NCBI GenBank assembly: GCA_028278245.1 | Contig: JANQEQ010000029.1 | Coordinates: forward strand, 1-64,000 | Length of the DNA stretch: 64,000 nt | Source: Phycisphaerales bacterium | Lineage (GTDB): Bacteria > Planctomycetota > Phycisphaerae > Phycisphaerales > SM1A02 | Direction: 5' to 3' | In this document: positions 1 through 64,000 of the stretch, piece after piece | Position numbering within the stretch: the first letter of the stretch is position 1 | How the letters are laid out: each line of letters begins with the position of its first letter | The notes under the pieces: generated by a model | What the model was told of the DNA's origin: nothing | Databases searched by the model: none | Seen by the model: the letters and a program-made list of their open reading frames with translations, nothing else | Position numbers and translations under genes: made by a program

Positions 1-2
1 CC

Positions 3-170
3 GGTGATGAGGGGATTGCAGAAACCGATATGCGACCCGCCGGTCGCGCTCAGATCAACGGGCGTCTGGATGATGTAAAAAGCGTGGGGACATTTATCGA
101 CAAGGGGGCAACGATTCGTGTGGTTTCCGTCGGGCGATTTGTCATCGAAGTTGAGGAAGTCGAACCATGA
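3..170 (+). CDS. NfeD-family protein, C-terminal end (partial)
   Basis: An open frame enters from the left edge and ends at TGA 168-170. The visible 55 residues contain the pattern AETDMRPAGRAQINGR followed by a small beta-rich stretch ending RFVIEVEEVEP. This matches the soluble OB-fold domain at the C-terminus of NfeD proteins, where the consensus is T-x-L-R-P-x-G-x-A. NfeD proteins are membrane proteins that partner with flotillin-type SPFH proteins. The stop overlaps the ATG of the next nfeD-like gene (ATGA), so the two are translationally coupled, with floA downstream. The N-terminal part, which could be either a short NfeD or a long one with a ClpP-like protease domain, lies outside the window. 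Confidence 0.75.
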   Translation, partial: GDEGIAETDMRPAGRAQINGRLDDVKSVGTFIDKGATIRVVSVGRFVIEVEEVEP

Positions 171-736
171 TTTTCATGCTGGCTCAGAACGCCGCTGCTA
201 CAACGACAGGAGGAGATGAGATTTACCTGGTCTGGGGCTTTTTGCTGCTTGCCGCTGCCTTGGGATTGCTCTTTCTTGAGTTTCTCATTCCCTCCGGTGG
301 ATTGATCGGCATGCTGTGCGGCGTGTCGGCGGTGGGATCGGTCGTATCGTTTTTCATGTACGACACGATGTGGGGCGTTGTGGCCGCCTGTGCGTATGTG
401 ATTCTCACGCCAATTGTGCTTGTATTCTTTTTCAAAATCTGGATCAGCTCACCGCTGGCCAAGAGGATGATCCTCACCGGCCATACCGAATCGACCGACC
501 CGGCAGATGATGATTCAGAGGAAGAGGTGGAACAGCAACGCCGGAAACGCCACGCCGAATTGCAGCAACTCGTCGGGGTGGAAGGAGTAACGGTCACGGC
601 ACTGCGGCCGGTCGGTGTAGTAAAAATCCAGGGTCAGCGTGTTGATGCCATGGCCGAATCGGGCGTCATCGAGGCCAACGTCCCCATTGAGGTGACGGAT
701 GTATACGATAATCAGATCAAGGTGAAACCGGTCTGA
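167..736 (+). CDS. NfeD-like membrane protein
   Basis: A 189-residue protein with a hydrophobic segment at about residues 22-45, a second hydrophobic region at about 48-90 with glycine-rich turns (LIPSGGLIGMLCG), then an acidic linker (DPADDDSEEEVEQ) and a C-terminal domain of about 60 residues containing GVEGVTVTALRPVGVVKIQG. That motif is the NfeD OB-fold signature (G-x-x-G-x-A/V-x-T-x-L-R-P-x-G). The gene overlaps the preceding NfeD fragment by ATGA and lies 95 bp before floA, the conserved NfeD-flotillin arrangement. Its likely role is as a partner of FloA membrane assemblies (known of the family, not shown here). Confidence 0.8.
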   Translation: MIFMLAQNAAATTTGGDEIYLVWGFLLLAAALGLLFLEFLIPSGGLIGMLCGVSAVGSVVSFFMYDTMWGVVAACAYVILTPIVLVFFFKIWISSPLAKRMILTGHTESTDPADDDSEEEVEQQRRKRHAELQQLVGVEGVTVTALRPVGVVKIQGQRVDAMAESGVIEANVPIEVTDVYDNQIKVKPV

Positions 737-831
737 TACCTCACCTGTCGGGACAGATATGTTAGACTGGAGTACTTCACGTCGACACAGTTTGTGTCGC
801 TTTTTGGTTCTCTGAAACAAGGGATCTAGCG

Positions 832-1860
832 ATGTATGGACAATTATTACTGGCGGCTATTCCAGGCTGGCTTTGGGGTGTTTTGGCGGTTGTTGCCGTC
901 ATCGTGCTTATCATCCTTTTTATCATCGGCAATTACCTGAGCCTGTGGTTTCAGGCTCTGCTCTCCGGTGCGCGGGTCAGGCTTATCGATCTCATCATGA
1001 TGCGGTTTCGGAAAGTCGATCCGAAGACAATCGTGTTCAATCGGATCAGTGCGAAGAAGGCCGGGTTGGAAATTTCCACCGATCTTCTGGAAGCGCACTA
1101 TCTGGCCGGCGGCCGTGTTACCAATGTTGTGCGCTCCATGATTGCTGCGGATAAGGCACACATCGAACTTCCCTGGGAACGTTCTACTGCGATTGACCTG
1201 GCCGGCCGTGATATTCTCGAAGCGGTAAAAACCTCAGTCGACCCTAAGGTTATCGACTGCCCACATACGGGTTCGGGCAAAGGCACGATCGATGCCGTGG
1301 CAAAGGACGGCATCCAACTCAAGGCTAAAGCCAGAGTGACCGTGCGAACAAACATCGCACGCCTGGTCGGTGGTGCAACGGAAGAAACAATCATCGCCCG
1401 CGTCGGTGAGGGTATCGTCTCGGCTATCGGTTCATCCAGTACACACAAAGCTGTGCTGGAAAATCCGGATGCGATTTCAAAGGCTGTGTTAGCCAAGGGT
1501 CTGGACTCAGGCACTGCGTATGAAATCCTGTCCATTGATATTGCCGATGTCGATGTCGGATCCAACATTGGTGCTCAGCTCCAGGCGGACCAGGCCGAGG
1601 CGGACCAGAAGCGTTTCCGGGCTGAGGCAGAAAAACGCCGTGCCATGGCTGTGGCTCAGGAAGCGGAATATCAGGCTGAAGTCCAGAAAAACCGTGCCCT
1701 GGTGGTGCTGGCCGAAGCGGAAGTTCCCAAGGCAATGTCCGATGCTTTCCGGGCAGGCAACATGGGCATCATGGACTATTACCGCATGAAAAACGTCGTT
1801 GCTGACACCGGGATGCGCGATGCAATTGCCGGGAATGATGACGAACGACCCGAATCGTAA
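832..1860 (+). CDS. floA: Flotillin-like protein FloA
   Basis: A 342-residue protein with one N-terminal membrane hairpin (about residues 8-35), then the SPFH/band-7 type domain with the FloA hallmark [16 protein letters not shown], and a C-terminal Ala/Glu-rich coiled coil (about 240-300; [20 protein letters not shown]). Length and order match bacterial FloA (YqfA), a scaffold of lipid-ordered membrane microdomains. The ATG at 832 follows a short 95-bp gap after the NfeD gene; the pair is conserved in many phyla. No frameshift or missing region is seen. Confidence 0.93.
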
Positions 1861-1965
1861 CTGATTTTTTATCTGCATTTCCCTGAGGCTAATTTTACAG
1901 TCATCCTGCGCCTTCACCTGACGCTGCATATGACACATCGATGAAGGATGAGGTAAGATCAAATT

Positions 1966-2745
1966 GTGCCGACACTTCATGTGATCATCCCGGTGTTCAA
2001 TGAACCAACGACGTTGAGGCCGTGCCTCGAAAGAGTCATTGATGTTCAACTCCCCGAAGGATGGGCGCGTTCCCTCATTCTGGTGGATGATTGTTCCAAA
2101 GATGAGAATTACCATGCAGTCCAGATGCTGGTTACGTCATTGAAGGAAGAGAATCATGCAATCACTCTCCTTCGCCATGAGATAAATCGCGGGAAGGGTG
2201 CAGCACTGCAAACTGCCTATGATCATCTCCTCCGGGCCGAACCTCCTGATGATGATCTCATTGTTATCCAGGATGCCGACTTGGAATATGACCCGGAAGA
2301 TCATCTCAAATTGATGGAGCCGATTCTGGGGAGTCAGGCTGATGCAACCATCGGTTCGCGCTGGGGGAAGCACTATCAGAATAAAAGTCTCAAACGAAAA
2401 GTACACTCTGTTGGCAACGCATTCCTTACCTGGATGAGCAATCGGATGACCGGATACTCCCTGCGCGACATGGAATGCTGCTACAAGATGATTCCGATTG
2501 CATGGTTGAGGCAACTGCGGCCGATGCTGACCGAAGAGCGCTTTGGAATCGAGCCTCAGATCGTGGCTGCAATGAGTCGGCTGGGCATGAAACTGGAAGA
2601 AGTCCCGATTCATTACGAACCGCGAGGACCTCTGGCGGGTAAAAAAATAGGTTGGCGTGACGGCATTCGGGCGATCTATGTCATAGCACGTCAGCGAAAA
2701 AAGACTTCTACCCCAACATCTCACGCAGGGAAGCAAAAGCCTTGA
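1966..2745 (+). CDS. Family 2 glycosyltransferase (dolichyl-phosphate mannosyltransferase-like)
   Basis: A 259-residue GT-A fold enzyme starting at GTG 1966. The N-terminus HVIIPVFNE and the DXD-type site DLIVIQDADLEYDP (about residues 97-110) are diagnostic of GT2, and IGSRWGKHYQN matches the G-S-R segment of DPM1/polyprenyl-phosphate glycosyltransferases. It probably moves a sugar from a nucleotide donor to a lipid carrier at the inner face of the cytoplasmic membrane; there is no C-terminal membrane domain. Its stop overlaps the TTG start of the UPF0104-like gene (TTGA), so the two are coupled, a common pairing in glycolipid loci. Confidence 0.85.
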   Translation: MPTLHVIIPVFNEPTTLRPCLERVIDVQLPEGWARSLILVDDCSKDENYHAVQMLVTSLKEENHAITLLRHEINRGKGAALQTAYDHLLRAEPPDDDLIVIQDADLEYDPEDHLKLMEPILGSQADATIGSRWGKHYQNKSLKRKVHSVGNAFLTWMSNRMTGYSLRDMECCYKMIPIAWLRQLRPMLTEERFGIEPQIVAAMSRLGMKLEEVPIHYEPRGPLAGKKIGWRDGIRAIYVIARQRKKTSTPTSHAGKQKP

Positions 2746-3794
2746 CCCCATCCACCCCCACGGTACCGTCCGACGATGCATCACCACAAAAATCGGACCT
2801 CCTCTCACCGAAAAAAGTAGCAATTCAGCTTCTGGGATTTTTCGTCGGCATTGCACTGCTTATCTGGTGCATTCATGGTGCGATTTCCGGGAAAGAAGCC
2901 CAGGCTGGTTGGGATCGTCTTATTCACGCACCACCCGTTCTGATCCTCGCATTGCTCTCCTGCACCGCTGTCAGCTTGATTATCAACGCTACGAATTTCT
3001 GGCTGACGATTCGCCCGCTCTACCGGCCGGGCTACTGGAACCTGCAATGGTTGAATCTCGTCGGGAATATGCTGAATTACGCTCCGATTCGCCTGGGTGC
3101 ACTGGCACGCATTTTCTATCACATGCGAGTGGATGGAATGAGCCTACTCCAGGTATGCGGATGGTTCGCATTCATCGGATATATCGTGCTGTTGAGTATC
3201 GGTGCGTGTCTTGTATCAACTTTCCTTCATCCCGAAGTGGATTGGCTCTGGGGTTTGTTTTTCATTACGCAAATGATACTGGGCGGTATTCTCCTGAAAG
3301 TGTTTGTCGGGAACCAGTTACTTGTAAAATACGGTCAGGGGATTGATTGTTTGCTGGCGAATCACTGGGCTGTATGGGGAGGGATGGCTTTGCGCATCAC
3401 GGATTTCGCAGCGTTCACGGGGCGAATGCTCGTGGCCCTGAAAATCCTGGATATCGATCTGCCCTTTCAAGACGCCGTCATTCTGGCGGTGGTCGCAGTG
3501 GCGGCAGGGATGGTGCCGTTTGGACGCCTGGGATTCCGTGAATTCTTCGTCGCCTCCGCTGCGGGCTGGCTCAGTATGAAATCACCTGAGGTAAATGCCA
3601 ACATGCAACAACTCGCGCTGGTGGAATCCGCCGGCGAAGCATTGATGTACATCCCCCTCGGCGCCGTCGCACTGTTGTGGTACCGGCATCGGATAATCAG
3701 GCACCATAGAAATAGCGCACAAAGTGAAAGAAAACCGGAACTGAAAAGCACAGCGAATCAACACGATCCAGCACGCCTCCATGACCGGGGATAA
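2742..3794 (+). CDS. UPF0104 / lysylphosphatidylglycerol-synthase TM-region family membrane protein
   Basis: A 350-residue polytopic protein with about eight hydrophobic segments and the family pattern NYAPIRLGALARIFYHM near residues 110-125 plus GMVPFGRLGFREFF near 255-270. Such proteins resemble the flippase-like membrane region of MprF and AglD and often sit next to GT2 enzymes. Start is TTG 2742 within the stop of the GT2 gene. Its last 98 bases overlap the convergent cdsA gene in antisense (3697-3794). The substrate is not evident. The C-terminal tail (RHHRNSAQSERKPELKS) is hydrophilic and lies in the overlap. Confidence 0.72.
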   Translation: MTPSTPTVPSDDASPQKSDLLSPKKVAIQLLGFFVGIALLIWCIHGAISGKEAQAGWDRLIHAPPVLILALLSCTAVSLIINATNFWLTIRPLYRPGYWNLQWLNLVGNMLNYAPIRLGALARIFYHMRVDGMSLLQVCGWFAFIGYIVLLSIGACLVSTFLHPEVDWLWGLFFITQMILGGILLKVFVGNQLLVKYGQGIDCLLANHWAVWGGMALRITDFAAFTGRMLVALKILDIDLPFQDAVILAVVAVAAGMVPFGRLGFREFFVASAAGWLSMKSPEVNANMQQLALVESAGEALMYIPLGAVALLWYRHRIIRHHRNSAQSERKPELKSTANQHDPARLHDRG

Positions 3795-4701
3795 GTCCTC
3801 CTGAATCCTTAACACCGGCATCGCGTTTGATTGCGGAAATGACCAGATCACCGACCGGACCGAGTAAACCGATAAGGACTCCGGCAAAAGCTGCATGGAG
3901 CCAATCCATCGGTGTCAGAAATCGGAGGATAATTGCCAGGAATACCGTACAGATAAAACCGCCCAGAAAACCTTCCCACGTCTTTCCGGGACTAATGGTT
4001 CGCGCGAGCTTATGTTTCCCCAGCGCTTTTCCAAAGAGGTACTGAAGGATGTCATTAAATTCAGCGAGGAACACAACATAGAACAATAATCCCTGTGCAT
4101 TTGTTGTCTTTGGGAGATTGGGATCCATCTCCAGCACGAGAAAGAATGCAAGATGACTGATACCGAATACGAACGCCATCAACGCCCAGTGAAGTTTCCC
4201 CATTGAAGCTGTGAAATTCTTCGGTTCACCAATCAACACGAGACAGAGAGGGATCACCAGAAACATGTAAATCGGAATGAACACGATGAACATGCCATAC
4301 CATTGAGAATATACCCACCAGTATTGGATGGGAATTGCCAAGTAAGCAAGTATCATGGCAATACGGTCCGCAAGACGAAGTTGCGATATCGAAAAAAATT
4401 CCTTGATGGATAGCATGCTTAGCACTGCAATAAAGACAATGCTCAGTCGATAGTCAATCGTGATCGCCAACAGGAATAGGATAACCATCACCCACCATGA
4501 TTTAACTCGTGATTGAAGCTCATGCTTCAGCGAATCGTGCTTCTTCCGCAGTAAAAAGACTATTCCTGATGCGATGAAGAGCAATCCGATAACCACACCA
4601 GACATAACAAATACAGGATTCATCTGGTCGATAAATTCTCGAAACGAATCAAGCCATGTACTGTTGATTACTGAAATTGATTGGCTGAGAAGATTCATCA
4701 T
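3697..4701 (-). CDS. cdsA: Phosphatidate cytidylyltransferase CdsA
   Basis: A 334-residue polytopic membrane enzyme that makes CDP-diacylglycerol from phosphatidate and CTP. The C-terminus carries the CdsA signature SAIKRDAGVKDSGGLIPGHG then GVLDRVDS (S-x-x-K-R-x-x-x-x-K-D-x-x-x-x-x-P-G-H-G-G-x-x-D-R-x-D). GKTWEGFLGG at about residues 228-237 is a second conserved block. The start overlaps the stop of the CDP-alcohol phosphatidyltransferase gene (ATGA), so the CDP-DAG producer and a likely CDP-alcohol user form one transcription unit. Its 3' end overlaps the UPF0104-like gene on the other strand. Confidence 0.93.
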   Translation of the reverse strand: MMNLLSQSISVINSTWLDSFREFIDQMNPVFVMSGVVIGLLFIASGIVFLLRKKHDSLKHELQSRVKSWWVMVILFLLAITIDYRLSIVFIAVLSMLSIKEFFSISQLRLADRIAMILAYLAIPIQYWWVYSQWYGMFIVFIPIYMFLVIPLCLVLIGEPKNFTASMGKLHWALMAFVFGISHLAFFLVLEMDPNLPKTTNAQGLLFYVVFLAEFNDILQYLFGKALGKHKLARTISPGKTWEGFLGGFICTVFLAIILRFLTPMDWLHAAFAGVLIGLLGPVGDLVISAIKRDAGVKDSGGLIPGHGGVLDRVDSLCFSVPVFFHFVRYFYGA

Positions 4702-5357
4702 ACTTTCCTCAACTCAACAGAAATCTGCAGCAATCGGCGGATTATCGTTATGAATCCTCCGAGGATGATGATCGCAAGTGCAGCAAAGATGATCTGGCCA
4801 TTTCCATCCCACAAGGTTTCACATGCTGTCAGCAGTAGTGCAACAGTGAGCAACGACATACGATGCGGTTTTGCCATCGGCCCGCAGAAATAATGTTGTG
4901 TTCCTATCGAAGCACCCAAAAATCTTATATCGGCAATCAATAGTGCCATGATCGCGGCAAGCCAACCCAGTTCTGAACTCCACTGGATGTCACCGGCAGA
5001 ATACCCCGCAGCAACCAGAATAATGACATCGGATATTCGATCCGGAAATTCATTGTATATATCACCTGTGGAAGTTCCCAACCCACCCTCCACCGCCAGC
5101 AAACCATCAAACAGATTGCAGAGCAAACGAAGGGGAATGCATATCGCAGCAAGGACATACAATGGAGCTTGTAACGCATCCCCCTGTTGATTCGCATAGA
5201 ACATGGCGCTAGCGGCCAGTGCAGCGAAGACAACACTGAGAACTGAAATATGATTCGGACGAGCACCAAATTTGACCAGGGTACGAGTAACAGCAGATAC
5301 CCAGGACGCGCTGCGGACTTTGATCGGACGCCGAGCAATCTGATCATCACGGGTCAT
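4698..5357 (-). CDS. CDP-alcohol phosphatidyltransferase family membrane enzyme
   Basis: A 219-residue membrane protein starting at ATG 5357, chosen because CTGGAGGATAACC gives a good ribosome site; the open frame runs 14 codons further upstream. The family motif D-G-x2-A-R-x8-G-x3-D-x3-D appears as DGLLAV then eight residues then GDIYNEFPDRISD, so Arg is replaced by Val and the third Asp by Asn. The NE..DR..D form resembles the YnjF-type subgroup rather than PgsA or PssA. The protein probably transfers a phosphatidyl group from CDP-DAG (adjacent cdsA); the acceptor cannot be told. A terminator-like hairpin at 5407-5436 separates it from the MFS genes upstream. Confidence 0.8.
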   Translation of the reverse strand: MTRDDQIARRPIKVRSASWVSAVTRTLVKFGARPNHISVLSVVFAALAASAMFYANQQGDALQAPLYVLAAICIPLRLLCNLFDGLLAVEGGLGTSTGDIYNEFPDRISDVIILVAAGYSAGDIQWSSELGWLAAIMALLIADIRFLGASIGTQHYFCGPMAKPHRMSLLTVALLLTACETLWDGNGQIIFAALAIIILGGFITIIRRLLQISVELRKV

Positions 5358-5406
5358 GGTTATCCTCCAGATAGCAGACCGATCACATGAGGAACACAAA
5401 CGATTG

Positions 5407-5436
5407 TAAAAATCCCGTTGTCAAACAACAACGGGG
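5407..5436 (-). terminator. Rho-independent terminator after the MFS gene
   Basis: On the minus strand an 8-bp perfect stem (CCCGTTGT/ACAACGGG, plus-strand 5414-5421 with 5428-5435) with a 6-nt loop is followed by ATTTTTAC. It lies 43 bp past the stop of the 5479-7074 MFS gene and about 50 bp before the CDP-alcohol transferase start, so it should separate the two units. Confidence 0.75.
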
Positions 5437-5478
5437 TGTTGCGCGTCAATCAATTGCATTGCACACTTTCAGAGAGTT

Positions 5479-7074
5479 CTACTCCGTATGGTCACCGTGT
5501 TTAAAGTGTGCGCCTTTGGTGAACCATTTCCTCAATAAGAGCGCGAGGACCGGACCACATACTGCGGGGACAGCCAGCACAAACCACATCGCCCAGGGAG
5601 AATCCCAATAGGAGAACTCATTGTTTGCTATTGATGCTTCAATATTTTCACGAACCAGAAGCAGATTATCATCCGGCGGCTTTGCACACCACTTTGCGAG
5701 CATATGACCGGATATTGCTGAGACAAAAGTCTTGGCAAGGAAATATGGCACCATTGAGAATCCAAGGTATGTGCCCTCCTGCCCTTCAGGAGCAATGGCC
5801 GCGGTGTATTCCGTAAGGCGAGGAGACCAGATTACTTCACCGATTGTCAGTACTACCAAGCAGACGATTGACATGATGTAAGTGAAACCAGCAATGGTTG
5901 CAAGGTTTTCATGCAACCATGGCCACCCCGAGGCCCAGTCAGAATTCATCACGGGTGGTATCGCCAGTATGAACAGCGACAGGCCGGAAACAATCGCACC
6001 GTAGACGAGCATCTTGTAAACACTGAACTTGTTCAAGATTGGTATCAGCAGGATCAGACCAATGATAACCAGGAAGGGATTGAGTGAGGTAAGCAACCCA
6101 ATGAATGCGTCGGGGCCAATCACCCGCTCCCAGAACTTCGGCATGAGCAGGTGCATATACAGGAACACGGCACGCACAGGGATGAGCAAGGTGATCAGGC
6201 AGGTAAATCGCCAGAACACAGGCTCACGAGCGATAGTCTTGAGGTTTTCCCAGGGATTGAGCCGCTTGGGCTTGCTGAGTTCAGGCTCCTGCGGGTCGAC
6301 ATCACCGCCGGTTGACGCTTCCAGCTCCTTGATTTCATCAGCATTGTTTGATTCGTTGTTTGCCGGTCCTTCACCCGGGCTGTACAACTGCTCTTCGCGT
6401 CGGATAAAGAATGCGATACAACCAAGGCACACTACTGCGGTGGCAATACCTACGGTGAATATGTGAACCCGGGGAAGATCCAATCCAATGAACACCAGAT
6501 CAATGAGCAAGCCGGCGAAAAATGCGCCCACATTCATGAACAGGTACCAGAGGTTGAAACCTGCTGAGCGCGACTTGCTGGTGGTAAATCGTTTGTTCGC
6601 TGCCTGGAATGCCGTCTGACCAATGGCGAGGAATGGTGCCTGTCCGATGAACAGGACCGCCATCACCCACGGAGCAGCGCCTCCTAACATCTCCTGGCTA
6701 AACGTTACTACAACGATTGCGGCTCTCAATATAAGTAAAACCCCTTGGTTTACATACATTGAGCGGCGAATCCCCAACCAGTCAGAAACCAAGCCGGAAA
6801 AGAACAAGCATATCGTGGTGAGCGAACCAAAAATCGTGTAAATGTAACCTGCCTTTTCATCATCCATTCCAAAGCCGTACTGATCCGTGCCGGCGGAAAA
6901 GAAGAGAACCGCGATGGTGTACACAGCAAAGAGAATGGTGTGATCAATAAAGTTGATCACCTGCATTCCCCAATATTCGGCCCTTGTTTCTTTCAGCGCG
7001 CCGAAACTTCTGAAGTATTCGACGACGAAGTTGCCGGACTTTTTGTCCGATCCGCCATTCGTTGTGTTACTCAT
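5479..7074 (-). CDS. MFS transporter (paralogue without periplasmic insert)
   Basis: A 531-residue polytopic protein with about 12 hydrophobic segments. The loop after TM2 has the MFS motif-A-like SDWLGIRRSMY. Between TM6 and TM7 there is a hydrophilic acidic linker (about residues 230-275, ADEIKELEASTGGDVDPQEP). Strong blocks shared with the neighbouring gene include SAGFNLWYLFMNVGA, LTEYTAAIAPEGQEGTYLG and the C-terminal KWFTKGAHF. Because it is colinear with its neighbour except for the insert, it is a tandem duplicate. It is distantly like proton-coupled oligopeptide transporters, but substrate cannot be read from the sequence. Start ATG 7074 has a GAGATT upstream. Confidence 0.85.
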   Translation of the reverse strand: MSNTTNGGSDKKSGNFVVEYFRSFGALKETRAEYWGMQVINFIDHTILFAVYTIAVLFFSAGTDQYGFGMDDEKAGYIYTIFGSLTTICLFFSGLVSDWLGIRRSMYVNQGVLLILRAAIVVVTFSQEMLGGAAPWVMAVLFIGQAPFLAIGQTAFQAANKRFTTSKSRSAGFNLWYLFMNVGAFFAGLLIDLVFIGLDLPRVHIFTVGIATAVVCLGCIAFFIRREEQLYSPGEGPANNESNNADEIKELEASTGGDVDPQEPELSKPKRLNPWENLKTIAREPVFWRFTCLITLLIPVRAVFLYMHLLMPKFWERVIGPDAFIGLLTSLNPFLVIIGLILLIPILNKFSVYKMLVYGAIVSGLSLFILAIPPVMNSDWASGWPWLHENLATIAGFTYIMSIVCLVVLTIGEVIWSPRLTEYTAAIAPEGQEGTYLGFSMVPYFLAKTFVSAISGHMLAKWCAKPPDDNLLLVRENIEASIANNEFSYWDSPWAMWFVLAVPAVCGPVLALLLRKWFTKGAHFKHGDHTE

Positions 7075-7187
7075 TGTAATCTCAATTTGCTCATGAAAAT
7101 AACTTATGAATGATGTGCCACGTTTTCGTGGGTTTGTACTCGCTCAGCACATAGCCGTTGATGAGGCTGACACCCCAGGATCTACGT

Positions 7188-9464
7188 TTATTCCTTCTTC
7201 TCCGCTGCGTCAAAGTGAGCGCCCTTCGTGAACCAGCCTTTGCCGAGGATGGCGATGATGGTCCCCACGATCGCCACTGTGCCAAGAATAATCCACATCA
7301 CATAGGGTGAATCCCAGAACGGAACGAGACCTTCCTCGATGCGCTGGCCTAGATTCTTTTCACCGGGCGGATACTCAGGGCACCATCGCATGAGCATGTA
7401 ACCTGAGAATGCACTCACGACGAGCTTAGCCAGGAAGTACGGAACCATGGATAAGCCGAGATAGGTTCCCTCCTGTCCTTCCGGAGCAATGGCTGCAGTG
7501 TATTCACTGAGGCGGGGAGACCAGATCAGTTCACCTACGGTCAGGATGAGGAGGAAGACCCCAGTTGTGATATAGGTCCAGGTCACGATATCAATCCCAC
7601 CCATCTGAGGTATTGCCGGTATGAACATGGATATCGATGTGATCAATGCGCCAAATACCAGCATTTTGTAGACATTGAACTTCTGCAGGATTGGTATAAC
7701 CAATATCAATCCAATGATGACCAGCACGGGATTGAAAGCCTGCATCGTTCCGACCTTCGCATCTTCACCTATGACGCGTAACCAGAACTTGGGGAAGAGC
7801 AGGCTGAGGTAGAGGAAGACGGCACGTACGCCCAGCAGCAATGATATCAGTACTGTAAATCTCCAGAAGATGGGTTCGGAGAGAACTGCCATAGTAATCG
7901 CCACCGGTCCCATCCCTTTTTCCTTCTTTCCTTCCTTTTCATTTACGGGTTGACCGGTTTCAGGATCAAGCTCCGTAATCCCGTCGCTTTCTTCTCCCTC
8001 TTCCGCTTCTGCTTTGGCTTCTTCCTCTGCTATTTCTTCAGGTGTGCGAAGCTGATCGGTATTCCTGATGAAGAGTAAGATTGCTATAACACATAAAACA
8101 CCGGTAACGACGCCGAAGGTAAAGACGTGGAAGTGCGGGAGACCAAGGCGAAGGTAGATGATGTCGATGAGGAAACCACCGCCCGCTGCACCGACATTCA
8201 TGAAGAGGTACCAGAGGTTAAAGCCAGCGCCGCGTGAACGCTTCGTGGTAAAGCGTCGGTTGGCTGCCTGGAAGACCGTAATGAGCATTGCCATGAACGG
8301 TGCCATCGCAATCATGAGAACCCACACGAGTTGATTCCTGAGCCAATTCTCAACCAGGCTGTTACCCGACACATTCCCCCCCGCTTTGTCGCTTTCATCG
8401 GCAAGGATACGGAGCGGCTCGGCGGCATTGCCGGTAATAATAAGATCTCCTTCCTTCAGGGCCGTGCCATCATCATTTGTATTTTTATCGGAGATCCGAA
8501 GGCCGTTACCGGGTGAATTGAGGTCGATGCCGATGTTGACGTTATGAGCCTCAGCTTCAATCCTGAGTAGATCAACCAACTCCGTCACCCAGGTGAGTTG
8601 GTCTATTCCGCTCACCGTCATTGAATTGCCGACACGATCTGTGATTGATAGTGTCGAGCCGCCTTCAAGACCAAGACCATTATTGATTTCTGATAACTTG
8701 ACACCGTTTACATCACTGATAATGCGCTTTCCAGAGAGGACATCAGATTCCTCACCTTCGGAATCAAGTTTGAGTTTCCCGGCAACGTGCGGACTGGCTT
8801 CGGTCGACTGAACGATGATCTTGCCTTCTCCTCCGGACTTGTCATCGAGTCGAAGGCTCGTCCAACCGCGAGCAATGCTTGCTTCAATCAATCCATTATT
8901 GCCGGACGCTTCATTGATACATGTCAGCAGGTCACCAATTGTCTGGGAGCCGGAAAAATCGACGTCAAATGCGGTCCCGTTACGCGCAGTGATACTGATG
9001 TCCGGTTGCCCCTCAGTAAAGTTGATTCCGTTGCCATTGTCCAGGACTGAAACAAGCGTCTCATTGTTCATTCGAACCGGTTCGTCCATGTACTGAACAA
9101 CAACCATGCCAATACGAGTAGCCAACAGTCCAAGGATGGCAAGGTAAAGTGCGCGCTTGATGCCAAGCCAATCTGTGATAACACCGGATATGAAGAGGAA
9201 GATGGTGGTAACGCTTGAGAAAACAGCAAAGACGAATCCAGCACCGACATCGGTGAAGCCGAAGTCTCTTGAGAGCGTAACGACGATGATGTTGAACATC
9301 GCAAAGTACGCCAGGCAGTCCAGCATATTGATAAGCTGCAGACCCCAGTACTCCTTTTTGGTTTCCTTGAGGATTTTGAAATCCTTGAAGTATTTGATGA
9401 TGAAGTTCTCGTGAGATTCTTCACTCGCTGAATCAATGTTTGGATCGGATGATGAGTCTGCCAT
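7188..9464 (-). CDS. MFS transporter with a large FliD/Flagellin_IN-like insert between TM3 and TM4
   Basis: A 758-residue protein. Residues 1-127 hold TM1-TM3 with the cytoplasmic motif TDWLGIKRALY after TM2. Residues about 128-370 are an inserted hydrophilic, Gly/Asn/Asp-rich region in the TM3-TM4 loop, which faces the periplasm in the usual MFS topology. Residues 371-758 resume the transporter and align with the adjacent paralogue (AGFNLWYLFMNVGA, LSEYTAAIAPEGQEGTYLG, KGWFTKGAHF). The insert contains two tandem units resembling the repeats of flagellar cap and hook-associated proteins: a T-I-G-D-L-L-x-x-I-N core with ARGWTSLRLDD, and SITDRVGNSMTVSGIDQ with NSPGNGLRISDKN. The acidic TM6-TM7 linker is rich in Glu (about residues 480-520). 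The fusion is a single uninterrupted frame. Transport substrate is unknown. Confidence 0.85.
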   Translation of the reverse strand: MADSSSDPNIDSASEESHENFIIKYFKDFKILKETKKEYWGLQLINMLDCLAYFAMFNIIVVTLSRDFGFTDVGAGFVFAVFSSVTTIFLFISGVITDWLGIKRALYLAILGLLATRIGMVVVQYMDEPVRMNNETLVSVLDNGNGINFTEGQPDISITARNGTAFDVDFSGSQTIGDLLTCINEASGNNGLIEASIARGWTSLRLDDKSGGEGKIIVQSTEASPHVAGKLKLDSEGEESDVLSGKRIISDVNGVKLSEINNGLGLEGGSTLSITDRVGNSMTVSGIDQLTWVTELVDLLRIEAEAHNVNIGIDLNSPGNGLRISDKNTNDDGTALKEGDLIITGNAAEPLRILADESDKAGGNVSGNSLVENWLRNQLVWVLMIAMAPFMAMLITVFQAANRRFTTKRSRGAGFNLWYLFMNVGAAGGGFLIDIIYLRLGLPHFHVFTFGVVTGVLCVIAILLFIRNTDQLRTPEEIAEEEAKAEAEEGEESDGITELDPETGQPVNEKEGKKEKGMGPVAITMAVLSEPIFWRFTVLISLLLGVRAVFLYLSLLFPKFWLRVIGEDAKVGTMQAFNPVLVIIGLILVIPILQKFNVYKMLVFGALITSISMFIPAIPQMGGIDIVTWTYITTGVFLLILTVGELIWSPRLSEYTAAIAPEGQEGTYLGLSMVPYFLAKLVVSAFSGYMLMRWCPEYPPGEKNLGQRIEEGLVPFWDSPYVMWIILGTVAIVGTIIAILGKGWFTKGAHFDAAEKKE
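8355..9083 (-). other. Segment encoding the periplasmic Flagellin_IN-like insert
   Basis: This stretch encodes residues about 128-370 of the 758-residue MFS protein. The neighbouring paralogue has only a short loop here (EMLGGAA). Unit 1 (about residues 138-235) and unit 2 (about 245-365) each follow the order: beta-rich start, ditype I-T-x-R-x-G pattern, helix with L-L-x-x-I-N or L-L-R-I-E, then G-L-x-x-x-D. That order is known from FliD and FlgL-type repeats. The assignment is from motif reading only. Confidence 0.6.
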
Positions 9465-9921
9465 GATTGTGGTATACCTTCCGCTCAGGGAGCAGGGGAC
9501 GAAGAACTCGTGCCTCGCAGAAAAAGAGCGTTTGAGAGGTGAAATTTTGGAGACATCGAGCTACGGGCCAACGCCGATTTCGACAACGCTCTTCACGTAA
9601 ACCCCTAGCATAATTGAAAATGCACACTTGGGGAATTGGCCGGACCGGCCCAGAAACCGATGCCTTACTCACTATTTTCAATTATACAACGTGATTGTAA
9701 GCTGTTATGTGATAAAGGATTATCGTTGACAGCCGCTGCAAAATCTTGTGCTGCAACCTCAATTCGAGAAGTATTTTGATCCCTGACCGCTTGGGTTTGC
9801 GAAGTGTTTAATGTTCTCGTGATTCTTGCCAATCCTGTGGTGCACTCAATCGGAGGGTATCGCCATCACAAATGCGATTCTGCTTCCGACTGAGGAAACT
9901 GAATTCTGAGGAGGAATTAAC
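9465..9921. other. Gene-free divergent intergenic region
   Basis: 457 bp between the divergent MFS gene and the Cys-rich dockerin-like gene. I see no convincing gene. It should hold promoters for both directions. A 13-bp palindrome GGCCGGACCGGCC lies at 9638-9650. A strong ribosome site GAGGAGGAATTAAC sits directly before the 9922 ATG. Confidence 0.5.
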
Positions 9922-10770
9922 ATGAAACGCATTGAACTCATTCCGGTTTTTGTTTTATTTTTGTGTTGTGTATCAGGTGCGCAGGCGCAGGTTGGCGCAT
10001 GTTGTATGCCGGACGAAAGTTGCATCGACGGCTTTCCTGAACAGATCTGCATCGCTCTGGGTGGTGAATTCATGGGGGACGGTACGCTCTGCTCAGAAAT
10101 CACCTGCGGTGCTGGAGCATGTGTGATCGACGACTATTGTATCGAGGATCTCAACGAAACAGAATGTCTCACTGCCGGCGGCACATGGGCAGGAGCCGGT
10201 GTCGGTTGCTGGGAAATCGGCGCGTGCTGCCTGATTGATCAGACATGCATCGACGCAACAACCAACAATGGTTGCTACGATTTAGGTGGGATATTCCAGG
10301 ACACCGGCACGTTCTGCGCGACAACCGAATGCGAACCCCTCGGCGCATGCTGCATCTCGGAAACCAGCGAGTGTATCGACAACACGACATATCACGATTG
10401 CGAAATTGATTCCATCTACGGCACCGGAACCTGGCAGGGAGAAGGTTCGGAATGCTCTCAGGTAAACTGCCCGACGTATGGTTATGGTGCCTGTTGCCTT
10501 CCCTGGGGTGAATGCTGGGATTTTATCGAGGAAAGCGAATGTATGTTCGAGCTGAACGGCACCTACCAGGGCGATAATGTGTCGTGCTCAGAGTCACATT
10601 GCTGTGTCTGGGATCTCACCTACGATGATCAGGTAAACATTGATGACGTCTTTGCTTTGCTCGGCGTATGGGGGCCTTGCTCCTACTGTGATGAAGATTT
10701 CAATGACGACGGCGATGTTAACATCGATGATATCTTCATCATGCTCGGCTACTGGGGGGAATGCCCGTAA
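9922..10770 (+). CDS. Secreted Cys-rich repeat protein with two C-terminal dockerin-like motifs
   Basis: A 282-residue protein with a clear signal peptide (MKRIELIPVFVLFLCCVSGA, likely cleavage after AQA). The body has five imperfect repeats of about 40 residues following GAC(C/V)-x-x-x-x-x-C-x...-G-G-x-(W/F)-x-G-x-G-x-x-C-x-x-x-x-C, with about six Cys each, so a disulphide-rich exported protein is expected. The C-terminus holds two dockerin-like calcium-loop motifs, DDQVNIDDVFALLGVWGPC and DGDVNIDDIFIMLGYWGEC, separated by NDD. This ending recurs in three other proteins of the window. The function is unknown; a surface or extracellular role is inferred. It is preceded by a strong ribosome site and followed by a hairpin at 10816. 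Confidence 0.82.
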   Translation: MKRIELIPVFVLFLCCVSGAQAQVGACCMPDESCIDGFPEQICIALGGEFMGDGTLCSEITCGAGACVIDDYCIEDLNETECLTAGGTWAGAGVGCWEIGACCLIDQTCIDATTNNGCYDLGGIFQDTGTFCATTECEPLGACCISETSECIDNTTYHDCEIDSIYGTGTWQGEGSECSQVNCPTYGYGACCLPWGECWDFIEESECMFELNGTYQGDNVSCSESHCCVWDLTYDDQVNIDDVFALLGVWGPCSYCDEDFNDDGDVNIDDIFIMLGYWGECP

Positions 10771-10815
10771 TTTGATTCACTCCCGATTCCACATCCCAAA
10801 TATTGAATGACCACC

Positions 10816-10837
10816 GCCACCCAACAGCCTGGGTGGC
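10816..10837 (+). terminator. Hairpin after the Cys-rich gene
   Basis: A perfect 8-bp stem GCCACCCA/TGGGTGGC with a 6-nt loop lies 46 bp past the stop at 10770. It lacks a T tract, so it may be a weak terminator, a mRNA-stabilising hairpin or a REP-like element. Confidence 0.4.
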
Positions 10838-10954
10838 TGGTTATTGAGTGGCTGCAGGCACGCATAGAAGGGAAAGTGTGAAATTCGATTGAACTTTTGA
10901 TTCACCGGTGGAACTTTAACTACCAGAGTCAACCTGTCCGATTGAGGTTGATGT

Positions 10955-11509
10955 ATGACCAACTCGGCTGAATCACTCTATGAACAGCTTCTGGTTCTTC
11001 GCTATCGAGCCGGAGACGATCAGGCTCTGGTCGAACTCGTGCATCGGTACAACCAGCGATTGCGCCGCTACATCCGGAAGCTGACCGGAGATCAGGCAGG
11101 AACAGAAGACATCCTGCAGGAGACCTGGATAGTCGTCATGAAGCAACTGCCTCGCTTACGACATCCCGCTTCATTCACCACCTGGCTCTACCGGATCGCC
11201 CGCAATCTCAGTTACAAGGAACTTCGCCGGGCAGGTCAGATCACACTAACGACGATTGATGATGAAATGATCGGCAGCGATGAATCATGTGACCCAGTTC
11301 ACGATTATGACATGACGCAAATACATGATGCTTTGGATCAGTTGAAACCACAGCATCGTGATGTTTTGCTGCTTCGTATTCTGGAAGACATGAGTTACGA
11401 GAACATTGCCACGGTCATCGGCTGCGCAGTCGGCACCGTACGATCACGTCTTCACTATGCTCGGGGAGCCTTGCGCACAGCACTGGAAGGATCAGATCAT
11501 GACAGGTAA
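10955..11509 (+). CDS. ECF-type RNA polymerase sigma factor
   Basis: A 184-residue sigma-70 family protein. Region 2 spans about residues 28-95 (HRYNQRLRRYIRKLTGDQ, then AGTEDILQETWIVV and FTTWLYRIARNL). Region 4 spans about 125-180, with a helix-turn-helix (DMSYENIATVIGCAVGTVRSRL). No region 1 or 3 is present, as expected for ECF/group 4. Start ATG 10955 follows a GAGGTTG stretch. The stop overlaps the next gene (ATGACAGGTAA), so the small membrane protein is co-translated and may be its regulator. Target promoters are not identified. Confidence 0.9.
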   Translation: MTNSAESLYEQLLVLRYRAGDDQALVELVHRYNQRLRRYIRKLTGDQAGTEDILQETWIVVMKQLPRLRHPASFTTWLYRIARNLSYKELRRAGQITLTTIDDEMIGSDESCDPVHDYDMTQIHDALDQLKPQHRDVLLLRILEDMSYENIATVIGCAVGTVRSRLHYARGALRTALEGSDHDR

Positions 11510-11957
11510 CCAAACAAGTAAACAAACACATGTCGACGCAATTCATGGAGCAGATTACACAATCACCACTGAGATCCTGAAGCGCGACCGATGGCAGGTA
11601 CGCTTCTGGACAACACTTGCTGTCATCTCGTGGTTACTCGTGGCAGCTCTCTTTGCTGTGACTCAGTGGACTGTTCTGGTGTTACTCCAACCCAGGCTGC
11701 TCCAGATCTGGACGGAGCCTGACGCTCTCACTGAAATGAACGTACAGGAGTTGCGACATAATTTGGGTACGTTTTACCAATTCCTGACTACAACGAGCAT
11801 TTGCTGGGCGGCGATGCTATTGATCGCGGCCGCAATTACCATCAAGCTGGTCGGCGCAACGCGCCGCGCAACTCTGCGCAAGATTCAATCCGACCTGGCA
11901 GCTATCTCAACTCAGCTTCATCGTTTCTTTGAACAATCCATTGAGAGTACTGATTAA
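11499..11957 (+). CDS. Small two-TM protein coupled to the ECF sigma factor
   Basis: A 152-residue protein using the ATG at 11499 inside the sigma gene's stop region; the longer open frame starting at 11406 lies inside the sigma gene and is unlikely. Residues about 36-60 (TTLAVISWLLVAALFAVTQW) and about 103-125 (SICWAAMLLIAAAITIKLVG) are membrane segments. The C-terminal tail RATLRKIQSDLAAISTQLHR is a predicted amphipathic helix. Position suggests an anti-sigma or signalling partner, but there is no zinc-binding H-x3-C-x2-C motif, so this is inference only. A decayed copy of its C-terminal third is found at 15792-15923. Confidence 0.7.
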   Translation: MTGNQTSKQTHVDAIHGADYTITTEILKRDRWQVRFWTTLAVISWLLVAALFAVTQWTVLVLLQPRLLQIWTEPDALTEMNVQELRHNLGTFYQFLTTTSICWAAMLLIAAAITIKLVGATRRATLRKIQSDLAAISTQLHRFFEQSIESTD

Positions 11958-12032
11958 CACTGGGGTGAGGTTGCAATATTTGCATTTTACTTTTGCATCT
12001 CTTCCTCATTGAATACGTGCTCGGGAGAACTC

Positions 12033-12797
12033 TCACTGCTCCATTTGCGATATCTGCTGGTGGGGGTGAACAATTTGCCTTGATGCGTACCAAGATACAC
12101 ACCACGAACCCAGCCAAATTATTGAAGACATGAGAATGCTGACAAACTGCACTGGAGCGAAACCGCTCTGACCAAGCTGCCACAATCCAATCATGGTTGG
12201 AATGGCAAACACGAATCCCACCAGGAGTGATACGGCACGCCGGCGTCGTGATTTTGTTACCATCCAGTTTGCCAGCTCTTTATCATCATCCGACAATGGA
12301 TTAATAATTCCATCCCCGCAAATTTGTTGTAATGCAGCGACGATATTGCGGTAATCCTCCCGGTGAAGCCATAGATGATGACTCCGACCAGAAGCTACGA
12401 ATATTTCGTAGAGGTGTAAATTCCCGAGTGAAGCATAATCGGTTTTATCAACACTAAGAATATCAACGGGACGGTAGTTATAGCCGAACAACAGCCAACC
12501 AAGACGCACACGGGAATCTGTCACGGCAATATACCGTAGATCTTTTGTTATCGCGTACCTCAGAGAGAGAATTACTATTACCAGCGCAACAATAATACAC
12601 ACACCACCATTCACAGCATTCTGGTTTCCGGAAATAATTCCCGGCATAACGCCGGCAATGATCAGCGTGCCAAATAGTGTCATTGTAATGGAAAATATAA
12701 ACGCGACGAAACACTGCCATATCCAATGAAGAAATGGCGTTCGGGCTTGTGTGCAATATGAATCACCTTGAGTCATATTCAGGATTCTCAGAGCCAT
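12033..12797 (-). CDS. Unknown membrane protein with four predicted TM segments
   Basis: A 254-residue protein that I do not recognise. Two TM segments lie at about residues 25-75 (VAFIFSITMTLFGTLIIAGV and GVCIIVALVIVILSLRY). They are followed by a soluble region of about 110 residues with a PH-like flavour (AVTDSRVRLGWLLFGYNYRP, then DILSVDKTDYASLGNLHLYE). Two more TM segments lie at about 185-235. The TM-TM plus small beta domain plan resembles bacterial PH-domain membrane proteins, but the match is weak. It lies downstream of and on the same strand as the M48 protease and LemA genes, with a 167-bp gap. Confidence 0.6.
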   Translation of the reverse strand: MALRILNMTQGDSYCTQARTPFLHWIWQCFVAFIFSITMTLFGTLIIAGVMPGIISGNQNAVNGGVCIIVALVIVILSLRYAITKDLRYIAVTDSRVRLGWLLFGYNYRPVDILSVDKTDYASLGNLHLYEIFVASGRSHHLWLHREDYRNIVAALQQICGDGIINPLSDDDKELANWMVTKSRRRRAVSLLVGFVFAIPTMIGLWQLGQSGFAPVQFVSILMSSIIWLGSWCVSWYASRQIVHPHQQISQMEQ

Positions 12798-12964
12798 GGA
12801 GAGTATTCTCGTAATAAGAAATCATCCCCAATAAGAGAATTCCTCCGCGTCATAAAAAGTGTAGGTTCCTCCAGGAATTCTGATGAGCCAGGGATTCAAC
12901 GGATAAACAGGTCTCGCTGTAGTCCATGAATATCGATGATGTATAACTGGTTCCGCACCAAATA

Positions 12965-14893
12965 TCAAATCAACTTCTGACCCGGCAAAAGTGGCGGCAT
13001 GGGACAACCGAGCGCATCGCATATCGCTCTCAGAGTTTCCACTTCCTTAACTTGCGCTTCACGATCAAAGCTGATGCATTGAATACAGGCAGCCACGATC
13101 TGACGTTTGAGTTGAGGAGCTACAGATGCCAACTTGTCCAGCGCAGAGTCGACATGATCCAGACCGCATTTTTCGGGTGGTTGTAACTGAATGTTCATTC
13201 CGCGAAGCTGTTCTGTGGCGGAGTTGAATGCCGACCGTGCTTCCTCTTGCGTCTTGTGCCCGACATACGCCAGCATGGAAAGCAGTAACGAACACTCTCG
13301 GCCCAGGCGGGAAAGCGAGTAATAATGCACTGCGGTGGCTCTGAATTTTTCAAAATGTGGATTCAAATGCCGCATCAGAATGCGTTGGAGCATCCACTCA
13401 AAGAGATCTATCTGCTGATCCGCACTGATCAGCGCATCGACGAGTTGCCGGAATACGTGATATTGCGCTGGTGACATGTGGCGCAGGGAGCTGATAGTCT
13501 TTTCGATGAGTGGTAAGCGCGCCTCTATGGGAACCTGATCCATCACAGGGATCAATTTGGTGACCAGTTCCGGGATACCACGGTCGGCCTGTTGATTTAT
13601 CAGTTGCAGTTGTCGGCTGCGAACATTTTCATCGTGCGACAGGAGCAATGTGTAGATCACCGCCCGTGCTCCATACATATCTTCCACGATGCTTACCAGT
13701 TCATCCGGCAACATCTCCTTCACCTGACGCGCATAATCAAGGTGGTGTTGGGTCGGCTGCCCTATTGAATCAATGCTTGAAGCGATCGCGCCGGTGGCGA
13801 GGATTTCCAGCATTTCTCTTTGCCCGATTCTGCGTTTTTGGGGCGGCGTTTTTGATTCCTTCCCTTTTTTACGTTTCAGGGGTTTGAGATACTTCCCGTC
13901 CCAATCCGGTTCAATGCGATGGATGCGCTGCGTCAGGGGTGGATGTGTTGCGAATATGAACTGCAGATGTGATCTGATCCCCTGGCCGAAAAACATGTGA
14001 CTCGCCTGAGGCGCATTGGGATTGTCGATCAATGCCCCTGAGACACTACCGCCGATGCGTTTGAGCGCCCCTCCGATTCCGGATGGATTACGAGTGAACT
14101 GTACGGCCGATGCATCGGCCAGGTACTCGCGCTGACGACTGAGGGCTGACTTGATCCACGTACCGAAGAATGTACCAAGATAGCCAACGGCGGCTAATCC
14201 GGCGCCGATAAGTAATAAGGCAGGCACTCCCTTGTTCCCGCGTCGTGAATAGGCACCGGCGCGGAGGATGAAATAACCGATAATGCCGATCATCAGAATA
14301 CCGTGCAGAACTCCGATCAGCTTGATGTTAAGTCGCATATCCCCGTTGAGGATGTGGCTGAACTCGTGGGCGACGACTCCCTGCAGTTCATCGCGGGTCA
14401 AGCTCTCAACACAACCGCGCGTGATGCCGATCACAGCATCGTCCGGTGAATAGCCGGCCGCAAACGCATTGATCCCCTTTTCCTCGCTGAGAAAGTAAAC
14501 CGGGGGACAGGGTGTTCCGGACGCTATGGCCATTTCCTCGACAATGTTAAGAATCTTCCGTTCCGAGGGATCAGTTGTATTCTGCATGAGCAGACGACCG
14601 CCCAGACTTTCCGCCACCACGTGCCCTCCACCACGCAATTGCATTATCTTGTGTATGCTTCCACCGCCAATCACGACGAGGGTGAAGATACTGATCACTC
14701 CGACCATGATGAATTTAGGTACGGATGAGTCCGATGGAAAAACGCTGCCTTGTCCCCCTGAACTGGTGAACGACAATGCGATTAGCGCAATCACACTGAT
14801 CGTCACCGTGATCGCGATAACCGCCATGATGAACAGTATCACCAACCAACCGGTTTTTTTTCGAGCACGGTCTTGATTCTCGAAGAAGTTCAT
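12965..14893 (-). CDS. M48 family zinc metalloprotease (HtpX-like) with long C-terminal extension
   Basis: A 642-residue membrane protease. Two TM segments lie at about residues 16-44 and 60-80, the zinc motif HEFSH at 176-180 (VVAHEFSHILNGDMRLN), two more TM segments at about 190-240, and the third-ligand segment SRQREYLADASAVQF near 255. The catalytic core resembles HtpX, a quality-control protease of the cytoplasmic membrane. The C-terminal region of about 300 residues is extra compared with HtpX (about 290 residues) and has no recognised motif. LemA is encoded 43 bp upstream on the same strand, a known pairing. The promoter is probably upstream of lemA. Confidence 0.88.
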   Translation of the reverse strand: MNFFENQDRARKKTGWLVILFIMAVIAITVTISVIALIALSFTSSGGQGSVFPSDSSVPKFIMVGVISIFTLVVIGGGSIHKIMQLRGGGHVVAESLGGRLLMQNTTDPSERKILNIVEEMAIASGTPCPPVYFLSEEKGINAFAAGYSPDDAVIGITRGCVESLTRDELQGVVAHEFSHILNGDMRLNIKLIGVLHGILMIGIIGYFILRAGAYSRRGNKGVPALLLIGAGLAAVGYLGTFFGTWIKSALSRQREYLADASAVQFTRNPSGIGGALKRIGGSVSGALIDNPNAPQASHMFFGQGIRSHLQFIFATHPPLTQRIHRIEPDWDGKYLKPLKRKKGKESKTPPQKRRIGQREMLEILATGAIASSIDSIGQPTQHHLDYARQVKEMLPDELVSIVEDMYGARAVIYTLLLSHDENVRSRQLQLINQQADRGIPELVTKLIPVMDQVPIEARLPLIEKTISSLRHMSPAQYHVFRQLVDALISADQQIDLFEWMLQRILMRHLNPHFEKFRATAVHYYSLSRLGRECSLLLSMLAYVGHKTQEEARSAFNSATEQLRGMNIQLQPPEKCGLDHVDSALDKLASVAPQLKRQIVAACIQCISFDREAQVKEVETLRAICDALGCPMPPLLPGQKLI

Positions 14894-14936
14894 CGCTGCC
14901 CTGAGTCCTGATTATTGATCTGAAAACAACAACGGA

Positions 14937-15542
14937 TCAGAATGACACCTTCGGTGCTTCGGCAATTGCGGCACTGTCTTCAAATTCGAGCAACGAAGCA
15001 TCAGTCGAATGACCAACGATCGAAGCAATGGCAACCGGCGGGAAGGTCTGTCGGTAGGTGTTGTACGCGGTGACTGAATCGTTGAATGCCTGTCGCGAGA
15101 ATGCCACTTTGTTCTCGGTGGAGGTGAGCTCCTCACTGAGTTGCATCATGTTCTGATTCGCTTTCAGATCAGGGTACGCCTCCATCACAGCAAAGAGTCG
15201 TCCCATCGCGCCGGTCAGCGCGCCTTCAGCCCCTGCCAGTTTTGCAATGGCACCGGCATCTCCGGGATTTGCCGCAGCCGCCTTCAAACCTGAAGCTGCC
15301 TGATTTCGGGCTGAGATCACCGCATCAAGTGTCTCCCGTTCATGCTTCATGTAGCCTTTGGCAGTTTCCACCAGGTTCGGGATGAGATCGTATCGGCGTT
15401 TCAGTTGAACTTCGATCTGTGAAAATGCGTTCTTGTATCGGTTCTTCAGGGTTACGAGCCTGTTGTAGACCGCAATAACGTAACCGATCAATCCGATAGC
15501 AACGACCGCAACAATGACGATGATGATTATGACTGGCAGCAT
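14937..15542 (-). CDS. lemA: LemA family protein
   Basis: A 201-residue protein with a single N-terminal TM segment (residues 1-26, LPVIIIIVIVAVVAIGLIGY) and the LemA domain beginning YNRLVTLKNRYKNAFSQIEV, with the conserved QLKRRYDLIPNLVETAKGY. The remainder is a helical bundle, ending at about residue 175 with AYNTYRQTFPPVAIAS. LemA proteins have an exposed helical domain of unknown biochemical role and are frequently next to M48 proteases, as here. Start ATG 15542 follows a GAGAGGC stretch. Confidence 0.93.
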   Translation of the reverse strand: MLPVIIIIVIVAVVAIGLIGYVIAVYNRLVTLKNRYKNAFSQIEVQLKRRYDLIPNLVETAKGYMKHERETLDAVISARNQAASGLKAAAANPGDAGAIAKLAGAEGALTGAMGRLFAVMEAYPDLKANQNMMQLSEELTSTENKVAFSRQAFNDSVTAYNTYRQTFPPVAIASIVGHSTDASLLEFEDSAAIAEAPKVSF

Positions 15543-15791
15543 GATGCCTCTCCGAAATATCTTGCGTAAAAAATGAACATCCTTGCGTTTTGTGTTTGCG
15601 TAACTGGACTCGATGCACGCAGGAGTAATCCACTCTTGATTATACTACTACATTGTACTTTCACACGTCCTGGATTATGAGACATGGGGCACGTTACTCC
15701 CCTAATTGCGGAATCCTGAGCTTCTGCTGCTGTTGAATCACAAGCATATAGTGAAATACAACGTGCAGTTTACACTAGAATCCTGTACAAT

Positions 15792-15923
15792 ATCGCTGCT
15801 GCAATTGCGGTCAAGCTGATCGGCACAACTTGTCGCGCAACACTGCGCAAGATTCAATCCGACCTGGCGGCAATCTCAATCCAGCTTCGCACACTCATGA
15901 GCCAGTGGTGTCCGTTGTGCTAA
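15792..15923 (+). pseudogene. Decayed duplicate of the ECF-linked membrane protein C-terminus
   Basis: Translated from 15792 this gives IAAAIAVKLIGTTCRATLRK then IQSDLAAISIQLRTLMSQ and a stop at 15921-15923. The protein of the gene at 11499-11957 has IAAAITIKLVGATRRATLRK then IQSDLAAISTQLHR. At the DNA level CTGCGCAAGATTCAATCCGA is identical in both (11873-11892 and 15843-15862). There is no start codon or 5' half, so this is a truncated copy about 3.9 kb from its source. Confidence 0.85.
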
Positions 15924-15944
15924 TTCTGCAATGCGCCGAGGTAG

Positions 15945-15961
15945 GGTCCGCTGTGCGGACC
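15945..15961. repeat. REP-like palindrome, family GGTCCGC
   Basis: Perfect 7-bp arms around a 3-nt loop: GGTCCGCTGTGCGGACC. It is the exact reverse complement of the element at 18087-18103, and the flanks also match (AT on one side, CTAC on the other). The pair brackets the two accessory genes. Confidence 0.8.
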
Positions 15962-15992
15962 ATCTCCTTTGAGGACGTTCCCTACACAATGT

Positions 15993-16009
15993 GGCTCGCA
16001 TAGCGAACT
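15993..16009. repeat. Degenerate REP-like palindrome
   Basis: GGCTCGCATAGCGAACT is an imperfect copy of the same hairpin type, with the ATA loop and TCGC/GCGA core seen again at 16908. It lies about 55 bp before the accessory gene. Confidence 0.5.
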
Positions 16010-16063
16010 CATCAAAACTACATACTTCCATTTAAATCTCAAATCTTCTAAGGTTACATTGTT

Positions 16064-16897
16064 TTGTCCGATTACTATCGACAACCCGATCCACCCGGCT
16101 GGCTGAGAAACATCAAGATGCAGAGCATACCTCAACTTAGCGACCGAGACTCAGCCTGTTTAGTCCTACCTGATCTCGATTACGATTCGCAATTAGCGGC
16201 AATCCAATACCTTTTACGACAACACAAAAAAGATGATAAAACACTTCGAGATGAGATTAAGCGAATTGAGCAAATTGCTCAACGCACCACAGGTCTCCGC
16301 AATGAACATGCAGTAAATGAATGGATGAATCATGTGCATGCTTCCATATTCCAAGATGCTGCCCACAGTATGGCCGCAGTAGGTATGTTAGCTCCATTGA
16401 TTGAATCAATGTTCTACCAAGCATTTCATGGTATTCGACAAATAATACACGAACAGAAAGAAATCACGCCGATTAATATGCATATTCGATGGAAACAAGC
16501 CACAGAGGATCAATGGGATTGCCATTATTTCTGGAGCAAGGGAAAACAAACCCGTGATCTAGTTAAGGGGATTTTGCAATTAGCAGAAGCTGTCGAGCTA
16601 TCTTCGTATCTGCCGAGTGATCTCAAGCTAACCCTTCAGGCTCTATTTGAATACAGAAACAAAATGTTTCACAATGGTTTCGAGTGGCCACTTGATGTAC
16701 GACAACGCTTCCAACAGCGTATCAATGATGCTAAATGGCCTCAAGAATGGTTTTCAAAAGCTGAGCATGGAGATAATCCTTGGATCTTCTATCTTACAGA
16801 TATCTTTATTAATCATATCCTCATAACAATCGACAATACCATCAAGGGTATCGGAGCATTTTGCAACAACGAACTGCTTCCATATGGGAAATTGTAA
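16064..16897 (+). CDS. Uncharacterised protein with a C-terminal HEPN-like RNxxxH motif
   Basis: A 277-residue soluble protein, mainly helical, that I do not recognise as a named family. It opens with TTG 16064; an alternative ATG at 16118 (MQSIPQL) would remove 18 residues. Residues about 48-85 form a charged helical stretch (HKKDDKTLRDEIKRIEQIAQ). Near residue 200 it has LFEYRNKMFHNGFEWP, which fits the R-x4-H active motif of HEPN-type RNases and their relatives. Codon use is AT-richer than its neighbours and it is bounded by REP palindromes on both sides, suggesting acquisition. It converges on the nuclease-like gene at 17002-17976. Confidence 0.6.
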   Translation: MSDYYRQPDPPGWLRNIKMQSIPQLSDRDSACLVLPDLDYDSQLAAIQYLLRQHKKDDKTLRDEIKRIEQIAQRTTGLRNEHAVNEWMNHVHASIFQDAAHSMAAVGMLAPLIESMFYQAFHGIRQIIHEQKEITPINMHIRWKQATEDQWDCHYFWSKGKQTRDLVKGILQLAEAVELSSYLPSDLKLTLQALFEYRNKMFHNGFEWPLDVRQRFQQRINDAKWPQEWFSKAEHGDNPWIFYLTDIFINHILITIDNTIKGIGAFCNNELLPYGKL

Positions 16898-16907
16898 AGA
16901 GAATAAT

Positions 16908-16925
16908 GGTTCGCATAGCGAAACC
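16908..16925. repeat. REP-like palindrome, ATA-loop variant
   Basis: GGTTCGCATAGCGAAACC lies 10 bp past the stop of the accessory gene. Flanks are AT before and TAC after, as in the 18087 copy. One unpaired A interrupts the right arm. Confidence 0.65.
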
Positions 16926-16942
16926 TACATTATTCATACACT

Positions 16943-16982
16943 TGTTGTACATTCGCAAATTACTTTTGCGGATAGTACAACA
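16943..16982. terminator. Large hairpin between convergent accessory genes
   Basis: Outer arms TGTTGTAC (16943-16950) and GTACAACA (16975-16982) pair perfectly. Inside them CGCAAA (16954-16959) pairs with TTTGCG. It lies between the 3' ends of two convergent genes and may serve both as a terminator; there is no long T tract. Confidence 0.55.
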
Positions 16983-17001
16983 GGGATTCCTATGGACATA
17001 A

Positions 17002-17976
17002 TCACCAGACCTCGTCCAGCGTTGAAGCACCATCGATTCTCATGCGACTCGTGTATCTGAGATTCTGAAGTGCCTTCACTTTCCCATTCTTTACAAGTTT
17101 AAGAGGCTCGATCGCTTTTGCTGGTTCTGAGAAGTTTACTACAACTTTACCAGTGTCTTTCCACGGTTCAATGGAATGTACTGGTGCTATGTGAGTGATC
17201 GCTGAAATCGGCGCAACTTGGTAACTGGCGATATACTTGATCTGTGGCCGCATGGCGCCGTGGATCCGGATAGCAAACCAGCGGTTCTCCCCTAAGAAGA
17301 CCTCTTTATGCCCATCTGGACGAGCCGGTACTACAACAGTATCAATCTCCGTGGATCCAAGTGTTCCGGAGTCAGTTGTTATATCTACTAAAAAGGGCTC
17401 AAACAAGTAGAACTGTTCTCCAGTATGATTTTCATAACGTGCGAGTTGTAGAACCTCCACCCCGAACTGGAACTTGTTTGACAACACTGTTTCCAAATCC
17501 GTTACAAGATCATCAATAATGACAAGTGCAGCAAATGGACTCTCAAAGACAAGCCACTCCAGCATATGATCAAGATTACGGAAACTATGCTCCTCTGCAT
17601 ATATTTGACATTGATTCTCTTCTTCGGGTCGATCCTTGAGCGCATCTAGCAAAATATTCTTGACTGTGATAGGTTCAGATTCAAATGACAACGAAAACTC
17701 AAGGATCTGAACTGCTACATGACGAAGCGGATCATGCGATGCGAGTTCATTTTCAACTACGTACAATCGTGGTTGTGAACTATTCAAATCGAGAAGATAT
17801 CCGTCAGGGATGTTACGTTTCCCCCCCTTTGCTCCAATTTTCTTCTTGACCGGCATGTAGATACGGTTTGATCCAAAGAGATCGCACTTCACTTGTTCAA
17901 TTGCATCCTCAAGATCAGCTTCACTCGCATAGTCTCTTCGCTTATAGGAATCCGAATTTGTCCATATCTGACTCAT
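17002..17976 (-). CDS. Uncharacterised protein with a PD-(D/E)XK-like N-terminal pattern
   Basis: A 324-residue soluble protein of no recognised family. The first 110 residues contain SEADLEDAIEQVKCDLFG, then NIPDGYLLDLNSSQPRLYVV directly followed by ENELASHD, then HVAVQILEFSLSF. This order (Glu in helix 1; P-D in a strand; E-x-E on the next strand; a Q-containing helix) resembles PD-(D/E)XK nucleases, with Glu in place of the usual Lys. The remaining 200 residues are unassigned. The gene is AT-richer than its surroundings and lies inside the REP-bounded segment. Nuclease activity is an inference and a structural prediction would decide it. Confidence 0.55.
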   Translation of the reverse strand: MSQIWTNSDSYKRRDYASEADLEDAIEQVKCDLFGSNRIYMPVKKKIGAKGGKRNIPDGYLLDLNSSQPRLYVVENELASHDPLRHVAVQILEFSLSFESEPITVKNILLDALKDRPEEENQCQIYAEEHSFRNLDHMLEWLVFESPFAALVIIDDLVTDLETVLSNKFQFGVEVLQLARYENHTGEQFYLFEPFLVDITTDSGTLGSTEIDTVVVPARPDGHKEVFLGENRWFAIRIHGAMRPQIKYIASYQVAPISAITHIAPVHSIEPWKDTGKVVVNFSEPAKAIEPLKLVKNGKVKALQNLRYTSRMRIDGASTLDEVW

Positions 17977-18307
17977 TGAGGCACCCTTAGGTATTTCATT
18001 CTGGGGAAAATCTGATCATGTACATTACTAGATTTTATCAGATTACGATCATTCCAAGGGATTACTTTGTTTTAGCAAGTAGTTATGGTCCGCACAGCGG
18101 ACCCTACACATATACGCTTCAATATCTGACATGAGATTATGGCGGGGAGGGATGCGAGGGTACCTCTAGATACCTCTACGACAATTCTGCAACGCGAGAA
18201 AATTTCCTGGACTTCGCGGGAGGTATCGTTACACTGGTACCAGAACAGCTCGGTCTGCGGAGCCGGGCGAAGGACACACTGGAAATATTGGATTGGGAGA
18301 AATCATC
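17977..18307. other. Gene-free region with a REP element
   Basis: 331 bp between the divergent nuclease-like gene and the dockerin-like gene. It contains the palindrome at 18087-18103 and, just before the next gene, a TTGGGAGAAATC ribosome site. Nothing else is recognised. Confidence 0.5.
18087..18103. repeat. REP-like palindrome, family GGTCCGC
   Basis: GGTCCGCACAGCGGACC has perfect 7-bp arms and an ACA loop. It is the reverse complement of the 15945-15961 element, including flanking AT and CTAC, so the two copies form an inverted pair around the accessory genes. Confidence 0.8.
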
Positions 18308-19228
18308 ATGTTGAAGCTGCTTGTTGTCGTGTCTGCGTTTACTTTGTCCTGTGGCGTACAAGCGCAGCAACTGTTTGTGGGATTGGAATCCTCGGGTGTT
18401 CCTACGCGAACAACGGACCTCACCGGTTTCCCCGATGTGTCGTACGATGACCACTTCACGTTTGAAGTGAGCGGTGCGGCGGCAGCTCCGGATGGAACGC
18501 TCTATCTCTGCAATGGTGCGTTTACCACCGATCTCTACATGTCCATCAATTTTTCAAATCCGCAATACCTGTCAACACTTTCCGAGGATGCTTCCGGTTT
18601 GGCGTACGGCCGAGGCAAGCTATACGGCTATTCAAACTATGCCACGCCCAAGGGTATTTATGAGATCAATCCCGCCACCGGCCAATGTACACTCGTCCTT
18701 GATGTTTACACCGGTACCGGTTACCGATTCTTTGCGCTTGGTTACAATCCGATTGACGATCTGTTTTACGGCTATACGGAATACGGCGATTCGGGTCTGT
18801 ACTCTATTAACATCGATACCGGTGTAATGCTGAAGCTTGCCGATACGATTCCTGCAAGCAACGGCCAGGGACGAGGCATGGCGGTGGGCGGTAACACGGT
18901 TTACCTGACTGCCACACGTGGTGACGATGACATTCCGTTCTTCGCTTATGATCTTGCTCAGGGGGCAGGCGGTACATGGGTGGGTTTCACCAATGCATAT
19001 CCAGATTATCACTCCACAGGTGGAGCAGCGTGGATTCCCGGTCCATGTCCTGCCGATCTCAACAATGATTACATTGTGAACATCGACGACATCTTCGCCG
19101 TGCTTGGCTTATGGGGCGACTGTCCTGATCCCTGTCCGCCGTATTGCACCGGCGATCTCACGGAAGATTGCACTGTCAACATCGACGATATTTTCGCCAT
19201 CCTCGGCCAATGGGGGCCGTGTTCGTAA
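18308..19228 (+). CDS. Secreted protein with beta-propeller-like body and two dockerin-like motifs
   Basis: A 306-residue protein starting at ATG 18308, preferred over an upstream in-frame ATG at 18293 because the signal peptide (MLKLLVVVSAFTLSCGVQAQ) begins there and GGGAGAAATC precedes it. The body (about residues 25-235) has repeated short motifs such as TLYLCNGAF, GKLYGYSNYA, DDLFYGYTEY and NTVYLTATRG, suggesting a beta-propeller. The C-terminus has CPADLNNDYIVNIDDIFAVL and then LTEDCTVNIDDIFAILGQWG, two dockerin-like calcium loops as in the gene at 9922. It lies upstream of phoB on the same strand but 231 bp away. Role unknown. Confidence 0.78.
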   Translation: MLKLLVVVSAFTLSCGVQAQQLFVGLESSGVPTRTTDLTGFPDVSYDDHFTFEVSGAAAAPDGTLYLCNGAFTTDLYMSINFSNPQYLSTLSEDASGLAYGRGKLYGYSNYATPKGIYEINPATGQCTLVLDVYTGTGYRFFALGYNPIDDLFYGYTEYGDSGLYSINIDTGVMLKLADTIPASNGQGRGMAVGGNTVYLTATRGDDDIPFFAYDLAQGAGGTWVGFTNAYPDYHSTGGAAWIPGPCPADLNNDYIVNIDDIFAVLGLWGDCPDPCPPYCTGDLTEDCTVNIDDIFAILGQWGPCS

Positions 19229-19377
19229 TCTCCCACCCCATATGCGAATCACCGTTGATATTCGCGCGGCAACGGCTCGCTTGAGCAGTGTGTGATGTAT
19301 CCAGTGAGCGCGGCAATGCCGCGACGCTTCATGAACATGCACGCATCCAGAAATGGACTTATCATAGCAACCTGTAC

Positions 19378-19434
19378 ATCTTAGCGCTTAGCTAACAATG
19401 CCCTGTATGAAATCAGCGATATTGGCGCTAAGAT
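19378..19434. promoter_or_regulatory. Inverted repeat upstream of phoB
   Basis: A perfect 10-bp inverted repeat ATCTTAGCGC (19378-19387) and GCGCTAAGAT (19425-19434), separated by 37 nt, ends 25 bp before the phoB start. It could be a paired operator for a dimeric regulator or the stem of a leader hairpin. No experimentally known site is matched. Confidence 0.5.
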
Positions 19435-19459
19435 CTGCTGACGGAGACATAATGTTGCC

Positions 19460-20176
19460 ATGGAAACAATCCTGATTGTCGAAGATGAGCCGGATATTGG
19501 AGAGCTGATTCGCTTTCATGTGGATCAGGAGGGTCACCCAGCGCAGGTTGTCCAGTCCGGACTGAGTGCATGGGAAAAGATCAACCAGGATCCGCCACGC
19601 CTGGTGATTCTCGACCTGATGTTACCTGATCTTGATGGACTGGAGATCTGTCGCCGCATGAAGCGACACGATCACACGCGCGATATCCCGGTGATGATCG
19701 TTTCGGCCAAGGGTGAGGAAGCAGATATTGTCGTTGGTCTGGAACTTGGTGCAGACGATTATGTGACCAAGCCGTTCAGTCCGAAGGTATTGATGGCTCG
19801 CATGCGGAATCTGCTGCGCAGGACAAGTGGAGCGGTAACACCCATTGCTCCAGATCACAACAAGATCTCCATTGCTGATGGGTCATTTGTTATTGATCTG
19901 GATCGCCACCACATAACGGTGGGTGGTAAGCCGGTGGAGTTTACCCGCAGTGAATTTGATATCCTGCATTGCCTCGTTTCCAAGCCCGGCTTTGTGCGGA
20001 CACGCGATCAGATCATTGCATCCGTTCATGGCGAAAGTGCCGTTCTGACATCACGAACGGTGGATGTACATATCACCGCAATTCGACGTAAATTGGGTGA
20101 GTTTGGGGGTTTGATTCGGACTGTACGTGGTGTAGGGTATCGCGTTGAGGAAACGATCCAAAACGACGCGGAATGA
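19460..20176 (+). CDS. phoB: PhoB-type response regulator
   Basis: A 238-residue OmpR/PhoB-family regulator. The receiver domain (residues about 3-118) has the acidic pair EDE at 8-10, the phosphoacceptor Asp52 in LVILDLMLPDLDG, and the switch Lys in VTKPFSPKVL. The winged-helix DNA-binding domain spans about 130-232 (FTRSEFDILHCLVSKPGFVR and SRTVDVHITAIRRKLG). Genome position, followed by PhoR and the pst operon, supports assignment to phosphate control. Its stop overlaps the phoR start (ATGA). An inverted repeat upstream may be its operator or an autoregulatory element. Confidence 0.93.
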   Translation: METILIVEDEPDIGELIRFHVDQEGHPAQVVQSGLSAWEKINQDPPRLVILDLMLPDLDGLEICRRMKRHDHTRDIPVMIVSAKGEEADIVVGLELGADDYVTKPFSPKVLMARMRNLLRRTSGAVTPIAPDHNKISIADGSFVIDLDRHHITVGGKPVEFTRSEFDILHCLVSKPGFVRTRDQIIASVHGESAVLTSRTVDVHITAIRRKLGEFGGLIRTVRGVGYRVEETIQNDAE

Positions 20177-21957
20177 AATCCCTGTACCCCAAATCACTTT
20201 TATGGAGAATCGGCATCACGTTGATGGGTGCGCAACTCATCATCGCGATCATTGTGGGCTGGTATTCTTATATTCAAGTGCGACAATTTCATTACACGCA
20301 GACATTGACCGAACTGCAGCGTGTCATGCCCATCATTATTGCCCGGCTGAGTGATGTTGCAGATACAGATATGGGCGGGGGAATTGACGAAGCCGTCAAA
20401 AACAACGGGGATTTAACCGGCATCAGGATCACAGTGATTCTGCCCGATGGATTGGTCATCGGTGATTCTGAAACCGATCCGGCGACAATGGAAAATCATC
20501 GTTATGGACGGCCCGAGATAGAGGCCGCCCTGACGGAGGGGGAAGGATCCGCAATCCGATTCAGCACCACGCTTGATCAGACAATGATGTATTTCGCGCA
20601 GCTCGTCGAGACGGAGTTTGATCGACCGGTGCTTGTTCGTACAGCTTTGCCTTTGACGCGCATTGATGAAGGCCTCCGTCGGGTAACGCGTGTTGGCGTG
20701 ACGGTGGGCGGGTGTTCGCTGCTGATCACATTCATCGTGATGTTCCTCGTTTCGGTGCGGTTCAGCGGTCAGGTATCGAGGTTGGCCGACGGAGCGATTC
20801 GGTATGCCCATGGCGAACTTGATCATCGTGTGGAACCACCGGCAGCAGCAGAATTGTCAGCCCTGGCTGAATCACTCAATGACATGGCCGGCCAACTCGA
20901 TGACCGGATCAAGCAACTCCAGGCAAGGCAGAACGAACTGCGCGCAATTCTCCAATCGATGAGTAACGGCGTCATCGCGCTGGATCATGAACACCGCATC
21001 ATCAGCGTCAATCGCGTTGCGGAACACTTACTCGGGAGATCTGCCGAGACCTTGCATGGACGGTTGCTTGAAGAAGTCATCCGCGAACCGGAATTGCATG
21101 CGTTTGTCTCAAAAGCACTTTCTGGGGAGGGGGCGGATTCCAGCGAACTGCGATTCGGCGAAGAGCGTTCTATGGCAGTGCAGGTCACGGGCGAACCACT
21201 GGTTGGTGCTGACGATCAACAACAAGGCTTGCTGATCATCCTCAATGAAGTAACACAACTGCGTCGCCTGGAGTCACTTAGAAGTGACTTTGCCGCCAAC
21301 GTATCTCACGAACTGCGCACCCCGATTACGAATATCAAGGGATATGTAGAAACGTTGCTGGAAGTCGGCTGGGGTAACCAGGAACAGGCGGATCGTTTCC
21401 TCAACATCATTCGGGCTAACAGCGATCGGTTGTCGGCCATTGTCGAAGATGTGATGTCCCTGGCTAAGTTTGAACAACCACAGACGGTTGAGACGCTGGA
21501 GCGTGCTCCAGTATCAATCAAGGATTTTCTTGAAAGTGTTGCAGCGCAATTTGATGAAGCTGCAGGATATCGTGCCATTTTACTTGTTGTGATTGCAGAA
21601 CCGGGGCTGAAAATTCTCCTGCATCGGCAGATGATCGAACAAGCGGTGTCAAACCTTCTGTCTAACGCGGTGCGTTACACCACGGAGAAAACCACGGTAA
21701 CCATTCGCGGCCAACTGGTGGATGAGAACTTGGTCATCAGTGTGGAAGATGAGGGGCCGGGCATTGCCCCGGAGCATTTGCCACGTCTGTTTGAACGTTT
21801 TTATCGTGTGGATAAAGGACGCAGCCGGGAGTTGGGCGGCACAGGCCTGGGGCTGGCAATTGTCAAGCATGTTGCTCTGTTGCACGGGGGGCACGCTGAA
21901 GTGGAAAGTGATGTGGGGAGAGGCAGTGTGTTCCGCATCATTCTCCCGGGTGATTAA
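20173..21957 (+). CDS. phoR: PhoR-type sensor histidine kinase
   Basis: A 594-residue sensor kinase. TM1 is at about residues 13-35; a periplasmic sensing region follows to about 170; TM2 is at about 176-196; HAMP is at about 197-250; a PAS domain is at about 252-360 (AILQSMSNGVIALDHEHRII). The HisKA domain has the phosphorylated His379 in VSHELRTPITNIKGY. The catalytic domain has NLLSNAVRYT, EDEGPGIAP and GGTGLGLAIVKH. It is coupled to phoB by a 4-bp overlap. It should phosphorylate PhoB when phosphate is low, with Pst and PhoU as inhibitory partners (known of the family). Confidence 0.93.
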   Translation: MKSLYPKSLLWRIGITLMGAQLIIAIIVGWYSYIQVRQFHYTQTLTELQRVMPIIIARLSDVADTDMGGGIDEAVKNNGDLTGIRITVILPDGLVIGDSETDPATMENHRYGRPEIEAALTEGEGSAIRFSTTLDQTMMYFAQLVETEFDRPVLVRTALPLTRIDEGLRRVTRVGVTVGGCSLLITFIVMFLVSVRFSGQVSRLADGAIRYAHGELDHRVEPPAAAELSALAESLNDMAGQLDDRIKQLQARQNELRAILQSMSNGVIALDHEHRIISVNRVAEHLLGRSAETLHGRLLEEVIREPELHAFVSKALSGEGADSSELRFGEERSMAVQVTGEPLVGADDQQQGLLIILNEVTQLRRLESLRSDFAANVSHELRTPITNIKGYVETLLEVGWGNQEQADRFLNIIRANSDRLSAIVEDVMSLAKFEQPQTVETLERAPVSIKDFLESVAAQFDEAAGYRAILLVVIAEPGLKILLHRQMIEQAVSNLLSNAVRYTTEKTTVTIRGQLVDENLVISVEDEGPGIAPEHLPRLFERFYRVDKGRSRELGGTGLGLAIVKHVALLHGGHAEVESDVGRGSVFRIILPGD

Positions 21958-22419
21958 CGCTTTCCAAACACGATTGCTTACATACGACAACGCGACGATC
22001 ACCATTTCCTGACAAACGAATCCGATAGTGTGCCATCGTGACTGTGCGTGATGAGGCCGGTGGGTTTCGCACGATGTTCATAAGCGTTCCTCTCTATTTC
22101 AGCTGGGAAATTGTGACCTGGGCATCAGTTGGTCGTTCTCAGTCAATTCCAGATTTAGTTTTGAACTGTCCGTGATCAAGATGAATTTGAAGACCGGTTT
22201 TGTGAAGGTTGTGTGAATGAAGACGTAAATCTTCAGTTTTACTGCACTTGACACAATTCATCTGAAGATGAAACGACTGGCATCCGTACCAATGCAAGCG
22301 AATTATTAGCCTTGTCTTAGCGCAATCTGAACATACGCATCTGAGAATACACATCCAATTTTGTTGAGCCAACATTCTCAACATCACATCCAACAACCCA
22401 TAACTGAGGGATTCTGAAA
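21958..22419. other. Long leader region upstream of pstS
   Basis: 462 bp between phoR and pstS without a convincing gene. It contains mutually exclusive short stems: TGAAGA 22218-22223, ATCTTCAG 22229-22236, CTGAAGAT 22262-22269 and TTCATC/GATGAA across 22257-22272. TTGTGAAGGTTGTGTGAATG is a weak candidate for PhoB half-sites. No clear consensus Pho box was found by eye. Confidence 0.4.
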
Positions 22420-23415
22420 ATGTCAAAGCATGGAATTTTTATCAGCAGCGTCGCTGCAACCACAATCTCACTTTCCGCCCTTGCCGGTGACTACGACAGC
22501 AGTCTTCGCGGTTCGATCAAAATCGACGGATCGTCCACTGTTTATCCCATCACCGAAGCGGTGGCGGAGGAGTTCGCCGAGGTCTGCCCGCGCGTTCGCG
22601 TGACCGTCGGCATCTCCGGCACAGGTGGCGGATTCAAGCGTTTCTCGGTAGGTGAAACAGACATCTCCGACGCATCACGCCCGATCAAGAGCAAAGAGTA
22701 CGACAAAGCTGTCGAGAACGGTGTTGACTTCATTGAGATCCCCGTTGCTTACGATGGTCTTTCCATCGTCGTCAACAAGAGTAACCACTGGGTTGATCAA
22801 CTGACCGTCGATGATCTGAAAAAAATCTTTCTGGACGGTTCGCCTGTCAAGACCTGGAAGGACGTCCGCAGCAGTTGGCCGGCAGTCCCGATTGCCATTT
22901 ACTCACCGGGAACGGATTCCGGTACATTCGACTACTTCAAGGAAGTGGTCGCGGGTAAGACCGGTTCGATCCGCAGCGACATGTCCGTCTCTGAAGATGA
23001 CAATGTTCTGGTTCGCGGTGTAGCCGGTGACGAAGGCGGCATCGGTTTCTTCGGTTGTGCATACTACTTTGAGAACAAAGACAAGCTGAAAGTCGTTCCG
23101 ATCGTTAATCCGGAACTGGAGAAAGCCATCACACCTACTGCTGTAACCATCGAGAATGGAACTTATGCTCCCTTCAGCCGACCCCTGTTCATCTACGTGA
23201 GCAAGAAGTCAGCCGAGCGACCTGAAGTGGAAGCATTCGTACGTTTCTACTTCGAGCAAGGCCCGGAACTGGCGGAAGAAGTTGGTTATGTGAGATTGCC
23301 CAAGGAAATCTATGCTCGAGCCCTTAACAATTTTGTCCAGGGGAAGACCGGCACCCATTATCTGACTGAAGCCGGTGAAAAGATCCACGGTCCGTTGACT
23401 AAGGTCTACAACTAA
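22420..23415 (+). CDS. pstS: Phosphate ABC transporter, phosphate-binding protein PstS
   Basis: A 331-residue exported protein. The N-terminus [20 protein letters not shown] is a signal peptide, with cleavage likely after [23 protein letters not shown] is the N-terminal phosphate-loop signature, followed by [13 protein letters not shown] and [13 protein letters not shown], which hold the typical Ser/Thr/Asp phosphate-contact residues. Length and motif order fit the high-affinity PstS group that scores as PstS/SphX. It is first in the order pstS-pstC-pstA-pstB-phoU, and a stem-loop follows it at 23442. Confidence 0.93.
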
Positions 23416-23441
23416 GCCCTTGTTCAAGATCATATATCTCA

Positions 23442-23466
23442 GGGGCAATCCTTCCGGGATTGCTCC
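23442..23466 (+). terminator. Intercistronic stem-loop between pstS and pstC
   Basis: GGGGCAATCC pairs with GGATTGCTCC (one G-T pair) around a 5-nt loop and is followed by CTTAAAA. It starts 27 bp after the pstS stop and 31 bp before pstC. It is probably a partial terminator or 3' mRNA stabiliser that lets pstS be expressed above the permease genes. Confidence 0.55.
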
Positions 23467-23496
23467 CTTAAAACTCTCCTGATTTGAGCGACTCGG

Positions 23497-24450
23497 ATGA
23501 CATCACTGAGTGCCTCGAAAACTTCCGTACTCGCCACGCACGGTCGTCGAAAATCGACGGCCGTGCGCTATGCAATGGAAACGATGATTCGGCTGTACCT
23601 GATCGCAGCTTCGTTTTTCACGATTCTAACTACGATCGCGATTATCGTGGTGCTGGCCAAGGAAACCTATCATTTCTTTGGCCTGGAAGAAGTCAGTGTG
23701 GTGGAGTTCTTCACCGGATTTGAATGGAATCCTCTACTGGGGGCAGAGAAACACTTCGGTATCTGGCCGTTGGTCTGCGGAACACTATTGGTTACTTTGG
23801 TGGCGATGGTAGTCGCCATTCCGTTCGGATTGATTACTGCGATCTATCTCAGCGAATATGCCCCTCGCCCACTTCGCGCTGTGCTCAAACCGGTGCTTGA
23901 AGTACTGGCCGGTGTGCCGACGGTGGTGTACGGCTTCTTTGCTCTAGCGGTCATTACACCATTCCTGCGTACCATGTACGACGGTTTTGAAATCTATAAC
24001 GTCTTCAGCGCCGGATTGGCAGTCGGGATCATGTGTTTGCCGATTGTGTGTTCGATTTCTGAAGACGCGTTGCAGGCCGTACCCGGCAGTTTGCGTGAAG
24101 GTGCCTACGGTCTTGGCGCCACTAAATTCGATGTATCAGTGAAGATCGTTACACCTGCGGCATTATCCGGGATTATCGCCGCTTCATTGCTGGCCATTGC
24201 CCGCGCCGTCGGGGAGACCATGATCGTGGCGCTCGCCGCCGGCAACCTCGCCCGCATGGTTTGGAATCCAGCGGAGCAGGGGCAAACGATGACCGCATAT
24301 ATGGTTCAGATCTTCCTCGGTGATGCCAGCCAACTTGGACCTGAGTATTACTCTGCCTATGCCGTGGCGGCGATGCTGTTTGTCATGACTTTTATCCTCA
24401 CCTACACCGGACACCGGATTCGGGTGAAGTTCAGGGAGGAATACGAATGA
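23497..24450 (+). CDS. pstC: Phosphate ABC transporter permease PstC
   Basis: A 317-residue permease with about six TM segments. The N-terminal tail (about residues 1-25, MTSLSASKTSVLATHGRRKS) is longer than usual, so a later start such as the ATG of METMIRLYL is possible. The family features are FGIWPLVCGTLLVTLVAMVV, the EAA loop EDALQAVPGSLREGAYGLGA, and LLAIARAVGETMIVALAAG. It pairs with PstA to form the channel. The stop overlaps the pstA start (ATGA), so the two are coupled. Confidence 0.92.
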   Translation: MTSLSASKTSVLATHGRRKSTAVRYAMETMIRLYLIAASFFTILTTIAIIVVLAKETYHFFGLEEVSVVEFFTGFEWNPLLGAEKHFGIWPLVCGTLLVTLVAMVVAIPFGLITAIYLSEYAPRPLRAVLKPVLEVLAGVPTVVYGFFALAVITPFLRTMYDGFEIYNVFSAGLAVGIMCLPIVCSISEDALQAVPGSLREGAYGLGATKFDVSVKIVTPAALSGIIAASLLAIARAVGETMIVALAAGNLARMVWNPAEQGQTMTAYMVQIFLGDASQLGPEYYSAYAVAAMLFVMTFILTYTGHRIRVKFREEYE

Positions 24451-25409
24451 TCGAGCACGCAGCGCTCCAACCAAAAGGCAAAGTTCAGCGGGTACTGAAA
24501 AACCAGGCCTTCAAATGGTTCTGCGTATGTTGCGCATCGGCGTCAGTGATCGTTCTTTGCGTGCTGCTCGGTTCCCTCATCAAGCAGGGCGTACATCATT
24601 TCGATTTAGACTTTTTCAAGAGTCCCCCCTCACGAAAACCGGTGAAAGCCGGTTTGGGTCCGGCGATGTGGGGCTCGGTATGGATCTGTGCCGTCTGTGC
24701 CTTGACCGCCTTACCCCTGGGAGTAGCCACAGCTATATTCCTCGAGGAATACAAACCGAAGAATCGCGTGGTGAAATGGCTGCACAATCTTCTACAGCTC
24801 AATATATCAAACCTCGCCGGAGTTCCTTCGATCGTCTACGGCATCATTGGACTGACCGCCTTTGTGCAGATGTTCGGCTTCATCGGCAATCTGAATGAAC
24901 CCGGATTCTCTTTCGGAACCCGAGAAGACTGGTATTACTTCCAGCTGCCCTTCGGTCGAGGTGTATTCGCCGGGGGTTTAACTTTGATGCTCGTGATCTT
25001 GCCGATTGTGATCGTATCTTCACAGGAAGCACTGCGGGCTGTTCCCAATTCACTGCGTGAGGGTGCTCTGGCGTGTGGTGCGACTAAATGGCAGATGATC
25101 TGGACGATGACGTTACCCGCCGCTATTCCCGGGATCATGACCGGCTCCATTCTTGCCATCAGCCGAGCCATCGGCGAAGCCGCCCCCATCCTCGTCATTG
25201 CAGGAATTGTGTTTATCCGCTTTACCCCGGCGCACCTGATGGATGAATTCACCGCCATGCCGCTGCAGATCTATGACTGGGCCGGTCGCCCGCAGGAAGA
25301 ATTCCACCGGGTGGCGGCAACTGGTATCCTCGTTCTCCTGGCGGTCCTACTTACGTTCAATGCTACGGCCGTATTTGTACGCCAGAAATTCCAGAAACCA
25401 CTCCAATGA
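24447..25409 (+). CDS. pstA: Phosphate ABC transporter permease PstA
   Basis: A 320-residue permease with an N-terminal cytoplasmic tail and about six TM segments. [20 protein letters not shown], then the EAA-type loop [20 protein letters not shown] and [19 protein letters not shown] are typical of PstA. The end segment (about residues 245-320) continues to a final TM. It overlaps the preceding pstC stop and the following pstB start, consistent with one transcript. Confidence 0.92.
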
Positions 25410-26305
25410 ATGTTATGACATTAGAGATGAAATCAAGCACTGAACCAACTCAACCTGATACAGATGCAACGATGGACGTTGATTCATCAGTATCTGATAA
25501 ACAGGTGGAGCATAAACCAACTCCGGTGGTGGATGATGTGTTGGCGTCGGCGGAGACGACAATTACTGTTCGCGACTTTTGTTCGTGGTACGGCAGTTTT
25601 CAGGCGCTGCATGATCTTGACATTGATATCCCCGGCCGTCGCGTGACCGCTTTCATCGGACCCAGCGGTTGTGGTAAGAGTACGTTCCTACGCTGGATTA
25701 ATCGTATGAATGATCTCATCCCCGGCGCCCGTGCTTCCGGGACCTTGCGCCTGCACGATGATGATCTTCTTTCGCGCGCTATTGATGTCGTTGATCTGCG
25801 TCAGCGCGTCGGCATGGTGTTTCAGAAACCCAACCCGTTTCCCAAATCAATCTATGACAACGTTGCCTTCGGCCCGAAGTTACACTTCAGAATGAAACGA
25901 CAGGATCTGGATGAACTGGTGGAACAGAGCCTCCGTCGGGCAGCACTATGGGACGAAGTGAAAGATAGATTGAAAGATTCCGCTCTGGGACTATCCGGTG
26001 GACAGCAACAGAGATTATGTATTGCCCGCGCGATTTCGGTGGGGCCGGAAATATTGCTGATGGATGAACCGTGCTCGGCGCTGGATCCAAAATCAACGGC
26101 TCGCATTGAAGAACTTATTGCGGACTTGCGTGATCAATACACTATTATCATCGTGACGCACAACATGCAGCAGGCCGCACGTGTTTCTGATCTCACGGCC
26201 TATTTCTTTGAAGGTAAGCTCATTGAGAGTGGGGCAACAGATATGATCTTCACGCAGCCGACAAACAGCCACACGGAAGATTACATTTCTGGGCGCTTTG
26301 GTTAA
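25406..26305 (+). CDS. pstB: Phosphate ABC transporter ATP-binding protein PstB
   Basis: A 299-residue ATPase. Walker A is GPSGCGKST, the Q-loop is [16 protein letters not shown], the ABC signature is LSGGQQQR, Walker B is ILLMDEP and the H-switch follows in [20 protein letters not shown] and KPNPFP are features specific to PstB. The first 48 residues or so form an acidic, low-complexity extension, [20 protein letters not shown], longer than in most PstB; a later start would remove it. The start overlaps the pstA stop (ATGA). It powers phosphate import with PstC and PstA. Confidence 0.93.
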
Positions 26306-26360
26306 TTCATCGATAAGAGTAATATTATTGAACGTGTGAAATTTATTGGAGAAGGCCGCC

Positions 26361-27017
26361 ATGGCCATTGATTTACCAGCAGAACTCACCGGACTTCGAC
26401 GCGATATCCTCACCATGGGTGCTGCGGTGGAGAAGAGACTTAACAATGTTCTCACCGCACTACGTACACAAGATGTGGAACTCGCACAAACGGTTCGTCA
26501 TGGTGACCGCGCCATCGATGAGATGGAACTCGATATCGAGATGAAATGTCTGCACATTCTGGCCCTGTCTCAACCCGTGGCTGGTGATCTTCGTTTCATC
26601 CTGGCGGTTCTGAGAATCAACAACGACCTGGAACGGATCGGTGATCTCGCCAAGGGTATTTCCAAGCGTATTCTCGATATGTGTGAAAATGCAGCCATAC
26701 AGATCCCTGCACCTCTCCTTGAAATGAGTGAGCGTAGTGGTCGTATGACCGCTGAAGTCTTGAATGCACTGGCAGATGATGATGCCAAGGCCTGCCGTCG
26801 CATTCGACAGGACGATGATCGCATCGATGATCTGCAAAAAGAAGTATTTGCCTGGGTGCATGAAGAAATACCACGAGATGTTAACCACACCGAATCGGTT
26901 ATTGACATTCTGTCCATTTCCCGATCACTTGAACGCATTGCCGATCAAGCCAGTAATATTGCCGAGGATGTCATTTTCCTCGTCGAGGGTACGGTCGTTC
27001 GCCATAGCCGAGCTTGA
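26361..27017 (+). CDS. phoU: Phosphate signalling complex protein PhoU
   Basis: A 218-residue helical protein. ATG 26361 is preferred to TTG 26346, since GGAGAAGG precedes it at the right spacing. It consists of two three-helix PhoU repeats: residues about 8-95, with LALSQPVAGDLRFILAVLRI and NNDLERIGDLAKGIS, and about 110-205, with SISRSLERIADQASNIAEDV. The E/D-x-x-x-D metal-binding pattern is seen in both. PhoU connects Pst activity to PhoR. It closes the pst operon; a second PhoU homologue is at 52332. Confidence 0.92.
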   Translation: MAIDLPAELTGLRRDILTMGAAVEKRLNNVLTALRTQDVELAQTVRHGDRAIDEMELDIEMKCLHILALSQPVAGDLRFILAVLRINNDLERIGDLAKGISKRILDMCENAAIQIPAPLLEMSERSGRMTAEVLNALADDDAKACRRIRQDDDRIDDLQKEVFAWVHEEIPRDVNHTESVIDILSISRSLERIADQASNIAEDVIFLVEGTVVRHSRA

Positions 27018-27049
27018 TTGTGTTTAATGTTATTCAATTGATGACACAC

Positions 27050-27072
27050 GAAGCTATCGGCTTCAGGGTTTT
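27050..27072 (+). terminator. Weak terminator candidate after phoU
   Basis: CGAAGC pairs loosely with GCTTC around TATCG, then AGGGTTTT follows. The stem is only 5 bp, so this is a low-confidence call at the end of the pst operon. Confidence 0.3.
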
Positions 27073-27095
27073 ATGAACGAGATGGAATCCCCCCG

Positions 27096-27629
27096 ATGCC
27101 CCACGATGAAACCTACGACTGGTCGCAGTTTGAAGTCAATATGCTGTATAGCGCTGATCAAGCAGCAGTCTTCGATGCCTGGTCCACGTCAGGGGGCATG
27201 GAAAGCTTCTTTGCCCGGCGTTTCAATTACAAGAACACCAACAGCAGTGAGCGGTCTCCCACTGAAATAGCCGTGGGGGGAGACTCCTATTGGCTTGCAT
27301 TTCATCATCCCTCGGAACTTGAAGGAAAAGTGCTGGTATCTGTTCCGCCCCACCACTTCGCTTTCACCTTTGGCCAAATGCAAATCGATGTTCATCTTCA
27401 TCCACACGAACGCGGTACACACTTGCAGTTGATTCAAACAGGAATCCCCACCGATGAGAACGGCAAAAGCTCCAGCCACCTCAACTGCCGCTCCTGCTGG
27501 ATCTACTACCTGCTCAATTTACGTTCCGTATTGGAGCACGGCCACGACCTGCGCGATGTCGATCTGCCTGACAATCCTGTATCGATCCACATCCCCCATG
27601 ACTTTTTTGGGGGGTCTATTACAGACTGA
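27096..27629 (+). CDS. SRPBCC/AHSA1-like domain protein
   Basis: A 177-residue soluble protein that looks like the START-like ligand-binding fold of the SRPBCC superfamily. The N-terminal strand QFEVNMLYSADQAAVFDAWS is typical (sequence V-x-x-P/S-x-x-x-V/F-x-x-W). The rest includes LVSVPPHHFAFTFGQMQIDV, THLQLIQTGIP and a terminal helix (SCWIYYLLNLRSVLEHGHDL). Ligand and role are not apparent. It lies between the pst operon and the tmRNA, with no obvious partner. Confidence 0.65.
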   Translation: MPHDETYDWSQFEVNMLYSADQAAVFDAWSTSGGMESFFARRFNYKNTNSSERSPTEIAVGGDSYWLAFHHPSELEGKVLVSVPPHHFAFTFGQMQIDVHLHPHERGTHLQLIQTGIPTDENGKSSSHLNCRSCWIYYLLNLRSVLEHGHDLRDVDLPDNPVSIHIPHDFFGGSITD

Positions 27630-27678
27630 TAAACTGATACGTACCTCCCACAATCCATTAAATAAGATATTTAATGAA

Positions 27679-28026
27679 TGGAGCCGGGGGGAATCGAACC
27701 CCCGTGCCGAAGCAGTCAGCAAACTGCGTCTACACGCATAGTCGCCGAATTAATCTCGGCGCGATGAACCGCGGGCGACGGCGTTTCATCTTGCCATGAC
27801 AAACTGTTGTCTTATTCCTCCGCCGCTTGTCAGAGCTTTGGAACCAGCCCGATAGCTTCAGTCGCCGCCTCATCGGGCGTCGGGCGACGACCGTGCTACT
27901 TTATTTAAGCAGCAAGTGCATACTGCGGTGTGGCAGTTATTAATGTGCATCCTTTTTACGTGGCAAGGATGCTCCACGACGCGCAACAGCAAGCCTTCCC
28001 TGTCCGGTCGAATCCAATTCGGCCCC
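27679..28026 (-). ncRNA. ssrA: Transfer-messenger RNA (tmRNA)
   Basis: On the minus strand the RNA begins GGGGCCGAATTGGATTCGAC and ends GGGGGTTCGATTCCCCC then CGGCTCCA. The 5' GGGGCCG pairs with the 3' CGGCTCC to form the acceptor stem (with one G-U pair), and the T arm carries GTTCGATTC. About 348 nt is normal length. The tag open frame lies at 27905-27934 with resume codon GCC and translates to ATPQYALAA then stop TAA. The terminal CCA is not encoded and must be added after transcription. tmRNA rescues stalled ribosomes with SmpB. Confidence 0.93.
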
Positions 28027-28203
28027 AATTGTCAAAGAGCAGATGATGTTTGTAGCACCACTTCTCTAGTGTACCTGCCAAAACAACTTCGGTCGAGAAA
28101 TTTCGAATCTAAAGCGGTTCACCACCCTTTCCCGTACAATTCTTCCGGTTGTACGTTCAAAATTTCATTCTCGTCCCCCGTGAAATTGAACCAGGGGTGA
28201 AAC

Positions 28204-28851
28204 ATGACGGCAGAGTACGATGACGCATACCGCCAAGCCACAGACTACTTTGGGCAGGAACCGGATCAGTTGCTGGTGCAATTCGTCGACCAGATTGATG
28301 CTAATCTGCCGGTGCTGGACATCGGATCGGGGCAGGGGCGCCACGCGCTATACCTGGCACAGCGAGGAATTGAGGTCGATGCCATCGATCCCTCGGAGGA
28401 GGCGGTGCAAACCCTCGCGGATCTCGCCGTTGAAAATCATCTTCCCATCAACTCGATGCAGGCAGACTTTACAACATTTGAAAGTGAACGTGCATCCTAC
28501 GGCGCGGTGCTGGTCTTTGGTCTCATCCCGATTTTGACCTGGGAGCAGATCGACGTTCTTTCCCGACAGCTTGATCAGTGGACTCAGCCGGGGAGTCTGG
28601 CGTTCATCACCGCGTTCTCCACGGAAGATGAATCACTCACGAAATACTCTCAACAAGGCACAGCACTGGGGAAAAACTCCTTGCCCGATGGAAAAGGCGG
28701 CGTGCGGACCTACATCGAACCGGGTGAACTTCCCACCCTGTTCAATTACAAGAAGCTGATCCATCACTGGGAGGGATTGGGGCCGGAACATCGACACGGA
28801 GACGGCCCGCTCCACCGCCACGCCTGGATCGAAATCGTGTTGCAGTATTGA
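28204..28851 (+). CDS. SAM-dependent methyltransferase (class I, TehB-like)
   Basis: A 215-residue protein with the SAM-binding glycine motif VLDIGSGQGRHALYLAQRG (motif I) at about residues 37-55, then EVDAIDPS (motif II), QADFTTF (motif III) and the later GAVLVFGLIPILTW. The order of motifs and the length are typical of Rossmann-fold methyltransferases of the tellurite-resistance/TehB type. The C-terminal end (HRHAWIEIVLQY) matches that subgroup. Substrate is not known. It starts at ATG 28204 and lies 177 bp from the tmRNA 5' end, so the divergent promoters are here. Confidence 0.8.
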   Translation: MTAEYDDAYRQATDYFGQEPDQLLVQFVDQIDANLPVLDIGSGQGRHALYLAQRGIEVDAIDPSEEAVQTLADLAVENHLPINSMQADFTTFESERASYGAVLVFGLIPILTWEQIDVLSRQLDQWTQPGSLAFITAFSTEDESLTKYSQQGTALGKNSLPDGKGGVRTYIEPGELPTLFNYKKLIHHWEGLGPEHRHGDGPLHRHAWIEIVLQY

Positions 28852-28956
28852 TATGCGTTACTGTTTTTCATATGAGGATTTGAATTTACAATAGTGTCAT
28901 CAACAGTTTCTCCGGTGGAATCTCTCACTTCGCACATCAAATTGGAAGAAAGAAAC

Positions 28957-29334
28957 ATGTTCTGCACGGCAATCAATTGTATGGATGGAAGAGTCCAGTC
29001 CCCGGTAGCCAAGTTCATGAAGAAACGGTTCGGCATGAAATATGTTGATACCGTCACCGAGGCCGGTCCGGTCAAAATTCTGGCTGATCAAGCGCCGCCG
29101 GAATTATTGAATTCGATCATGAAGCGATTGGAGATCTCCGTGGGCGTGCATGAATCGCGCGCGATCGCGATCGTCGGCCACCATGATTGTGCGGGCAATC
29201 CTGTTCCCAGGGAAAAGCAATTGCAGCAACTCCAGGCAGCGCGCAAGGTGATTGTTGGCCGATTCCCTGAAGCTGAAGTGATTTTGCTATGGGTTGATGA
29301 GCAATGGAATGCGGTGGAAGTGCCGGTTGAGTAG
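28957..29334 (+). CDS. Small beta-carbonic-anhydrase-like protein
   Basis: A 125-residue protein starting at ATG 28957 with GGAAGAAAG upstream; the longer frame from 28894 is less likely. The N-terminus MFCTAINCMDGR contains C-x-D-x-R, and GHHDCAGNP contains H-x-x-C, the usual zinc-ligand layout of beta-carbonic anhydrases (Cys, then His and Cys). The protein is much shorter than canonical beta-CA (about 200 residues). It ends at VILLWVDEQW. Family members like this are annotated as carbonic anhydrase, although activity is unproven. Confidence 0.7.
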   Translation: MFCTAINCMDGRVQSPVAKFMKKRFGMKYVDTVTEAGPVKILADQAPPELLNSIMKRLEISVGVHESRAIAIVGHHDCAGNPVPREKQLQQLQAARKVIVGRFPEAEVILLWVDEQWNAVEVPVE

Positions 29335-29374
29335 TATCCATTGAGGCAGAGAAGATCAGTCCCGATGGAGTGGG

Positions 29375-30061
29375 ATGATGGTTGATTATTACGAGGAAAA
29401 ACTTTATGCAGAGCGCTTGAAGTTTTGTTATGACATTGCGCCACCGCGCGCGCAACAATATCTCCAGGCGGAGATTGATTACGTACGCCAATTTCTCAAG
29501 CCGACCGATCAACTCCTGGAACTCGGGTGCGGTTACGGGAGAATACTGGAGCAGTTGGCTCCGCATGTTGCCTCAGCCGTGGGCATCGATACCTCAGTTG
29601 ACAGTATCAAACTGGCGCGCGAGCAACTGCATCATCTTTCGAATTGTCAATTTCATGAGATGGATGCGATTAACCTGAGCTTTCCTGATCGGTCATTTGA
29701 TATTGTGTTATGTCTGCAGAATGGGATCTCCGCGTTTCATGTCGATCCGCTGGCATTGATGAAGGAAGCAATTCGAGTCACACGCCCCGGTGGGACCATC
29801 TTTTTTTCTTCATATGCGAAAGCGTTCTGGAACGATCGCCTAGAGTGGTTCCGTCTGCAGGCAAAACATGGCCTGCTCGGTGAGATTGATGAAAACGCCA
29901 CCGGTGACGGCGTGATTGTGTGCGAGGATGGCTTCCGAGCAACGACCTTTACCGCGGATCAATTCCAGGCGCTGGCAAATCGATGCGAGGTCAAAGCGCA
30001 AATCACTGAAGTAGATCATTCCAGTGTGTTTTGCATGATCTACGTTCCCAAACGGGGATAA
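29375..30061 (+). CDS. SAM-dependent methyltransferase (class I)
   Basis: A 228-residue protein. The SAM-binding motif LLELGCGYGRILEQLAPH lies at about residues 46-63, followed by AVGIDTS, then CQFHEMDAINLSFPDRSFDI, and the motif VTRPGGTIFFSSYAKAFW. This is the Methyltransf_25/11 pattern. There are two possible adjacent ATG starts (29375 and 29378) after GGAG. It is 40 bp downstream of the carbonic-anhydrase-like gene. Substrate unknown. Confidence 0.8.
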   Translation: MMVDYYEEKLYAERLKFCYDIAPPRAQQYLQAEIDYVRQFLKPTDQLLELGCGYGRILEQLAPHVASAVGIDTSVDSIKLAREQLHHLSNCQFHEMDAINLSFPDRSFDIVLCLQNGISAFHVDPLALMKEAIRVTRPGGTIFFSSYAKAFWNDRLEWFRLQAKHGLLGEIDENATGDGVIVCEDGFRATTFTADQFQALANRCEVKAQITEVDHSSVFCMIYVPKRG

Positions 30062-30090
30062 CCCGTACAATATGGTTAATGGTGGTGGCT

Positions 30091-30654
30091 ATGAAATTCA
30101 TCGTTGGCAATGGGACAGTCATTCACAATCCAACAAGTGATCAGATTGCAGAAACACTTCGGGATCTACCCGGTGGACGAGATTCTTTCGTCGTGCTTGA
30201 GGCTTCAAGTCAGTTCTTTGTTCAGTGTGCAGGCAGTGAAAAAGAAAAATTTCTCATTGAATACTGCGAGGGAGATAATACTTTTCGTGCAATTGATGAA
30301 AACTGTAGTCTTGAACTAGTTACTGAAGCACTACAACGCTACGCTTTTGCCGATGCCGATTGGGGTGATACGCTAGAATGGTCGCCATTCGAGTATGAAG
30401 CCCCGGATCCTTCGGAGGATACGGGCCTATCACCCATGAAGCGTGAAAAGCTCGTTGATTACCATACCAGGACAATTGTCTTGGGACGGAGTTGGATCCT
30501 CAAAACAATTTCTATTCTAATTGCGATTCTAGTAATCGTTCAATTTGTAAAATCTGGATGGGGATTGGGAATAGGAATTCCCATTTTAATTTGTGTCGCA
30601 TGCTGGATCTATGGTTCGCGCAGTAATGCAGAGAAACGGGGCTATCGACACTGA
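30091..30654 (+). CDS. Uncharacterised protein with C-terminal membrane hairpin
   Basis: A 187-residue protein starting at ATG 30091 after GGTGGTGG; the open frame continues upstream to 30031. The soluble part (about 1-115) has INPTS-type start (VIHNPTSDQIAETLRDLPGG), FVVLEASSQFFVQCAG and FLIEYCEGD. It resembles small domains of the Imm1-like or SMI1-like style seen beside secreted toxins, but I cannot assign it. Two hydrophobic stretches at about 138-175 (ISILIAILVIVQFVKSGWGL and IGIPILICVACWIYG) form a C-terminal hairpin. It converges on the ABC-2 permease gene with a gap of 8 bp. Confidence 0.55.
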   Translation: MKFIVGNGTVIHNPTSDQIAETLRDLPGGRDSFVVLEASSQFFVQCAGSEKEKFLIEYCEGDNTFRAIDENCSLELVTEALQRYAFADADWGDTLEWSPFEYEAPDPSEDTGLSPMKREKLVDYHTRTIVLGRSWILKTISILIAILVIVQFVKSGWGLGIGIPILICVACWIYGSRSNAEKRGYRH

Positions 30655-30662
30655 GCAGAGAT

Positions 30663-32003
30663 CTACACCACTTCCCACCGGCGGGCGACATTGCGGGCAA
30701 TGATCAGGAACACGAGCGTCATCCCCACCAGCACAGCAACCTGGGGCCAGAGCGCCAGCAGTGACTGCGCGAGCGTATGATCAGGATTTTCATACCAGAA
30801 CACTTTGAGAAAGCCATCCAGCGCCCAGCCGTTGAAGGTGAACAGCGCCACCGTATCCATGAACGCGGGCATGATGAACCGCGGCACCATGCTCCCCCCC
30901 AATGCGGACATGATCAGAATGATGATGGTTGACAGGCTGGAGAGTTGTGCGTGACTGCGACAAAGGGTCGCCAGCACAATGCCGAACGATGCTGCGGCGG
31001 CTCCGGTGGAGACCATCATCACGATGCAGCCGAACAGATGGTTCGGCGTCCACAGATCGAGGCCGAAGATGAAAGCGCCCCAGAGGAACATCACTGCGAT
31101 TTGGGCCATCCCCATCACCCAGAAGAACGCCCACTTGCTCATGAGCAATGTGCCCATCCCTACATTGGTGCTGAGCAAGCGTTCCAACGTGCCGGTCTCT
31201 TCCTCTTCCAGGATCGCCCCCCCGGCACCGGCCATGGAAAAGAGCAGGAACATGACGCTGATCCCCGCCGCGTAATAAGAAACCATGTCGGGCTCTTCAT
31301 CTTCACGCGCGGCGATACTGCGCACCTGTACCAATCCCTGGAAACCGGCATCATCATCGGTGGTTTCATCGTCAGCCGGTGCTGAGTCTGACTCATCATC
31401 AAGTTCATCCCACGAACGCTCCCCGCTGAGGTAAGGCCGAATCGTATCCACCGCCTGTTGTTGTTGCGGGGTCAATCCGCCGCCGAAGATCGACAGTTGT
31501 TCCAGCCCGTGATCCATGAGCATATCGGGTGCAGCTTGCATTGCAGCTGCCTGCATCAATCCGGCGATTGAGTGCTGCGCAAATGGATTTGCCGCATCGT
31601 AGATCAGATCAATCGGTTCACCTTCACCGGTAAAGCTGCCGAATGATTCACCGAATCCCTGAGGAATGATGATAGCCGCAGGGACATTCCCCGCCTGCAC
31701 ATTTCGCCGGGCAGCATCCCGATCGAACGGTTGAGGATCGGGATTCTCTTCCGTGGCTGACGGTTGACGAATCACCCGCAGCGCATCCAGTTCGCCCACG
31801 GCCTCAATAAATCGTGCACTCGTTTCGGATTGATCCTCATCGACGACGATCACCCTCAACTTACCGCTCCCGCCACCGCTCATGCCTCCGAAGATAAATG
31901 CAAAGATCGTGAAGAAAATTATGGGCAGCAGAAAAGTCAATATCAAAGCGACTCGGTCGCGCTTGAGGTTCAGCCAGTTCATGTGCAGGAGGGTCTTGAT
32001 CAT
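30663..32003 (-). CDS. ABC-2 type exporter permease
   Basis: A 446-residue permease. One TM segment lies at about residues 20-40 ([20 protein letters not shown]), a large extracytoplasmic domain spans about 42-245, with an acidic low-complexity stretch ([20 protein letters not shown]), and the remaining five TM segments run from about 250 to 440. [20 protein letters not shown] is the typical coupling segment of the ABC2_membrane_3 family. Its start overlaps the stop of the ATPase gene upstream (ATGA), so it forms an exporter with that protein. Substrate unknown. Confidence 0.87.
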
Positions 32004-32938
32004 TCTCTCAACTCCCGGCCGGTGAGATGCAGAAATACCGCCTGTAACGTCGGCGCTTCAATGTGCAGATTCATAACTTCAGCCCCGCACTCTTTGATGC
32101 TGGTGAGCAATCCGGGCAATTCATCGGAGACGTTCTCGACCTGACGACTGAACGTGCCATTTTCTCCTTTCTTCCATCCCTGCTGCTCGAGCGTGTTCAG
32201 CGATTCGCCTTTCAACTGGCAGATGACTTGCCGTTGTGTGCCGATCGTTTGCTGCAACAGTTCATCGAAAGTGCCGGTCGCAATCATCTTGCCGTGGTCG
32301 ATGATGGTAATGCGCTGGCTGACCTGCTGGGCTTCATCGAGTTGATGTGTCGTCAGGAGCAGAGATGCACCTTTTCGGTGAAGCTCACCCAGCATGTCCC
32401 AGATGCGTTGTCGACTCTGCGGATCGACCCCCACCGTCGGTTCATCGAGCAGAATGACCTCCGGTTGATGCAGCACACCACAGGCAATATTGAGCCTGCG
32501 TTTCATGCCACCGGAAAATCGCTTGATCGGTTCCTTGGCGCGCTGATCCAGACCGGTCCAGGAGAGCGCCCATTCTACCCTTTGCTGTAGATCCTTACCT
32601 GACAGGCCGTGGAGTGTTCCGAAGGCCCGCATATTCTCCACTGCGGTCATGAGGGGATACAGGGCGATTTCCTGGGGCACGATGCCCAACTTCGATCGAG
32701 CCCCGCGCGACCCGGTTGATCCATTGAGATTTTCCCCCAACAAGGTCACGGCACCCTGATCCAGGCGCACGCGCCCGGCTATGGTGCGCACCAGTGTTGT
32801 CTTGCCCGCTCCATTGGGGCCCAACAGTGCCTGCCACTCCCCCTGTTGCAATGATAATTCAGCTCCCGCCAGCGCTTGGGTCTGATCAAAGCGCTTATGC
32901 GCATTGTCAATTTTCAGAACCGTGGACATATTTATCAT
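32000..32938 (-). CDS. ABC transporter ATP-binding protein
   Basis: A 312-residue ATPase of the drug/lipid exporter (CcmA/NatA-like) class. Walker A is GPNGAGKTT, the signature is FSGGMKRRL, Walker B is VILLDEP and the D-loop GVDPQSRQ follows. The C-terminal region of about 90 residues (SLNTLEQQGWKKGENGTFSR) is the variable extension of this class. An alternative start 3 codons later (MSTVLKI) is possible. It is upstream of the partner permease in an operon. Confidence 0.88.
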   Translation of the reverse strand: MINMSTVLKIDNAHKRFDQTQALAGAELSLQQGEWQALLGPNGAGKTTLVRTIAGRVRLDQGAVTLLGENLNGSTGSRGARSKLGIVPQEIALYPLMTAVENMRAFGTLHGLSGKDLQQRVEWALSWTGLDQRAKEPIKRFSGGMKRRLNIACGVLHQPEVILLDEPTVGVDPQSRQRIWDMLGELHRKGASLLLTTHQLDEAQQVSQRITIIDHGKMIATGTFDELLQQTIGTQRQVICQLKGESLNTLEQQGWKKGENGTFSRQVENVSDELPGLLTSIKECGAEVMNLHIEAPTLQAVFLHLTGRELRE

Positions 32939-32969
32939 CCCGGAATGAGATTACTAATTCTCAGCAGCG

Positions 32970-33566
32970 TTACCGATCCTGCAACGGCTTTACGATATTG
33001 CACACCCGGTCGAACACTTCCTCAATTGTTCCTATCGCATCGATATCCAGGATGAGCTTCGTGTCATACTGCTGTAGTACCGGTGCGGTTTCGCGCTCAT
33101 AAACATCAAAGCGATTGCGGATCACATTTTCGTCCGCGTCGTCGTGGCGACCTTCCTTTTCGGCGCGCAGTTTCATGCGCTGCACCATATCGTTCAGGTC
33201 CGGTGCCACCAAGTGTACGATCGCCAACGGCTGAATGAGATCCTGGAGCATCTTCGCCTGGGGTACGGAGCGCGGCATGCCGTCGAGCAGCAAAATGTCA
33301 TGGCTGGGACTGTAGATTCCGCTTTTCACCATTCCCGCCACATGATCATGCCAGAGCTCAATCGTCAGATCATCCGGCACCAGTTCTCCCCGGGATGAGT
33401 AATGCAGGAATTTCCGGCCAAGCTCAGATTCCTTATCCAGTGAACGGAAGATATCACCCGTGGCCAGATGAATGAAACCGTCTATCTCACCCAGGAGTTT
33501 CCCCTGTGTTCCTTTGCCGGTCCCGGGCGCTCCAAACAGCAGAATGCAGGTGTAACGATCAGCCAT
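32970..33566 (-). CDS. adk: Adenylate kinase-type nucleoside monophosphate kinase
   Basis: A 198-residue protein starting at ATG 33566, supported by GTGGAG eight bases upstream. The P-loop is GAPGTGKGTQG (residues about 12-22), the NMP-binding segment includes HLATGDIFRSL, and DGMPRSVPQAKML is the DG-x-PR motif. LID residues R-H-D-D-A-D-E-N-V-I-R-N-R-F (about 145-160) correspond to the short, zinc-free lid. The length is typical of short Adk, but UMP/CMP specificity cannot be excluded. It probably interconverts AMP, ADP and ATP. It diverges from recJ. Confidence 0.82.
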   Translation of the reverse strand: MADRYTCILLFGAPGTGKGTQGKLLGEIDGFIHLATGDIFRSLDKESELGRKFLHYSSRGELVPDDLTIELWHDHVAGMVKSGIYSPSHDILLLDGMPRSVPQAKMLQDLIQPLAIVHLVAPDLNDMVQRMKLRAEKEGRHDDADENVIRNRFDVYERETAPVLQQYDTKLILDIDAIGTIEEVFDRVCNIVKPLQDR

Positions 33567-33710
33567 GTTCACGACTCCACATCGGATATCAGAAATGAGC
33601 CAGACTCCAGCGGTCGAAAATGCGAATGTAACACAGATGAAAGGAACGTGCTATTGACGTTTGCAGCTGGGTATGCGGACATCTGATCCTCTCCGCTGGC
33701 GTTGAGTGCA

Positions 33711-35492
33711 ATGCGGACTTATCGTGTCCTTATGCGAGGTTTGACACGTCGATGGAAACTGCGCCCGGGTGCTGCGGAGCAACCGGCTCCGGTCAGCCCG
33801 ACTCTTGATCCGCTGGTGCAGCGAATTCTGCTGGCGCGGGGTTTTCGCGAAGCAGATGCCATGCAGCGTTTCTGCGATCCTCGCCTGCTGGATATGCACG
33901 ATCCGGGGCTGCTTCCCAACATCGACGAAGCTGTGTCACGTTTGATTCATGCCGTGCGTCAACACGAGCGCATCGTGATATACAGCGATTACGATGTGGA
34001 TGGCATCACCGCCGCGGCAATTCTCTACCACATCATCAGGACCGCGGATCCGGATGCGCATCTTGATACGTATGTACCCCACCGACTGGAAGAGGGTTAC
34101 GGTATCAACAGTGATGCGCTCCGTCAGATCAAAGCACAGGGCGCGGATCTCGTGATCTCAGTCGACTGCGGCATCACAGCTCATGAGCCTGCGCAGGTAG
34201 CCCGTGAAATCGAACTTGATCTGATCATCACCGACCATCATCATGTTCCACCAGAAATCAAGGGCTTACCCGACGCGATCATCGTGCATCCACATCTGCC
34301 CGGCAGAGAATATCCTTTTGCAGAACTATGTGGAGCAGGTGTTGCATTCAAAATTGCCTGGCGATTTGCGACACAATGGTGCGGATCGGAACGCGTCAGT
34401 GAGATCTTCCAGCAAATGTTACTCAACCTCCTTCCGCTGGCGGCACTGGGCACGATTGCCGATGTCGTTCCGCTGGTCGGCGAGAATCGTGTCATCGCGC
34501 GCCATGGTCTGCACCTGATCAAGATTACACCCCTCGTCGGTCTGCACGCGTTGATAGAAGCTTCGAACTTACTTGAAGAGAAAATTGATTCTGAAAAAGT
34601 GGGGTTCATACTGGCTCCCCGCCTCAATGCCTGTGGGCGTATGGGGCATGCGGCAGAAGCCCAGCGCCTGCTCACTACGGCCGGAGAACAGGAAGCAAAA
34701 GATATTGCCCGTCGTTTGACGCAACTGAATCGACAACGACAGAAGATCGAACGCGAAATACACCAACAGGCCGCACAGATGGCGGAAGATGCAGGGATGA
34801 CGCGCGACGATTGCCGAATCATCATTCTTGCGCATGAATCGTGGCATCCGGGTGTGGTCGGTATTGTGTGCTCGCGCCTCGTGGATCAGTTCAGCCGCCC
34901 CACCATCCTCATGCAAAAGCAGGATGATCTGTGCAAAGGTTCCGCCCGGAGCATCGAGGGATATTCCATTCACCAGGCGCTGCAGTCCGTCGACCAATAC
35001 CTCACAACCTATGGTGGACATGACATGGCTGCCGGCTTGAGCCTGACCATGAGCCAGCTTGATCATTTCACTACTGCACTGACTGAACATGCCGGCGAAC
35101 ACATTCAATCGCAGGATCTGTTGCCATCCATTTCCATTGACTGTGATGCTCAGCTGGAGGAATTCAATGTTCCGGCGGTTCAACGCATCAATACGCTATC
35201 ACCGTTCGGGCGTGATAATCCCAGACCGATGATTCGCATCCGCAATCTCACTGTGGCAGAGCGCCCGCGTCAGATCGGCGCTCACGGCAAGCATCTGGCT
35301 CTTCGCTTTCGCGCTGCATCAGGATCAAATCCCACTTCTATGCGTGCCGTGTGGTGGCGTGCAGGTCATCTGGCAGAAGAACTCGCCCCTGGAATGACAC
35401 TCGATGCCGCCCTGCATCCCAAGATCAATGAATGGAATGGGCGAACAACCGTCGAGGCGGAGTTGCGGGACGTTCGTTTATGTGAAGCGTAA
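33711..35492 (+). CDS. recJ: Single-stranded-DNA-specific exonuclease RecJ
   Basis: A 593-residue DHH-family nuclease; ATG 33711 is used, with TTG 33702 also possible. Motif I is IYSDYDVDGITAAAIL, motif II is VISVDCGIT, motif III is LIITDHHHVPPE, followed by FAELCGAGVAFKIAW. The DHHA1 region is at about 330-450 and includes LAPRLNACGRMGHA and YGGHDMAAGLSL. The C-terminal OB-fold region begins at about 460. RecJ degrades 5' ends of ssDNA in recombination and repair. It ends 7 bp before the convergent CBS protein gene. Confidence 0.93.
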   Translation: MRTYRVLMRGLTRRWKLRPGAAEQPAPVSPTLDPLVQRILLARGFREADAMQRFCDPRLLDMHDPGLLPNIDEAVSRLIHAVRQHERIVIYSDYDVDGITAAAILYHIIRTADPDAHLDTYVPHRLEEGYGINSDALRQIKAQGADLVISVDCGITAHEPAQVAREIELDLIITDHHHVPPEIKGLPDAIIVHPHLPGREYPFAELCGAGVAFKIAWRFATQWCGSERVSEIFQQMLLNLLPLAALGTIADVVPLVGENRVIARHGLHLIKITPLVGLHALIEASNLLEEKIDSEKVGFILAPRLNACGRMGHAAEAQRLLTTAGEQEAKDIARRLTQLNRQRQKIEREIHQQAAQMAEDAGMTRDDCRIIILAHESWHPGVVGIVCSRLVDQFSRPTILMQKQDDLCKGSARSIEGYSIHQALQSVDQYLTTYGGHDMAAGLSLTMSQLDHFTTALTEHAGEHIQSQDLLPSISIDCDAQLEEFNVPAVQRINTLSPFGRDNPRPMIRIRNLTVAERPRQIGAHGKHLALRFRAASGSNPTSMRAVWWRAGHLAEELAPGMTLDAALHPKINEWNGRTTVEAELRDVRLCEA

Positions 35493-35499
35493 AAACAAA

Positions 35500-36486
35500 T
35501 CACCAGGCAGCCAGTTCACCGGTCAGTGGTTCGACCAGATCCTTCAGCGTAACCAAACCCAGAGGTCGTTGCGTCTGTGGATCGATCACGACCGCCAGAT
35601 TGCATCGCTGATGGCGCAACTCGCGCAATGCTTCCAATACGGAAACATCAGGCGGAAAAGTCCCGCACTCCTCAACCAGATCAGACGTGGCTGTATCCGG
35701 ATTCAGCACCACGGAGAGGAACCGGACGAGGCCGACAACATGCCCCTTTTCATCAATCACAGGAAAGCGGGAGTAATGACCCCGGTGCATGATTGCCTCG
35801 CGCTGCTGACGATCAGCGGAAAGCGGAACGATCACAGCTTTTGACCATAGCACCATTTCCTGTCTTACAGTTTGATCGCGCAAAGCCAATGCGCGTTCAA
35901 ACCAGGTTGTCTGCACTTCGCTGATCACACCACTACCAATCCCTTCTCTGACCAGTTGGCTGATGCGCTGCCTTGCGGTTACCGTCTGATCTTCTTTATT
36001 TTGAAATATCCGGTTCAACATCAGAGTAATACACTGAATGATGATCAGGATGCCGGTGGCAAAGAACAGCCAGCGACTGATCACGATCACACGGCTCAAT
36101 CCATAGCTCCATTGATCGGTGTGACGTCGAAAAAGATCTTTGGGTAATGTCTCAGCAAAGACGAACAGCAATGGTGTGAAAATCAACGCCTCCAGACCGA
36201 TCAACGACCACTGTGATAAGTGAAACCGGTGCAGCAGTTCTGCCAGTCCGAAACTTCCCAGATAATTGGCAGCATTCGTTCCGATGAGCAGCACGATCAG
36301 TGCGCGGGCAGGGTACTGTAGTTCCTGACGAAGGCGTATGGCGGATCGTATTCCCGATTCTGCCCGGACATTGAGCCGAATCCGGTTCAGCGTGTACATG
36401 CCGGTTTCCAGACCTGAATAGATCGCGCTCAGGATGAAACCGATCAACATCAGACACACGAACAACCAGAAGTGCCAATCACTCAT
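35500..36486 (-). CDS. CNNM/CorC-like CBS-domain membrane protein
   Basis: A 328-residue protein with start ATG 36486. An 88-codon upstream extension of the frame lies within the neighbouring gene and is rejected. The N-terminal DUF21-type membrane domain (about residues 1-190) starts MSDWHFWLFVCLMLIGF, with SAIYSGLETGMYTLNRIRLN. Two CBS repeats (about 210-320) contain FPVIDEKGHVVGLVRFLSVV and LAVVIDPQTQRPLGLVTLKD. The stop of the upstream gene overlaps its start (ATGA). These proteins are linked to magnesium or cobalt efflux in related bacteria; that role is inferred. There is no CorC transporter-associated domain in this copy. Confidence 0.83.
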   Translation of the reverse strand: MSDWHFWLFVCLMLIGFILSAIYSGLETGMYTLNRIRLNVRAESGIRSAIRLRQELQYPARALIVLLIGTNAANYLGSFGLAELLHRFHLSQWSLIGLEALIFTPLLFVFAETLPKDLFRRHTDQWSYGLSRVIVISRWLFFATGILIIIQCITLMLNRIFQNKEDQTVTARQRISQLVREGIGSGVISEVQTTWFERALALRDQTVRQEMVLWSKAVIVPLSADRQQREAIMHRGHYSRFPVIDEKGHVVGLVRFLSVVLNPDTATSDLVEECGTFPPDVSVLEALRELRHQRCNLAVVIDPQTQRPLGLVTLKDLVEPLTGELAAW

Positions 36487-37835
36487 GTCGAATCCTCCAT
36501 CGACATGGATTGACCAGCGTCTTCTTTTCCTGATTCGGTCCAGGTGATAATGACGAATTCCGCCCGATGATCCTTCAACGATTCGACCTCCAGGCGCACA
36601 TTTCCCAGCACAACTGTGTCTCCCTCCACCGGCATTCTGCCGAGCTGCTCGATAATCAAACCCCCCAGCGTTGTGGTGCGTGGTGAGACGAGGCGATGGC
36701 CGAATGCGTCCGCCCAGTCGCGCACATTCACATGACCACTGGCCCGCCATTTCCCCAGGCCGATCAGGCGCGGAACTTCCTGCGGCATTTCTCCCGGACT
36801 GACGATATCGCCGACCACTTCCTCAACGACATCTTCCATCGCCACAACACCCGCTGTCCCGCCAAACTCATCAACCACGACGGCCCAGGCAGAATGCGTA
36901 CTACGAAAATGATCGAGCAGCTGCTCCAGTGTCGCCATTTCCGGGACATAATGCGTCGACGAGATGTGTTGATCGAGTGTGGGATCCGGTCCGGCCAACA
37001 GGTATGGCTTGACGTGCAACAAACCCACGATGTGATCCAGATCGCCCTCGAAAATAGGAATCTTCTTGCGTGGCGTCTGCTCCACCAGCTTCAGGACATC
37101 ATCCCTTTTCGATGTCACATCCAACGCCAGCACCTGAACGCGTGGCGTCATGACCTCGCGCACTTTCAAACGCTGAAGCTTGAGCACATCCTGAAGTATG
37201 CGCTGCTCTTCAAAATCGATAACACCGTGCTCCCCGGAGATCTGCAATAACGAGTTCAACTCCTCTTCCGACAGTTGAGGTGGAGCGTCCAGCGGCGCGG
37301 TCAATCGGTGCAACGGCTCAATAACCAGCCGGCAAAGCACGATCCGCAACGGTCCGATGATGCGGTGAAACGCTAGCAGGGGTGTCGCAATCAGCAGCGC
37401 AAATCCGAGTCGATGTGAACTGGCCAGCAGCTTGGGTCCAACTTCACCTACCAGCAGAATCAATATCAGCGAACTGACCGCCAGTACTACACTCCCGATG
37501 ACACTCGTCTCCGCTTCCATCAGCAGCACGGAACTGGTGACAAAATACAGCACGTTCACCGTCATATTGCCCAGCAATATCGTGATCAACAGCATACGTG
37601 GATTCATTAGCAACGAATGAACCGCTCGCCCCGCCAAGCCTCCCTTACGCCGCAGATCGATTCGCTCCATTTCGCTCAGGCTGAACATTGCGGTTTCTGA
37701 GCTTGAGAAAAATCCACTGAGTAATAACAACACCGGTAGTATCAAGAGCAACGGCACATGAATGGTCTGCCAGCCGAACCAGCCGCCACTACCACTGGTA
37801 ACCTCATCCACAGCTTGAAATGCAGCAATGATCAC
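36483..37835 (-). CDS. CNNM/CorC family protein with CBS and transporter-associated domain
   Basis: A 450-residue protein. The DUF21 domain (about residues 28-200) has LSGFFSSSETAMFSLSEMER, the S-S-x-x-T-A-x-F signature. Two CBS repeats span about 215-340 (REVMTPRVQVLALD and WAVVVDEFGGTAGVVAMEDV), and the C-terminal CorC/HlyC domain (about 350-440) includes GHVNVRDWADAFGHRL and TLGGLIIEQLGRMP. It is coupled with the smaller paralogue downstream and overlaps the hscB stop. The pair probably acts in divalent cation efflux or tolerance. Confidence 0.88.
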   Translation of the reverse strand: MIIAAFQAVDEVTSGSGGWFGWQTIHVPLLLILPVLLLLSGFFSSSETAMFSLSEMERIDLRRKGGLAGRAVHSLLMNPRMLLITILLGNMTVNVLYFVTSSVLLMEAETSVIGSVVLAVSSLILILLVGEVGPKLLASSHRLGFALLIATPLLAFHRIIGPLRIVLCRLVIEPLHRLTAPLDAPPQLSEEELNSLLQISGEHGVIDFEEQRILQDVLKLQRLKVREVMTPRVQVLALDVTSKRDDVLKLVEQTPRKKIPIFEGDLDHIVGLLHVKPYLLAGPDPTLDQHISSTHYVPEMATLEQLLDHFRSTHSAWAVVVDEFGGTAGVVAMEDVVEEVVGDIVSPGEMPQEVPRLIGLGKWRASGHVNVRDWADAFGHRLVSPRTTTLGGLIIEQLGRMPVEGDTVVLGNVRLEVESLKDHRAEFVIITWTESGKEDAGQSMSMEDST

Positions 37836-38362
37836 AGCTTTACTTCATCGGCAGGATCGAGTTGCTCCAACAATCGCTCGATGTATCGCCAGGCATTCAA
37901 TTGCAGGCGAATAGCCCGCAATGTGTCCGGATTATCCTCTGATGCTGCCTGTTCAAATAGAACCTCGATTTTTGCGATGTACTGCTGGCGCTCAGATGTC
38001 GCCCACTGTTCAAACTCCTGCCGTTGTTGGGGATCACCAGATGCGATCGCATCTTCCGCCTGCTGACGCACTTCCATCATATCCATGAGGAAACCATCTG
38101 GCAGAGATTGATCCTGCGCCTTGCTCGGCCCGCCCATCAACTCCAGCAACACACTCGCTCGTTGCTCATCATCAGTCAGCATATCCCGCGCTCGGTTGAG
38201 CTGCGCCGCCTTCGCCGCCGCATCCACCTGCTCGATGGGATCGGTGAAACGATCGGGATGAAGTGATGCTGCCCGCTGCAGATACGCCTTCTGCAACGCC
38301 GACCGATCAATCACATAGCTTCGTGGTAAACCTAAAAGCTCGAATGGATCTTTCATCTTCAT
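37832..38362 (-). CDS. hscB: HscB-like J-domain co-chaperone
   Basis: A 176-residue protein starting at ATG 38362 (MKMKDPFELLGLP); the longer frame to 38404 has no support. The J domain spans about 5-72 with the SLHPDRF motif, corresponding to the H-P-D of DnaJ. A C-terminal helical domain (about 90-170) with QLNAWRYIERLLEQL has the shape of the HscB Fe-S scaffold-binding domain. There is no hscA, iscU or fdx nearby, so its involvement in iron-sulfur assembly is inferred only. It is coupled to the CBS protein gene downstream. Confidence 0.75.
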   Translation of the reverse strand: MKMKDPFELLGLPRSYVIDRSALQKAYLQRAASLHPDRFTDPIEQVDAAAKAAQLNRARDMLTDDEQRASVLLELMGGPSKAQDQSLPDGFLMDMMEVRQQAEDAIASGDPQQRQEFEQWATSERQQYIAKIEVLFEQAASEDNPDTLRAIRLQLNAWRYIERLLEQLDPADEVKL

Positions 38363-38450
38363 GTGAAGATTGTAGCGTCCTTGCCGTATGGGGCATAAAA
38401 CCACCGGTTTACCGACGGCCTTCCCGTACGTGTGGGGGTGGGGGGTATTG

Positions 38451-38474
38451 AAAAACCGCGAATATCATTCGCGG
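38451..38474 (-). terminator. Terminator of the FG-GAP gene
   Basis: On the minus strand CCGCGAAT and ATTCGCGG form a perfect 8-bp stem with a 3-nt loop (plus-strand 38456-38474), followed by TTTTT. It lies about 100 bp past the stop of the 38576-39781 gene. Confidence 0.75.
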
Positions 38475-38575
38475 CTTTGTGGTTCGTGAAATTCGATTCT
38501 TTGTGTTACATGATGTGGGGGATCTGTGGTGGGGTATATAGCCGTCGGGTTACCAGTGGTCTTCCCGTGAGGAAT

Positions 38576-39781
38576 TTACGGACACACGCCCCACAAGCCA
38601 AGGATCGCAAAGATATCGTTGATGTCGACGATACCATCTCCTGTGATATCGCCCGGACAATTTGAGGACAAGTTGGTGAGAACAGAAATTACTCCATCCG
38701 TTCCGCCACTTGCAGAAATAATGTCAGGTTTTCCATCACGATCTAGGTCTCCAAATGTTAATTCACGTTCTCCGAAACCAGCAACAAATTCTTGCGAATC
38801 TCCAAAGTCCCCGCTACCAAAGAAGTTTGCTAGTACGCTGACATTACCTGAGTTTCTATTTGGAGTGACAAGATCGATATCACCATCAAAATCAACATCG
38901 ATAGCCTCTACATCCTGTGGGTGGTTTCCAACCGAAATCGGATCATTTGCCGTGAAATCACAGCCTCCATCGTTGATAAGTACAGTAACTGAATTACTCG
39001 GATTTTCGCTAGCAACAGCGATATCAATCAAACCATCCTGATTTAGATCCGCAGCACCAATCCCATGAGGATTAGCGTCAACACTAAATACGTTGCACCA
39101 CACAAAGGTACCATCACCCACTCCGTGTAACACGGCAACTTCATCACTGCCAAACAGAGATACGGCAAGATCTAATATCCCATCGCGATTGAGATCTGCG
39201 TGAACAGAATCAGTCGGTGAGCTTCCAACAGCGGTATTGTAAGAAACCGAAAATGCTCCATTATTATCATTCAGCCAGATTGTCACATCATTTGTGTAGT
39301 AGTTTGTGATGACAATATCAAGCCAACCATCACTATTAAAATCAGCCAACCCCACAGATATGGGGCCGCTACCTACCGCAAGTAATGATGGCGTTCCCAT
39401 GACACCGGTGCCTGTATTGTGAAATACCGAAATGTCGTTGCTATCAGTGTTCGCTACAACCAGATCGATATCGCCGTCATGATCGATATCTCCTGAAGCA
39501 ATATGCGTTGAATTCGAGCCTCCGGTTGCGTAAGTTGTACTTGAGTGGGTTCCATCATAACGGAGAATCACCTGCAAATTATGATCATGTGCATTCGGAA
39601 ATGCCAAATCAAGGTAGCCATCTCCGTTCAAATCAACCGCAACAATATCGTGAGGGCTATTTCCTCCATCATAAGTATAGGGTACATCAAATTCTACGAC
39701 TCCATAAGTTGGCAAAGTCAAAGTGAATATACAAGAAATACTTATAGATCGAAATGCGTGGATAATTGAAGTATACTTCAT
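38576..39781 (-). CDS. Secreted FG-GAP/VCBS repeat protein with a dockerin-like tail
   Basis: A 401-residue exported protein. The signal peptide is within the first 27 residues (SISISCIFTLTLPTYG). About seven FG-GAP-type repeats follow, each with the calcium-loop form D-x-D-x-D-G-x-x-D-L, such as AVDLNGDGYLDLAFPN, DIDHDGDIDLVVANT, DLNQDGLIDIAVAS and DLDRDGKPDIISAS. This predicts a beta-propeller like the integrin alpha N-terminal domain. The C-terminus GDGIVDINDIFAILGLWGVC is a single dockerin-like loop. Role unknown; a surface-bound binding protein is inferred. It is AT-richer than neighbours. Confidence 0.85.
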   Translation of the reverse strand: MKYTSIIHAFRSISISCIFTLTLPTYGVVEFDVPYTYDGGNSPHDIVAVDLNGDGYLDLAFPNAHDHNLQVILRYDGTHSSTTYATGGSNSTHIASGDIDHDGDIDLVVANTDSNDISVFHNTGTGVMGTPSLLAVGSGPISVGLADFNSDGWLDIVITNYYTNDVTIWLNDNNGAFSVSYNTAVGSSPTDSVHADLNRDGILDLAVSLFGSDEVAVLHGVGDGTFVWCNVFSVDANPHGIGAADLNQDGLIDIAVASENPSNSVTVLINDGGCDFTANDPISVGNHPQDVEAIDVDFDGDIDLVTPNRNSGNVSVLANFFGSGDFGDSQEFVAGFGERELTFGDLDRDGKPDIISASGGTDGVISVLTNLSSNCPGDITGDGIVDINDIFAILGLWGVCP

Positions 39782-39970
39782 TGTCAGTCTCCTTATTCAT
39801 CAGGTATGAAAATTAACAGCTTACAAACAGCACATTCAAGTCTGTATAACCAGGCCATTACACCTGATACGCATGCTCATTGAGACAATGGCCGTCTGTA
39901 TTATTTAATTTTGTAATTTATTGACCCACAATGGCAATATGAATGCAGGTCTCTGCAAATAGACCAGCTT

Positions 39971-42046
39971 TCAAGGATCAACATTATCAGTTGTTGGAAG
40001 GTCGCCAAGGTAAAGCGTATCAGGATCCCAATCATATCCTAATTGTAGGTAGTGTTCGGTTGGCTCTACATTGATCAAATTACCATCATCGTCTACTAAA
40101 AGACGTAAAGATCCAACGCGATTATGGTTTGGAGTTCGAAGTGTTACTCTTACATAGTGCTTCGGATCTTTAGGATGATGAGGAACCTCACACAGAAGTT
40201 TAAAAGGATCGCCTCCGTAAATTGCACTATAAGATGTTTCGGGGAGTACGCACTTATACCATACTGCAGAAGCATGATTATGATCATCTCTCGATGAGAT
40301 AAGACACCAAGAACTTTGCTCAGGTATTGGCCGGACAGCAAATATAACCTTGGGATATATGCTCGCCTGAACATTATCTCGCCCTAGATCACACCACCTG
40401 AATTCGCTGTTTACTCCCGTCAGGATGAGAAGGTTTTTATTTTCCATCCAGTATGCACTGTCAAGATGGCCATCATGCCATGCTTCATAAAGAATCCTGC
40501 CGCCAGCTACACTGTAAACTCGTATTACGGTAGCTGATGACTCTACGTGACGATGGATCGCAACAATTTCATCCCCCGGATATTGCTTGTCCTGAAAAAT
40601 ATCATATATACCAACCCAATAAACGCTATATGATTGTTGATTTGGTAATTCGGGATGAACTATTTTCGGCTCCGTAGTACCACTGCTCCATACCAGATTC
40701 GGATAATCATCGAGAGAAAATACACATAACTCTCCCGGATATCCATCCTGCGCCAATTTATCATAAGCAACAAGAATGACGTCCTGGTCACTGTTGGAAT
40801 CTTCATGATTAATAATCTTGGCAAAACGAATAGTATCAAATTCAACTGTATTGTGTTCCCACAGAATATTGCCATTGAATGCACGTACCCTGATCCACGC
40901 ATTGTTAATTGAATCAACCTCCACCACCGCAGGTCTTGTGTGAATCCACAAAACTGACAGATACGTCAGCGCGAGAACCAGAAGCCCGACCGTGATACAT
41001 GAAATCGCCGTTGTGTAAACCGGATGCTTCCCAACAAAACGTCCGAACTGTTGGGCCAGTGACAAGCCCGCGGCTTCGATCGGCTCATGATTTAACCAGC
41101 GCTGGAGATCCTTTGCCAGAGCTTCAGCCGAGCCATAGCGGTCATCAGGATCACGCGCTACGGCACGAGACAATATCGCGGCCAACGGCTTGGATATTGT
41201 TTTATCCAGTTCACGGGGTTCACGCGGTTCATCCATCGTGATTCGTCGAAACGCTTCGCCGATGGTCGTTGCAGTGTCAAACGGAGTCTGACCGGTCAGG
41301 ATGTAATACGCTGTCGCGCCGAGGCTGTACACGTCACTACGTGTGGAGATCTTGTCTCGATCACCGCGAGCCTGCTCCGGGGCCATGAACGCAGGTGATC
41401 CGATTGGAATGCCCTCTGCGGTGATCGTCTCCATCATGTCACCGCCGGTGAGCGTGGCGATCCCCAGGTCGACAATCATCACCTGGTCATGCACATTGAT
41501 GAGAATATTGGCCGGCTTGATATCCCTGTGGATCACCCCCTTCTGGTGCAGCGATTGCACTGCCTGGGCAACCTCCACCAGCAGTTCCACGCACTCTCGC
41601 CGATTGAGTTTCTTCTCCCGGCAATATTGATCCAGAGGCAACCCGTCGACAAAATCAGTCACAATGTACAGGTGCCCATCGTGCTCGCCGAAATTCTGCA
41701 TCTGCGGAACCTGGGCCAAACGAAGCTGACTGAGCATGTTCAATTCACGCCAGATTCTTTGGTCGCCGGCATAATCACTTCCCTGCCCTAGCTTTCGGTG
41801 GAGAAGCTTGATCGCAACTCGTTTTTGTGATCCCTCGTGGAAAGCACGAAACACCTGCCCCCCACCACCGCTACCAATGCGGGCTTCGATGATATAGCCT
41901 TCAATACTTGGAAACTCTTCCGAAGCAGGTAATTGCGCTGATTCATCATCCTCGGCTATCGCCTGGAACACACGCTGAGCCGAAGAAAAGCTCGGCATGT
42001 CCGAACTTTCCACTGCCTCGGATTGTCCGCTCTTAACATTCATCAT
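39971..42046 (-). CDS. Membrane-bound serine/threonine protein kinase
   Basis: A protein of about 691 residues from ATG 42046, or 703 from GTG 42082 (numbering below uses the long form). The kinase domain spans about 62-330: glycine loop RIGSGGGGQVF, catalytic Lys92 in VAIKLL, HRDIKPAN with Asp187, DLG at 205-207 instead of DFG, and APEQ. A TM segment is at about 357-378. The C-terminal 320 residues would be extracytoplasmic and contain beta-rich, WD-like or propeller-like stretches (RVRAFNGNILWEHN, ELCVFSLDDYPNLVW) but no PASTA repeats. It is divergent to the ECF sigma factor gene, a pairing typical of planctomycetes. Confidence 0.87.
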   Translation of the reverse strand: MMNVKSGQSEAVESSDMPSFSSAQRVFQAIAEDDESAQLPASEEFPSIEGYIIEARIGSGGGGQVFRAFHEGSQKRVAIKLLHRKLGQGSDYAGDQRIWRELNMLSQLRLAQVPQMQNFGEHDGHLYIVTDFVDGLPLDQYCREKKLNRRECVELLVEVAQAVQSLHQKGVIHRDIKPANILINVHDQVMIVDLGIATLTGGDMMETITAEGIPIGSPAFMAPEQARGDRDKISTRSDVYSLGATAYYILTGQTPFDTATTIGEAFRRITMDEPREPRELDKTISKPLAAILSRAVARDPDDRYGSAEALAKDLQRWLNHEPIEAAGLSLAQQFGRFVGKHPVYTTAISCITVGLLVLALTYLSVLWIHTRPAVVEVDSINNAWIRVRAFNGNILWEHNTVEFDTIRFAKIINHEDSNSDQDVILVAYDKLAQDGYPGELCVFSLDDYPNLVWSSGTTEPKIVHPELPNQQSYSVYWVGIYDIFQDKQYPGDEIVAIHRHVESSATVIRVYSVAGGRILYEAWHDGHLDSAYWMENKNLLILTGVNSEFRWCDLGRDNVQASIYPKVIFAVRPIPEQSSWCLISSRDDHNHASAVWYKCVLPETSYSAIYGGDPFKLLCEVPHHPKDPKHYVRVTLRTPNHNRVGSLRLLVDDDGNLINVEPTEHYLQLGYDWDPDTLYLGDLPTTDNVDP

Positions 42047-42180
42047 CAATCCCAAGTTGCGCTCAGATCCTGCACCTGACACGAAACAATACGGTCAAAA
42101 GGACCATTCATGGCCGGTTCATCGGGAATTTCCTCTAACATTTTCCAACTTCATAATTTATCATCATACTTGGATTTTTG

Positions 42181-42963
42181 ATGAACCAATTAAGCGGAAA
42201 GGTGGAGATGGGAGAAGTGCCACCCCAACAAAATCTCGAACAGACTTACGCACGCTTTGCGACCACGAACTGGACGTTGATTGATGCGCTACACCGTGGT
42301 GAACATCCCGGGAAAGGTGCTGCACTGGAGTTGCTCATCAAGCGGTACTGGCCGCCGGTCTATGCAAGCCTGAGACGCATGGGACGTCAACGCGAGGAAG
42401 CTGCGGAACTCACGCAGGCTTTTTTTGCTGATGTCGTTCTGGGCCGTGAACTATTTACCCAAGCCAACGCTAATCGGGGAAAGTTGCGCACACTTCTGCT
42501 CACCGCGGTCAAACATTATGTGATCGATCAACACCGGCGCAACACTACCCGACCGGGTAACCAGGCCGTGTCGATTGATGACCTGTCACGCGAAGAGAAA
42601 TTCCTCACCCGGGAATCAGCGCTGGATGTTGATGATCTGTTCGATCGTCGATGGGCTGTTGCGGTGCTGGAGGAAGCTGTCGCTCGCTGCTCCCGGTATT
42701 TCCAGGAAACAAACCTGCCCAATCACTGGGCGGTGTTTGATGCGTTTATTGTTCAGCCGGCCATTCATGTCATCACTCCCCCACCTCTTTCAGAGCTGGC
42801 GACTCAATTCGGTTTTCCCTCCTCAACCCACGCGGCATCGGCAATGAAAGTTGTTCGCAAACGAATGCGGATCATGTTAAAGGAAGTTATCGCAGAAACT
42901 GCTGCTAAACCGAACGATCAGGAAGCGGAATATCAACATGTCGTTGCTTTGTTGAGTGGGTAA
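42181..42963 (+). CDS. ECF-type sigma factor linked to the Ser/Thr kinase
   Basis: A 260-residue sigma factor from ATG 42181; an alternative ATG at 42208 has a better ribosome site (AAAGGTGGAG). Region 2 includes LELLIKRYWPPVYASLRRMG, REEAAELTQAFFADVVL and GKLRTLLLTAVKHYVIDQHR. The region 4 part is degenerate: LSELATQFGFPSSTHAASAM and KVVRKRMR. Between them is a long insertion of about 60 residues (LDVDDLFDRRWAVAVLEEAV and LPNHWAVFDAFIV), which is typical of the planctomycete kinase-associated ECF groups. The divergent kinase gene suggests phosphorylation-dependent control (inference). Confidence 0.8.
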   Translation: MNQLSGKVEMGEVPPQQNLEQTYARFATTNWTLIDALHRGEHPGKGAALELLIKRYWPPVYASLRRMGRQREEAAELTQAFFADVVLGRELFTQANANRGKLRTLLLTAVKHYVIDQHRRNTTRPGNQAVSIDDLSREEKFLTRESALDVDDLFDRRWAVAVLEEAVARCSRYFQETNLPNHWAVFDAFIVQPAIHVITPPPLSELATQFGFPSSTHAASAMKVVRKRMRIMLKEVIAETAAKPNDQEAEYQHVVALLSG

Positions 42964-42989
42964 TTATATTAACCCGCCCCAAGCTATCT

Positions 42990-43763
42990 TCATGTGGGTT
43001 GATCGGCAAGGTGTTGATTACTCTGCGAATGCGCATAGCCGACGTTCGTGGCAAGTTGGCGCACGGAATTTTCAAGCCGGGAGGTAAATTCCGCAGGGGT
43101 TTCCTGATCAAACATCAATGCCGGACCGTATTGCACACTGATTTCGCCTGACTTTGGCAGGAACGCACCACAGGGAAGCACCTGCGCGCCGCCGGATACA
43201 TGGATCGGCACGACCGGTCGTCCGGTTCGCTTGGCCAGGATCCCGATTCCCGACCTGAACGGAGCCATTTCACCGGAACGACTGCGTGTCCCTTCTGGAT
43301 ACATCAACAGACTCCAGCCGTGCTCAATGAGCTGTTGTGCAGTGCGCAGAGATCGCAGCGGCGGGCCGTGACGATCAAAGGCAAACGCATGAAACCATGC
43401 AGCCACGGTGAGTTGAAGGCATTCGCGCTTGAATGCTTTGAGTGTGTGGCGATGCACGAAGCCGGCCGGTCCGAATACATCCAGAGCTGCCGCCACCGTT
43501 GTATTTTTTCGGATCGGTTTGGGAAGCGTGCCGTGGATCGCAGCGGTATCTGCGTGGCTGCAATGATTGGAGACAAAGATGAGCGGCGGATCATGCCCGG
43601 CCAAATTCTCAGCGCCGATACTCGTCCAGGAAAAACCACGAACCGCACCGACCACGGCAATTCCACCGTGAATAATCGGTCGAGCCACGCGCACCGGAAT
43701 GCTGCGAAATCGTTTTTCGATCTCGTCGACCGTCGGTGCCTGTGCTCTGCCGGTGTAACTCAT
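42990..43763 (-). CDS. plsC: 1-acyl-sn-glycerol-3-phosphate acyltransferase (PlsC family)
   Basis: A 257-residue acyltransferase. The catalytic motif NHCSHADT (N-H-x4-D) lies at about residues 86-93, and the substrate block YPEGTRSRSG at about 160. One hydrophobic segment near residues 35-50 (HGGIAVVGAVRGFSW) is the likely membrane contact. GRPVVPIHVSGG and LPKSGEISVQYGP are further typical blocks. It acylates lysophosphatidate to phosphatidate. The start overlaps the stop of the aminotransferase gene (ATGA), so the two are co-transcribed, though their tasks look unrelated. Confidence 0.85.
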   Translation of the reverse strand: MSYTGRAQAPTVDEIEKRFRSIPVRVARPIIHGGIAVVGAVRGFSWTSIGAENLAGHDPPLIFVSNHCSHADTAAIHGTLPKPIRKNTTVAAALDVFGPAGFVHRHTLKAFKRECLQLTVAAWFHAFAFDRHGPPLRSLRTAQQLIEHGWSLLMYPEGTRSRSGEMAPFRSGIGILAKRTGRPVVPIHVSGGAQVLPCGAFLPKSGEISVQYGPALMFDQETPAEFTSRLENSVRQLATNVGYAHSQSNQHLADQPT

Positions 43764-45034
43764 GCATCCTCCCGAGGAATATCATCGGCATGTGCGATAA
43801 CCGTTTCAAATGCCTGCACATATTGATCGAGCAAAGCACGCTCCGCTTGGGGAAAACTGGGAAGTTTCAACAACGTCGCATTACCCATCGTCGTGCGCGG
43901 AAGATCTCGGGGATCATAGGTTCGCTCGGCAAACGGCGTCCCTTTCAAACGAGCAACTTTGATCCATGTTCCATCAGTGAACATCGGCTGCTGATGCAAG
44001 AGTGGATACCGTGGCGCTCCGACCAGTGCTCCTTCTGCTTGCAATGCACGCGCCAGATCGCCGATTGGCAGACCAGTTTTCGATTCGTCGTATCGGATGA
44101 GAAATTCAAAATACACGCGTTGAAAACCTTCCGGTGCCAGTGCGCAGCGAAAACAACCAAGCTTCTCTAATTGTTCGGAAAGGTAGATACAATTTTCGTT
44201 GCGGCGTGAATTTCGCTCATCAAGATGCTTCAACTGCACTCGCGCTACCGCGGCACTCAACGGCGACATACGGAACTTGTGACCAAATCCCGTTGCGGCA
44301 AAGCGGCGATTCGGCGAATCCTTCATCGGAAGCAGCCGCTCATAGTGACCGTAACGAATCACCTTTTCGTATAGCGATTGATCGCGGGTCAGGAACATGC
44401 CACCCTCGGCTGAAGGCAGCAGCTTGTTACCCTGCATACTGAATATGGCTACATCCCCCAGCGTGCCGATCTTCCTGCCGTGATAGGTTGCTCCGTGCGC
44501 GTGTGATGCATCTTCGATAATTGCCAGTTGATGCGCATCGGCAATTGCTTGCAGCTCATCCATTTTGGAAGGCATGCCGAACAGATGTACGACCATGATC
44601 GCCTTGGTGCGCTCGGTGATGCGCTCTTTGACACTTGCCGGATCAAGACCGATGCACTCATCTTCGGTCTCGGCAAAGACAGGCACCCCACCCAGATGGA
44701 GAATGGGCATCACACTGGACCACCACGTAGCCGACGGCACGATCACTTCATCACCGGTTGTGATTCCCAGGGCATGCAGCGCTGCGTGAATCGCGCCCGT
44801 ACCGTTGTTATGCGCCACCGCAAAGGGCATATCCAGCCACTGCCGATAGTCCTCTTCCAGCGCAAAGACTTCATCGTGGATCGACAATTCCCCGCTGCGT
44901 AACACCCGCAACACCGCCTGCTCATCTTCTTCAGTAATGATCGGCCAGCGCAGCGCTTCCTTCTGGGGCCGTGTGATCGATGGAGATCCCCCCAGGATGG
45001 CTGGTTGATGACTGGTTTTCGCTGACGAGGACAT
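43760..45034 (-). CDS. DegT/DnrJ/EryC1/StrS-family aminotransferase
   Basis: A 424-residue PLP enzyme from ATG 45034, with GTGGAG upstream; a 19-codon extension to 45091 is rejected. HNNGTGAIHAALHALGI is the PLP phosphate site, EVIVPSATWW and VVHLFGMPSKMDEL follow, then IIEDASHAHGA with the Asp that contacts the ring nitrogen. SMQGNKLLPSAEGGMFL contains the internal-aldimine Lys. The family usually makes amino sugars or acts as dehydratase or aminotransferase in natural products; substrate here is not evident. Confidence 0.88.
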   Translation of the reverse strand: MSSSAKTSHQPAILGGSPSITRPQKEALRWPIITEEDEQAVLRVLRSGELSIHDEVFALEEDYRQWLDMPFAVAHNNGTGAIHAALHALGITTGDEVIVPSATWWSSVMPILHLGGVPVFAETEDECIGLDPASVKERITERTKAIMVVHLFGMPSKMDELQAIADAHQLAIIEDASHAHGATYHGRKIGTLGDVAIFSMQGNKLLPSAEGGMFLTRDQSLYEKVIRYGHYERLLPMKDSPNRRFAATGFGHKFRMSPLSAAVARVQLKHLDERNSRRNENCIYLSEQLEKLGCFRCALAPEGFQRVYFEFLIRYDESKTGLPIGDLARALQAEGALVGAPRYPLLHQQPMFTDGTWIKVARLKGTPFAERTYDPRDLPRTTMGNATLLKLPSFPQAERALLDQYVQAFETVIAHADDIPREDA

Positions 45035-45246
45035 CTGAGACTCCACGGAAGGATGCACTATGAACCAACAATCCCGATGATAATCGATCAAATTTCAGAT
45101 CGTTGGATTATACAGAGCAATTGTGGCACATTGGGGATCGCACTGGATGATCCTTGCCCCAGAGAGATGAATTCGGTAAGTTGCTGCCGATAAGGAACAT
45201 TGGAGGGCAGTCTGAGACAAGCTCAATCAATTTAGGGAGTTCACCA

Positions 45247-45738
45247 ATGGATATTTTCACTCTCGCGACTTCATCTCAGGATGCTGCTGCTGCTGCAGGA
45301 GCGGTTGCCGCTTTGATCAGCATATTGCTGATCACTGTTGTTGTCATGATTGCTATCAGCGTCCTCATCTGCTTGCTGATCTACCTGCCGTACAAGGAAG
45401 TCCCGGTTGAACACCAGCGGATGACTCCCGGTATGGTATTCCTGTTGCTGATCCCCCTGTTCAACATCATCTGGAACTTTATTGTCTTCCAGCGCATCCC
45501 CGAATCATTCCAGAGTTACTTCAATGCACAGGGGCGTTCCGATATGGGCGACTGCGGTCGAAGCGTAGGTATGTGGTATGCCATCTGCGGGGTGGCGAGC
45601 CTCATTCCCTGCGTTCAATACATTGCAGCCCCGGCAGCGCTGGTGCTTTTCATCATTTTCCTCGTCAAAATCTGGGGATACAAAGGACAGCTTGCGGTAA
45701 CCGATCAATCTGTACCCCCGCCGGCTCCAACTGCCTGA
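45247..45738 (+). CDS. Small polytopic membrane protein, unknown
   Basis: A 163-residue protein from ATG 45247, with TAGGGAG at the correct spacing; the frame to 45154 upstream is unsupported. Four hydrophobic segments lie at about 18-52, 65-85, 107-128 and 130-145. There is a GMVFLLLIPLFNIIWNFIVF segment and a cytoplasmic C-terminal Pro-rich tail (SVPPPAPTA). The family resembles the DUF4328/DUF4190-like group but I am not sure. Two more small membrane genes follow in the same direction. Confidence 0.6.
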   Translation: MDIFTLATSSQDAAAAAGAVAALISILLITVVVMIAISVLICLLIYLPYKEVPVEHQRMTPGMVFLLLIPLFNIIWNFIVFQRIPESFQSYFNAQGRSDMGDCGRSVGMWYAICGVASLIPCVQYIAAPAALVLFIIFLVKIWGYKGQLAVTDQSVPPPAPTA

Positions 45739-45813
45739 TCAGATGAACGTCAGTCGGAGCAAACTTAGTCGCAAAATTCACTCCTCAGCTACTCCAGTTG
45801 AAAGGAATCCGTC

Positions 45814-46125
45814 ATGAGCCAAGTTCCACCAGCACCTATGCAGGATGCAAGCATGAGACCCCATCGCGGAGTTATGATTCTCGTTTTCGGCATACTCGGC
45901 ATTGTCATCTGCGTCATCTTCGGCATCGTCGCCTGGGTGATGGGCAGTGGTGACCTCAGAGAAATGCAAGCCGGGCGCATGGATCCCACCGGCCAGGGAC
46001 TTACTCTGGCAGGGAAAATCTGCGGCATCATCAGTGTGGTTCTCGCACTCCTCGGTATTGTCCTCTGGATACTCATGATGATTCTTGGCTTTGGACTCGC
46101 AGCCGCGGGAGCAGCCGGGGCGTAA
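45814..46125 (+). CDS. DUF4190-like small membrane protein
   Basis: A 103-residue protein with two TM segments (GVMILVFGILGIVICVIFGI at about residues 20-40, and SVVLALLGIVLWILMMILGF at about 74-94). The sequence between, AWVMGSGDLREMQAGRMDPT and GQGLTLAGKICG, is the typical DUF4190 hinge. A Pro-rich N-terminus (MSQVPPAPMQ) is cytoplasmic. Function unknown. It lies between two other small membrane protein genes. Confidence 0.75.
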   Translation: MSQVPPAPMQDASMRPHRGVMILVFGILGIVICVIFGIVAWVMGSGDLREMQAGRMDPTGQGLTLAGKICGIISVVLALLGIVLWILMMILGFGLAAAGAAGA

Positions 46126-46136
46126 AATCGCCAACG

Positions 46137-46562
46137 GTGACAATCCTCTCGCTTCAAACATCTCCGACTCGACGCTTTGCGCCACTCTGGGCAATCTTCA
46201 TTGTCCTGATCTGGCTGCTGGGCGTCGGTTTGTTTCATCTCTTTGCATCAAGTGATGAACATACACACACATTGTGTTTATTTCGCACTCTAACCGGCAT
46301 CCCCTGCCCCACCTGCGGCACAACACGATGTGTTCTGGCAGCATCGCGCGGCCATTTCATCGATGCGTTCCTGTTCAGCCCGTTCATGTCGGTCGTGCTG
46401 GTACTCATGCTGCTGTGGATCGTGCTGCGCGTTGGTTTTCGCAAGACCTTGGTTTTCAACATCGCGCGCAGATACCGTATTGTCGTTTGGACAATCATCG
46501 CTCTCTTGTTTGCCGCAAACTGGATGTTCATCATCTGGCGCGAGTTAACTTCTAACTACTAA
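46137..46562 (+). CDS. DUF2752 family membrane protein
   Basis: A 141-residue protein starting at GTG 46137. LTGIPCPTCGTTRCVLAASRG is the DUF2752 signature with three Cys (C-P-x-C-G-x-T-R), located just after the first TM segment. Three hydrophobic segments are predicted (about 17-37, 75-98 and 112-132). The cysteine arrangement could bind a metal or form a redox site, but the role is unknown. It is 11 bp after the DUF4190-like gene. Confidence 0.8.
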   Translation: MTILSLQTSPTRRFAPLWAIFIVLIWLLGVGLFHLFASSDEHTHTLCLFRTLTGIPCPTCGTTRCVLAASRGHFIDAFLFSPFMSVVLVLMLLWIVLRVGFRKTLVFNIARRYRIVVWTIIALLFAANWMFIIWRELTSNY

Positions 46563-46583
46563 CTGGGATAATGCCTTCAGTGG

Positions 46584-46631
46584 GACAGGCGTCACGCCTG
46601 TCATTCACATCACACAGTCGAAACGGCTGTG
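46584..46631. repeat. Two tandem REP-like palindromes
   Basis: GACAGGCGTCACGCCTGTC (46584-46602) has perfect 8-bp arms. CACAGTCGAAACGGCTGTG (46613-46631) follows with one mismatched pair. Neighbouring palindromes of this type are the usual form of bacterial interspersed mosaic elements. They separate the DUF2752 gene from the AT-rich unknown gene. Confidence 0.7.
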
Positions 46632-46776
46632 CCACCATTTTGCCAGTTGTTCCGGCCGCTTCCTTATGCAGGATCGTTTGATTTGGGATCCTGATCAGAT
46701 GGCTGTTTTAGGCACTTGGTGATCTTGGTTCTCGATTATCGTCATGGTAGCAATGCACACCTAGTTAGCCGATCTA

Positions 46777-47715
46777 TCATTCTCCTTCACATGCTTCGTT
46801 GCACGAATCAAAATCAACAGTGGAGTCTCCAATCAGATTAATCATCTCGAGTCTTTCACCCCGAGTATCAATCTCTTCGTATAGCGCATCAAGTTCATCC
46901 ATGTTGCGAAGCTTCTTCTCATCAGATCCCAAGCACTCGATGTAGTCGGAAACCAAAGCTGGATCAAATTCGAGTGGGTCTAATTTTTTGAGGAATCCCA
47001 AGAGGCCAGAAGTATCTTTTGAGTTGATTAAAAACACCAGCAACTCTCGTAATAGAACATCTTCTTTGCTAAATTCATACTCTTCGTCCAGGAATATCTT
47101 TCCCGCCTTTGAGTCATACTTCACTTCGTAAGTATAAATGTTGAGTCGCGCAGCTTCTTGTTTGATGACTCCATAGATCTCGTTGGTTATTTTCCCGACT
47201 ATCTTGCCCAAGAATTTTCGGATTCTTGGGCTGTTTGCTGTGACGTGAAGCGGTGGTTCATCGAATATCTCGATTTCTAGATGATTCTCAATATACGAAT
47301 GAAATGATGTCTTTTCTTTCCCTGTTGCTTTCATTGCCTCAATGTCATACCTGCCATACCGGTGTGTTTTGTAAAATTCAACTAACACTTTATGTAGGAA
47401 TTCATTGTGTTGTCCCGCAAGGGCCAGCTTGCGTCTGTCTTGGACTCGTTTCAGTAAGACCAAGTGGTTATGTGTTATGAGCGACTTTTCAAAATCGCCC
47501 TGATCAACTATGTCGTCGTGTTCGATCAAGACGACTGCAACTTTGAGGAGTCTCTCCAGTCCCACAGAAAGGTTATATAGCACCTCAAATATCTCAACTT
47601 CATTGTAGAGGTTCTCCATTTCGTGGAAGTATCTAAGTCCGTTGTAAATGAACCTGCCTGCTATATCCAACTCCTCACGCAGTTTGAAGTTCTTCCAAAA
47701 TTGGATTTTATCCAT
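46777..47715 (-). CDS. Unknown protein, AT-rich, possibly acquired
   Basis: A 312-residue soluble helical protein from ATG 47715, preceded by AAGGGTG; the longer frame to 47739 is less supported. It contains LSVGLERLLKVAVVLIEHDD at about residues 50-70 and, near 120, FLHKVLVEFYKTHRYGRYDI, an RY-rich helix seen in some uncharacterised helical families. The rest is acidic with an ending DFDSCNEACEGE. I do not recognise the family. Composition is clearly more AT-rich than the neighbours and it lies behind a REP pair, suggesting lateral acquisition. Confidence 0.55.
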   Translation of the reverse strand: MDKIQFWKNFKLREELDIAGRFIYNGLRYFHEMENLYNEVEIFEVLYNLSVGLERLLKVAVVLIEHDDIVDQGDFEKSLITHNHLVLLKRVQDRRKLALAGQHNEFLHKVLVEFYKTHRYGRYDIEAMKATGKEKTSFHSYIENHLEIEIFDEPPLHVTANSPRIRKFLGKIVGKITNEIYGVIKQEAARLNIYTYEVKYDSKAGKIFLDEEYEFSKEDVLLRELLVFLINSKDTSGLLGFLKKLDPLEFDPALVSDYIECLGSDEKKLRNMDELDALYEEIDTRGERLEMINLIGDSTVDFDSCNEACEGE

Positions 47716-47903
47716 AACTACACCCTTATGATGTGCCAATCTTCACGATTGAATTAGCAACTGCCGTGATATTTTGGTGAGATCTTACGATAGATTTGGC
47801 AATCCAGTATGGCTGAGCTAATACCGTACAGTATCTGAAAAGGAAAGCACTAGGCTTATTGCGCTCAATCGGTTGACTACAAAATTCTCGACCCTCCACT
47901 GCA

Positions 47904-48284
47904 TTACGTATCTTCTGATGGGAAATACGTAGCTTTGCATCCCGGGGCTTCGATGACGATGACTTTGCGTACCTGTACCTTTGTTGGTACATCCAGTAGT
48001 TCCATGAAACGTTCAGCGATGTGGTGCGCGACGTGCTCTGCGGTGGGGTTGATCTGATCGAATGGTGGCGTTTTGTTCAGATCACACTGCTCGAATTGAG
48101 AGAGAATCTTTCCCAGAATCTCATCGAGGTGGAGAAAATCACAGACTACGCCATCGGCATCCAGCTCTTTTGCCCCAACGACCACATCCACCTGCCAGTT
48201 ATGCGTATGCGGTTCCTCCCGCACCCCCTGCAGGGTAACGGCGTGGCTGGCGGTGAACTCCCGATGGACGCTGATTTCATACAT
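47904..48284 (-). CDS. 6-pyruvoyl-tetrahydropterin/QueD family enzyme lacking the usual Cys
   Basis: A 126-residue protein from ATG 48284 (MYEISVHREFTASHAV). The zinc-binding set is H14 with H26 and H28 (EEPHTHNW), and the rest matches the family: DADGVVCDFLHLDEIL, NPTAEHVAHHIAERF and VIEAPGCKATYFPS. In QueD and PTPS a Cys sits four residues before the H-x-H; here that position is Arg22 and the next residue is Glu23, giving E-x-x-H-x-H, which resembles the PTPS-III type. The reaction (queuosine versus folate or biopterin precursor) is therefore uncertain. Divergent from the phosphohexomutase gene. Confidence 0.78.
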   Translation of the reverse strand: MYEISVHREFTASHAVTLQGVREEPHTHNWQVDVVVGAKELDADGVVCDFLHLDEILGKILSQFEQCDLNKTPPFDQINPTAEHVAHHIAERFMELLDVPTKVQVRKVIVIEAPGCKATYFPSEDT

Positions 48285-48337
48285 ACTTTGCACTATACCA
48301 AGCCTTGCACATTTCTTGAGTCCACATCGGGGCGGGA

Positions 48338-49765
48338 ATGAGATATCCTGCCTGCATGATGAGCCAACCAAGTGTTGTATCCAGTATTGATGCCCCTTTG
48401 ATGTTGTCGGTGTCCGGTGCCCGTGGAATCGTGGGCAAGTCAATGACGCCTTCTGTTGCCGCTGAATTTGCTGCTGCGTTCGGCACACATGCCAGGGAAT
48501 CCACGGGGAAGGAACATCCCGTATTGTGCCTGGGGCAGGACAGCCGACCCTCGGGCTCGATGATCGCCGCTGCCGCAACCGCCGGATTAACTGCTGTGGG
48601 CTGTCGGATCATTCGCCTGGGAGTGGTCACAACCCCCTCAGTGGCCGTGATGATCGACCGCCACGAAGCCGATGCGGGCATGGTCGTCACTGCATCGCAC
48701 AATCCCATCATCTGGAACGGATTAAAATGTCTCAATGCTGATGGCCTGGCCCCCTCGCCGGATATTGCGCAGCGCATCATCACGCGTTACCGGGAGAGGC
48801 AGTATGACTTTATCGATGTCGAATCTCTGCAAACGACTACCGAAGACAAGTCCACGCATGATATTCATGTGGAGAAGGTTCTGTTTCACATTGATACTGA
48901 ATCCATCAACAGCGCCGGATTCAAAGTGGTACTGGATTCAGTCAACGGAGCTGGATGCCTTGCGGGCAGGATGCTGCTGGAGCAACTGGGCTGTGAGGTT
49001 GTCCATCTCAACGGTGAACCGCACGGCAACTTTGCCCATCCACCGGAACCCATTGAAGATAATCTGACCGACCTGGCTCAATTAACTGCTACCGAGGGAG
49101 CGGTGTGTGGTTTTGCCCAGGATCCTGATGCGGACCGCCTGGCAATTGTCGATGAGACCGGTCGGTTCATAGGCGAGGAATACACGCTCGTGCTGGCAAC
49201 CAAACGGTTGCTCGATCTGCATGGCAGCGGCGTGCTGGCTGCGAATCTCTCCACCAGCCGCATGATTGATGATCTGGCTGCGCAATATCCGGGCAGCCGC
49301 GTCATCCGTACCGCGGTGGGTGAAGCGAATGTTGCCGGGGCAATGCAGAATGAAATCGCACTGGTCGGTGGAGAAGGCAACGGCGGTGTGATCTTCCCGC
49401 CAATCTGCTGGGTGCGCGATTCACTCAGTGCCATGGCCCTGGTGCTGGGATTAATTGCCGATCAGCAGAAACCGCTCAGTGAGATTGTTAATAACCTGCC
49501 TCGCTATGCCATGATCAAGCGCAAATTTGATTTATCTTCGCTTCCTGACAATCGAGGCGTACCTGAGATCCTCGAAGATGTCACCCGGGAATATGCCAGT
49601 GAGCGCATCGACACAACCGACGGTGTGCGTATCGACTTTGCCGACGGCTGGGTTCACCTGCGCGCCAGCAATACCGAGCCGATCATGCGGTTAATTGCCG
49701 AAGCACCCACCACTGATGAAACAGAAGCGCTTATCGCGAAAATCGCCGGTGTCGCACAGTTGTAA
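48338..49765 (+). CDS. glmM: Phosphohexomutase (GlmM/phosphomannomutase-like)
   Basis: A 475-residue enzyme. The catalytic-Ser segment VVTASHNPIIWNGLKCLNAD is at about residues 111-130, the metal-binding loop DPDADRLAIVDETG at about 262-275, the sugar loop GEGNGGVIFP at about 346-355 and the phosphate-binding end RASNTEPIMRLIAEAP at about 445-460. Length and order fit the alpha-D-phosphohexomutase family. It could be GlmM or a phosphomannomutase/phosphoglucomutase; the downstream loops do not decide. Other start choices are ATG 48356 and 48359. It lies 53 bp from the divergent pterin synthase-like gene. Confidence 0.85.
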   Translation: MRYPACMMSQPSVVSSIDAPLMLSVSGARGIVGKSMTPSVAAEFAAAFGTHARESTGKEHPVLCLGQDSRPSGSMIAAAATAGLTAVGCRIIRLGVVTTPSVAVMIDRHEADAGMVVTASHNPIIWNGLKCLNADGLAPSPDIAQRIITRYRERQYDFIDVESLQTTTEDKSTHDIHVEKVLFHIDTESINSAGFKVVLDSVNGAGCLAGRMLLEQLGCEVVHLNGEPHGNFAHPPEPIEDNLTDLAQLTATEGAVCGFAQDPDADRLAIVDETGRFIGEEYTLVLATKRLLDLHGSGVLAANLSTSRMIDDLAAQYPGSRVIRTAVGEANVAGAMQNEIALVGGEGNGGVIFPPICWVRDSLSAMALVLGLIADQQKPLSEIVNNLPRYAMIKRKFDLSSLPDNRGVPEILEDVTREYASERIDTTDGVRIDFADGWVHLRASNTEPIMRLIAEAPTTDETEALIAKIAGVAQL

Positions 49766-49837
49766 GAGTAGGATGGATCCGTGTTAACGAAATCCGACGT
49801 TCAAAGTAACATACAGCTCTCATCAATAAACTGATAA

Positions 49838-49866
49838 CCGCTCCCTCACGGTCACGGCTCGTTGGA
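49838..49866 (-). repeat. Interspersed repeat, copy A (CAACGAGCCG type)
   Basis: On the minus strand the sequence is CCAACGAGCCGTGACCGTGAGGGAGCGG. It matches 57975-58001 on the plus strand apart from one internal base (GTGACC versus GCGACC) and the extreme left base. The two sites lie 8 kb apart between convergent or unrelated genes. Confidence 0.75.
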
Positions 49867-49887
49867 AGATACACAACTGTGATTATG

Positions 49888-50427
49888 TTATGCCGGCACG
49901 TTCGCTTTCACTGATTCGTGCACCGTCCAGCGCATTGGGTCCACTGAACAATCAATGTGTACCATGAAGAATCCGCCGCGATGTTCCTGAATCAGTGGGA
50001 ACATAATCGTGCGATCCGTTTCCGGGATCGGTAGATTCATCACCTGATCCAGTTCGTGCCACTCCAGTTTCCCTTCATCAAATTGTGTCCACTGCACTTC
50101 GTTGTGGGCAATCGGGCGCATCACCTCAAAGAGATAAATCAGCCAGTGCGTTTCCTTTTCGTAGGCGCGTTCGGAAACGATTCCGGTGAGACGCACATCC
50201 TCAATGGCAAGTTCCAGGCCGGTCTCTTCCACGATCTCCCGTACCGCACATTCATGCGGACCCTCGCCGGTATCCAGTTCCATCTTCCCCCCGACCGGAG
50301 AATACATATCTGCATTGGGCGGCTTGTTGCGATGCAACAACAGCAACTTCCCCTCGTGATCGTACAGGTAGCAAAGCACCGCAATCCGGTAAGGCATATC
50401 ATCAGCATTGGCAGGTCGTGTGGTCAT
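49888..50427 (-). CDS. Nudix hydrolase
   Basis: A 179-residue protein. The Nudix box is GKMELDTGEGPHECAVRE followed by IVEETGLEL; the loop before the Glu of the box is two residues longer than the classical G-x5-E, but R-E-x2-E-E-x-G is intact. MPYRIAVLCYLYDHEGKLLL and HRNKPPNADMYSPVGG are typical of 8-oxo-dGTP or NUDT1-like diphosphatases. The C-terminal region includes GGFFMVHIDCSVDPMRW. Substrate is not known; a house-cleaning role is inferred. It is 14 bp upstream of the dapA stop on the same strand. Confidence 0.82.
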   Translation of the reverse strand: MTTRPANADDMPYRIAVLCYLYDHEGKLLLLHRNKPPNADMYSPVGGKMELDTGEGPHECAVREIVEETGLELAIEDVRLTGIVSERAYEKETHWLIYLFEVMRPIAHNEVQWTQFDEGKLEWHELDQVMNLPIPETDRTIMFPLIQEHRGGFFMVHIDCSVDPMRWTVHESVKANVPA

Positions 50428-50441
50428 ACAAGTTCCGTTCG

Positions 50442-51347
50442 TCAGGCAGATGAAATCTCAGAGGCAGAATCATTCAGGATCGTATCGAGTCGTTTTTTCA
50501 ATCGTTCTATCACTTCATCACTCGGCTTGCACAGCGGGGGACGGACCGCTCCGCTATCCCGGCCGAGCAAATGCAAGGCTGACTTCACCGGTACGGGATT
50601 TGAATCCAGCGTCAGCAAATCCCTGGCCAGCGGATAAAGATGATAATGGATTGCCCGTGCTGTTTCCCAATCACCATCAGAGCACGCACGGCACATCGCT
50701 GTTACCTGATCAGGCAGAATATTGGATACGACAGATACCACGCCCCGCGCCCCCACCGTCAACATCGGAAACGTCAACGGATCATCTCCGCTGAGAACTG
50801 TCAGGTCTGTGTAGAGGACCGTATCGTGAAGAAACTCAAGTCCGCCGGTGGCGTCTTTGATTGCCTGAATCTGCGGGTGGTGAGCGAGGCGGCGAATTGT
50901 CTCTTGGCTCAATGATGCTCCAGCTCGGCCGGGTATGTTGTACAGCACGATCGGCAGTTCACATGAATCAGCCAGCGTCATGAAGTGGCGATACATCCCT
51001 TCCTGAGACGGTTTGTTGTAATAGGGAATCACCTGCAGCGAAGCATCCGCCCCGGCTTGATGAGCAAACAAATGCTGACTGACCGCATGGGATGTGTTGT
51101 TGCTGCCTGTGCCGGCGATGACCGTCAGACCGTTCTGATGAGCTGTGCGGACTGTAGTTTCGATGACCTGTTGCCACTCGGACTGGCTCAACGTGGGCGA
51201 TTCGCCGGTTGTACCACTGGGAACGACGCCGGCCACCCCGCCCTCAGCCTGATGGACGATCTGCTGCTGCAGACGAGACAAATCCACGGCCGAGTCATCT
51301 TCCGTAAAGGGCGTGACCAGTGCTGTATATACCCCCTGTAACTCCAT
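50442..51347 (-). CDS. dapA: 4-hydroxy-tetrahydrodipicolinate synthase
   Basis: A 301-residue enzyme from ATG 51347, supported by AAAGGATG upstream; the open frame extends 9 codons further. LQGVYTALVTPFTEDD, VVPSGTTGESPTLSQSEWQQ and VIPYYNKPSQEGMYRHF are the DapA signatures. The Schiff-base Lys lies in IQAIKDATGG and the catalytic Tyr in PIVLYNIPGRAG. It condenses pyruvate and aspartate semialdehyde in lysine/diaminopimelate synthesis. It is 56 bp downstream of pdxJ on the same strand. Confidence 0.92.
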   Translation of the reverse strand: MELQGVYTALVTPFTEDDSAVDLSRLQQQIVHQAEGGVAGVVPSGTTGESPTLSQSEWQQVIETTVRTAHQNGLTVIAGTGSNNTSHAVSQHLFAHQAGADASLQVIPYYNKPSQEGMYRHFMTLADSCELPIVLYNIPGRAGASLSQETIRRLAHHPQIQAIKDATGGLEFLHDTVLYTDLTVLSGDDPLTFPMLTVGARGVVSVVSNILPDQVTAMCRACSDGDWETARAIHYHLYPLARDLLTLDSNPVPVKSALHLLGRDSGAVRPPLCKPSDEVIERLKKRLDTILNDSASEISSA

Positions 51348-51403
51348 CACTGTCATCCTTTCATATGTATCCAATCAAACGCTTTCGTATCCGAAGCAGT
51401 TGA

Positions 51404-52162
51404 TTAAATGTGTGGGGGGGTGGCGGCTTCCCGCATGAGACGCTTCATTTCCCGGACTGCCTCGCGGATGCCCACGAAGATTGATCGAGCCACGATTGAA
51501 TGTCCGATGTGCAGTTCGCGCACACCCGGTAAAGCAGCTATCGGTTGCACATTGTAATAATTCAGTGCGTGCCCCGCGTTGAAGCGCATTCCTTCCTGGC
51601 GAATCAACGCGCCGGCTTCTCGCACCTTCTCCAGTTCCCCAAGTACTTCCGGACTTTCCGAATCGCGCCCATTTTCGTAGAACGCATGTGCATAGGGGCC
51701 GGTATGCACTTCGCAGACGGAAAAGCCGCATTCGCGCGCTGCTTCGATCTGGTGAGCTTCCGCATCGATGAACGCGCTGACTGTCAGCCCGGCTGATCGC
51801 AGTTCGCCCACCACTTCCTTCAGATGAGACAACTGGCCTGCAACATCAAGACCGCCTTCCGTCGTGACTTCCTGTCGTCCTTCGGGAACCAGCATGACAA
51901 GATGAGGTTTTATCCGGCAGGCGATGTCGACCATTTCCGCCGTCGCGGCCATCTCAAGATTCACCTTGATCTGCGCCAGATCCATCAGGCGGCGAAGATC
52001 ATCATCATTGACATGCCGACGATCTTCCCGCACGTGGAGTGTAATGCCATCGGCCCCGCCCAGATGTGCTTCCACCGCTCCCCACACCGGGTCAGGTTCG
52101 TAGGTCATCCGTGCCTGGCGGACCGTGGCGATATGATCAATGTTGACGCCCAGCTCGATCAT
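51404..52162 (-). CDS. pdxJ: Pyridoxine 5'-phosphate synthase
   Basis: A 252-residue TIM-barrel enzyme from ATG 52162; a 69-codon upstream extension is rejected because MIELGVNIDHIATVRQARMT is the conserved start. ADGITLHVREDRRHVNDDDL is the PdxJ signature, followed by IKVNLEMAATAEMVDIA, LVPEGRQEVTTEGGLDV and RFNAGHALNYYNV near the end. It closes the pyridoxine ring from 1-deoxyxylulose phosphate and 3-amino-2-oxopropyl phosphate. It is followed by dapA and the Nudix gene in the same direction. Confidence 0.93.
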   Translation of the reverse strand: MIELGVNIDHIATVRQARMTYEPDPVWGAVEAHLGGADGITLHVREDRRHVNDDDLRRLMDLAQIKVNLEMAATAEMVDIACRIKPHLVMLVPEGRQEVTTEGGLDVAGQLSHLKEVVGELRSAGLTVSAFIDAEAHQIEAARECGFSVCEVHTGPYAHAFYENGRDSESPEVLGELEKVREAGALIRQEGMRFNAGHALNYYNVQPIAALPGVRELHIGHSIVARSIFVGIREAVREMKRLMREAATPPHI

Positions 52163-52331
52163 ACACAAGCCTAGGCGCGCCTGATGATATTCACCAGTCC
52201 CCACCTGACGAAACCGGCTTGCAGATGGGTGTGAATAAAGAATAACACTTGATTCCACCGGCCATGGTGAGGTTTTTATTCGGCGACTATACTGGTTCCC
52301 CGGGGAGTCAATATCGTTGGAGAATGGGATC

Positions 52332-53015
52332 ATGACATCGTTTGCGCAAAAACTGAAACAACTCCACAATGATCTCGCTCTCCAGGGAGATCGTGTACTG
52401 GATCTCCTGCTTCGGGCGGTTGACTGCTACTTTGACCGCGATGTGGAAAAAGCTCATGAGGTCGTCAGTGCAGATGACCACATCGATCGGGTTGATGTTG
52501 AAATCGAACGGGCATCCATCCCACTTCTGACGATGGGTGAAACGGATGAACATCAGATACGATTTGTCCTCACCATCGTCAAGGTGAACAATGAGCTGGA
52601 ACGAATCGCAGATGGCGCAGTGAATATTGCCCAGGTAGTCTGCACTTACTCCGAACAAATGGTGGAAGAAGTTCCGGCGACATTCAAGGTGATGGCCAAC
52701 AGCGTGGTGGGCATGTTACGCGACACCAATCGCGCCCTGATGGAACTCAATGTGGATCTGGCAGAGCAGGTTTTGGGATTTGATGACACGGTCGATCAAT
52801 TCAAAAAGGAAATCGGCATCATCACTGAGAAAAAAGTCGCGTCCGGTGAGATCAGCGTCAACTTTGCCTTCCGAATCCGAACCGTCACCGCCCAACTGGA
52901 ACGCATCGCTGATCACTGCACCAACGTGTGCGAGCAGGTGATCTATCTGGAATCAGGCAAGATTGTTCGTCATCTTGCCAGTGGCTGGACCAAACCCACA
53001 GATCCAAAACAATGA
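52332..53015 (+). CDS. phoU: Second PhoU-family protein
   Basis: A 227-residue helical protein from ATG 52332; the longer frame begins at TTG 52317. There are two PhoU-type three-helix repeats: about 5-100 with VLTIVKVNNELERIADGAVN, and about 118-215 with RTVTAQLERIADHCTNVCEQ. The E-R-I-A-D signature is in both. It lies outside the pst operon, by itself and divergent from pdxJ, so it may have a separate role, for example with a Na/Pi cotransporter or other kinases. The 65% lysine/aspartate-rich surface is not diagnostic. Confidence 0.85.
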   Translation: MTSFAQKLKQLHNDLALQGDRVLDLLLRAVDCYFDRDVEKAHEVVSADDHIDRVDVEIERASIPLLTMGETDEHQIRFVLTIVKVNNELERIADGAVNIAQVVCTYSEQMVEEVPATFKVMANSVVGMLRDTNRALMELNVDLAEQVLGFDDTVDQFKKEIGIITEKKVASGEISVNFAFRIRTVTAQLERIADHCTNVCEQVIYLESGKIVRHLASGWTKPTDPKQ

Positions 53016-53128
53016 CGCTCCGATCATTTTCAGACCGAATACCGTCTTAAATTTTTGACTGCCTGCCGATGATCGAGCTATCGTTTTTCTCCCGACGAGT
53101 AACCATCTCAGCGTTTTTGATTTGATCG

Positions 53129-54589
53129 ATGAGTCACACGATGTCCCAGCAATATGAGTCGATTCTCGCCGTCCTGAAGAAGCATCAGCAGGAGCATATC
53201 CTGGCTGGGTATGCCAATCTGGAGCCGCAGCAACAGGAGAAACTGCTCGGAGAGCTTGCGCAACTTGATTTCGAGTCTCTCGACGATTTGATTAGTCAAT
53301 ATGTGCGTCAGCGCCCCATGACGGATATCCCCACGGATCTTGCACCCGCTCCGTATTACCCACTCACCACGCGATCCGATGACTGGCCTGACTCCGCAGA
53401 GCAGCCTGACTATTACCACCGACTCGGTAGTGATGCGGTCCGGCAGGGGAAGCTGGCGGCTTTCACCGTGGCCGGGGGTCAGGGCACGCGCCTGGGATGG
53501 AATGGGCCCAAGGGAACCTATCCTGCCACTGTTGTCACCGGCAAGCCGCTCTTCCAGTGCTTTGCGGAACAGATCCTGGCGGCGCAGGAAAAATATGATG
53601 TCCACATTCCCTGGTACATCATGACCAGCCCGCTCAATGATGCGACTACGCAGGCATTCTTCATCGATAACAACTACTTCGGCCTCTCCCGCAACGATGT
53701 GTTCATGTTCCCCCAGGGGATTCTGCCCTCGTTCGATGCTGCCACCGGCAGACTGCTACTGGCGGAAGCCGATACGCTGGCGGTTAATCCCAACGGCCAC
53801 GGCGGATCAATCCAGGCGCTGCGTGAAAGTGGCGCCGTGGAGGATATGATCGCGCGCGGGATCGAACACATCAGTTACTTCCAAATCGACAATCCATTGG
53901 TGAATGTGATCGATCCGCTGTTCCTCGGTCTGCACCTGGCCGCACCGGACAGTTCAGCGGAGATGTCCAGCAAGATGGTGCCCAAGACCGATCCTGAGGA
54001 AAAGGTTGGTGTTTTCTGCCAGAGCGCCGGTAAGACGATGGTGATCGAATACTCCGATCTCCCTGATCAATACATGCACCAGCGCGATGAACAGGAAAAA
54101 CTCCTTTTCCTGGCCGGTTCAATTGCGATCCATCTGATCAGCGTCAGCTTCGTTGAAAAACTTACCGCTGACAGCAAACATTTTGCCCTGCCTTATCATC
54201 GGGCGGACAAAAAAGTACCGCATGTCGATCCCCAGACCGGTGATCGGATTGAGCCAAAGGAACCCAACGGTGTGAAACTGGAAGCATTTGTGTTCGATGC
54301 TATCCCACTGGCTGAATCATCGATCGTGATGGAAACCAGCCGAGAATCTGAGTTTGCCCCGATCAAGAACGCTCAGGGAACTGATTCGCCTGCCACATCG
54401 CACCAACTTCAATCAGATCGAGCCGGCACATGGTTGGAATCGGTGGGGATTTCTATCCCGCGTGATAGCGATGGTCACGTTGATGCCCTGTTGGAGATAA
54501 GTCCGCTGACAGCACTACATGCAGAAGATCTCGATGCACTTGATGATCTTCCTTCTGCAATCAAAGTCGGTGAGGAATTGGCTATCTGA
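53129..54589 (+). CDS. UDP-sugar pyrophosphorylase (UDPGP / UAP1-like)
   Basis: A 486-residue enzyme. The nucleotide-binding loop VAGGQGTRLGWNGPKGTYPA lies at about residues 114-133, with YIMTSPLNDATTQAFF, NGHGGSIQALRESGAVEDM and FQIDNPLVNVIDPLFLG following. These patterns match eukaryotic-type UDP-N-acetylglucosamine pyrophosphorylase (UAP1) more than bacterial GlmU. KTDPEEKVGVFCQSAGKTMV and VIEYSDLP are further matches. It probably makes UDP-GlcNAc or a related UDP-sugar. Its TGA directly abuts the stop of the convergent glycerate kinase gene with no spacer. Confidence 0.85.
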   Translation: MSHTMSQQYESILAVLKKHQQEHILAGYANLEPQQQEKLLGELAQLDFESLDDLISQYVRQRPMTDIPTDLAPAPYYPLTTRSDDWPDSAEQPDYYHRLGSDAVRQGKLAAFTVAGGQGTRLGWNGPKGTYPATVVTGKPLFQCFAEQILAAQEKYDVHIPWYIMTSPLNDATTQAFFIDNNYFGLSRNDVFMFPQGILPSFDAATGRLLLAEADTLAVNPNGHGGSIQALRESGAVEDMIARGIEHISYFQIDNPLVNVIDPLFLGLHLAAPDSSAEMSSKMVPKTDPEEKVGVFCQSAGKTMVIEYSDLPDQYMHQRDEQEKLLFLAGSIAIHLISVSFVEKLTADSKHFALPYHRADKKVPHVDPQTGDRIEPKEPNGVKLEAFVFDAIPLAESSIVMETSRESEFAPIKNAQGTDSPATSHQLQSDRAGTWLESVGISIPRDSDGHVDALLEISPLTALHAEDLDALDDLPSAIKVGEELAI

Positions 54590-55714
54590 TCAGGGTTTTC
54601 GTTGGTCCACTATTTCCTGCGTCAATTCTGCCAGCGCGGCCGCCGTGTCATTCCAGGCGCGTTCCCGGCCGAAACGATCCGACAAACTATGCCATTGGGA
54701 AAAGTGTTGTTTCAGCGCGTTCTTATCATTCTCTTTCAGGTCGTCACTTACCGATCCAGCCAGCGCGATCGTTGGCACACGATGTTTCTGAGCACATTGT
54801 GCAACACCAAAACACGCTTTCCCCTGTAATGTCTGTGCATCAAGACAACCCTCACCGGTCAGTACCAGATCTGCATTGCGACAGCGCTGATCAAACCGCA
54901 CAGCATCAAGTACCAGTTCCACGCCGCGGGATAACTCCGCATCACAGAAATGCACCAGCCCGAATGCCGATCCCCCTGCTGCCCCGTATCCCGGGGTATC
55001 AGGATTCGCGCTGACAAGTTTGGCCAAATGACACAGTCCATGATCAAGTTGTTGGACCTGCTCGGGGGTTGCTCCCTTTTGCGGGCCGTACACCGCAGCC
55101 GCTCCCTGCTTGCCGCACAGGGGATTGGTAACATCACAGGCAACTTGTATCTCTGGATGAGGTAATAAATGAGATGGCTCCACACGACTGATAACCTGCA
55201 ACATTCCTCCCGTTATCGGCTGCGTGATCAACTGATCGTGCTGATCGTAAAAACGAATCCCGAGCGCCTGAGCCAGTCCCGCTCCACCGTCGACAGTTGC
55301 GCTGCCTCCCAGTCCGATGATGATCGATTGACATCCACGATCCATTGCTGCACGAACGAGTTCACCCGTGCCGTATGTTGTTGTGTGCATCGGATCACGA
55401 GCATCCATCGCCAGCAGCGCCAGTCCCGATGCCTGGGCTAACTCGACAATGCCCAGCGTACCGGCACCGTCGATTCCATAGCGTGCCATCACTGGATGAT
55501 CACTCCCCAGCGGTCCTGCCACCTGCTGCTCATGAAGAGTGCCTCCGGTCGCAGATACGAGTGATTCAAGCGTACCCTCCCCGCCGTCAGCAATCGGGCA
55601 AATATCCACCGTCACATCCACTCCTGCACGCTGAGCACCTTCTGCCAGCGCACAAGCCGCTTCCTGTGCGGTGAGCGTCTCCTTGAAACTGTCCGGAGCA
55701 CACAGAATTCTCAT
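54590..55714 (-). CDS. Glycerate kinase (GarK/GlxK family)
   Basis: A 374-residue protein from ATG 55714 (MRILCAPDSFKETLTAQEAA); the 54-codon extension upstream is rejected. CPIADGGEGTLESLVSATGG and IGLGGSATVDGGAGLAQALG are signatures of glycerate kinase type 1. CDVTNPLCGKQGAAAVYGPQ, GAAGGSAFGLVHFCDAELSR and ADLVLTGEGCLDAQTLQGKA follow in order. It phosphorylates D-glycerate to 2-phosphoglycerate. Convergent to the UDP-sugar pyrophosphorylase gene. Confidence 0.92.
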   Translation of the reverse strand: MRILCAPDSFKETLTAQEAACALAEGAQRAGVDVTVDICPIADGGEGTLESLVSATGGTLHEQQVAGPLGSDHPVMARYGIDGAGTLGIVELAQASGLALLAMDARDPMHTTTYGTGELVRAAMDRGCQSIIIGLGGSATVDGGAGLAQALGIRFYDQHDQLITQPITGGMLQVISRVEPSHLLPHPEIQVACDVTNPLCGKQGAAAVYGPQKGATPEQVQQLDHGLCHLAKLVSANPDTPGYGAAGGSAFGLVHFCDAELSRGVELVLDAVRFDQRCRNADLVLTGEGCLDAQTLQGKACFGVAQCAQKHRVPTIALAGSVSDDLKENDKNALKQHFSQWHSLSDRFGRERAWNDTAAALAELTQEIVDQRKP

Positions 55715-55867
55715 TTTAGCTGAATCCTCAAGACATACTCGGCGATAGATTCCAAAGGATACTCCAGAACTTTGTTCTACTCTTCCCTGTAGATCAGGAT
55801 ACACTCTGATTGTCTCCCCAGCCTCATGTGATTTCTTTTCATATCCCAATCCCCACTCAGCCCAGTT

Positions 55868-56581
55868 ATGGAACAATTCGTCGATGCCAATCTCAGCACG
55901 TATGGCCCGTTGGCGGTATTTCTGCTGCTGATGCTCTCCGGCGTGGGGATTGCACTGGGCGAGGAGATGGTCACGATTCCCGCTGGGGTTCTCATCGCTA
56001 CCGGGCAGATGAATTTTCTTGTCACAGCTGTTTGTGCTTACGTCGGAATCGTGTTAGCGGATTTTCTCTGGTTTGGGATATGTCATCACCTGGGAACACG
56101 ATTGCTTCACATGAAATGGAGTAAACGCCTCATCCATCCGCGCCGCTTGTTGGAAGCTAAGCATCAATTCGATTCCCGGGGAGTATGGTTCATTGTGATT
56201 GCGCGCTTTATTCCCAGCAGTCGCACCACGGCGATAACCGTGGCCGGCATGTTTCAGATGCCCTTCTGGCAATTCGCCGCTGCCACTGCTTCCTGTGTAC
56301 TCATCACCGTACCGGTGCAATTAGGCTTGGGGTATCTCATTGGTATAGAGTTTGCGTTTGCCACTGAGAACATGGCCGATCTACTGCTCAAGACGGTAGG
56401 TTTGGTCATGGTGATTGTTGCGGTGACGTTGCTTTTCCGGTGGTGGACCTTGCGTCGGGCATCCAAGTGTCGACCACCGCGGGCGAAAATGTCCTGGCTC
56501 AAGCGATTCCATGTCCCCCACAGGAAGCGCCGCCTCAACAAAGGCACAACCACGAGTGTGGAAAAACCGAGTCGTGTTTGA
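55868..56581 (+). CDS. DedA/SNARE-associated family membrane protein
   Basis: A 237-residue protein with about five hydrophobic segments. GVGIALGEEMVTIPAGVLIA and FIVIARFIPSSRTTAITVAG are the DedA blocks (the latter with F-x-R-F/x-P-x-x-R), followed by FWQFAAATASCVLITVPVQL. The C-terminal tail (RRASKCRPPRAKMSWLKRFH) is strongly basic. DedA proteins support membrane homeostasis, in some cases as undecaprenyl-phosphate or phospholipid translocases. It shares the divergent region with glycerate kinase. Confidence 0.85.
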   Translation: MEQFVDANLSTYGPLAVFLLLMLSGVGIALGEEMVTIPAGVLIATGQMNFLVTAVCAYVGIVLADFLWFGICHHLGTRLLHMKWSKRLIHPRRLLEAKHQFDSRGVWFIVIARFIPSSRTTAITVAGMFQMPFWQFAAATASCVLITVPVQLGLGYLIGIEFAFATENMADLLLKTVGLVMVIVAVTLLFRWWTLRRASKCRPPRAKMSWLKRFHVPHRKRRLNKGTTTSVEKPSRV

Positions 56582-56601
56582 CTTCTATTCCTTACCGTAA
56601 G

Positions 56602-56633
56602 CCGGATCTGACGAGTCTACGAGGAAGATCCGG
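56602..56633. repeat. Inverted repeat CCGGATCT / AGATCCGG
   Basis: A perfect 8-bp inverted repeat (56602-56609 and 56626-56633) with a 16-nt loop lies just after the DedA gene. It may be a terminator without a T tract or a REP-like element. Confidence 0.45.
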
Positions 56634-56776
56634 ATCCCCTCACAACATCTCCCCGACACCATCCGCATTTTCCTCACTCTCTACGCTTGATCGTCAGATA
56701 CGGCTTGGGGATATATTTCCCTATACTATGTCGTCGTCTGAATAATCAGAATCGGCTCTGAATGCGGAGGCTGAAC

Positions 56777-57904
56777 ATGCGTGCCATTGTCACCGGCCAG
56801 GTCGGTATGAATAAGAAGCAATATCTCGAAGCGATCGCGCAACTCGGTGGTGAGCGCGGCCAGTCCGTCCACCTCTTCCATGTCGGCGACATGATGTATG
56901 CAGAAGGATCAGACATTCGGCCCGGGCGTATCCTTGATCTTCCCCTCAGCCGACTCCATGCTCTGCGCCGCTCGGTCTTCAAAGACATCATCAATCAATC
57001 GACTGACGAAACCAACGTCATCCTCAACACTCACGCGACGTTCCGTTGGAAACATGGCTTATTCCCCGCATTCGATTTCGATCAGATACGCGATTTTAAG
57101 CCCGATATGTTTATCTGCCTGGTTGATAACATCGAAGTGGTTCACCATCGACTCCATGCGGAACATGAGATCGACGCCACGCTCAAAGATTGCATGGTCT
57201 GGCGCGAAGAAGAAATTCTTGCCACGGAACTCATGGCGCAGGCAGTCGGCTGCCCCAACGATTTTTACATTATGGCGCGCGGCCGGCAGCAGGACACGGT
57301 GGAAAGTGCGCTGAACCTGATCACCCGCCAGGATATGCGAAAGGCTTATCCCAGCTTCCCCATGACGCATGTCGTGGATATGCCCGACGTGCTGGAGGAA
57401 ATCGATCACTTCCGCAACGAGCTGGCCCGGCATTTCATCACCTTCGATCCGGGCGATGTCGATGAAAAGCTGCTGCTTGATCGCGCCATTCAGGCAACCC
57501 GCGAGGGCCGGGACTTCCTGGAGGTTGCACCTCATGCATTTGGCGGACGAGCCGACAGCAAAGAGCCTATTCGCGTTCCCATACGGCAGATCCTCGATAT
57601 TGCTGGCGATATTGACGGCCAGATTTACATGCGCGACTTCAAGCTCATCGATCAGTCCGACATGATCTGCTCGTTCATTCCTGAACTGCCCAGTGGAATA
57701 CCCGGATTATCCAGTGGTGTGGAACGGGAACTTCAACACGCCTGGGAACACACCAAGGAAGTGTACGTGGTATGGAAACCGCAGAAAAATCCCAGCCCGT
57801 TCATCACCGAAACCGCTACGAAGATCTTCTCCAGCGTCGATGATGCACTGCGCTACTTTGAAGAAAACGGCATGTTTCCCGAACGCGATCTGTTTGGAAA
57901 TTAG
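56777..57904 (+). CDS. P-loop-like protein with a nucleoside 2-deoxyribosyltransferase-like C-terminus
   Basis: A 375-residue protein from ATG 56777, with GGAGGC upstream. The N-terminal half (about 1-200) begins MRAIVTGQVGMNKKQYLEAI, a degenerate P-loop (G-x-x-G-x-x-K), and has FHVGDMMYAEGSDIRPGR and MFICLVDNIEVVHHRL, like adenylate-kinase-type archaeal enzymes. The C-terminal part (about 270-370) has the pattern LIDQSDMICSFIPELPSGIP, SSGVERELQHAWEHTKEVYV and SPFITETATKIF, which fits the nucleoside deoxyribosyltransferase fold with Glu in G-V-E-R-E-L. I do not know its substrate. The two-part build is inference from motif reading. Confidence 0.55.
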   Translation: MRAIVTGQVGMNKKQYLEAIAQLGGERGQSVHLFHVGDMMYAEGSDIRPGRILDLPLSRLHALRRSVFKDIINQSTDETNVILNTHATFRWKHGLFPAFDFDQIRDFKPDMFICLVDNIEVVHHRLHAEHEIDATLKDCMVWREEEILATELMAQAVGCPNDFYIMARGRQQDTVESALNLITRQDMRKAYPSFPMTHVVDMPDVLEEIDHFRNELARHFITFDPGDVDEKLLLDRAIQATREGRDFLEVAPHAFGGRADSKEPIRVPIRQILDIAGDIDGQIYMRDFKLIDQSDMICSFIPELPSGIPGLSSGVERELQHAWEHTKEVYVVWKPQKNPSPFITETATKIFSSVDDALRYFEENGMFPERDLFGN

Positions 57905-57971
57905 CGCAACGTAAATTCAAATGCACCTTTCTCATTTTCATCAAAGCAATTTCAAGTGTTTCACGATCACT

Positions 57972-58001
57972 CTTCAACGAGCCGCGACCGTGAGGGAGCG
58001 G
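57972..58001 (+). repeat. Interspersed repeat, copy B (CAACGAGCCG type)
   Basis: CTTCAACGAGCCGCGACCGT then GAGGGAGCGG matches the minus-strand sequence at 49838-49866. It lies 170 bp upstream of truA, next to another palindrome. Confidence 0.75.
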
Positions 58002-58015
58002 ATCATGCTGTACCT

Positions 58016-58042
58016 CACGGGTATGACTCTGTCCTACCCGTG
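58016..58042. repeat. Palindromic element CACGGGTA / TACCCGTG
   Basis: A perfect 8-bp inverted repeat with an 11-nt loop (58016-58023 and 58035-58042). It follows copy B of the interspersed repeat by 14 bp and lies 33 bp before truA, so it may influence truA translation or be a terminator of the upstream gene. Confidence 0.6.
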
Positions 58043-58074
58043 GCACCCGCATATCGGAGCGGGGTATATCCAAC

Positions 58075-58845
58075 GTGCCACGATATAAACTGACCATTGC
58101 GTATGAGGGGACTGACTTCTACGGTTGGCAGAAGCAGCACCCCCCCACCCAGGAAGAGCCGATGCGCACAGCGCAAGGTGTACTGGAGGAAACAATACGT
58201 CATGTCTTTCGTGAACCGGTGCGACTGGTCGGCGCTTCGCGGACCGATTCTGGTGTTCACGCGCGCGGTCAGGTTGCTGCATTCACTGCCGAAAAGGAAC
58301 TCGACTTAGCGCGATTAACTGCCGCTCTTAATACCCATTTGCCTGATGACTTGCAGGTCGTCAAGGCGAGCATTGTGCATGATGATTTCAATCCCATCAG
58401 CAATGCGATCGCCAAGGGATATCGCTACCGGTTGGCTCACGGTCGCAAGCTGGAAAATCTGCCGCCATTGTTTGATCGTCGAATCACTGCGCGCACGCCT
58501 CATCTTCTAGATGTTGCTCCCATGCAGGAAGCAGCGCAGTGCATCATCGGTGAGCATGACTTTGCCAGTTTCACCCGCAGGAATCACGGCCGGGAAAGCA
58601 CGATCCGCACCGTTCACGATTGCACGGTGACCGCAACCACATCCCGCCTGCTGCGGATTGATGTTTCCGGCAACGGTTTTCTCTATAACATGGTACGCAT
58701 TATCGCCGGGACATTGATGGAGGTTGGTCGCGGACACATAAGTCCAACTGATCTGCCGCGGATATTTGAAGCAAAGGATCGCGGCGCCACCGGGCCGACA
58801 CTTCCCGCTGAAGGTTTATGCCTGATGTGGATTCAGTATCCATAA
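58075..58845 (+). CDS. truA: tRNA pseudouridine synthase A
   Basis: A 256-residue enzyme starting at GTG 58075. The catalytic Asp is in GASRTDSGVHARGQVAAF (about residues 54-70). YEGTDFYGWQKQ at about 10-21 and SGNGFLYNMVRIIAGTLMEV near 198-217 are TruA blocks. It isomerises uridines 38-40 in the anticodon arm of many tRNAs. An insertion (HPPTQEEPMRTA) follows the first block, which is slightly longer than in E. coli TruA. It is preceded by repeats and followed by another REP-like element. Confidence 0.93.
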   Translation: MPRYKLTIAYEGTDFYGWQKQHPPTQEEPMRTAQGVLEETIRHVFREPVRLVGASRTDSGVHARGQVAAFTAEKELDLARLTAALNTHLPDDLQVVKASIVHDDFNPISNAIAKGYRYRLAHGRKLENLPPLFDRRITARTPHLLDVAPMQEAAQCIIGEHDFASFTRRNHGRESTIRTVHDCTVTATTSRLLRIDVSGNGFLYNMVRIIAGTLMEVGRGHISPTDLPRIFEAKDRGATGPTLPAEGLCLMWIQYP

Positions 58846-58866
58846 AATTCGCCATCCTCCCAATGG

Positions 58867-58885
58867 AACAGGCATTCCACCTGTT
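58867..58885. repeat. REP-like palindrome
   Basis: AACAGGCATTCCACCTGTT resembles the 46584 palindrome (GACAGGCGTCACGCCTGTC) in its ACAGGC and CCTGT core and lies between truA and the GT4 gene. Confidence 0.5.
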
Positions 58886-58946
58886 TTCTCCAAATCATCA
58901 TTGCTCGCTTTCTCCGGCTTCTCCGCGGTACACTATGGGGTGAATC

Positions 58947-60101
58947 ATGCGCATCATGCACATTTCAACCCGGTTGATCCTCGGCGGATCGCAGGAAAAT
59001 ACCGTTCTTTCCTGTGAAGGACAGGCGGATCGTGGTCACGATGTGTCGCTTGTATTCGGGCCAATCTACGGGCCTGAAGGTTCGCACCTTCAACGCGCCC
59101 AATCCCACGGCGGAATCGAGTGCATCGAAACGCCCCATCTCGTGCGGCAACTCAGCCCAATCAAGGATTGGCGATGCTATTGCGATTTACGCAAACTGAT
59201 CCGCAAGTGGAAACCCGACGTTGTGCATACACATTCATCCAAGGCGGGAATCCTCGGCCGATTCGCAGCCTGGAAAGAAAACGTCCCGCGTGTGGTTCAC
59301 ACAATACACGGATTACCGTTCCATCCGTATCAATCGTTCTGGCGGAATGCGGTGTACATCCTGGCTGAGCGCATGGCTGCCAAGCGCTGTCATGTAATCG
59401 TGTGTGTCGCCAAGGCGATGCAGGATCAGGCTCTGAAAGCACGGATTGGTACAGAGGAGCAATACAAGGTTGTCTATTCCGGGATGGAAGTTGAGCGATT
59501 TCTCCAGCCGGCATGGACGCGCGCAGAAGTCCGCGAGGAATTGGGCATCGGAGAAAATGATTTTCTTATCGGCACCATCGCGCGCCTGGCAGAACTCAAA
59601 GGCCATGATGATCTGCTCGACGCTCTGGGTGATTACATGATCGATCGTCCCCAGCTCAAAATAATCTGGGTGGGTGACGGCTGGTGGCGCGATCGTCTGC
59701 TGGATCGGGTCAAGTCAATGGGATTGACCGATCGGCTCATCACGACCGGGCTCGTACCGCCGGAGGAAATTCCCAAGTATCTGCAGGCAATGGATGTCCT
59801 GGTACACCCCAGTTACCGTGAGGGTCTGCCGCGCACAGTGACGCAGGGTCTGCTCAGCGGTATTCCAGTCACCGCTTACGACGTGGACGGATCACGCGAG
59901 GTCTGTCTGGACGGCATAACCGGTAAGCTGGTTACACCCGGTGACACTGCCATGCTGCGTGAAGCCATCCTGTGGATGATGGATCACCCGGAAGAACGGG
60001 CTGAGATGGGACAGCGCGGCCGGGAACGATGCAAGGAAATGTTCGCAGCAGGAACCATGGTCGAGCAACTGGAATCAGTTTACGTTTCACGAGACTCATA
60101 A
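58947..60101 (+). CDS. Family 4 glycosyltransferase
   Basis: A 384-residue GT-B fold enzyme. The N-terminal acceptor-binding side begins MRIMHISTRLILGGSQENTV, with VVHTHSSKAGILGRFAAW. The C-terminal donor site has IGTIARLAELKGHDDLLDAL, WVGDGWWRDRLLDRV and the E-x7-E-type region YREGLPRTVTQGLLSGIPV. The family usually extends lipid-linked or surface glycans. It precedes a PIG-L deacetylase (29-bp spacing), a pairing known from bacillithiol and mycothiol synthesis as well as glycolipid pathways. Substrate is not assigned. Confidence 0.87.
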   Translation: MRIMHISTRLILGGSQENTVLSCEGQADRGHDVSLVFGPIYGPEGSHLQRAQSHGGIECIETPHLVRQLSPIKDWRCYCDLRKLIRKWKPDVVHTHSSKAGILGRFAAWKENVPRVVHTIHGLPFHPYQSFWRNAVYILAERMAAKRCHVIVCVAKAMQDQALKARIGTEEQYKVVYSGMEVERFLQPAWTRAEVREELGIGENDFLIGTIARLAELKGHDDLLDALGDYMIDRPQLKIIWVGDGWWRDRLLDRVKSMGLTDRLITTGLVPPEEIPKYLQAMDVLVHPSYREGLPRTVTQGLLSGIPVTAYDVDGSREVCLDGITGKLVTPGDTAMLREAILWMMDHPEERAEMGQRGRERCKEMFAAGTMVEQLESVYVSRDS

Positions 60102-60130
60102 CCGCTGGTTCAATCACCACGAGGTAACGC

Positions 60131-60811
60131 ATGAGCAACATACTCATCATCGGCCCGCATCCGGATGACCAGGAACTGGGCATGGGCGGCACGATCGCCA
60201 AGCTTGCCGACCAGGGGCACCATGTCCTGCTGCTGGACATGACCAACGGTGAGCCGACACCTCACGGCGATCCGACAACCCGCGCCAAGGAAGCAGCAAA
60301 GGCTGCCGAAATCCTCAAAGTGGAACGGCGCTGTATCAATCTTCCCAATCGCGAAGTGCAGCACACGATTGAAGCGCGTCACAAAGTGGCAGCCGTGATC
60401 CGTGAACACCAGGCTGAGATTGTCTTTGTGCCATATTTTCAGGATGCACATCCCGATCACGTCGCCACCACACGCATTGCGGAAGATGCGCGCTTTGATG
60501 CCAAGCTCACCAAGATAGATCTGCCCGGTAAGCCGATCTACCCGAAGTGGCTGTTTTATTATTACTGCACACATCTGCGCTGGGTCGCTGATCCGAATTT
60601 TCTGGTTGACATCACCGGCTACGAGGATCGCAAGCGAGATTCGATCGTGGCGTACGAAACGCAGTTTGTCATTCCCGAAAAAAATCGTCAGGTTGTGGAA
60701 TGGATCAGCGCTGCGAATCGTTATTTCGGCAGCCGAATCGGCACCCAAGCCGCCGAACCGTTCTTTACAAAGGAACCGATTGGACTCACATCTCTTGAAT
60801 GTCTTATTTGA
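60131..60811 (+). CDS. PIG-L family deacetylase (LmbE-like)
   Basis: A 226-residue zinc deacetylase. IGPHPDDQELGMGGTIAKLA holds the metal motif (P-H-P-D-D), and YFQDAHPDHVATTRIAEDAR holds the second motif (H-P-D-H). DMTNGEPTPHGDPTTRAKEA and VDITGYEDRKRDSIVAYETQ are shared with the BshB1/MshB-type group. It removes an acetyl group from an N-acetyl sugar; together with the preceding GT4 enzyme it could act in a glycolipid or a low-molecular-weight thiol pathway. No bshC homologue is nearby, so bacillithiol is unproven. Confidence 0.85.
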   Translation: MSNILIIGPHPDDQELGMGGTIAKLADQGHHVLLLDMTNGEPTPHGDPTTRAKEAAKAAEILKVERRCINLPNREVQHTIEARHKVAAVIREHQAEIVFVPYFQDAHPDHVATTRIAEDARFDAKLTKIDLPGKPIYPKWLFYYYCTHLRWVADPNFLVDITGYEDRKRDSIVAYETQFVIPEKNRQVVEWISAANRYFGSRIGTQAAEPFFTKEPIGLTSLECLI

Positions 60812-60846
60812 TAACCTAGATCTTCAAAGCTGAAAGAAATCGAACA

Positions 60847-60972
60847 GTGGTCACCGACAATATCGAAGATGGGATAACACTAAAACTGCAGAAAATTGAA
60901 TCTGCAGATCTTATCGACAGTGTGAAAACCATTGATGTGCGAATGTGGTGGGGAACACAAGATTGGCCCTAG
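60847..60972 (+). CDS. Possible small or remnant ORF upstream of the HEPN-like gene
   Basis: A 41-codon frame from GTG 60847 to TAG 60970-60972 (VVTDNIEDGITLKLQKIESA, then a Trp-rich end MWWGTQDWP). It is protein-like in composition and lies 45 bp before the next gene. It has no recognisable ribosome site and no known homologue that I can name. It could be a small gene, or the truncated first member of a two-gene accessory unit. Confidence 0.25.
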   Translation: MVTDNIEDGITLKLQKIESADLIDSVKTIDVRMWWGTQDWP

Positions 60973-61017
60973 AATACTGTCAATTCAAAAATTTATCTTG
61001 ATTGGGCGAATCAAGAT

Positions 61018-61638
61018 ATGGAGCAACAAAATGATCGAGGTTACAGCAATGCATTGGGTAATGCGAAAAGGGCTGTATGCCAAAGAATCGATCTGCTCCT
61101 TGCCCGCAATCATCTGCTTTCGAATTCGCCACGTTCATACATAAAGCGAATCGAGATACTCAATGACATAGGAATATGCATTCCTGATATCGTTTGGGAG
61201 CTTGTGATCGAATCGAGAAATAGCATGGAGCATGAGTATGTCATCCCAACACATCAGAAAGCATCATATGCCTTAGGAATCGCTGATCTGGTTATGAAAT
61301 CTACAAATGAAGAAATTAATCATCCCACAGGAATTCTACTTGGCCCATATTTTCAATGCCAAATGAGGAGTTCAGGAGATAATCACAGGTTCACAATCAA
61401 GGAAATTCCAAAGTCGCCCTCTCTATTTTTCGATGTATTCTCGCAATCACCATCAGTTATGATCCTAGATTGGCAGGATCAGGAAGCACGGTGTATTACT
61501 CAAGAAGATATTTGTAATTGCGATGCGATCGCTTTAACAAAAATTGTGCGAGATGCACGAGTTCATGGCTACAGTTCGTATGGACTTCCAGAATGGGAAT
61601 CTATTAGAAAAATACTTCGTATTAATGAACACCCGTAA
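61018..61638 (+). CDS. Uncharacterised protein with HEPN-like R-x4-H motif
   Basis: A 206-residue protein from ATG 61018. The N-terminal helical part (about residues 10-100) contains ALGNAKRAVCQRIDLLLARN, DIGICIPDIVWELVIESRNS followed directly by MEHEYVIPTHQKASY. RNSMEH fits the R-x4-H catalytic pattern of HEPN domains. The second half (about 105-195) is beta-rich with no assigned fold and includes YGLPEWESIRKILRI. Base composition is AT-richer than neighbours and the ribosome site is weak, consistent with an accessory gene. Its end overlaps the GNAT gene start by 14 bp. Confidence 0.55.
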   Translation: MEQQNDRGYSNALGNAKRAVCQRIDLLLARNHLLSNSPRSYIKRIEILNDIGICIPDIVWELVIESRNSMEHEYVIPTHQKASYALGIADLVMKSTNEEINHPTGILLGPYFQCQMRSSGDNHRFTIKEIPKSPSLFFDVFSQSPSVMILDWQDQEARCITQEDICNCDAIALTKIVRDARVHGYSSYGLPEWESIRKILRINEHP

Positions 61639-62197
61639 CTATCCAGCTATTACCATTCGTCTGGCTCAATCGAATGATCTCCCTGCCATCCTGGCCATCA
61701 GCAATCACTACGCGCAGACGACGCCGGCCAATTTTGCGATCGAACCGGAGACACTTGAATCGTGGCAACAGGATTTCAACGAAACACACGAGATGTATCC
61801 ATGGCTTGTTGCGGTCAATGAGTCATCCGGCAAGGTGATCGGCTTTGCCAAGGCCTCTCCGTGGAGTGGGCGATGTGCATACCTTCATTCCGCGGAGGCC
61901 ACGATCTACATTGATCCGGATTATCGGCAACGAGGTATCGGCCGGTCGCTTTATGAAAAACTTCTGACCACACTCAAAGCGCAGGGTTACTGTACGGTGC
62001 TGGGCGGAATCACATTACCAAATCCCGCATCCATCGCTCTACACGAAGCGTTTGGCATGAAGCGCGTTGCGGTCTTTGAAAAGATCGGCTGGAAGTTTGA
62101 TCAATGGCGCGATGTCGGTTACTGGCAGGGATTTCTTGGAGATCCAGGAGATAGAACGCCACCAATAATTAAACCCGTTCTTGATGTCGTCAATTGA
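61625..62197 (+). CDS. GNAT acetyltransferase (phosphinothricin acetyltransferase-like)
   Basis: A 190-residue GNAT protein from ATG 61625; the longer frame to 61544 overlaps the previous gene and is rejected. ITIRLAQSNDLPAILAISNH is the typical first segment. ATIYIDPDYRQRGIGRSLYE holds the acetyl-CoA-binding R/Q-x-x-G-x-G/A motif, and FGMKRVAVFEKIGWKFDQWR and DVGYWQ are typical of the Pat/YwnH subgroup. It probably acetylates a small amine such as methionine sulfone, phosphinothricin-like compounds or an amino acid; substrate is not known. Confidence 0.85.
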   Translation: MNTRNYPAITIRLAQSNDLPAILAISNHYAQTTPANFAIEPETLESWQQDFNETHEMYPWLVAVNESSGKVIGFAKASPWSGRCAYLHSAEATIYIDPDYRQRGIGRSLYEKLLTTLKAQGYCTVLGGITLPNPASIALHEAFGMKRVAVFEKIGWKFDQWRDVGYWQGFLGDPGDRTPPIIKPVLDVVN

Positions 62198-62410
62198 CCA
62201 GAGGTCCGTAAGCTTGCCCAGCTTGTTCATCTTTCATTTATTTATCGTTACGTGAATATGAATAGTGCAGAATCCTGTCTTTTTGCTCAACCGAAAAGCA
62301 AACCAACTGTACAATCTCAACTCGTCTTTGTTGGCCTGAAGACATCTCGAAATCACGACGCAACCCATTTTTGAAAACCACCTGCCAAATTGATTTGAAG
62401 AGTATGCCCC

Positions 62411-63208
62411 ATGATTTCTGAACTGATACCTCTCATCATGTGGGTGTCTATTGGTACAGAGCCACCTCCACTCATCACACCGGTGGCTCAGTCGCGCTAC
62501 GTCCTGGCAAACACGACCAATGATTTCCTGCGGGTTGATGCACCGGATTATGGGCCGTTTGATGAATACATCCATCTCGATGAAGAGCAGTGGACAACCT
62601 ATGTGGAAGTTGAGGGAGAGCAGGAATCGGAATTTGAAGATCTGATTCTGAAGGCAAACGGTAATAGCGAGGTGTACGCCATCACTGAGATTGGTGATAT
62701 TGTTATTGGCGAAGGACAATCCCGAATCGATTATGACTTTATCGCCGAAGGTGATATCCATGTCACGATCATGGCTAGCCTGTCTGCAACCGGTGTGCTG
62801 AACTTCCCCGCGGCAGCAGTGCGCGTCACCGATTCGAGTCAAACCTATCTTCTGGATGAGATGGTGTATCCCGGAGAAGAACGCCTCATCATTGAAGTAT
62901 TGCCTCTGGAGCCGGGGCAGTACACATTGCAGGTTGTCGCCCGATCCATCATTATTTTCGGTTTTCTCCCTGCCGAGGGCACTGCCGACGCTCACTTTTC
63001 CATGTTCGTTTCATTCGATGAAAACTGCATCATGGATCTCAACCGTGATGATCTGGTCAATATCGATGATACATTCGAGCTGCTCTCCTACTGGGGAGAG
63101 AATCCGCACGGTCCACCGGATTTCAACCTCGATGGTACTGTCAATATTGATGATCTATTCCTGATCAACAGTTTTTGGGGAGATTGCCCTGATGATCTTG
63201 GTCCTTGA
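62411..63208 (+). CDS. Exported protein with beta-rich body and two dockerin-like motifs
   Basis: A 265-residue protein. The short hydrophobic N-terminus (MISELIPLIMWVSIGTEPPP) may be a weak signal peptide. The body (about 35-200) has beta-rich segments, with TAIMASLSATGVLN and GQYTLQVVARSIII in the second half, like a bacterial pre-peptidase or Ig-like domain. The C-terminus has DLNRDDLVNIDDTFELLSYW and DFNLDGTVNIDDLFLINSFW, two dockerin-like loops with G-x-N-P/C-P ends as in the genes at 9922 and 18308. Its role is unknown. It is followed by a strong bidirectional terminator. Confidence 0.72.
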   Translation: MISELIPLIMWVSIGTEPPPLITPVAQSRYVLANTTNDFLRVDAPDYGPFDEYIHLDEEQWTTYVEVEGEQESEFEDLILKANGNSEVYAITEIGDIVIGEGQSRIDYDFIAEGDIHVTIMASLSATGVLNFPAAAVRVTDSSQTYLLDEMVYPGEERLIIEVLPLEPGQYTLQVVARSIIIFGFLPAEGTADAHFSMFVSFDENCIMDLNRDDLVNIDDTFELLSYWGENPHGPPDFNLDGTVNIDDLFLINSFWGDCPDDLGP

Positions 63209-63244
63209 ACAAGATGGTCATCAGGAAAAAAGTAAATACCAACA

Positions 63245-63274
63245 GAAAAGCCCAGTTATTCAACTGGGCTTTTC
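63245..63274. terminator. Bidirectional terminator between the dockerin-like and PEP-CTERM genes
   Basis: GAAAAGCCCAGTT and AACTGGGCTTTTC form a perfect 13-bp stem with a 4-nt loop. Both strands give a GC-rich core followed by T residues, so it should stop transcription from the convergent genes on both sides. Confidence 0.88.
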
Positions 63275-63309
63275 ATAATTCACTGTCGTGATAGGAAGGT
63301 CAACGATAT

Positions 63310-63930
63310 TTACCGTCGGCGTCGAGTTCCAGCAAAACCAGCCAGACTCAGCAGTGCGAGCACGCCGGGTGTGGGAACGACGGGAATGGGAACGTATTGC
63401 GTATCACCGATTCCGGCACCGGTTCCGGTACCAGGACCAAATGTATAGCTGGTTGCTTCTGCGACATACCACACCAATGACCACTCATCAGGATCAAGCG
63501 TGGAGAAGGGATCAAAAAGATCGCCAGCATAGGTGAATACCGTGGCTTGCGCAGGACCACTGTAACCGTAAAGGTATGGATCCTCACGAAGACCGGCAAC
63601 ATAGCCCGGTGGAACAATAATCGACTCGTATCCAACGCTCGTGATATTCGCGAGGAAAGGATTGCCTACTGAGAAATTGTCGACGGAGACCCCCATCGCG
63701 TCATCGCCGTCCAGCAGGTAGGCAAAGAGCATCTCGCCAGGATCGAGCACATATCCTGACGGTAAGTCTGAGTTGTGGTCATACACATAGGAATACACAT
63801 CCATGCCCCAATTCAATCCATCGGAGAAATAATCTTCCTCTGTGTAGATCGGTGTACCGCCAATATCCGGAACCGCAAGAGCAGTACCACTGATCATCAG
63901 CGCCAAAGCAGTTGTTCCCAAAACCTTCAT
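63310..63930 (-). CDS. PEP-CTERM-type exported protein
   Basis: A 206-residue protein with a clear signal peptide (MKVLGTTALALMISGTALAV). The C-terminus TPGVLALLSLAGFAGTRRRR has the PEP-CTERM layout: a Pro-containing motif, a hydrophobic helix and a basic end. Such tails are removed and anchored by the exosortase system. The body (about 25-170) is acidic and beta-rich, with YVYDHNSDLPSGYVLDPGEM and VTSVGYESIIVPPGY-like strands. Its function is unknown. Start ATG 63930 follows GGAGGAG. A terminator-like hairpin lies directly upstream at 63953. Confidence 0.82.
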   Translation of the reverse strand: MKVLGTTALALMISGTALAVPDIGGTPIYTEEDYFSDGLNWGMDVYSYVYDHNSDLPSGYVLDPGEMLFAYLLDGDDAMGVSVDNFSVGNPFLANITSVGYESIIVPPGYVAGLREDPYLYGYSGPAQATVFTYAGDLFDPFSTLDPDEWSLVWYVAEATSYTFGPGTGTGAGIGDTQYVPIPVVPTPGVLALLSLAGFAGTRRRR

Positions 63931-63945
63931 ATCGTTTCTCCTCCA

Positions 63946-63984
63946 ACGAAAAAGAGAGCTTGGTGCGGAAGCACCAGACTCTCT
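63946..63984 (-). terminator. Hairpin with T tract directly upstream of the PEP-CTERM gene
   Basis: On the minus strand GAGAGTCTGGTGC and GCACCAAGCTCTC form an imperfect stem around TTCC, followed by TTTTTCG and then GGAGGAG and the start codon. It may be the terminator of a gene outside the window, or a leader attenuator for the PEP-CTERM gene. Confidence 0.6.
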
Positions 63985-64000
63985 CTCTAATCGGAACTTA

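Follow-up and report, generated by a model that had tools for sequence, protein, structure and literature searches.

FliD-like repeat units in a predicted periplasmic loop of a major facilitator transporter from Phycisphaerales, and their recurrence in other transporters of the same bacterial family

A transporter of the major facilitator superfamily (MFS) in a Phycisphaerales bacterium carries, in a loop predicted to be periplasmic, two tandem units homologous to the central repeats of the flagellar protein FliD. Its gene lies in a stretch of 64,000 nucleotides (contig JANQEQ010000029.1 of assembly GCA_028278245.1, positions 1 to 64,000), which we call the window. Read from sequence comparison, the FliD homology, the in-frame insertion, the existence of orthologues with and without an insert, and constraint on the insert of this transporter, MFS-A, stand on firm ground, and on the same basis it appears almost certain that FliD-derived units were inserted into transporters of this family. 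Our best explanation joins to this the proposal that the units form a periplasmic adapter arm; taken as a whole, we would place it just short of an even chance.

The transporter and its insert

The features discussed below all lie on the minus strand, and their coordinates are those of the window.

7188..9464, minus: MFS-A, MFS transporter with the insert, 758 aa (open frame; Pfam MFS_1 on both sides of the insert)
9096..9152, minus: TM3, residues 105-123 (hydropathy)
8355..9086, minus: insert, residues 127-370, 244 aa, in the predicted periplasmic loop L3-4 (alignment with insertless homologues, hydropathy, charge count)
8727..9047, minus: FliD-like unit 1, residues 140-246 (FliD/FlgL-only profile, AlphaFold2)
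8382..8696, minus: FliD-like unit 2, residues 257-361 (FliD/FlgL-only profile; clade with FliD unit 5)
8274..8330, minus: TM4, residues 379-397 (hydropathy and charge count)
5479..7074, minus: MFS-B, tandem paralogue, 531 aa, without insert in the window (alignment, hydropathy)

MFS-A is a 12-TM secondary transporter of the major facilitator superfamily, its transport activity being inferred: Pfam MFS_1 matches it at 87.6 bits (cutoff 33.4, E 9.9e-25), the match being split in two by the insert, and its hydropathy profile has 12 peaks. It is 55% identical to MFS-B over 375 residues; a PDB sequence search with MFS-B at E 0.01 found no homologue. By hydropathy, the TM3-TM4 loop has 255 residues in MFS-A and about 2 in MFS-B. 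An earlier note on this DNA, made without database searches, had reported about 240 extra residues between these segments relative to the paralogue, at 8355-9083, and alignment bears this out as an in-frame insert of 244 residues at 8355-9086. The same note had the insert facing the periplasm, which hydropathy and loop charge support. The insert is net acidic (39 D+E against 18 K+R), and the loop after TM4 is positive (5 K+R, no D+E), which puts it on the cytoplasmic side; the loop before TM3 contains the sequence DWLGIKR, which we take to be an MFS motif A-like element, also cytoplasmic. Hydropathy would accordingly have the MFS-A insert in the periplasm, opposite the positively charged cytoplasmic loops.

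A search of relatives for the same architecture, proposed in that note, was successful. All four MFS-A orthologues found have the insert, with 2-5 units and lengths of 244 aa in the window, 511 in CP070772.1, 243 in SI037_bin56 and 373 in UBA7888, and it is missing from MFS-B of the window and from other homologues. CP070772.1, which belongs to the window's family, is the same record as genome G514 or a near copy of it. The transporter is rare, since MFS-A found matches at E <= 1e-25 in only four of 181 genomes of the family, two of them (G513 and G540) confined to the insert region. That an assembly error had joined an MFS gene to fliD might be suspected of a MAG-like assembly of 180 contigs, but this is already refuted by the orthologues with the insert, which come from four assemblies, one of them a single-contig chromosome of 3.94 Mb. 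The insert is, besides, free of stops and merely 35% identical to the FliD of a relative, and the possibility of a chimera can practically be dismissed.

Between the four MFS-A genes, identity at fourfold synonymous sites is 26-40%, where chance alone would give 26-32%, so that these sites are near saturation, while amino-acid identity is 41-50% in the insert and 70-78% in the core. The persistence of such identity in the insert despite near-saturated synonymous sites shows it to be under purifying selection.

Homology of the insert to FliD

The reading of the insert as two tandem FliD-like units, also made in the earlier note, was upheld by a profile HMM built from 96 FliD and FlgL units, which had been gathered by an iterated search that started from transporter units; the final profile contains no transporter sequence. 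This FliD/FlgL-only HMM found both units complete (unit 1 at 60.5 bits, unit 2 at 33.2 bits) and, with the database size set nominally at 100,000 sequences, matched MFS-A as a whole at E 2.2e-24. The best of 1,400 shuffled inserts reached 11.0 bits, and insertless transporters gave no match to this HMM. When the order and the class were searched with whole MFS-A, FliD-like proteins aligned to the insert at 31-39% identity, with E values as low as about 1e-21, and FliD proteins of the class matched it at about 1e-20. Homologues of the insert profile were present in 197 of 397 genomes of the class, and at the 20 loci fetched from that search the encoded proteins are FliD- or FlgL-like and have no TM segments; matches with unusual ORF lengths in the class search likewise turned out to be FliD-/FlgL-like proteins lacking TM segments. 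Some FliD-like proteins of the class (L058, G248:C169; L059, G006:C85) contain as many as 7-8 units in tandem, each of about 105 residues, flanked by the terminal domains.

The test against Pfam Flagellin_IN (PF07196) that the earlier note had proposed was not passed. Unit 1 of MFS-A scored 15.2 bits, under the gathering cutoff of 22.7, so that the insert is not filed as a member of this family; the insert of a CitMHS_2 transporter described below scored 17.3 bits, also under the cutoff. A genuine FliD of the same bacterial family (L013, with both FliD_N and FliD_C) gave no Flagellin_IN match up to E 0.1, which indicates that the model is insensitive for this clade. Neither FliD_N nor FliD_C was found in MFS-A by Pfam. 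Matches of MFS-A to PdxA and DUF5983_N in Pfam and NCBIfam were judged to be chance, as were the PdxA matches that were all a single-sequence PDB search with the insert returned. Ubiquitin matches of the unit profile, made up of summed repeats of about 4 bits each, were set aside, and the matches that remained were to FliD structures 9gsx (2e-4) and 6sih (1e-3).

Over 227 residues the insert shares 35% identity with the consecutive FliD units 4-5; in BLAST, its residues 18-233 aligned at 35% identity with residues 384-603 of the FliD of G514. This protein was the top match, among seven FliD/FlgL proteins, of each of the transporter inserts, and the FliD segments matched differ between inserts. 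In a maximum-likelihood tree of 46 units, each of the four MFS-A proteins has its unit 2 in a clade that also contains FliD unit 5 from the same bacterial family (FliD077_508, FliD071_517 and FliD013_504; support 100/99), which implies common descent. Unit 3 of the longer inserts of the L001 (CP070772.1) and L003 MFS-A proteins grouped likewise with FliD unit 3 (100/100), and unit 1 lay near FliD unit 4 and FlgL units, weakly resolved. Midpoint rooting served for drawing only, and the tree was not rooted for direction; that the units passed from FliD to the transporters is inferred from the FliD array being widespread and the transporter carriers narrow. Phycisphaerae FliD central (D2/D3) regions resemble the inserts in having units of about 105 aa, at 27-40% identity, with consecutive units pairing with consecutive insert units and tree clades in common. 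Unlike FliD, the transporters lack FliD_N and FliD_C, hold the units within a membrane protein, and have 1-5 units instead of 5-8.

Structure prediction, a further check that had been proposed, gave weak support. AlphaFold2 modelled the insert from eight sequences at mean pLDDT 76 with a repeated b-b-a-b-b-b pattern, which in unit 1 had pLDDT mostly of 75-96; the full-length MFS-A model, from 4 sequences, was poor (mean pLDDT 42) and was for that reason used for secondary structure only. Foldseek with the insert returned nothing at E <= 0.001, and nothing among viral proteins at the same threshold; the non-significant ranking is headed by the flagellin FlaA of Vibrio (E 0.08), with Serratia FliD D2-D3 fifth (E 0.35). 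The predicted structure is consistent with a FliD D2/D3 fold without proving it.

Further transporters with FliD-like arrays

Pieces of FliD type have been placed separately into at least three further transporter genes of the family besides MFS-A, a recurrence that goes beyond what the earlier note saw. A 930-aa POT/PTR2 transporter encoded on contig 45 of the window genome carries a FliD-like array, about 390 residues long, in the loop that joins its final two TM segments (E 4.8e-36 with the FliD/FlgL-only HMM); in MFS-B of CP070772.1, 410 residues are inserted at the loop position that is occupied in MFS-A (E 3.9e-29); and a CitMHS_2 transporter of G514 has a single unit (E 5.5e-16). A non-FliD origin of the weak matches in these three was excluded by this HMM. 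There are thus two carriers, of different transporter families, in the window genome (MFS-A and POT), three carriers in G514 (MFS-A, MFS-B and CitMHS_2), and one carrier apiece in genomes G501 and G502. The inserts of MFS-A, POT and CitMHS_2 all lie in loops judged non-cytoplasmic from hydropathy and loop charge, and the non-flagellar proteins with FliD-like units found in the window genome and G514 were transporters in every case.

Counterparts without an insert exist for each: the window's own MFS-B, POT orthologues in G514 (L100, 63% identical) and four others, and a CitMHS_2 orthologue in the window genome (G000:C74, 74% identical), CitMHS_2 open frames across the bacterial family being typically about 490-570 aa. 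Such insertless MFS, POT (PTR2) and CitMHS_2 transporters of the class share the cores of the carriers (55% for MFS-A/MFS-B, 63% for POT, 74% for CitMHS_2) and have ordinary short loops where the carriers have the array. The spread of a domain can here be seen with donor gene family and empty sites both in hand. Three of the four insertions are known from a single genome each, so that constraint cannot be tested there. Because the inserts match different FliD segments, several recruitments are likelier than a single ancestry with spread between transporters; the weak grouping of one MFS-A unit with one MFS-B unit (90/80) leaves room for some exchange.

This pattern also suits a serious rival to a functional arm, in which pieces of the repeat-rich fliD gene land elsewhere by illegitimate recombination and are kept only if they preserve the reading frame and lie in a periplasmic loop, with no specific function and selected solely to stay folded. 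In favour of such tolerated passengers are the unrelated transporter families, the two different loops (L3-4 and L11-12), the differing FliD segments and unit numbers, and the fact that the POT and CitMHS_2 insertions are each known from only one genome, as are the other kinds of large periplasmic inserts in POT-like transporters of the clade. Such passengers should be freely deleted, however, and the MFS-A insert has been kept in four lineages at the identity given above; moreover, in the two flagellated carrier genomes the units were found, flagellar proteins apart, only in transporters. We consider the passenger reading possible without being probable.

Several observations touch on these loci. 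The tandem pair is reversed in order, MFS-A lying upstream in the window (5479-9464) and MFS-B upstream in CP070772.1 (L001 5073-11072), where the pair adjoins an OPT-like transporter, an asparagine synthase-like gene and a dicarboxylate symporter-like gene (names read by eye, without a profile). Many PTR2-like proteins of family f1 (e.g. L092, L093 and L094) have frames of 700-815 aa with split PTR2 matches; considered as extra carriers, they were rejected, having no FliD-like units. An 800-aa POT-like MFS transporter of the window genome (L011; G000:C135, ORF 316-2718, minus strand) has a different insert, about 330 residues long and apparently helical, ahead of its final TM segment, again without FliD-like units. 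The long, split PTR2-like frames suggest that transporters of the clade commonly hold large inserts of other kinds.

Possible roles of the proposed periplasmic arm

Under the explanation we prefer, two tandem units of a FliD central (D2/D3) array would have entered loop L3-4 of MFS-A in an ancestor of the Phycisphaerales-related lineage, and such arrays would have gone separately and repeatedly into extracytoplasmic loops of MFS-B, POT/PTR2 and CitMHS_2. Once in the periplasm the units may fold into an arm, in keeping with FliD being a protein that is normally exported and folds outside the cell. This arm could serve as an adapter, keeping a periplasmic partner (e.g. a peptidase or a binding protein) or a polymeric substrate close to the mouth of the transporter, and the core transport cycle would be independent of it. 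The adapter mechanism is inferred by analogy, without partner, substrate or expression data, and we consider it somewhat less likely than not; the roles suggested in the earlier note, namely substrate capture, partner binding or a part in the uptake of extracellular material, are likewise conjectural. No conserved catalytic or binding residue specific to the insert was identified. Also against this explanation stand the variation from 2 to 5 units among MFS-A orthologues and the different FliD segments in each transporter, which would suit a loose constraint or a spacer no less than a specific binding surface.

The closest known parallel is the ectodomain of the mammalian peptide transporters PepT1 and PepT2 (SLC15). 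Built of beta domains in tandem and lying in an extracellular loop, it binds trypsin, and its removal leaves transport largely unimpaired (PMC4597091). The inserts in the MFS transporters described here are read likewise as independent modules of tandem, predicted beta domains in extracytoplasmic loops, the mammalian one being immunoglobulin-like and the present ones FliD-like. That 2015 paper states that such an ectodomain is restricted, among the bacterial and mammalian homologues, to those of mammals (PMC4597091); the POT of the window genome is a bacterial homologue with a large domain, unrelated to that of PepT1/PepT2. Ectodomains in MFS loops are known from mammals. Our literature search found no report of a flagellar structural domain taken into use in transporters (the term Flagellin_IN was not properly searchable), nor of one module inserted separately in several transporter families of one bacterial family. 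The series of orthologues with and without insert in MFS-B, POT and CitMHS_2 allows a direct test of what an inserted periplasmic domain contributes to transport.

The arms might instead bind one another, or a shared periplasmic scaffold, and so gather uptake systems into patches. The presence of the module on two transporters in the window genome and on three in G514 agrees with such clustering, as does the oligomeric state of FliD (PMC5072837); the single carrier in each of G501 and G502 does not, and we regard clustering as quite improbable. A broader suggestion, that the FliD repeat is a general-purpose periplasmic module linking several unrelated secondary transporters to a common partner or to each other, as a transporter-tethered capture layer, is speculative and on balance unlikely.

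Homology of the module to FliD/FlgL units, and the presence of FlhA and flagellar genes in the window genome and G514, could also suggest that the transporter is anchored through its insert to the flagellum or the flagellar export system. The normal place of FliD is, however, the distal filament tip, and a flagellar role is made unlikely by G501 and G502, which have the transporter with its insert and in which neither FlhA nor any further protein with FliD-like units was detected. Both are MAGs and may be incomplete, which leaves these absences uncertain; even so, docking seems a very remote prospect. A FliD_C search of the window genome did not find its own FliD, though FlhA, FlgL, FlgK-like and flagellin-like genes are there, and the gap is probably one of assembly. 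Elsewhere in the window, at 9922-10770 and 18293-19228, are secreted proteins with C-terminal pairs of a dockerin-like motif (DLNxDxxVNIDDIFxxLGxWG), which occurs also in CP070772.1 (L001 827-2074).
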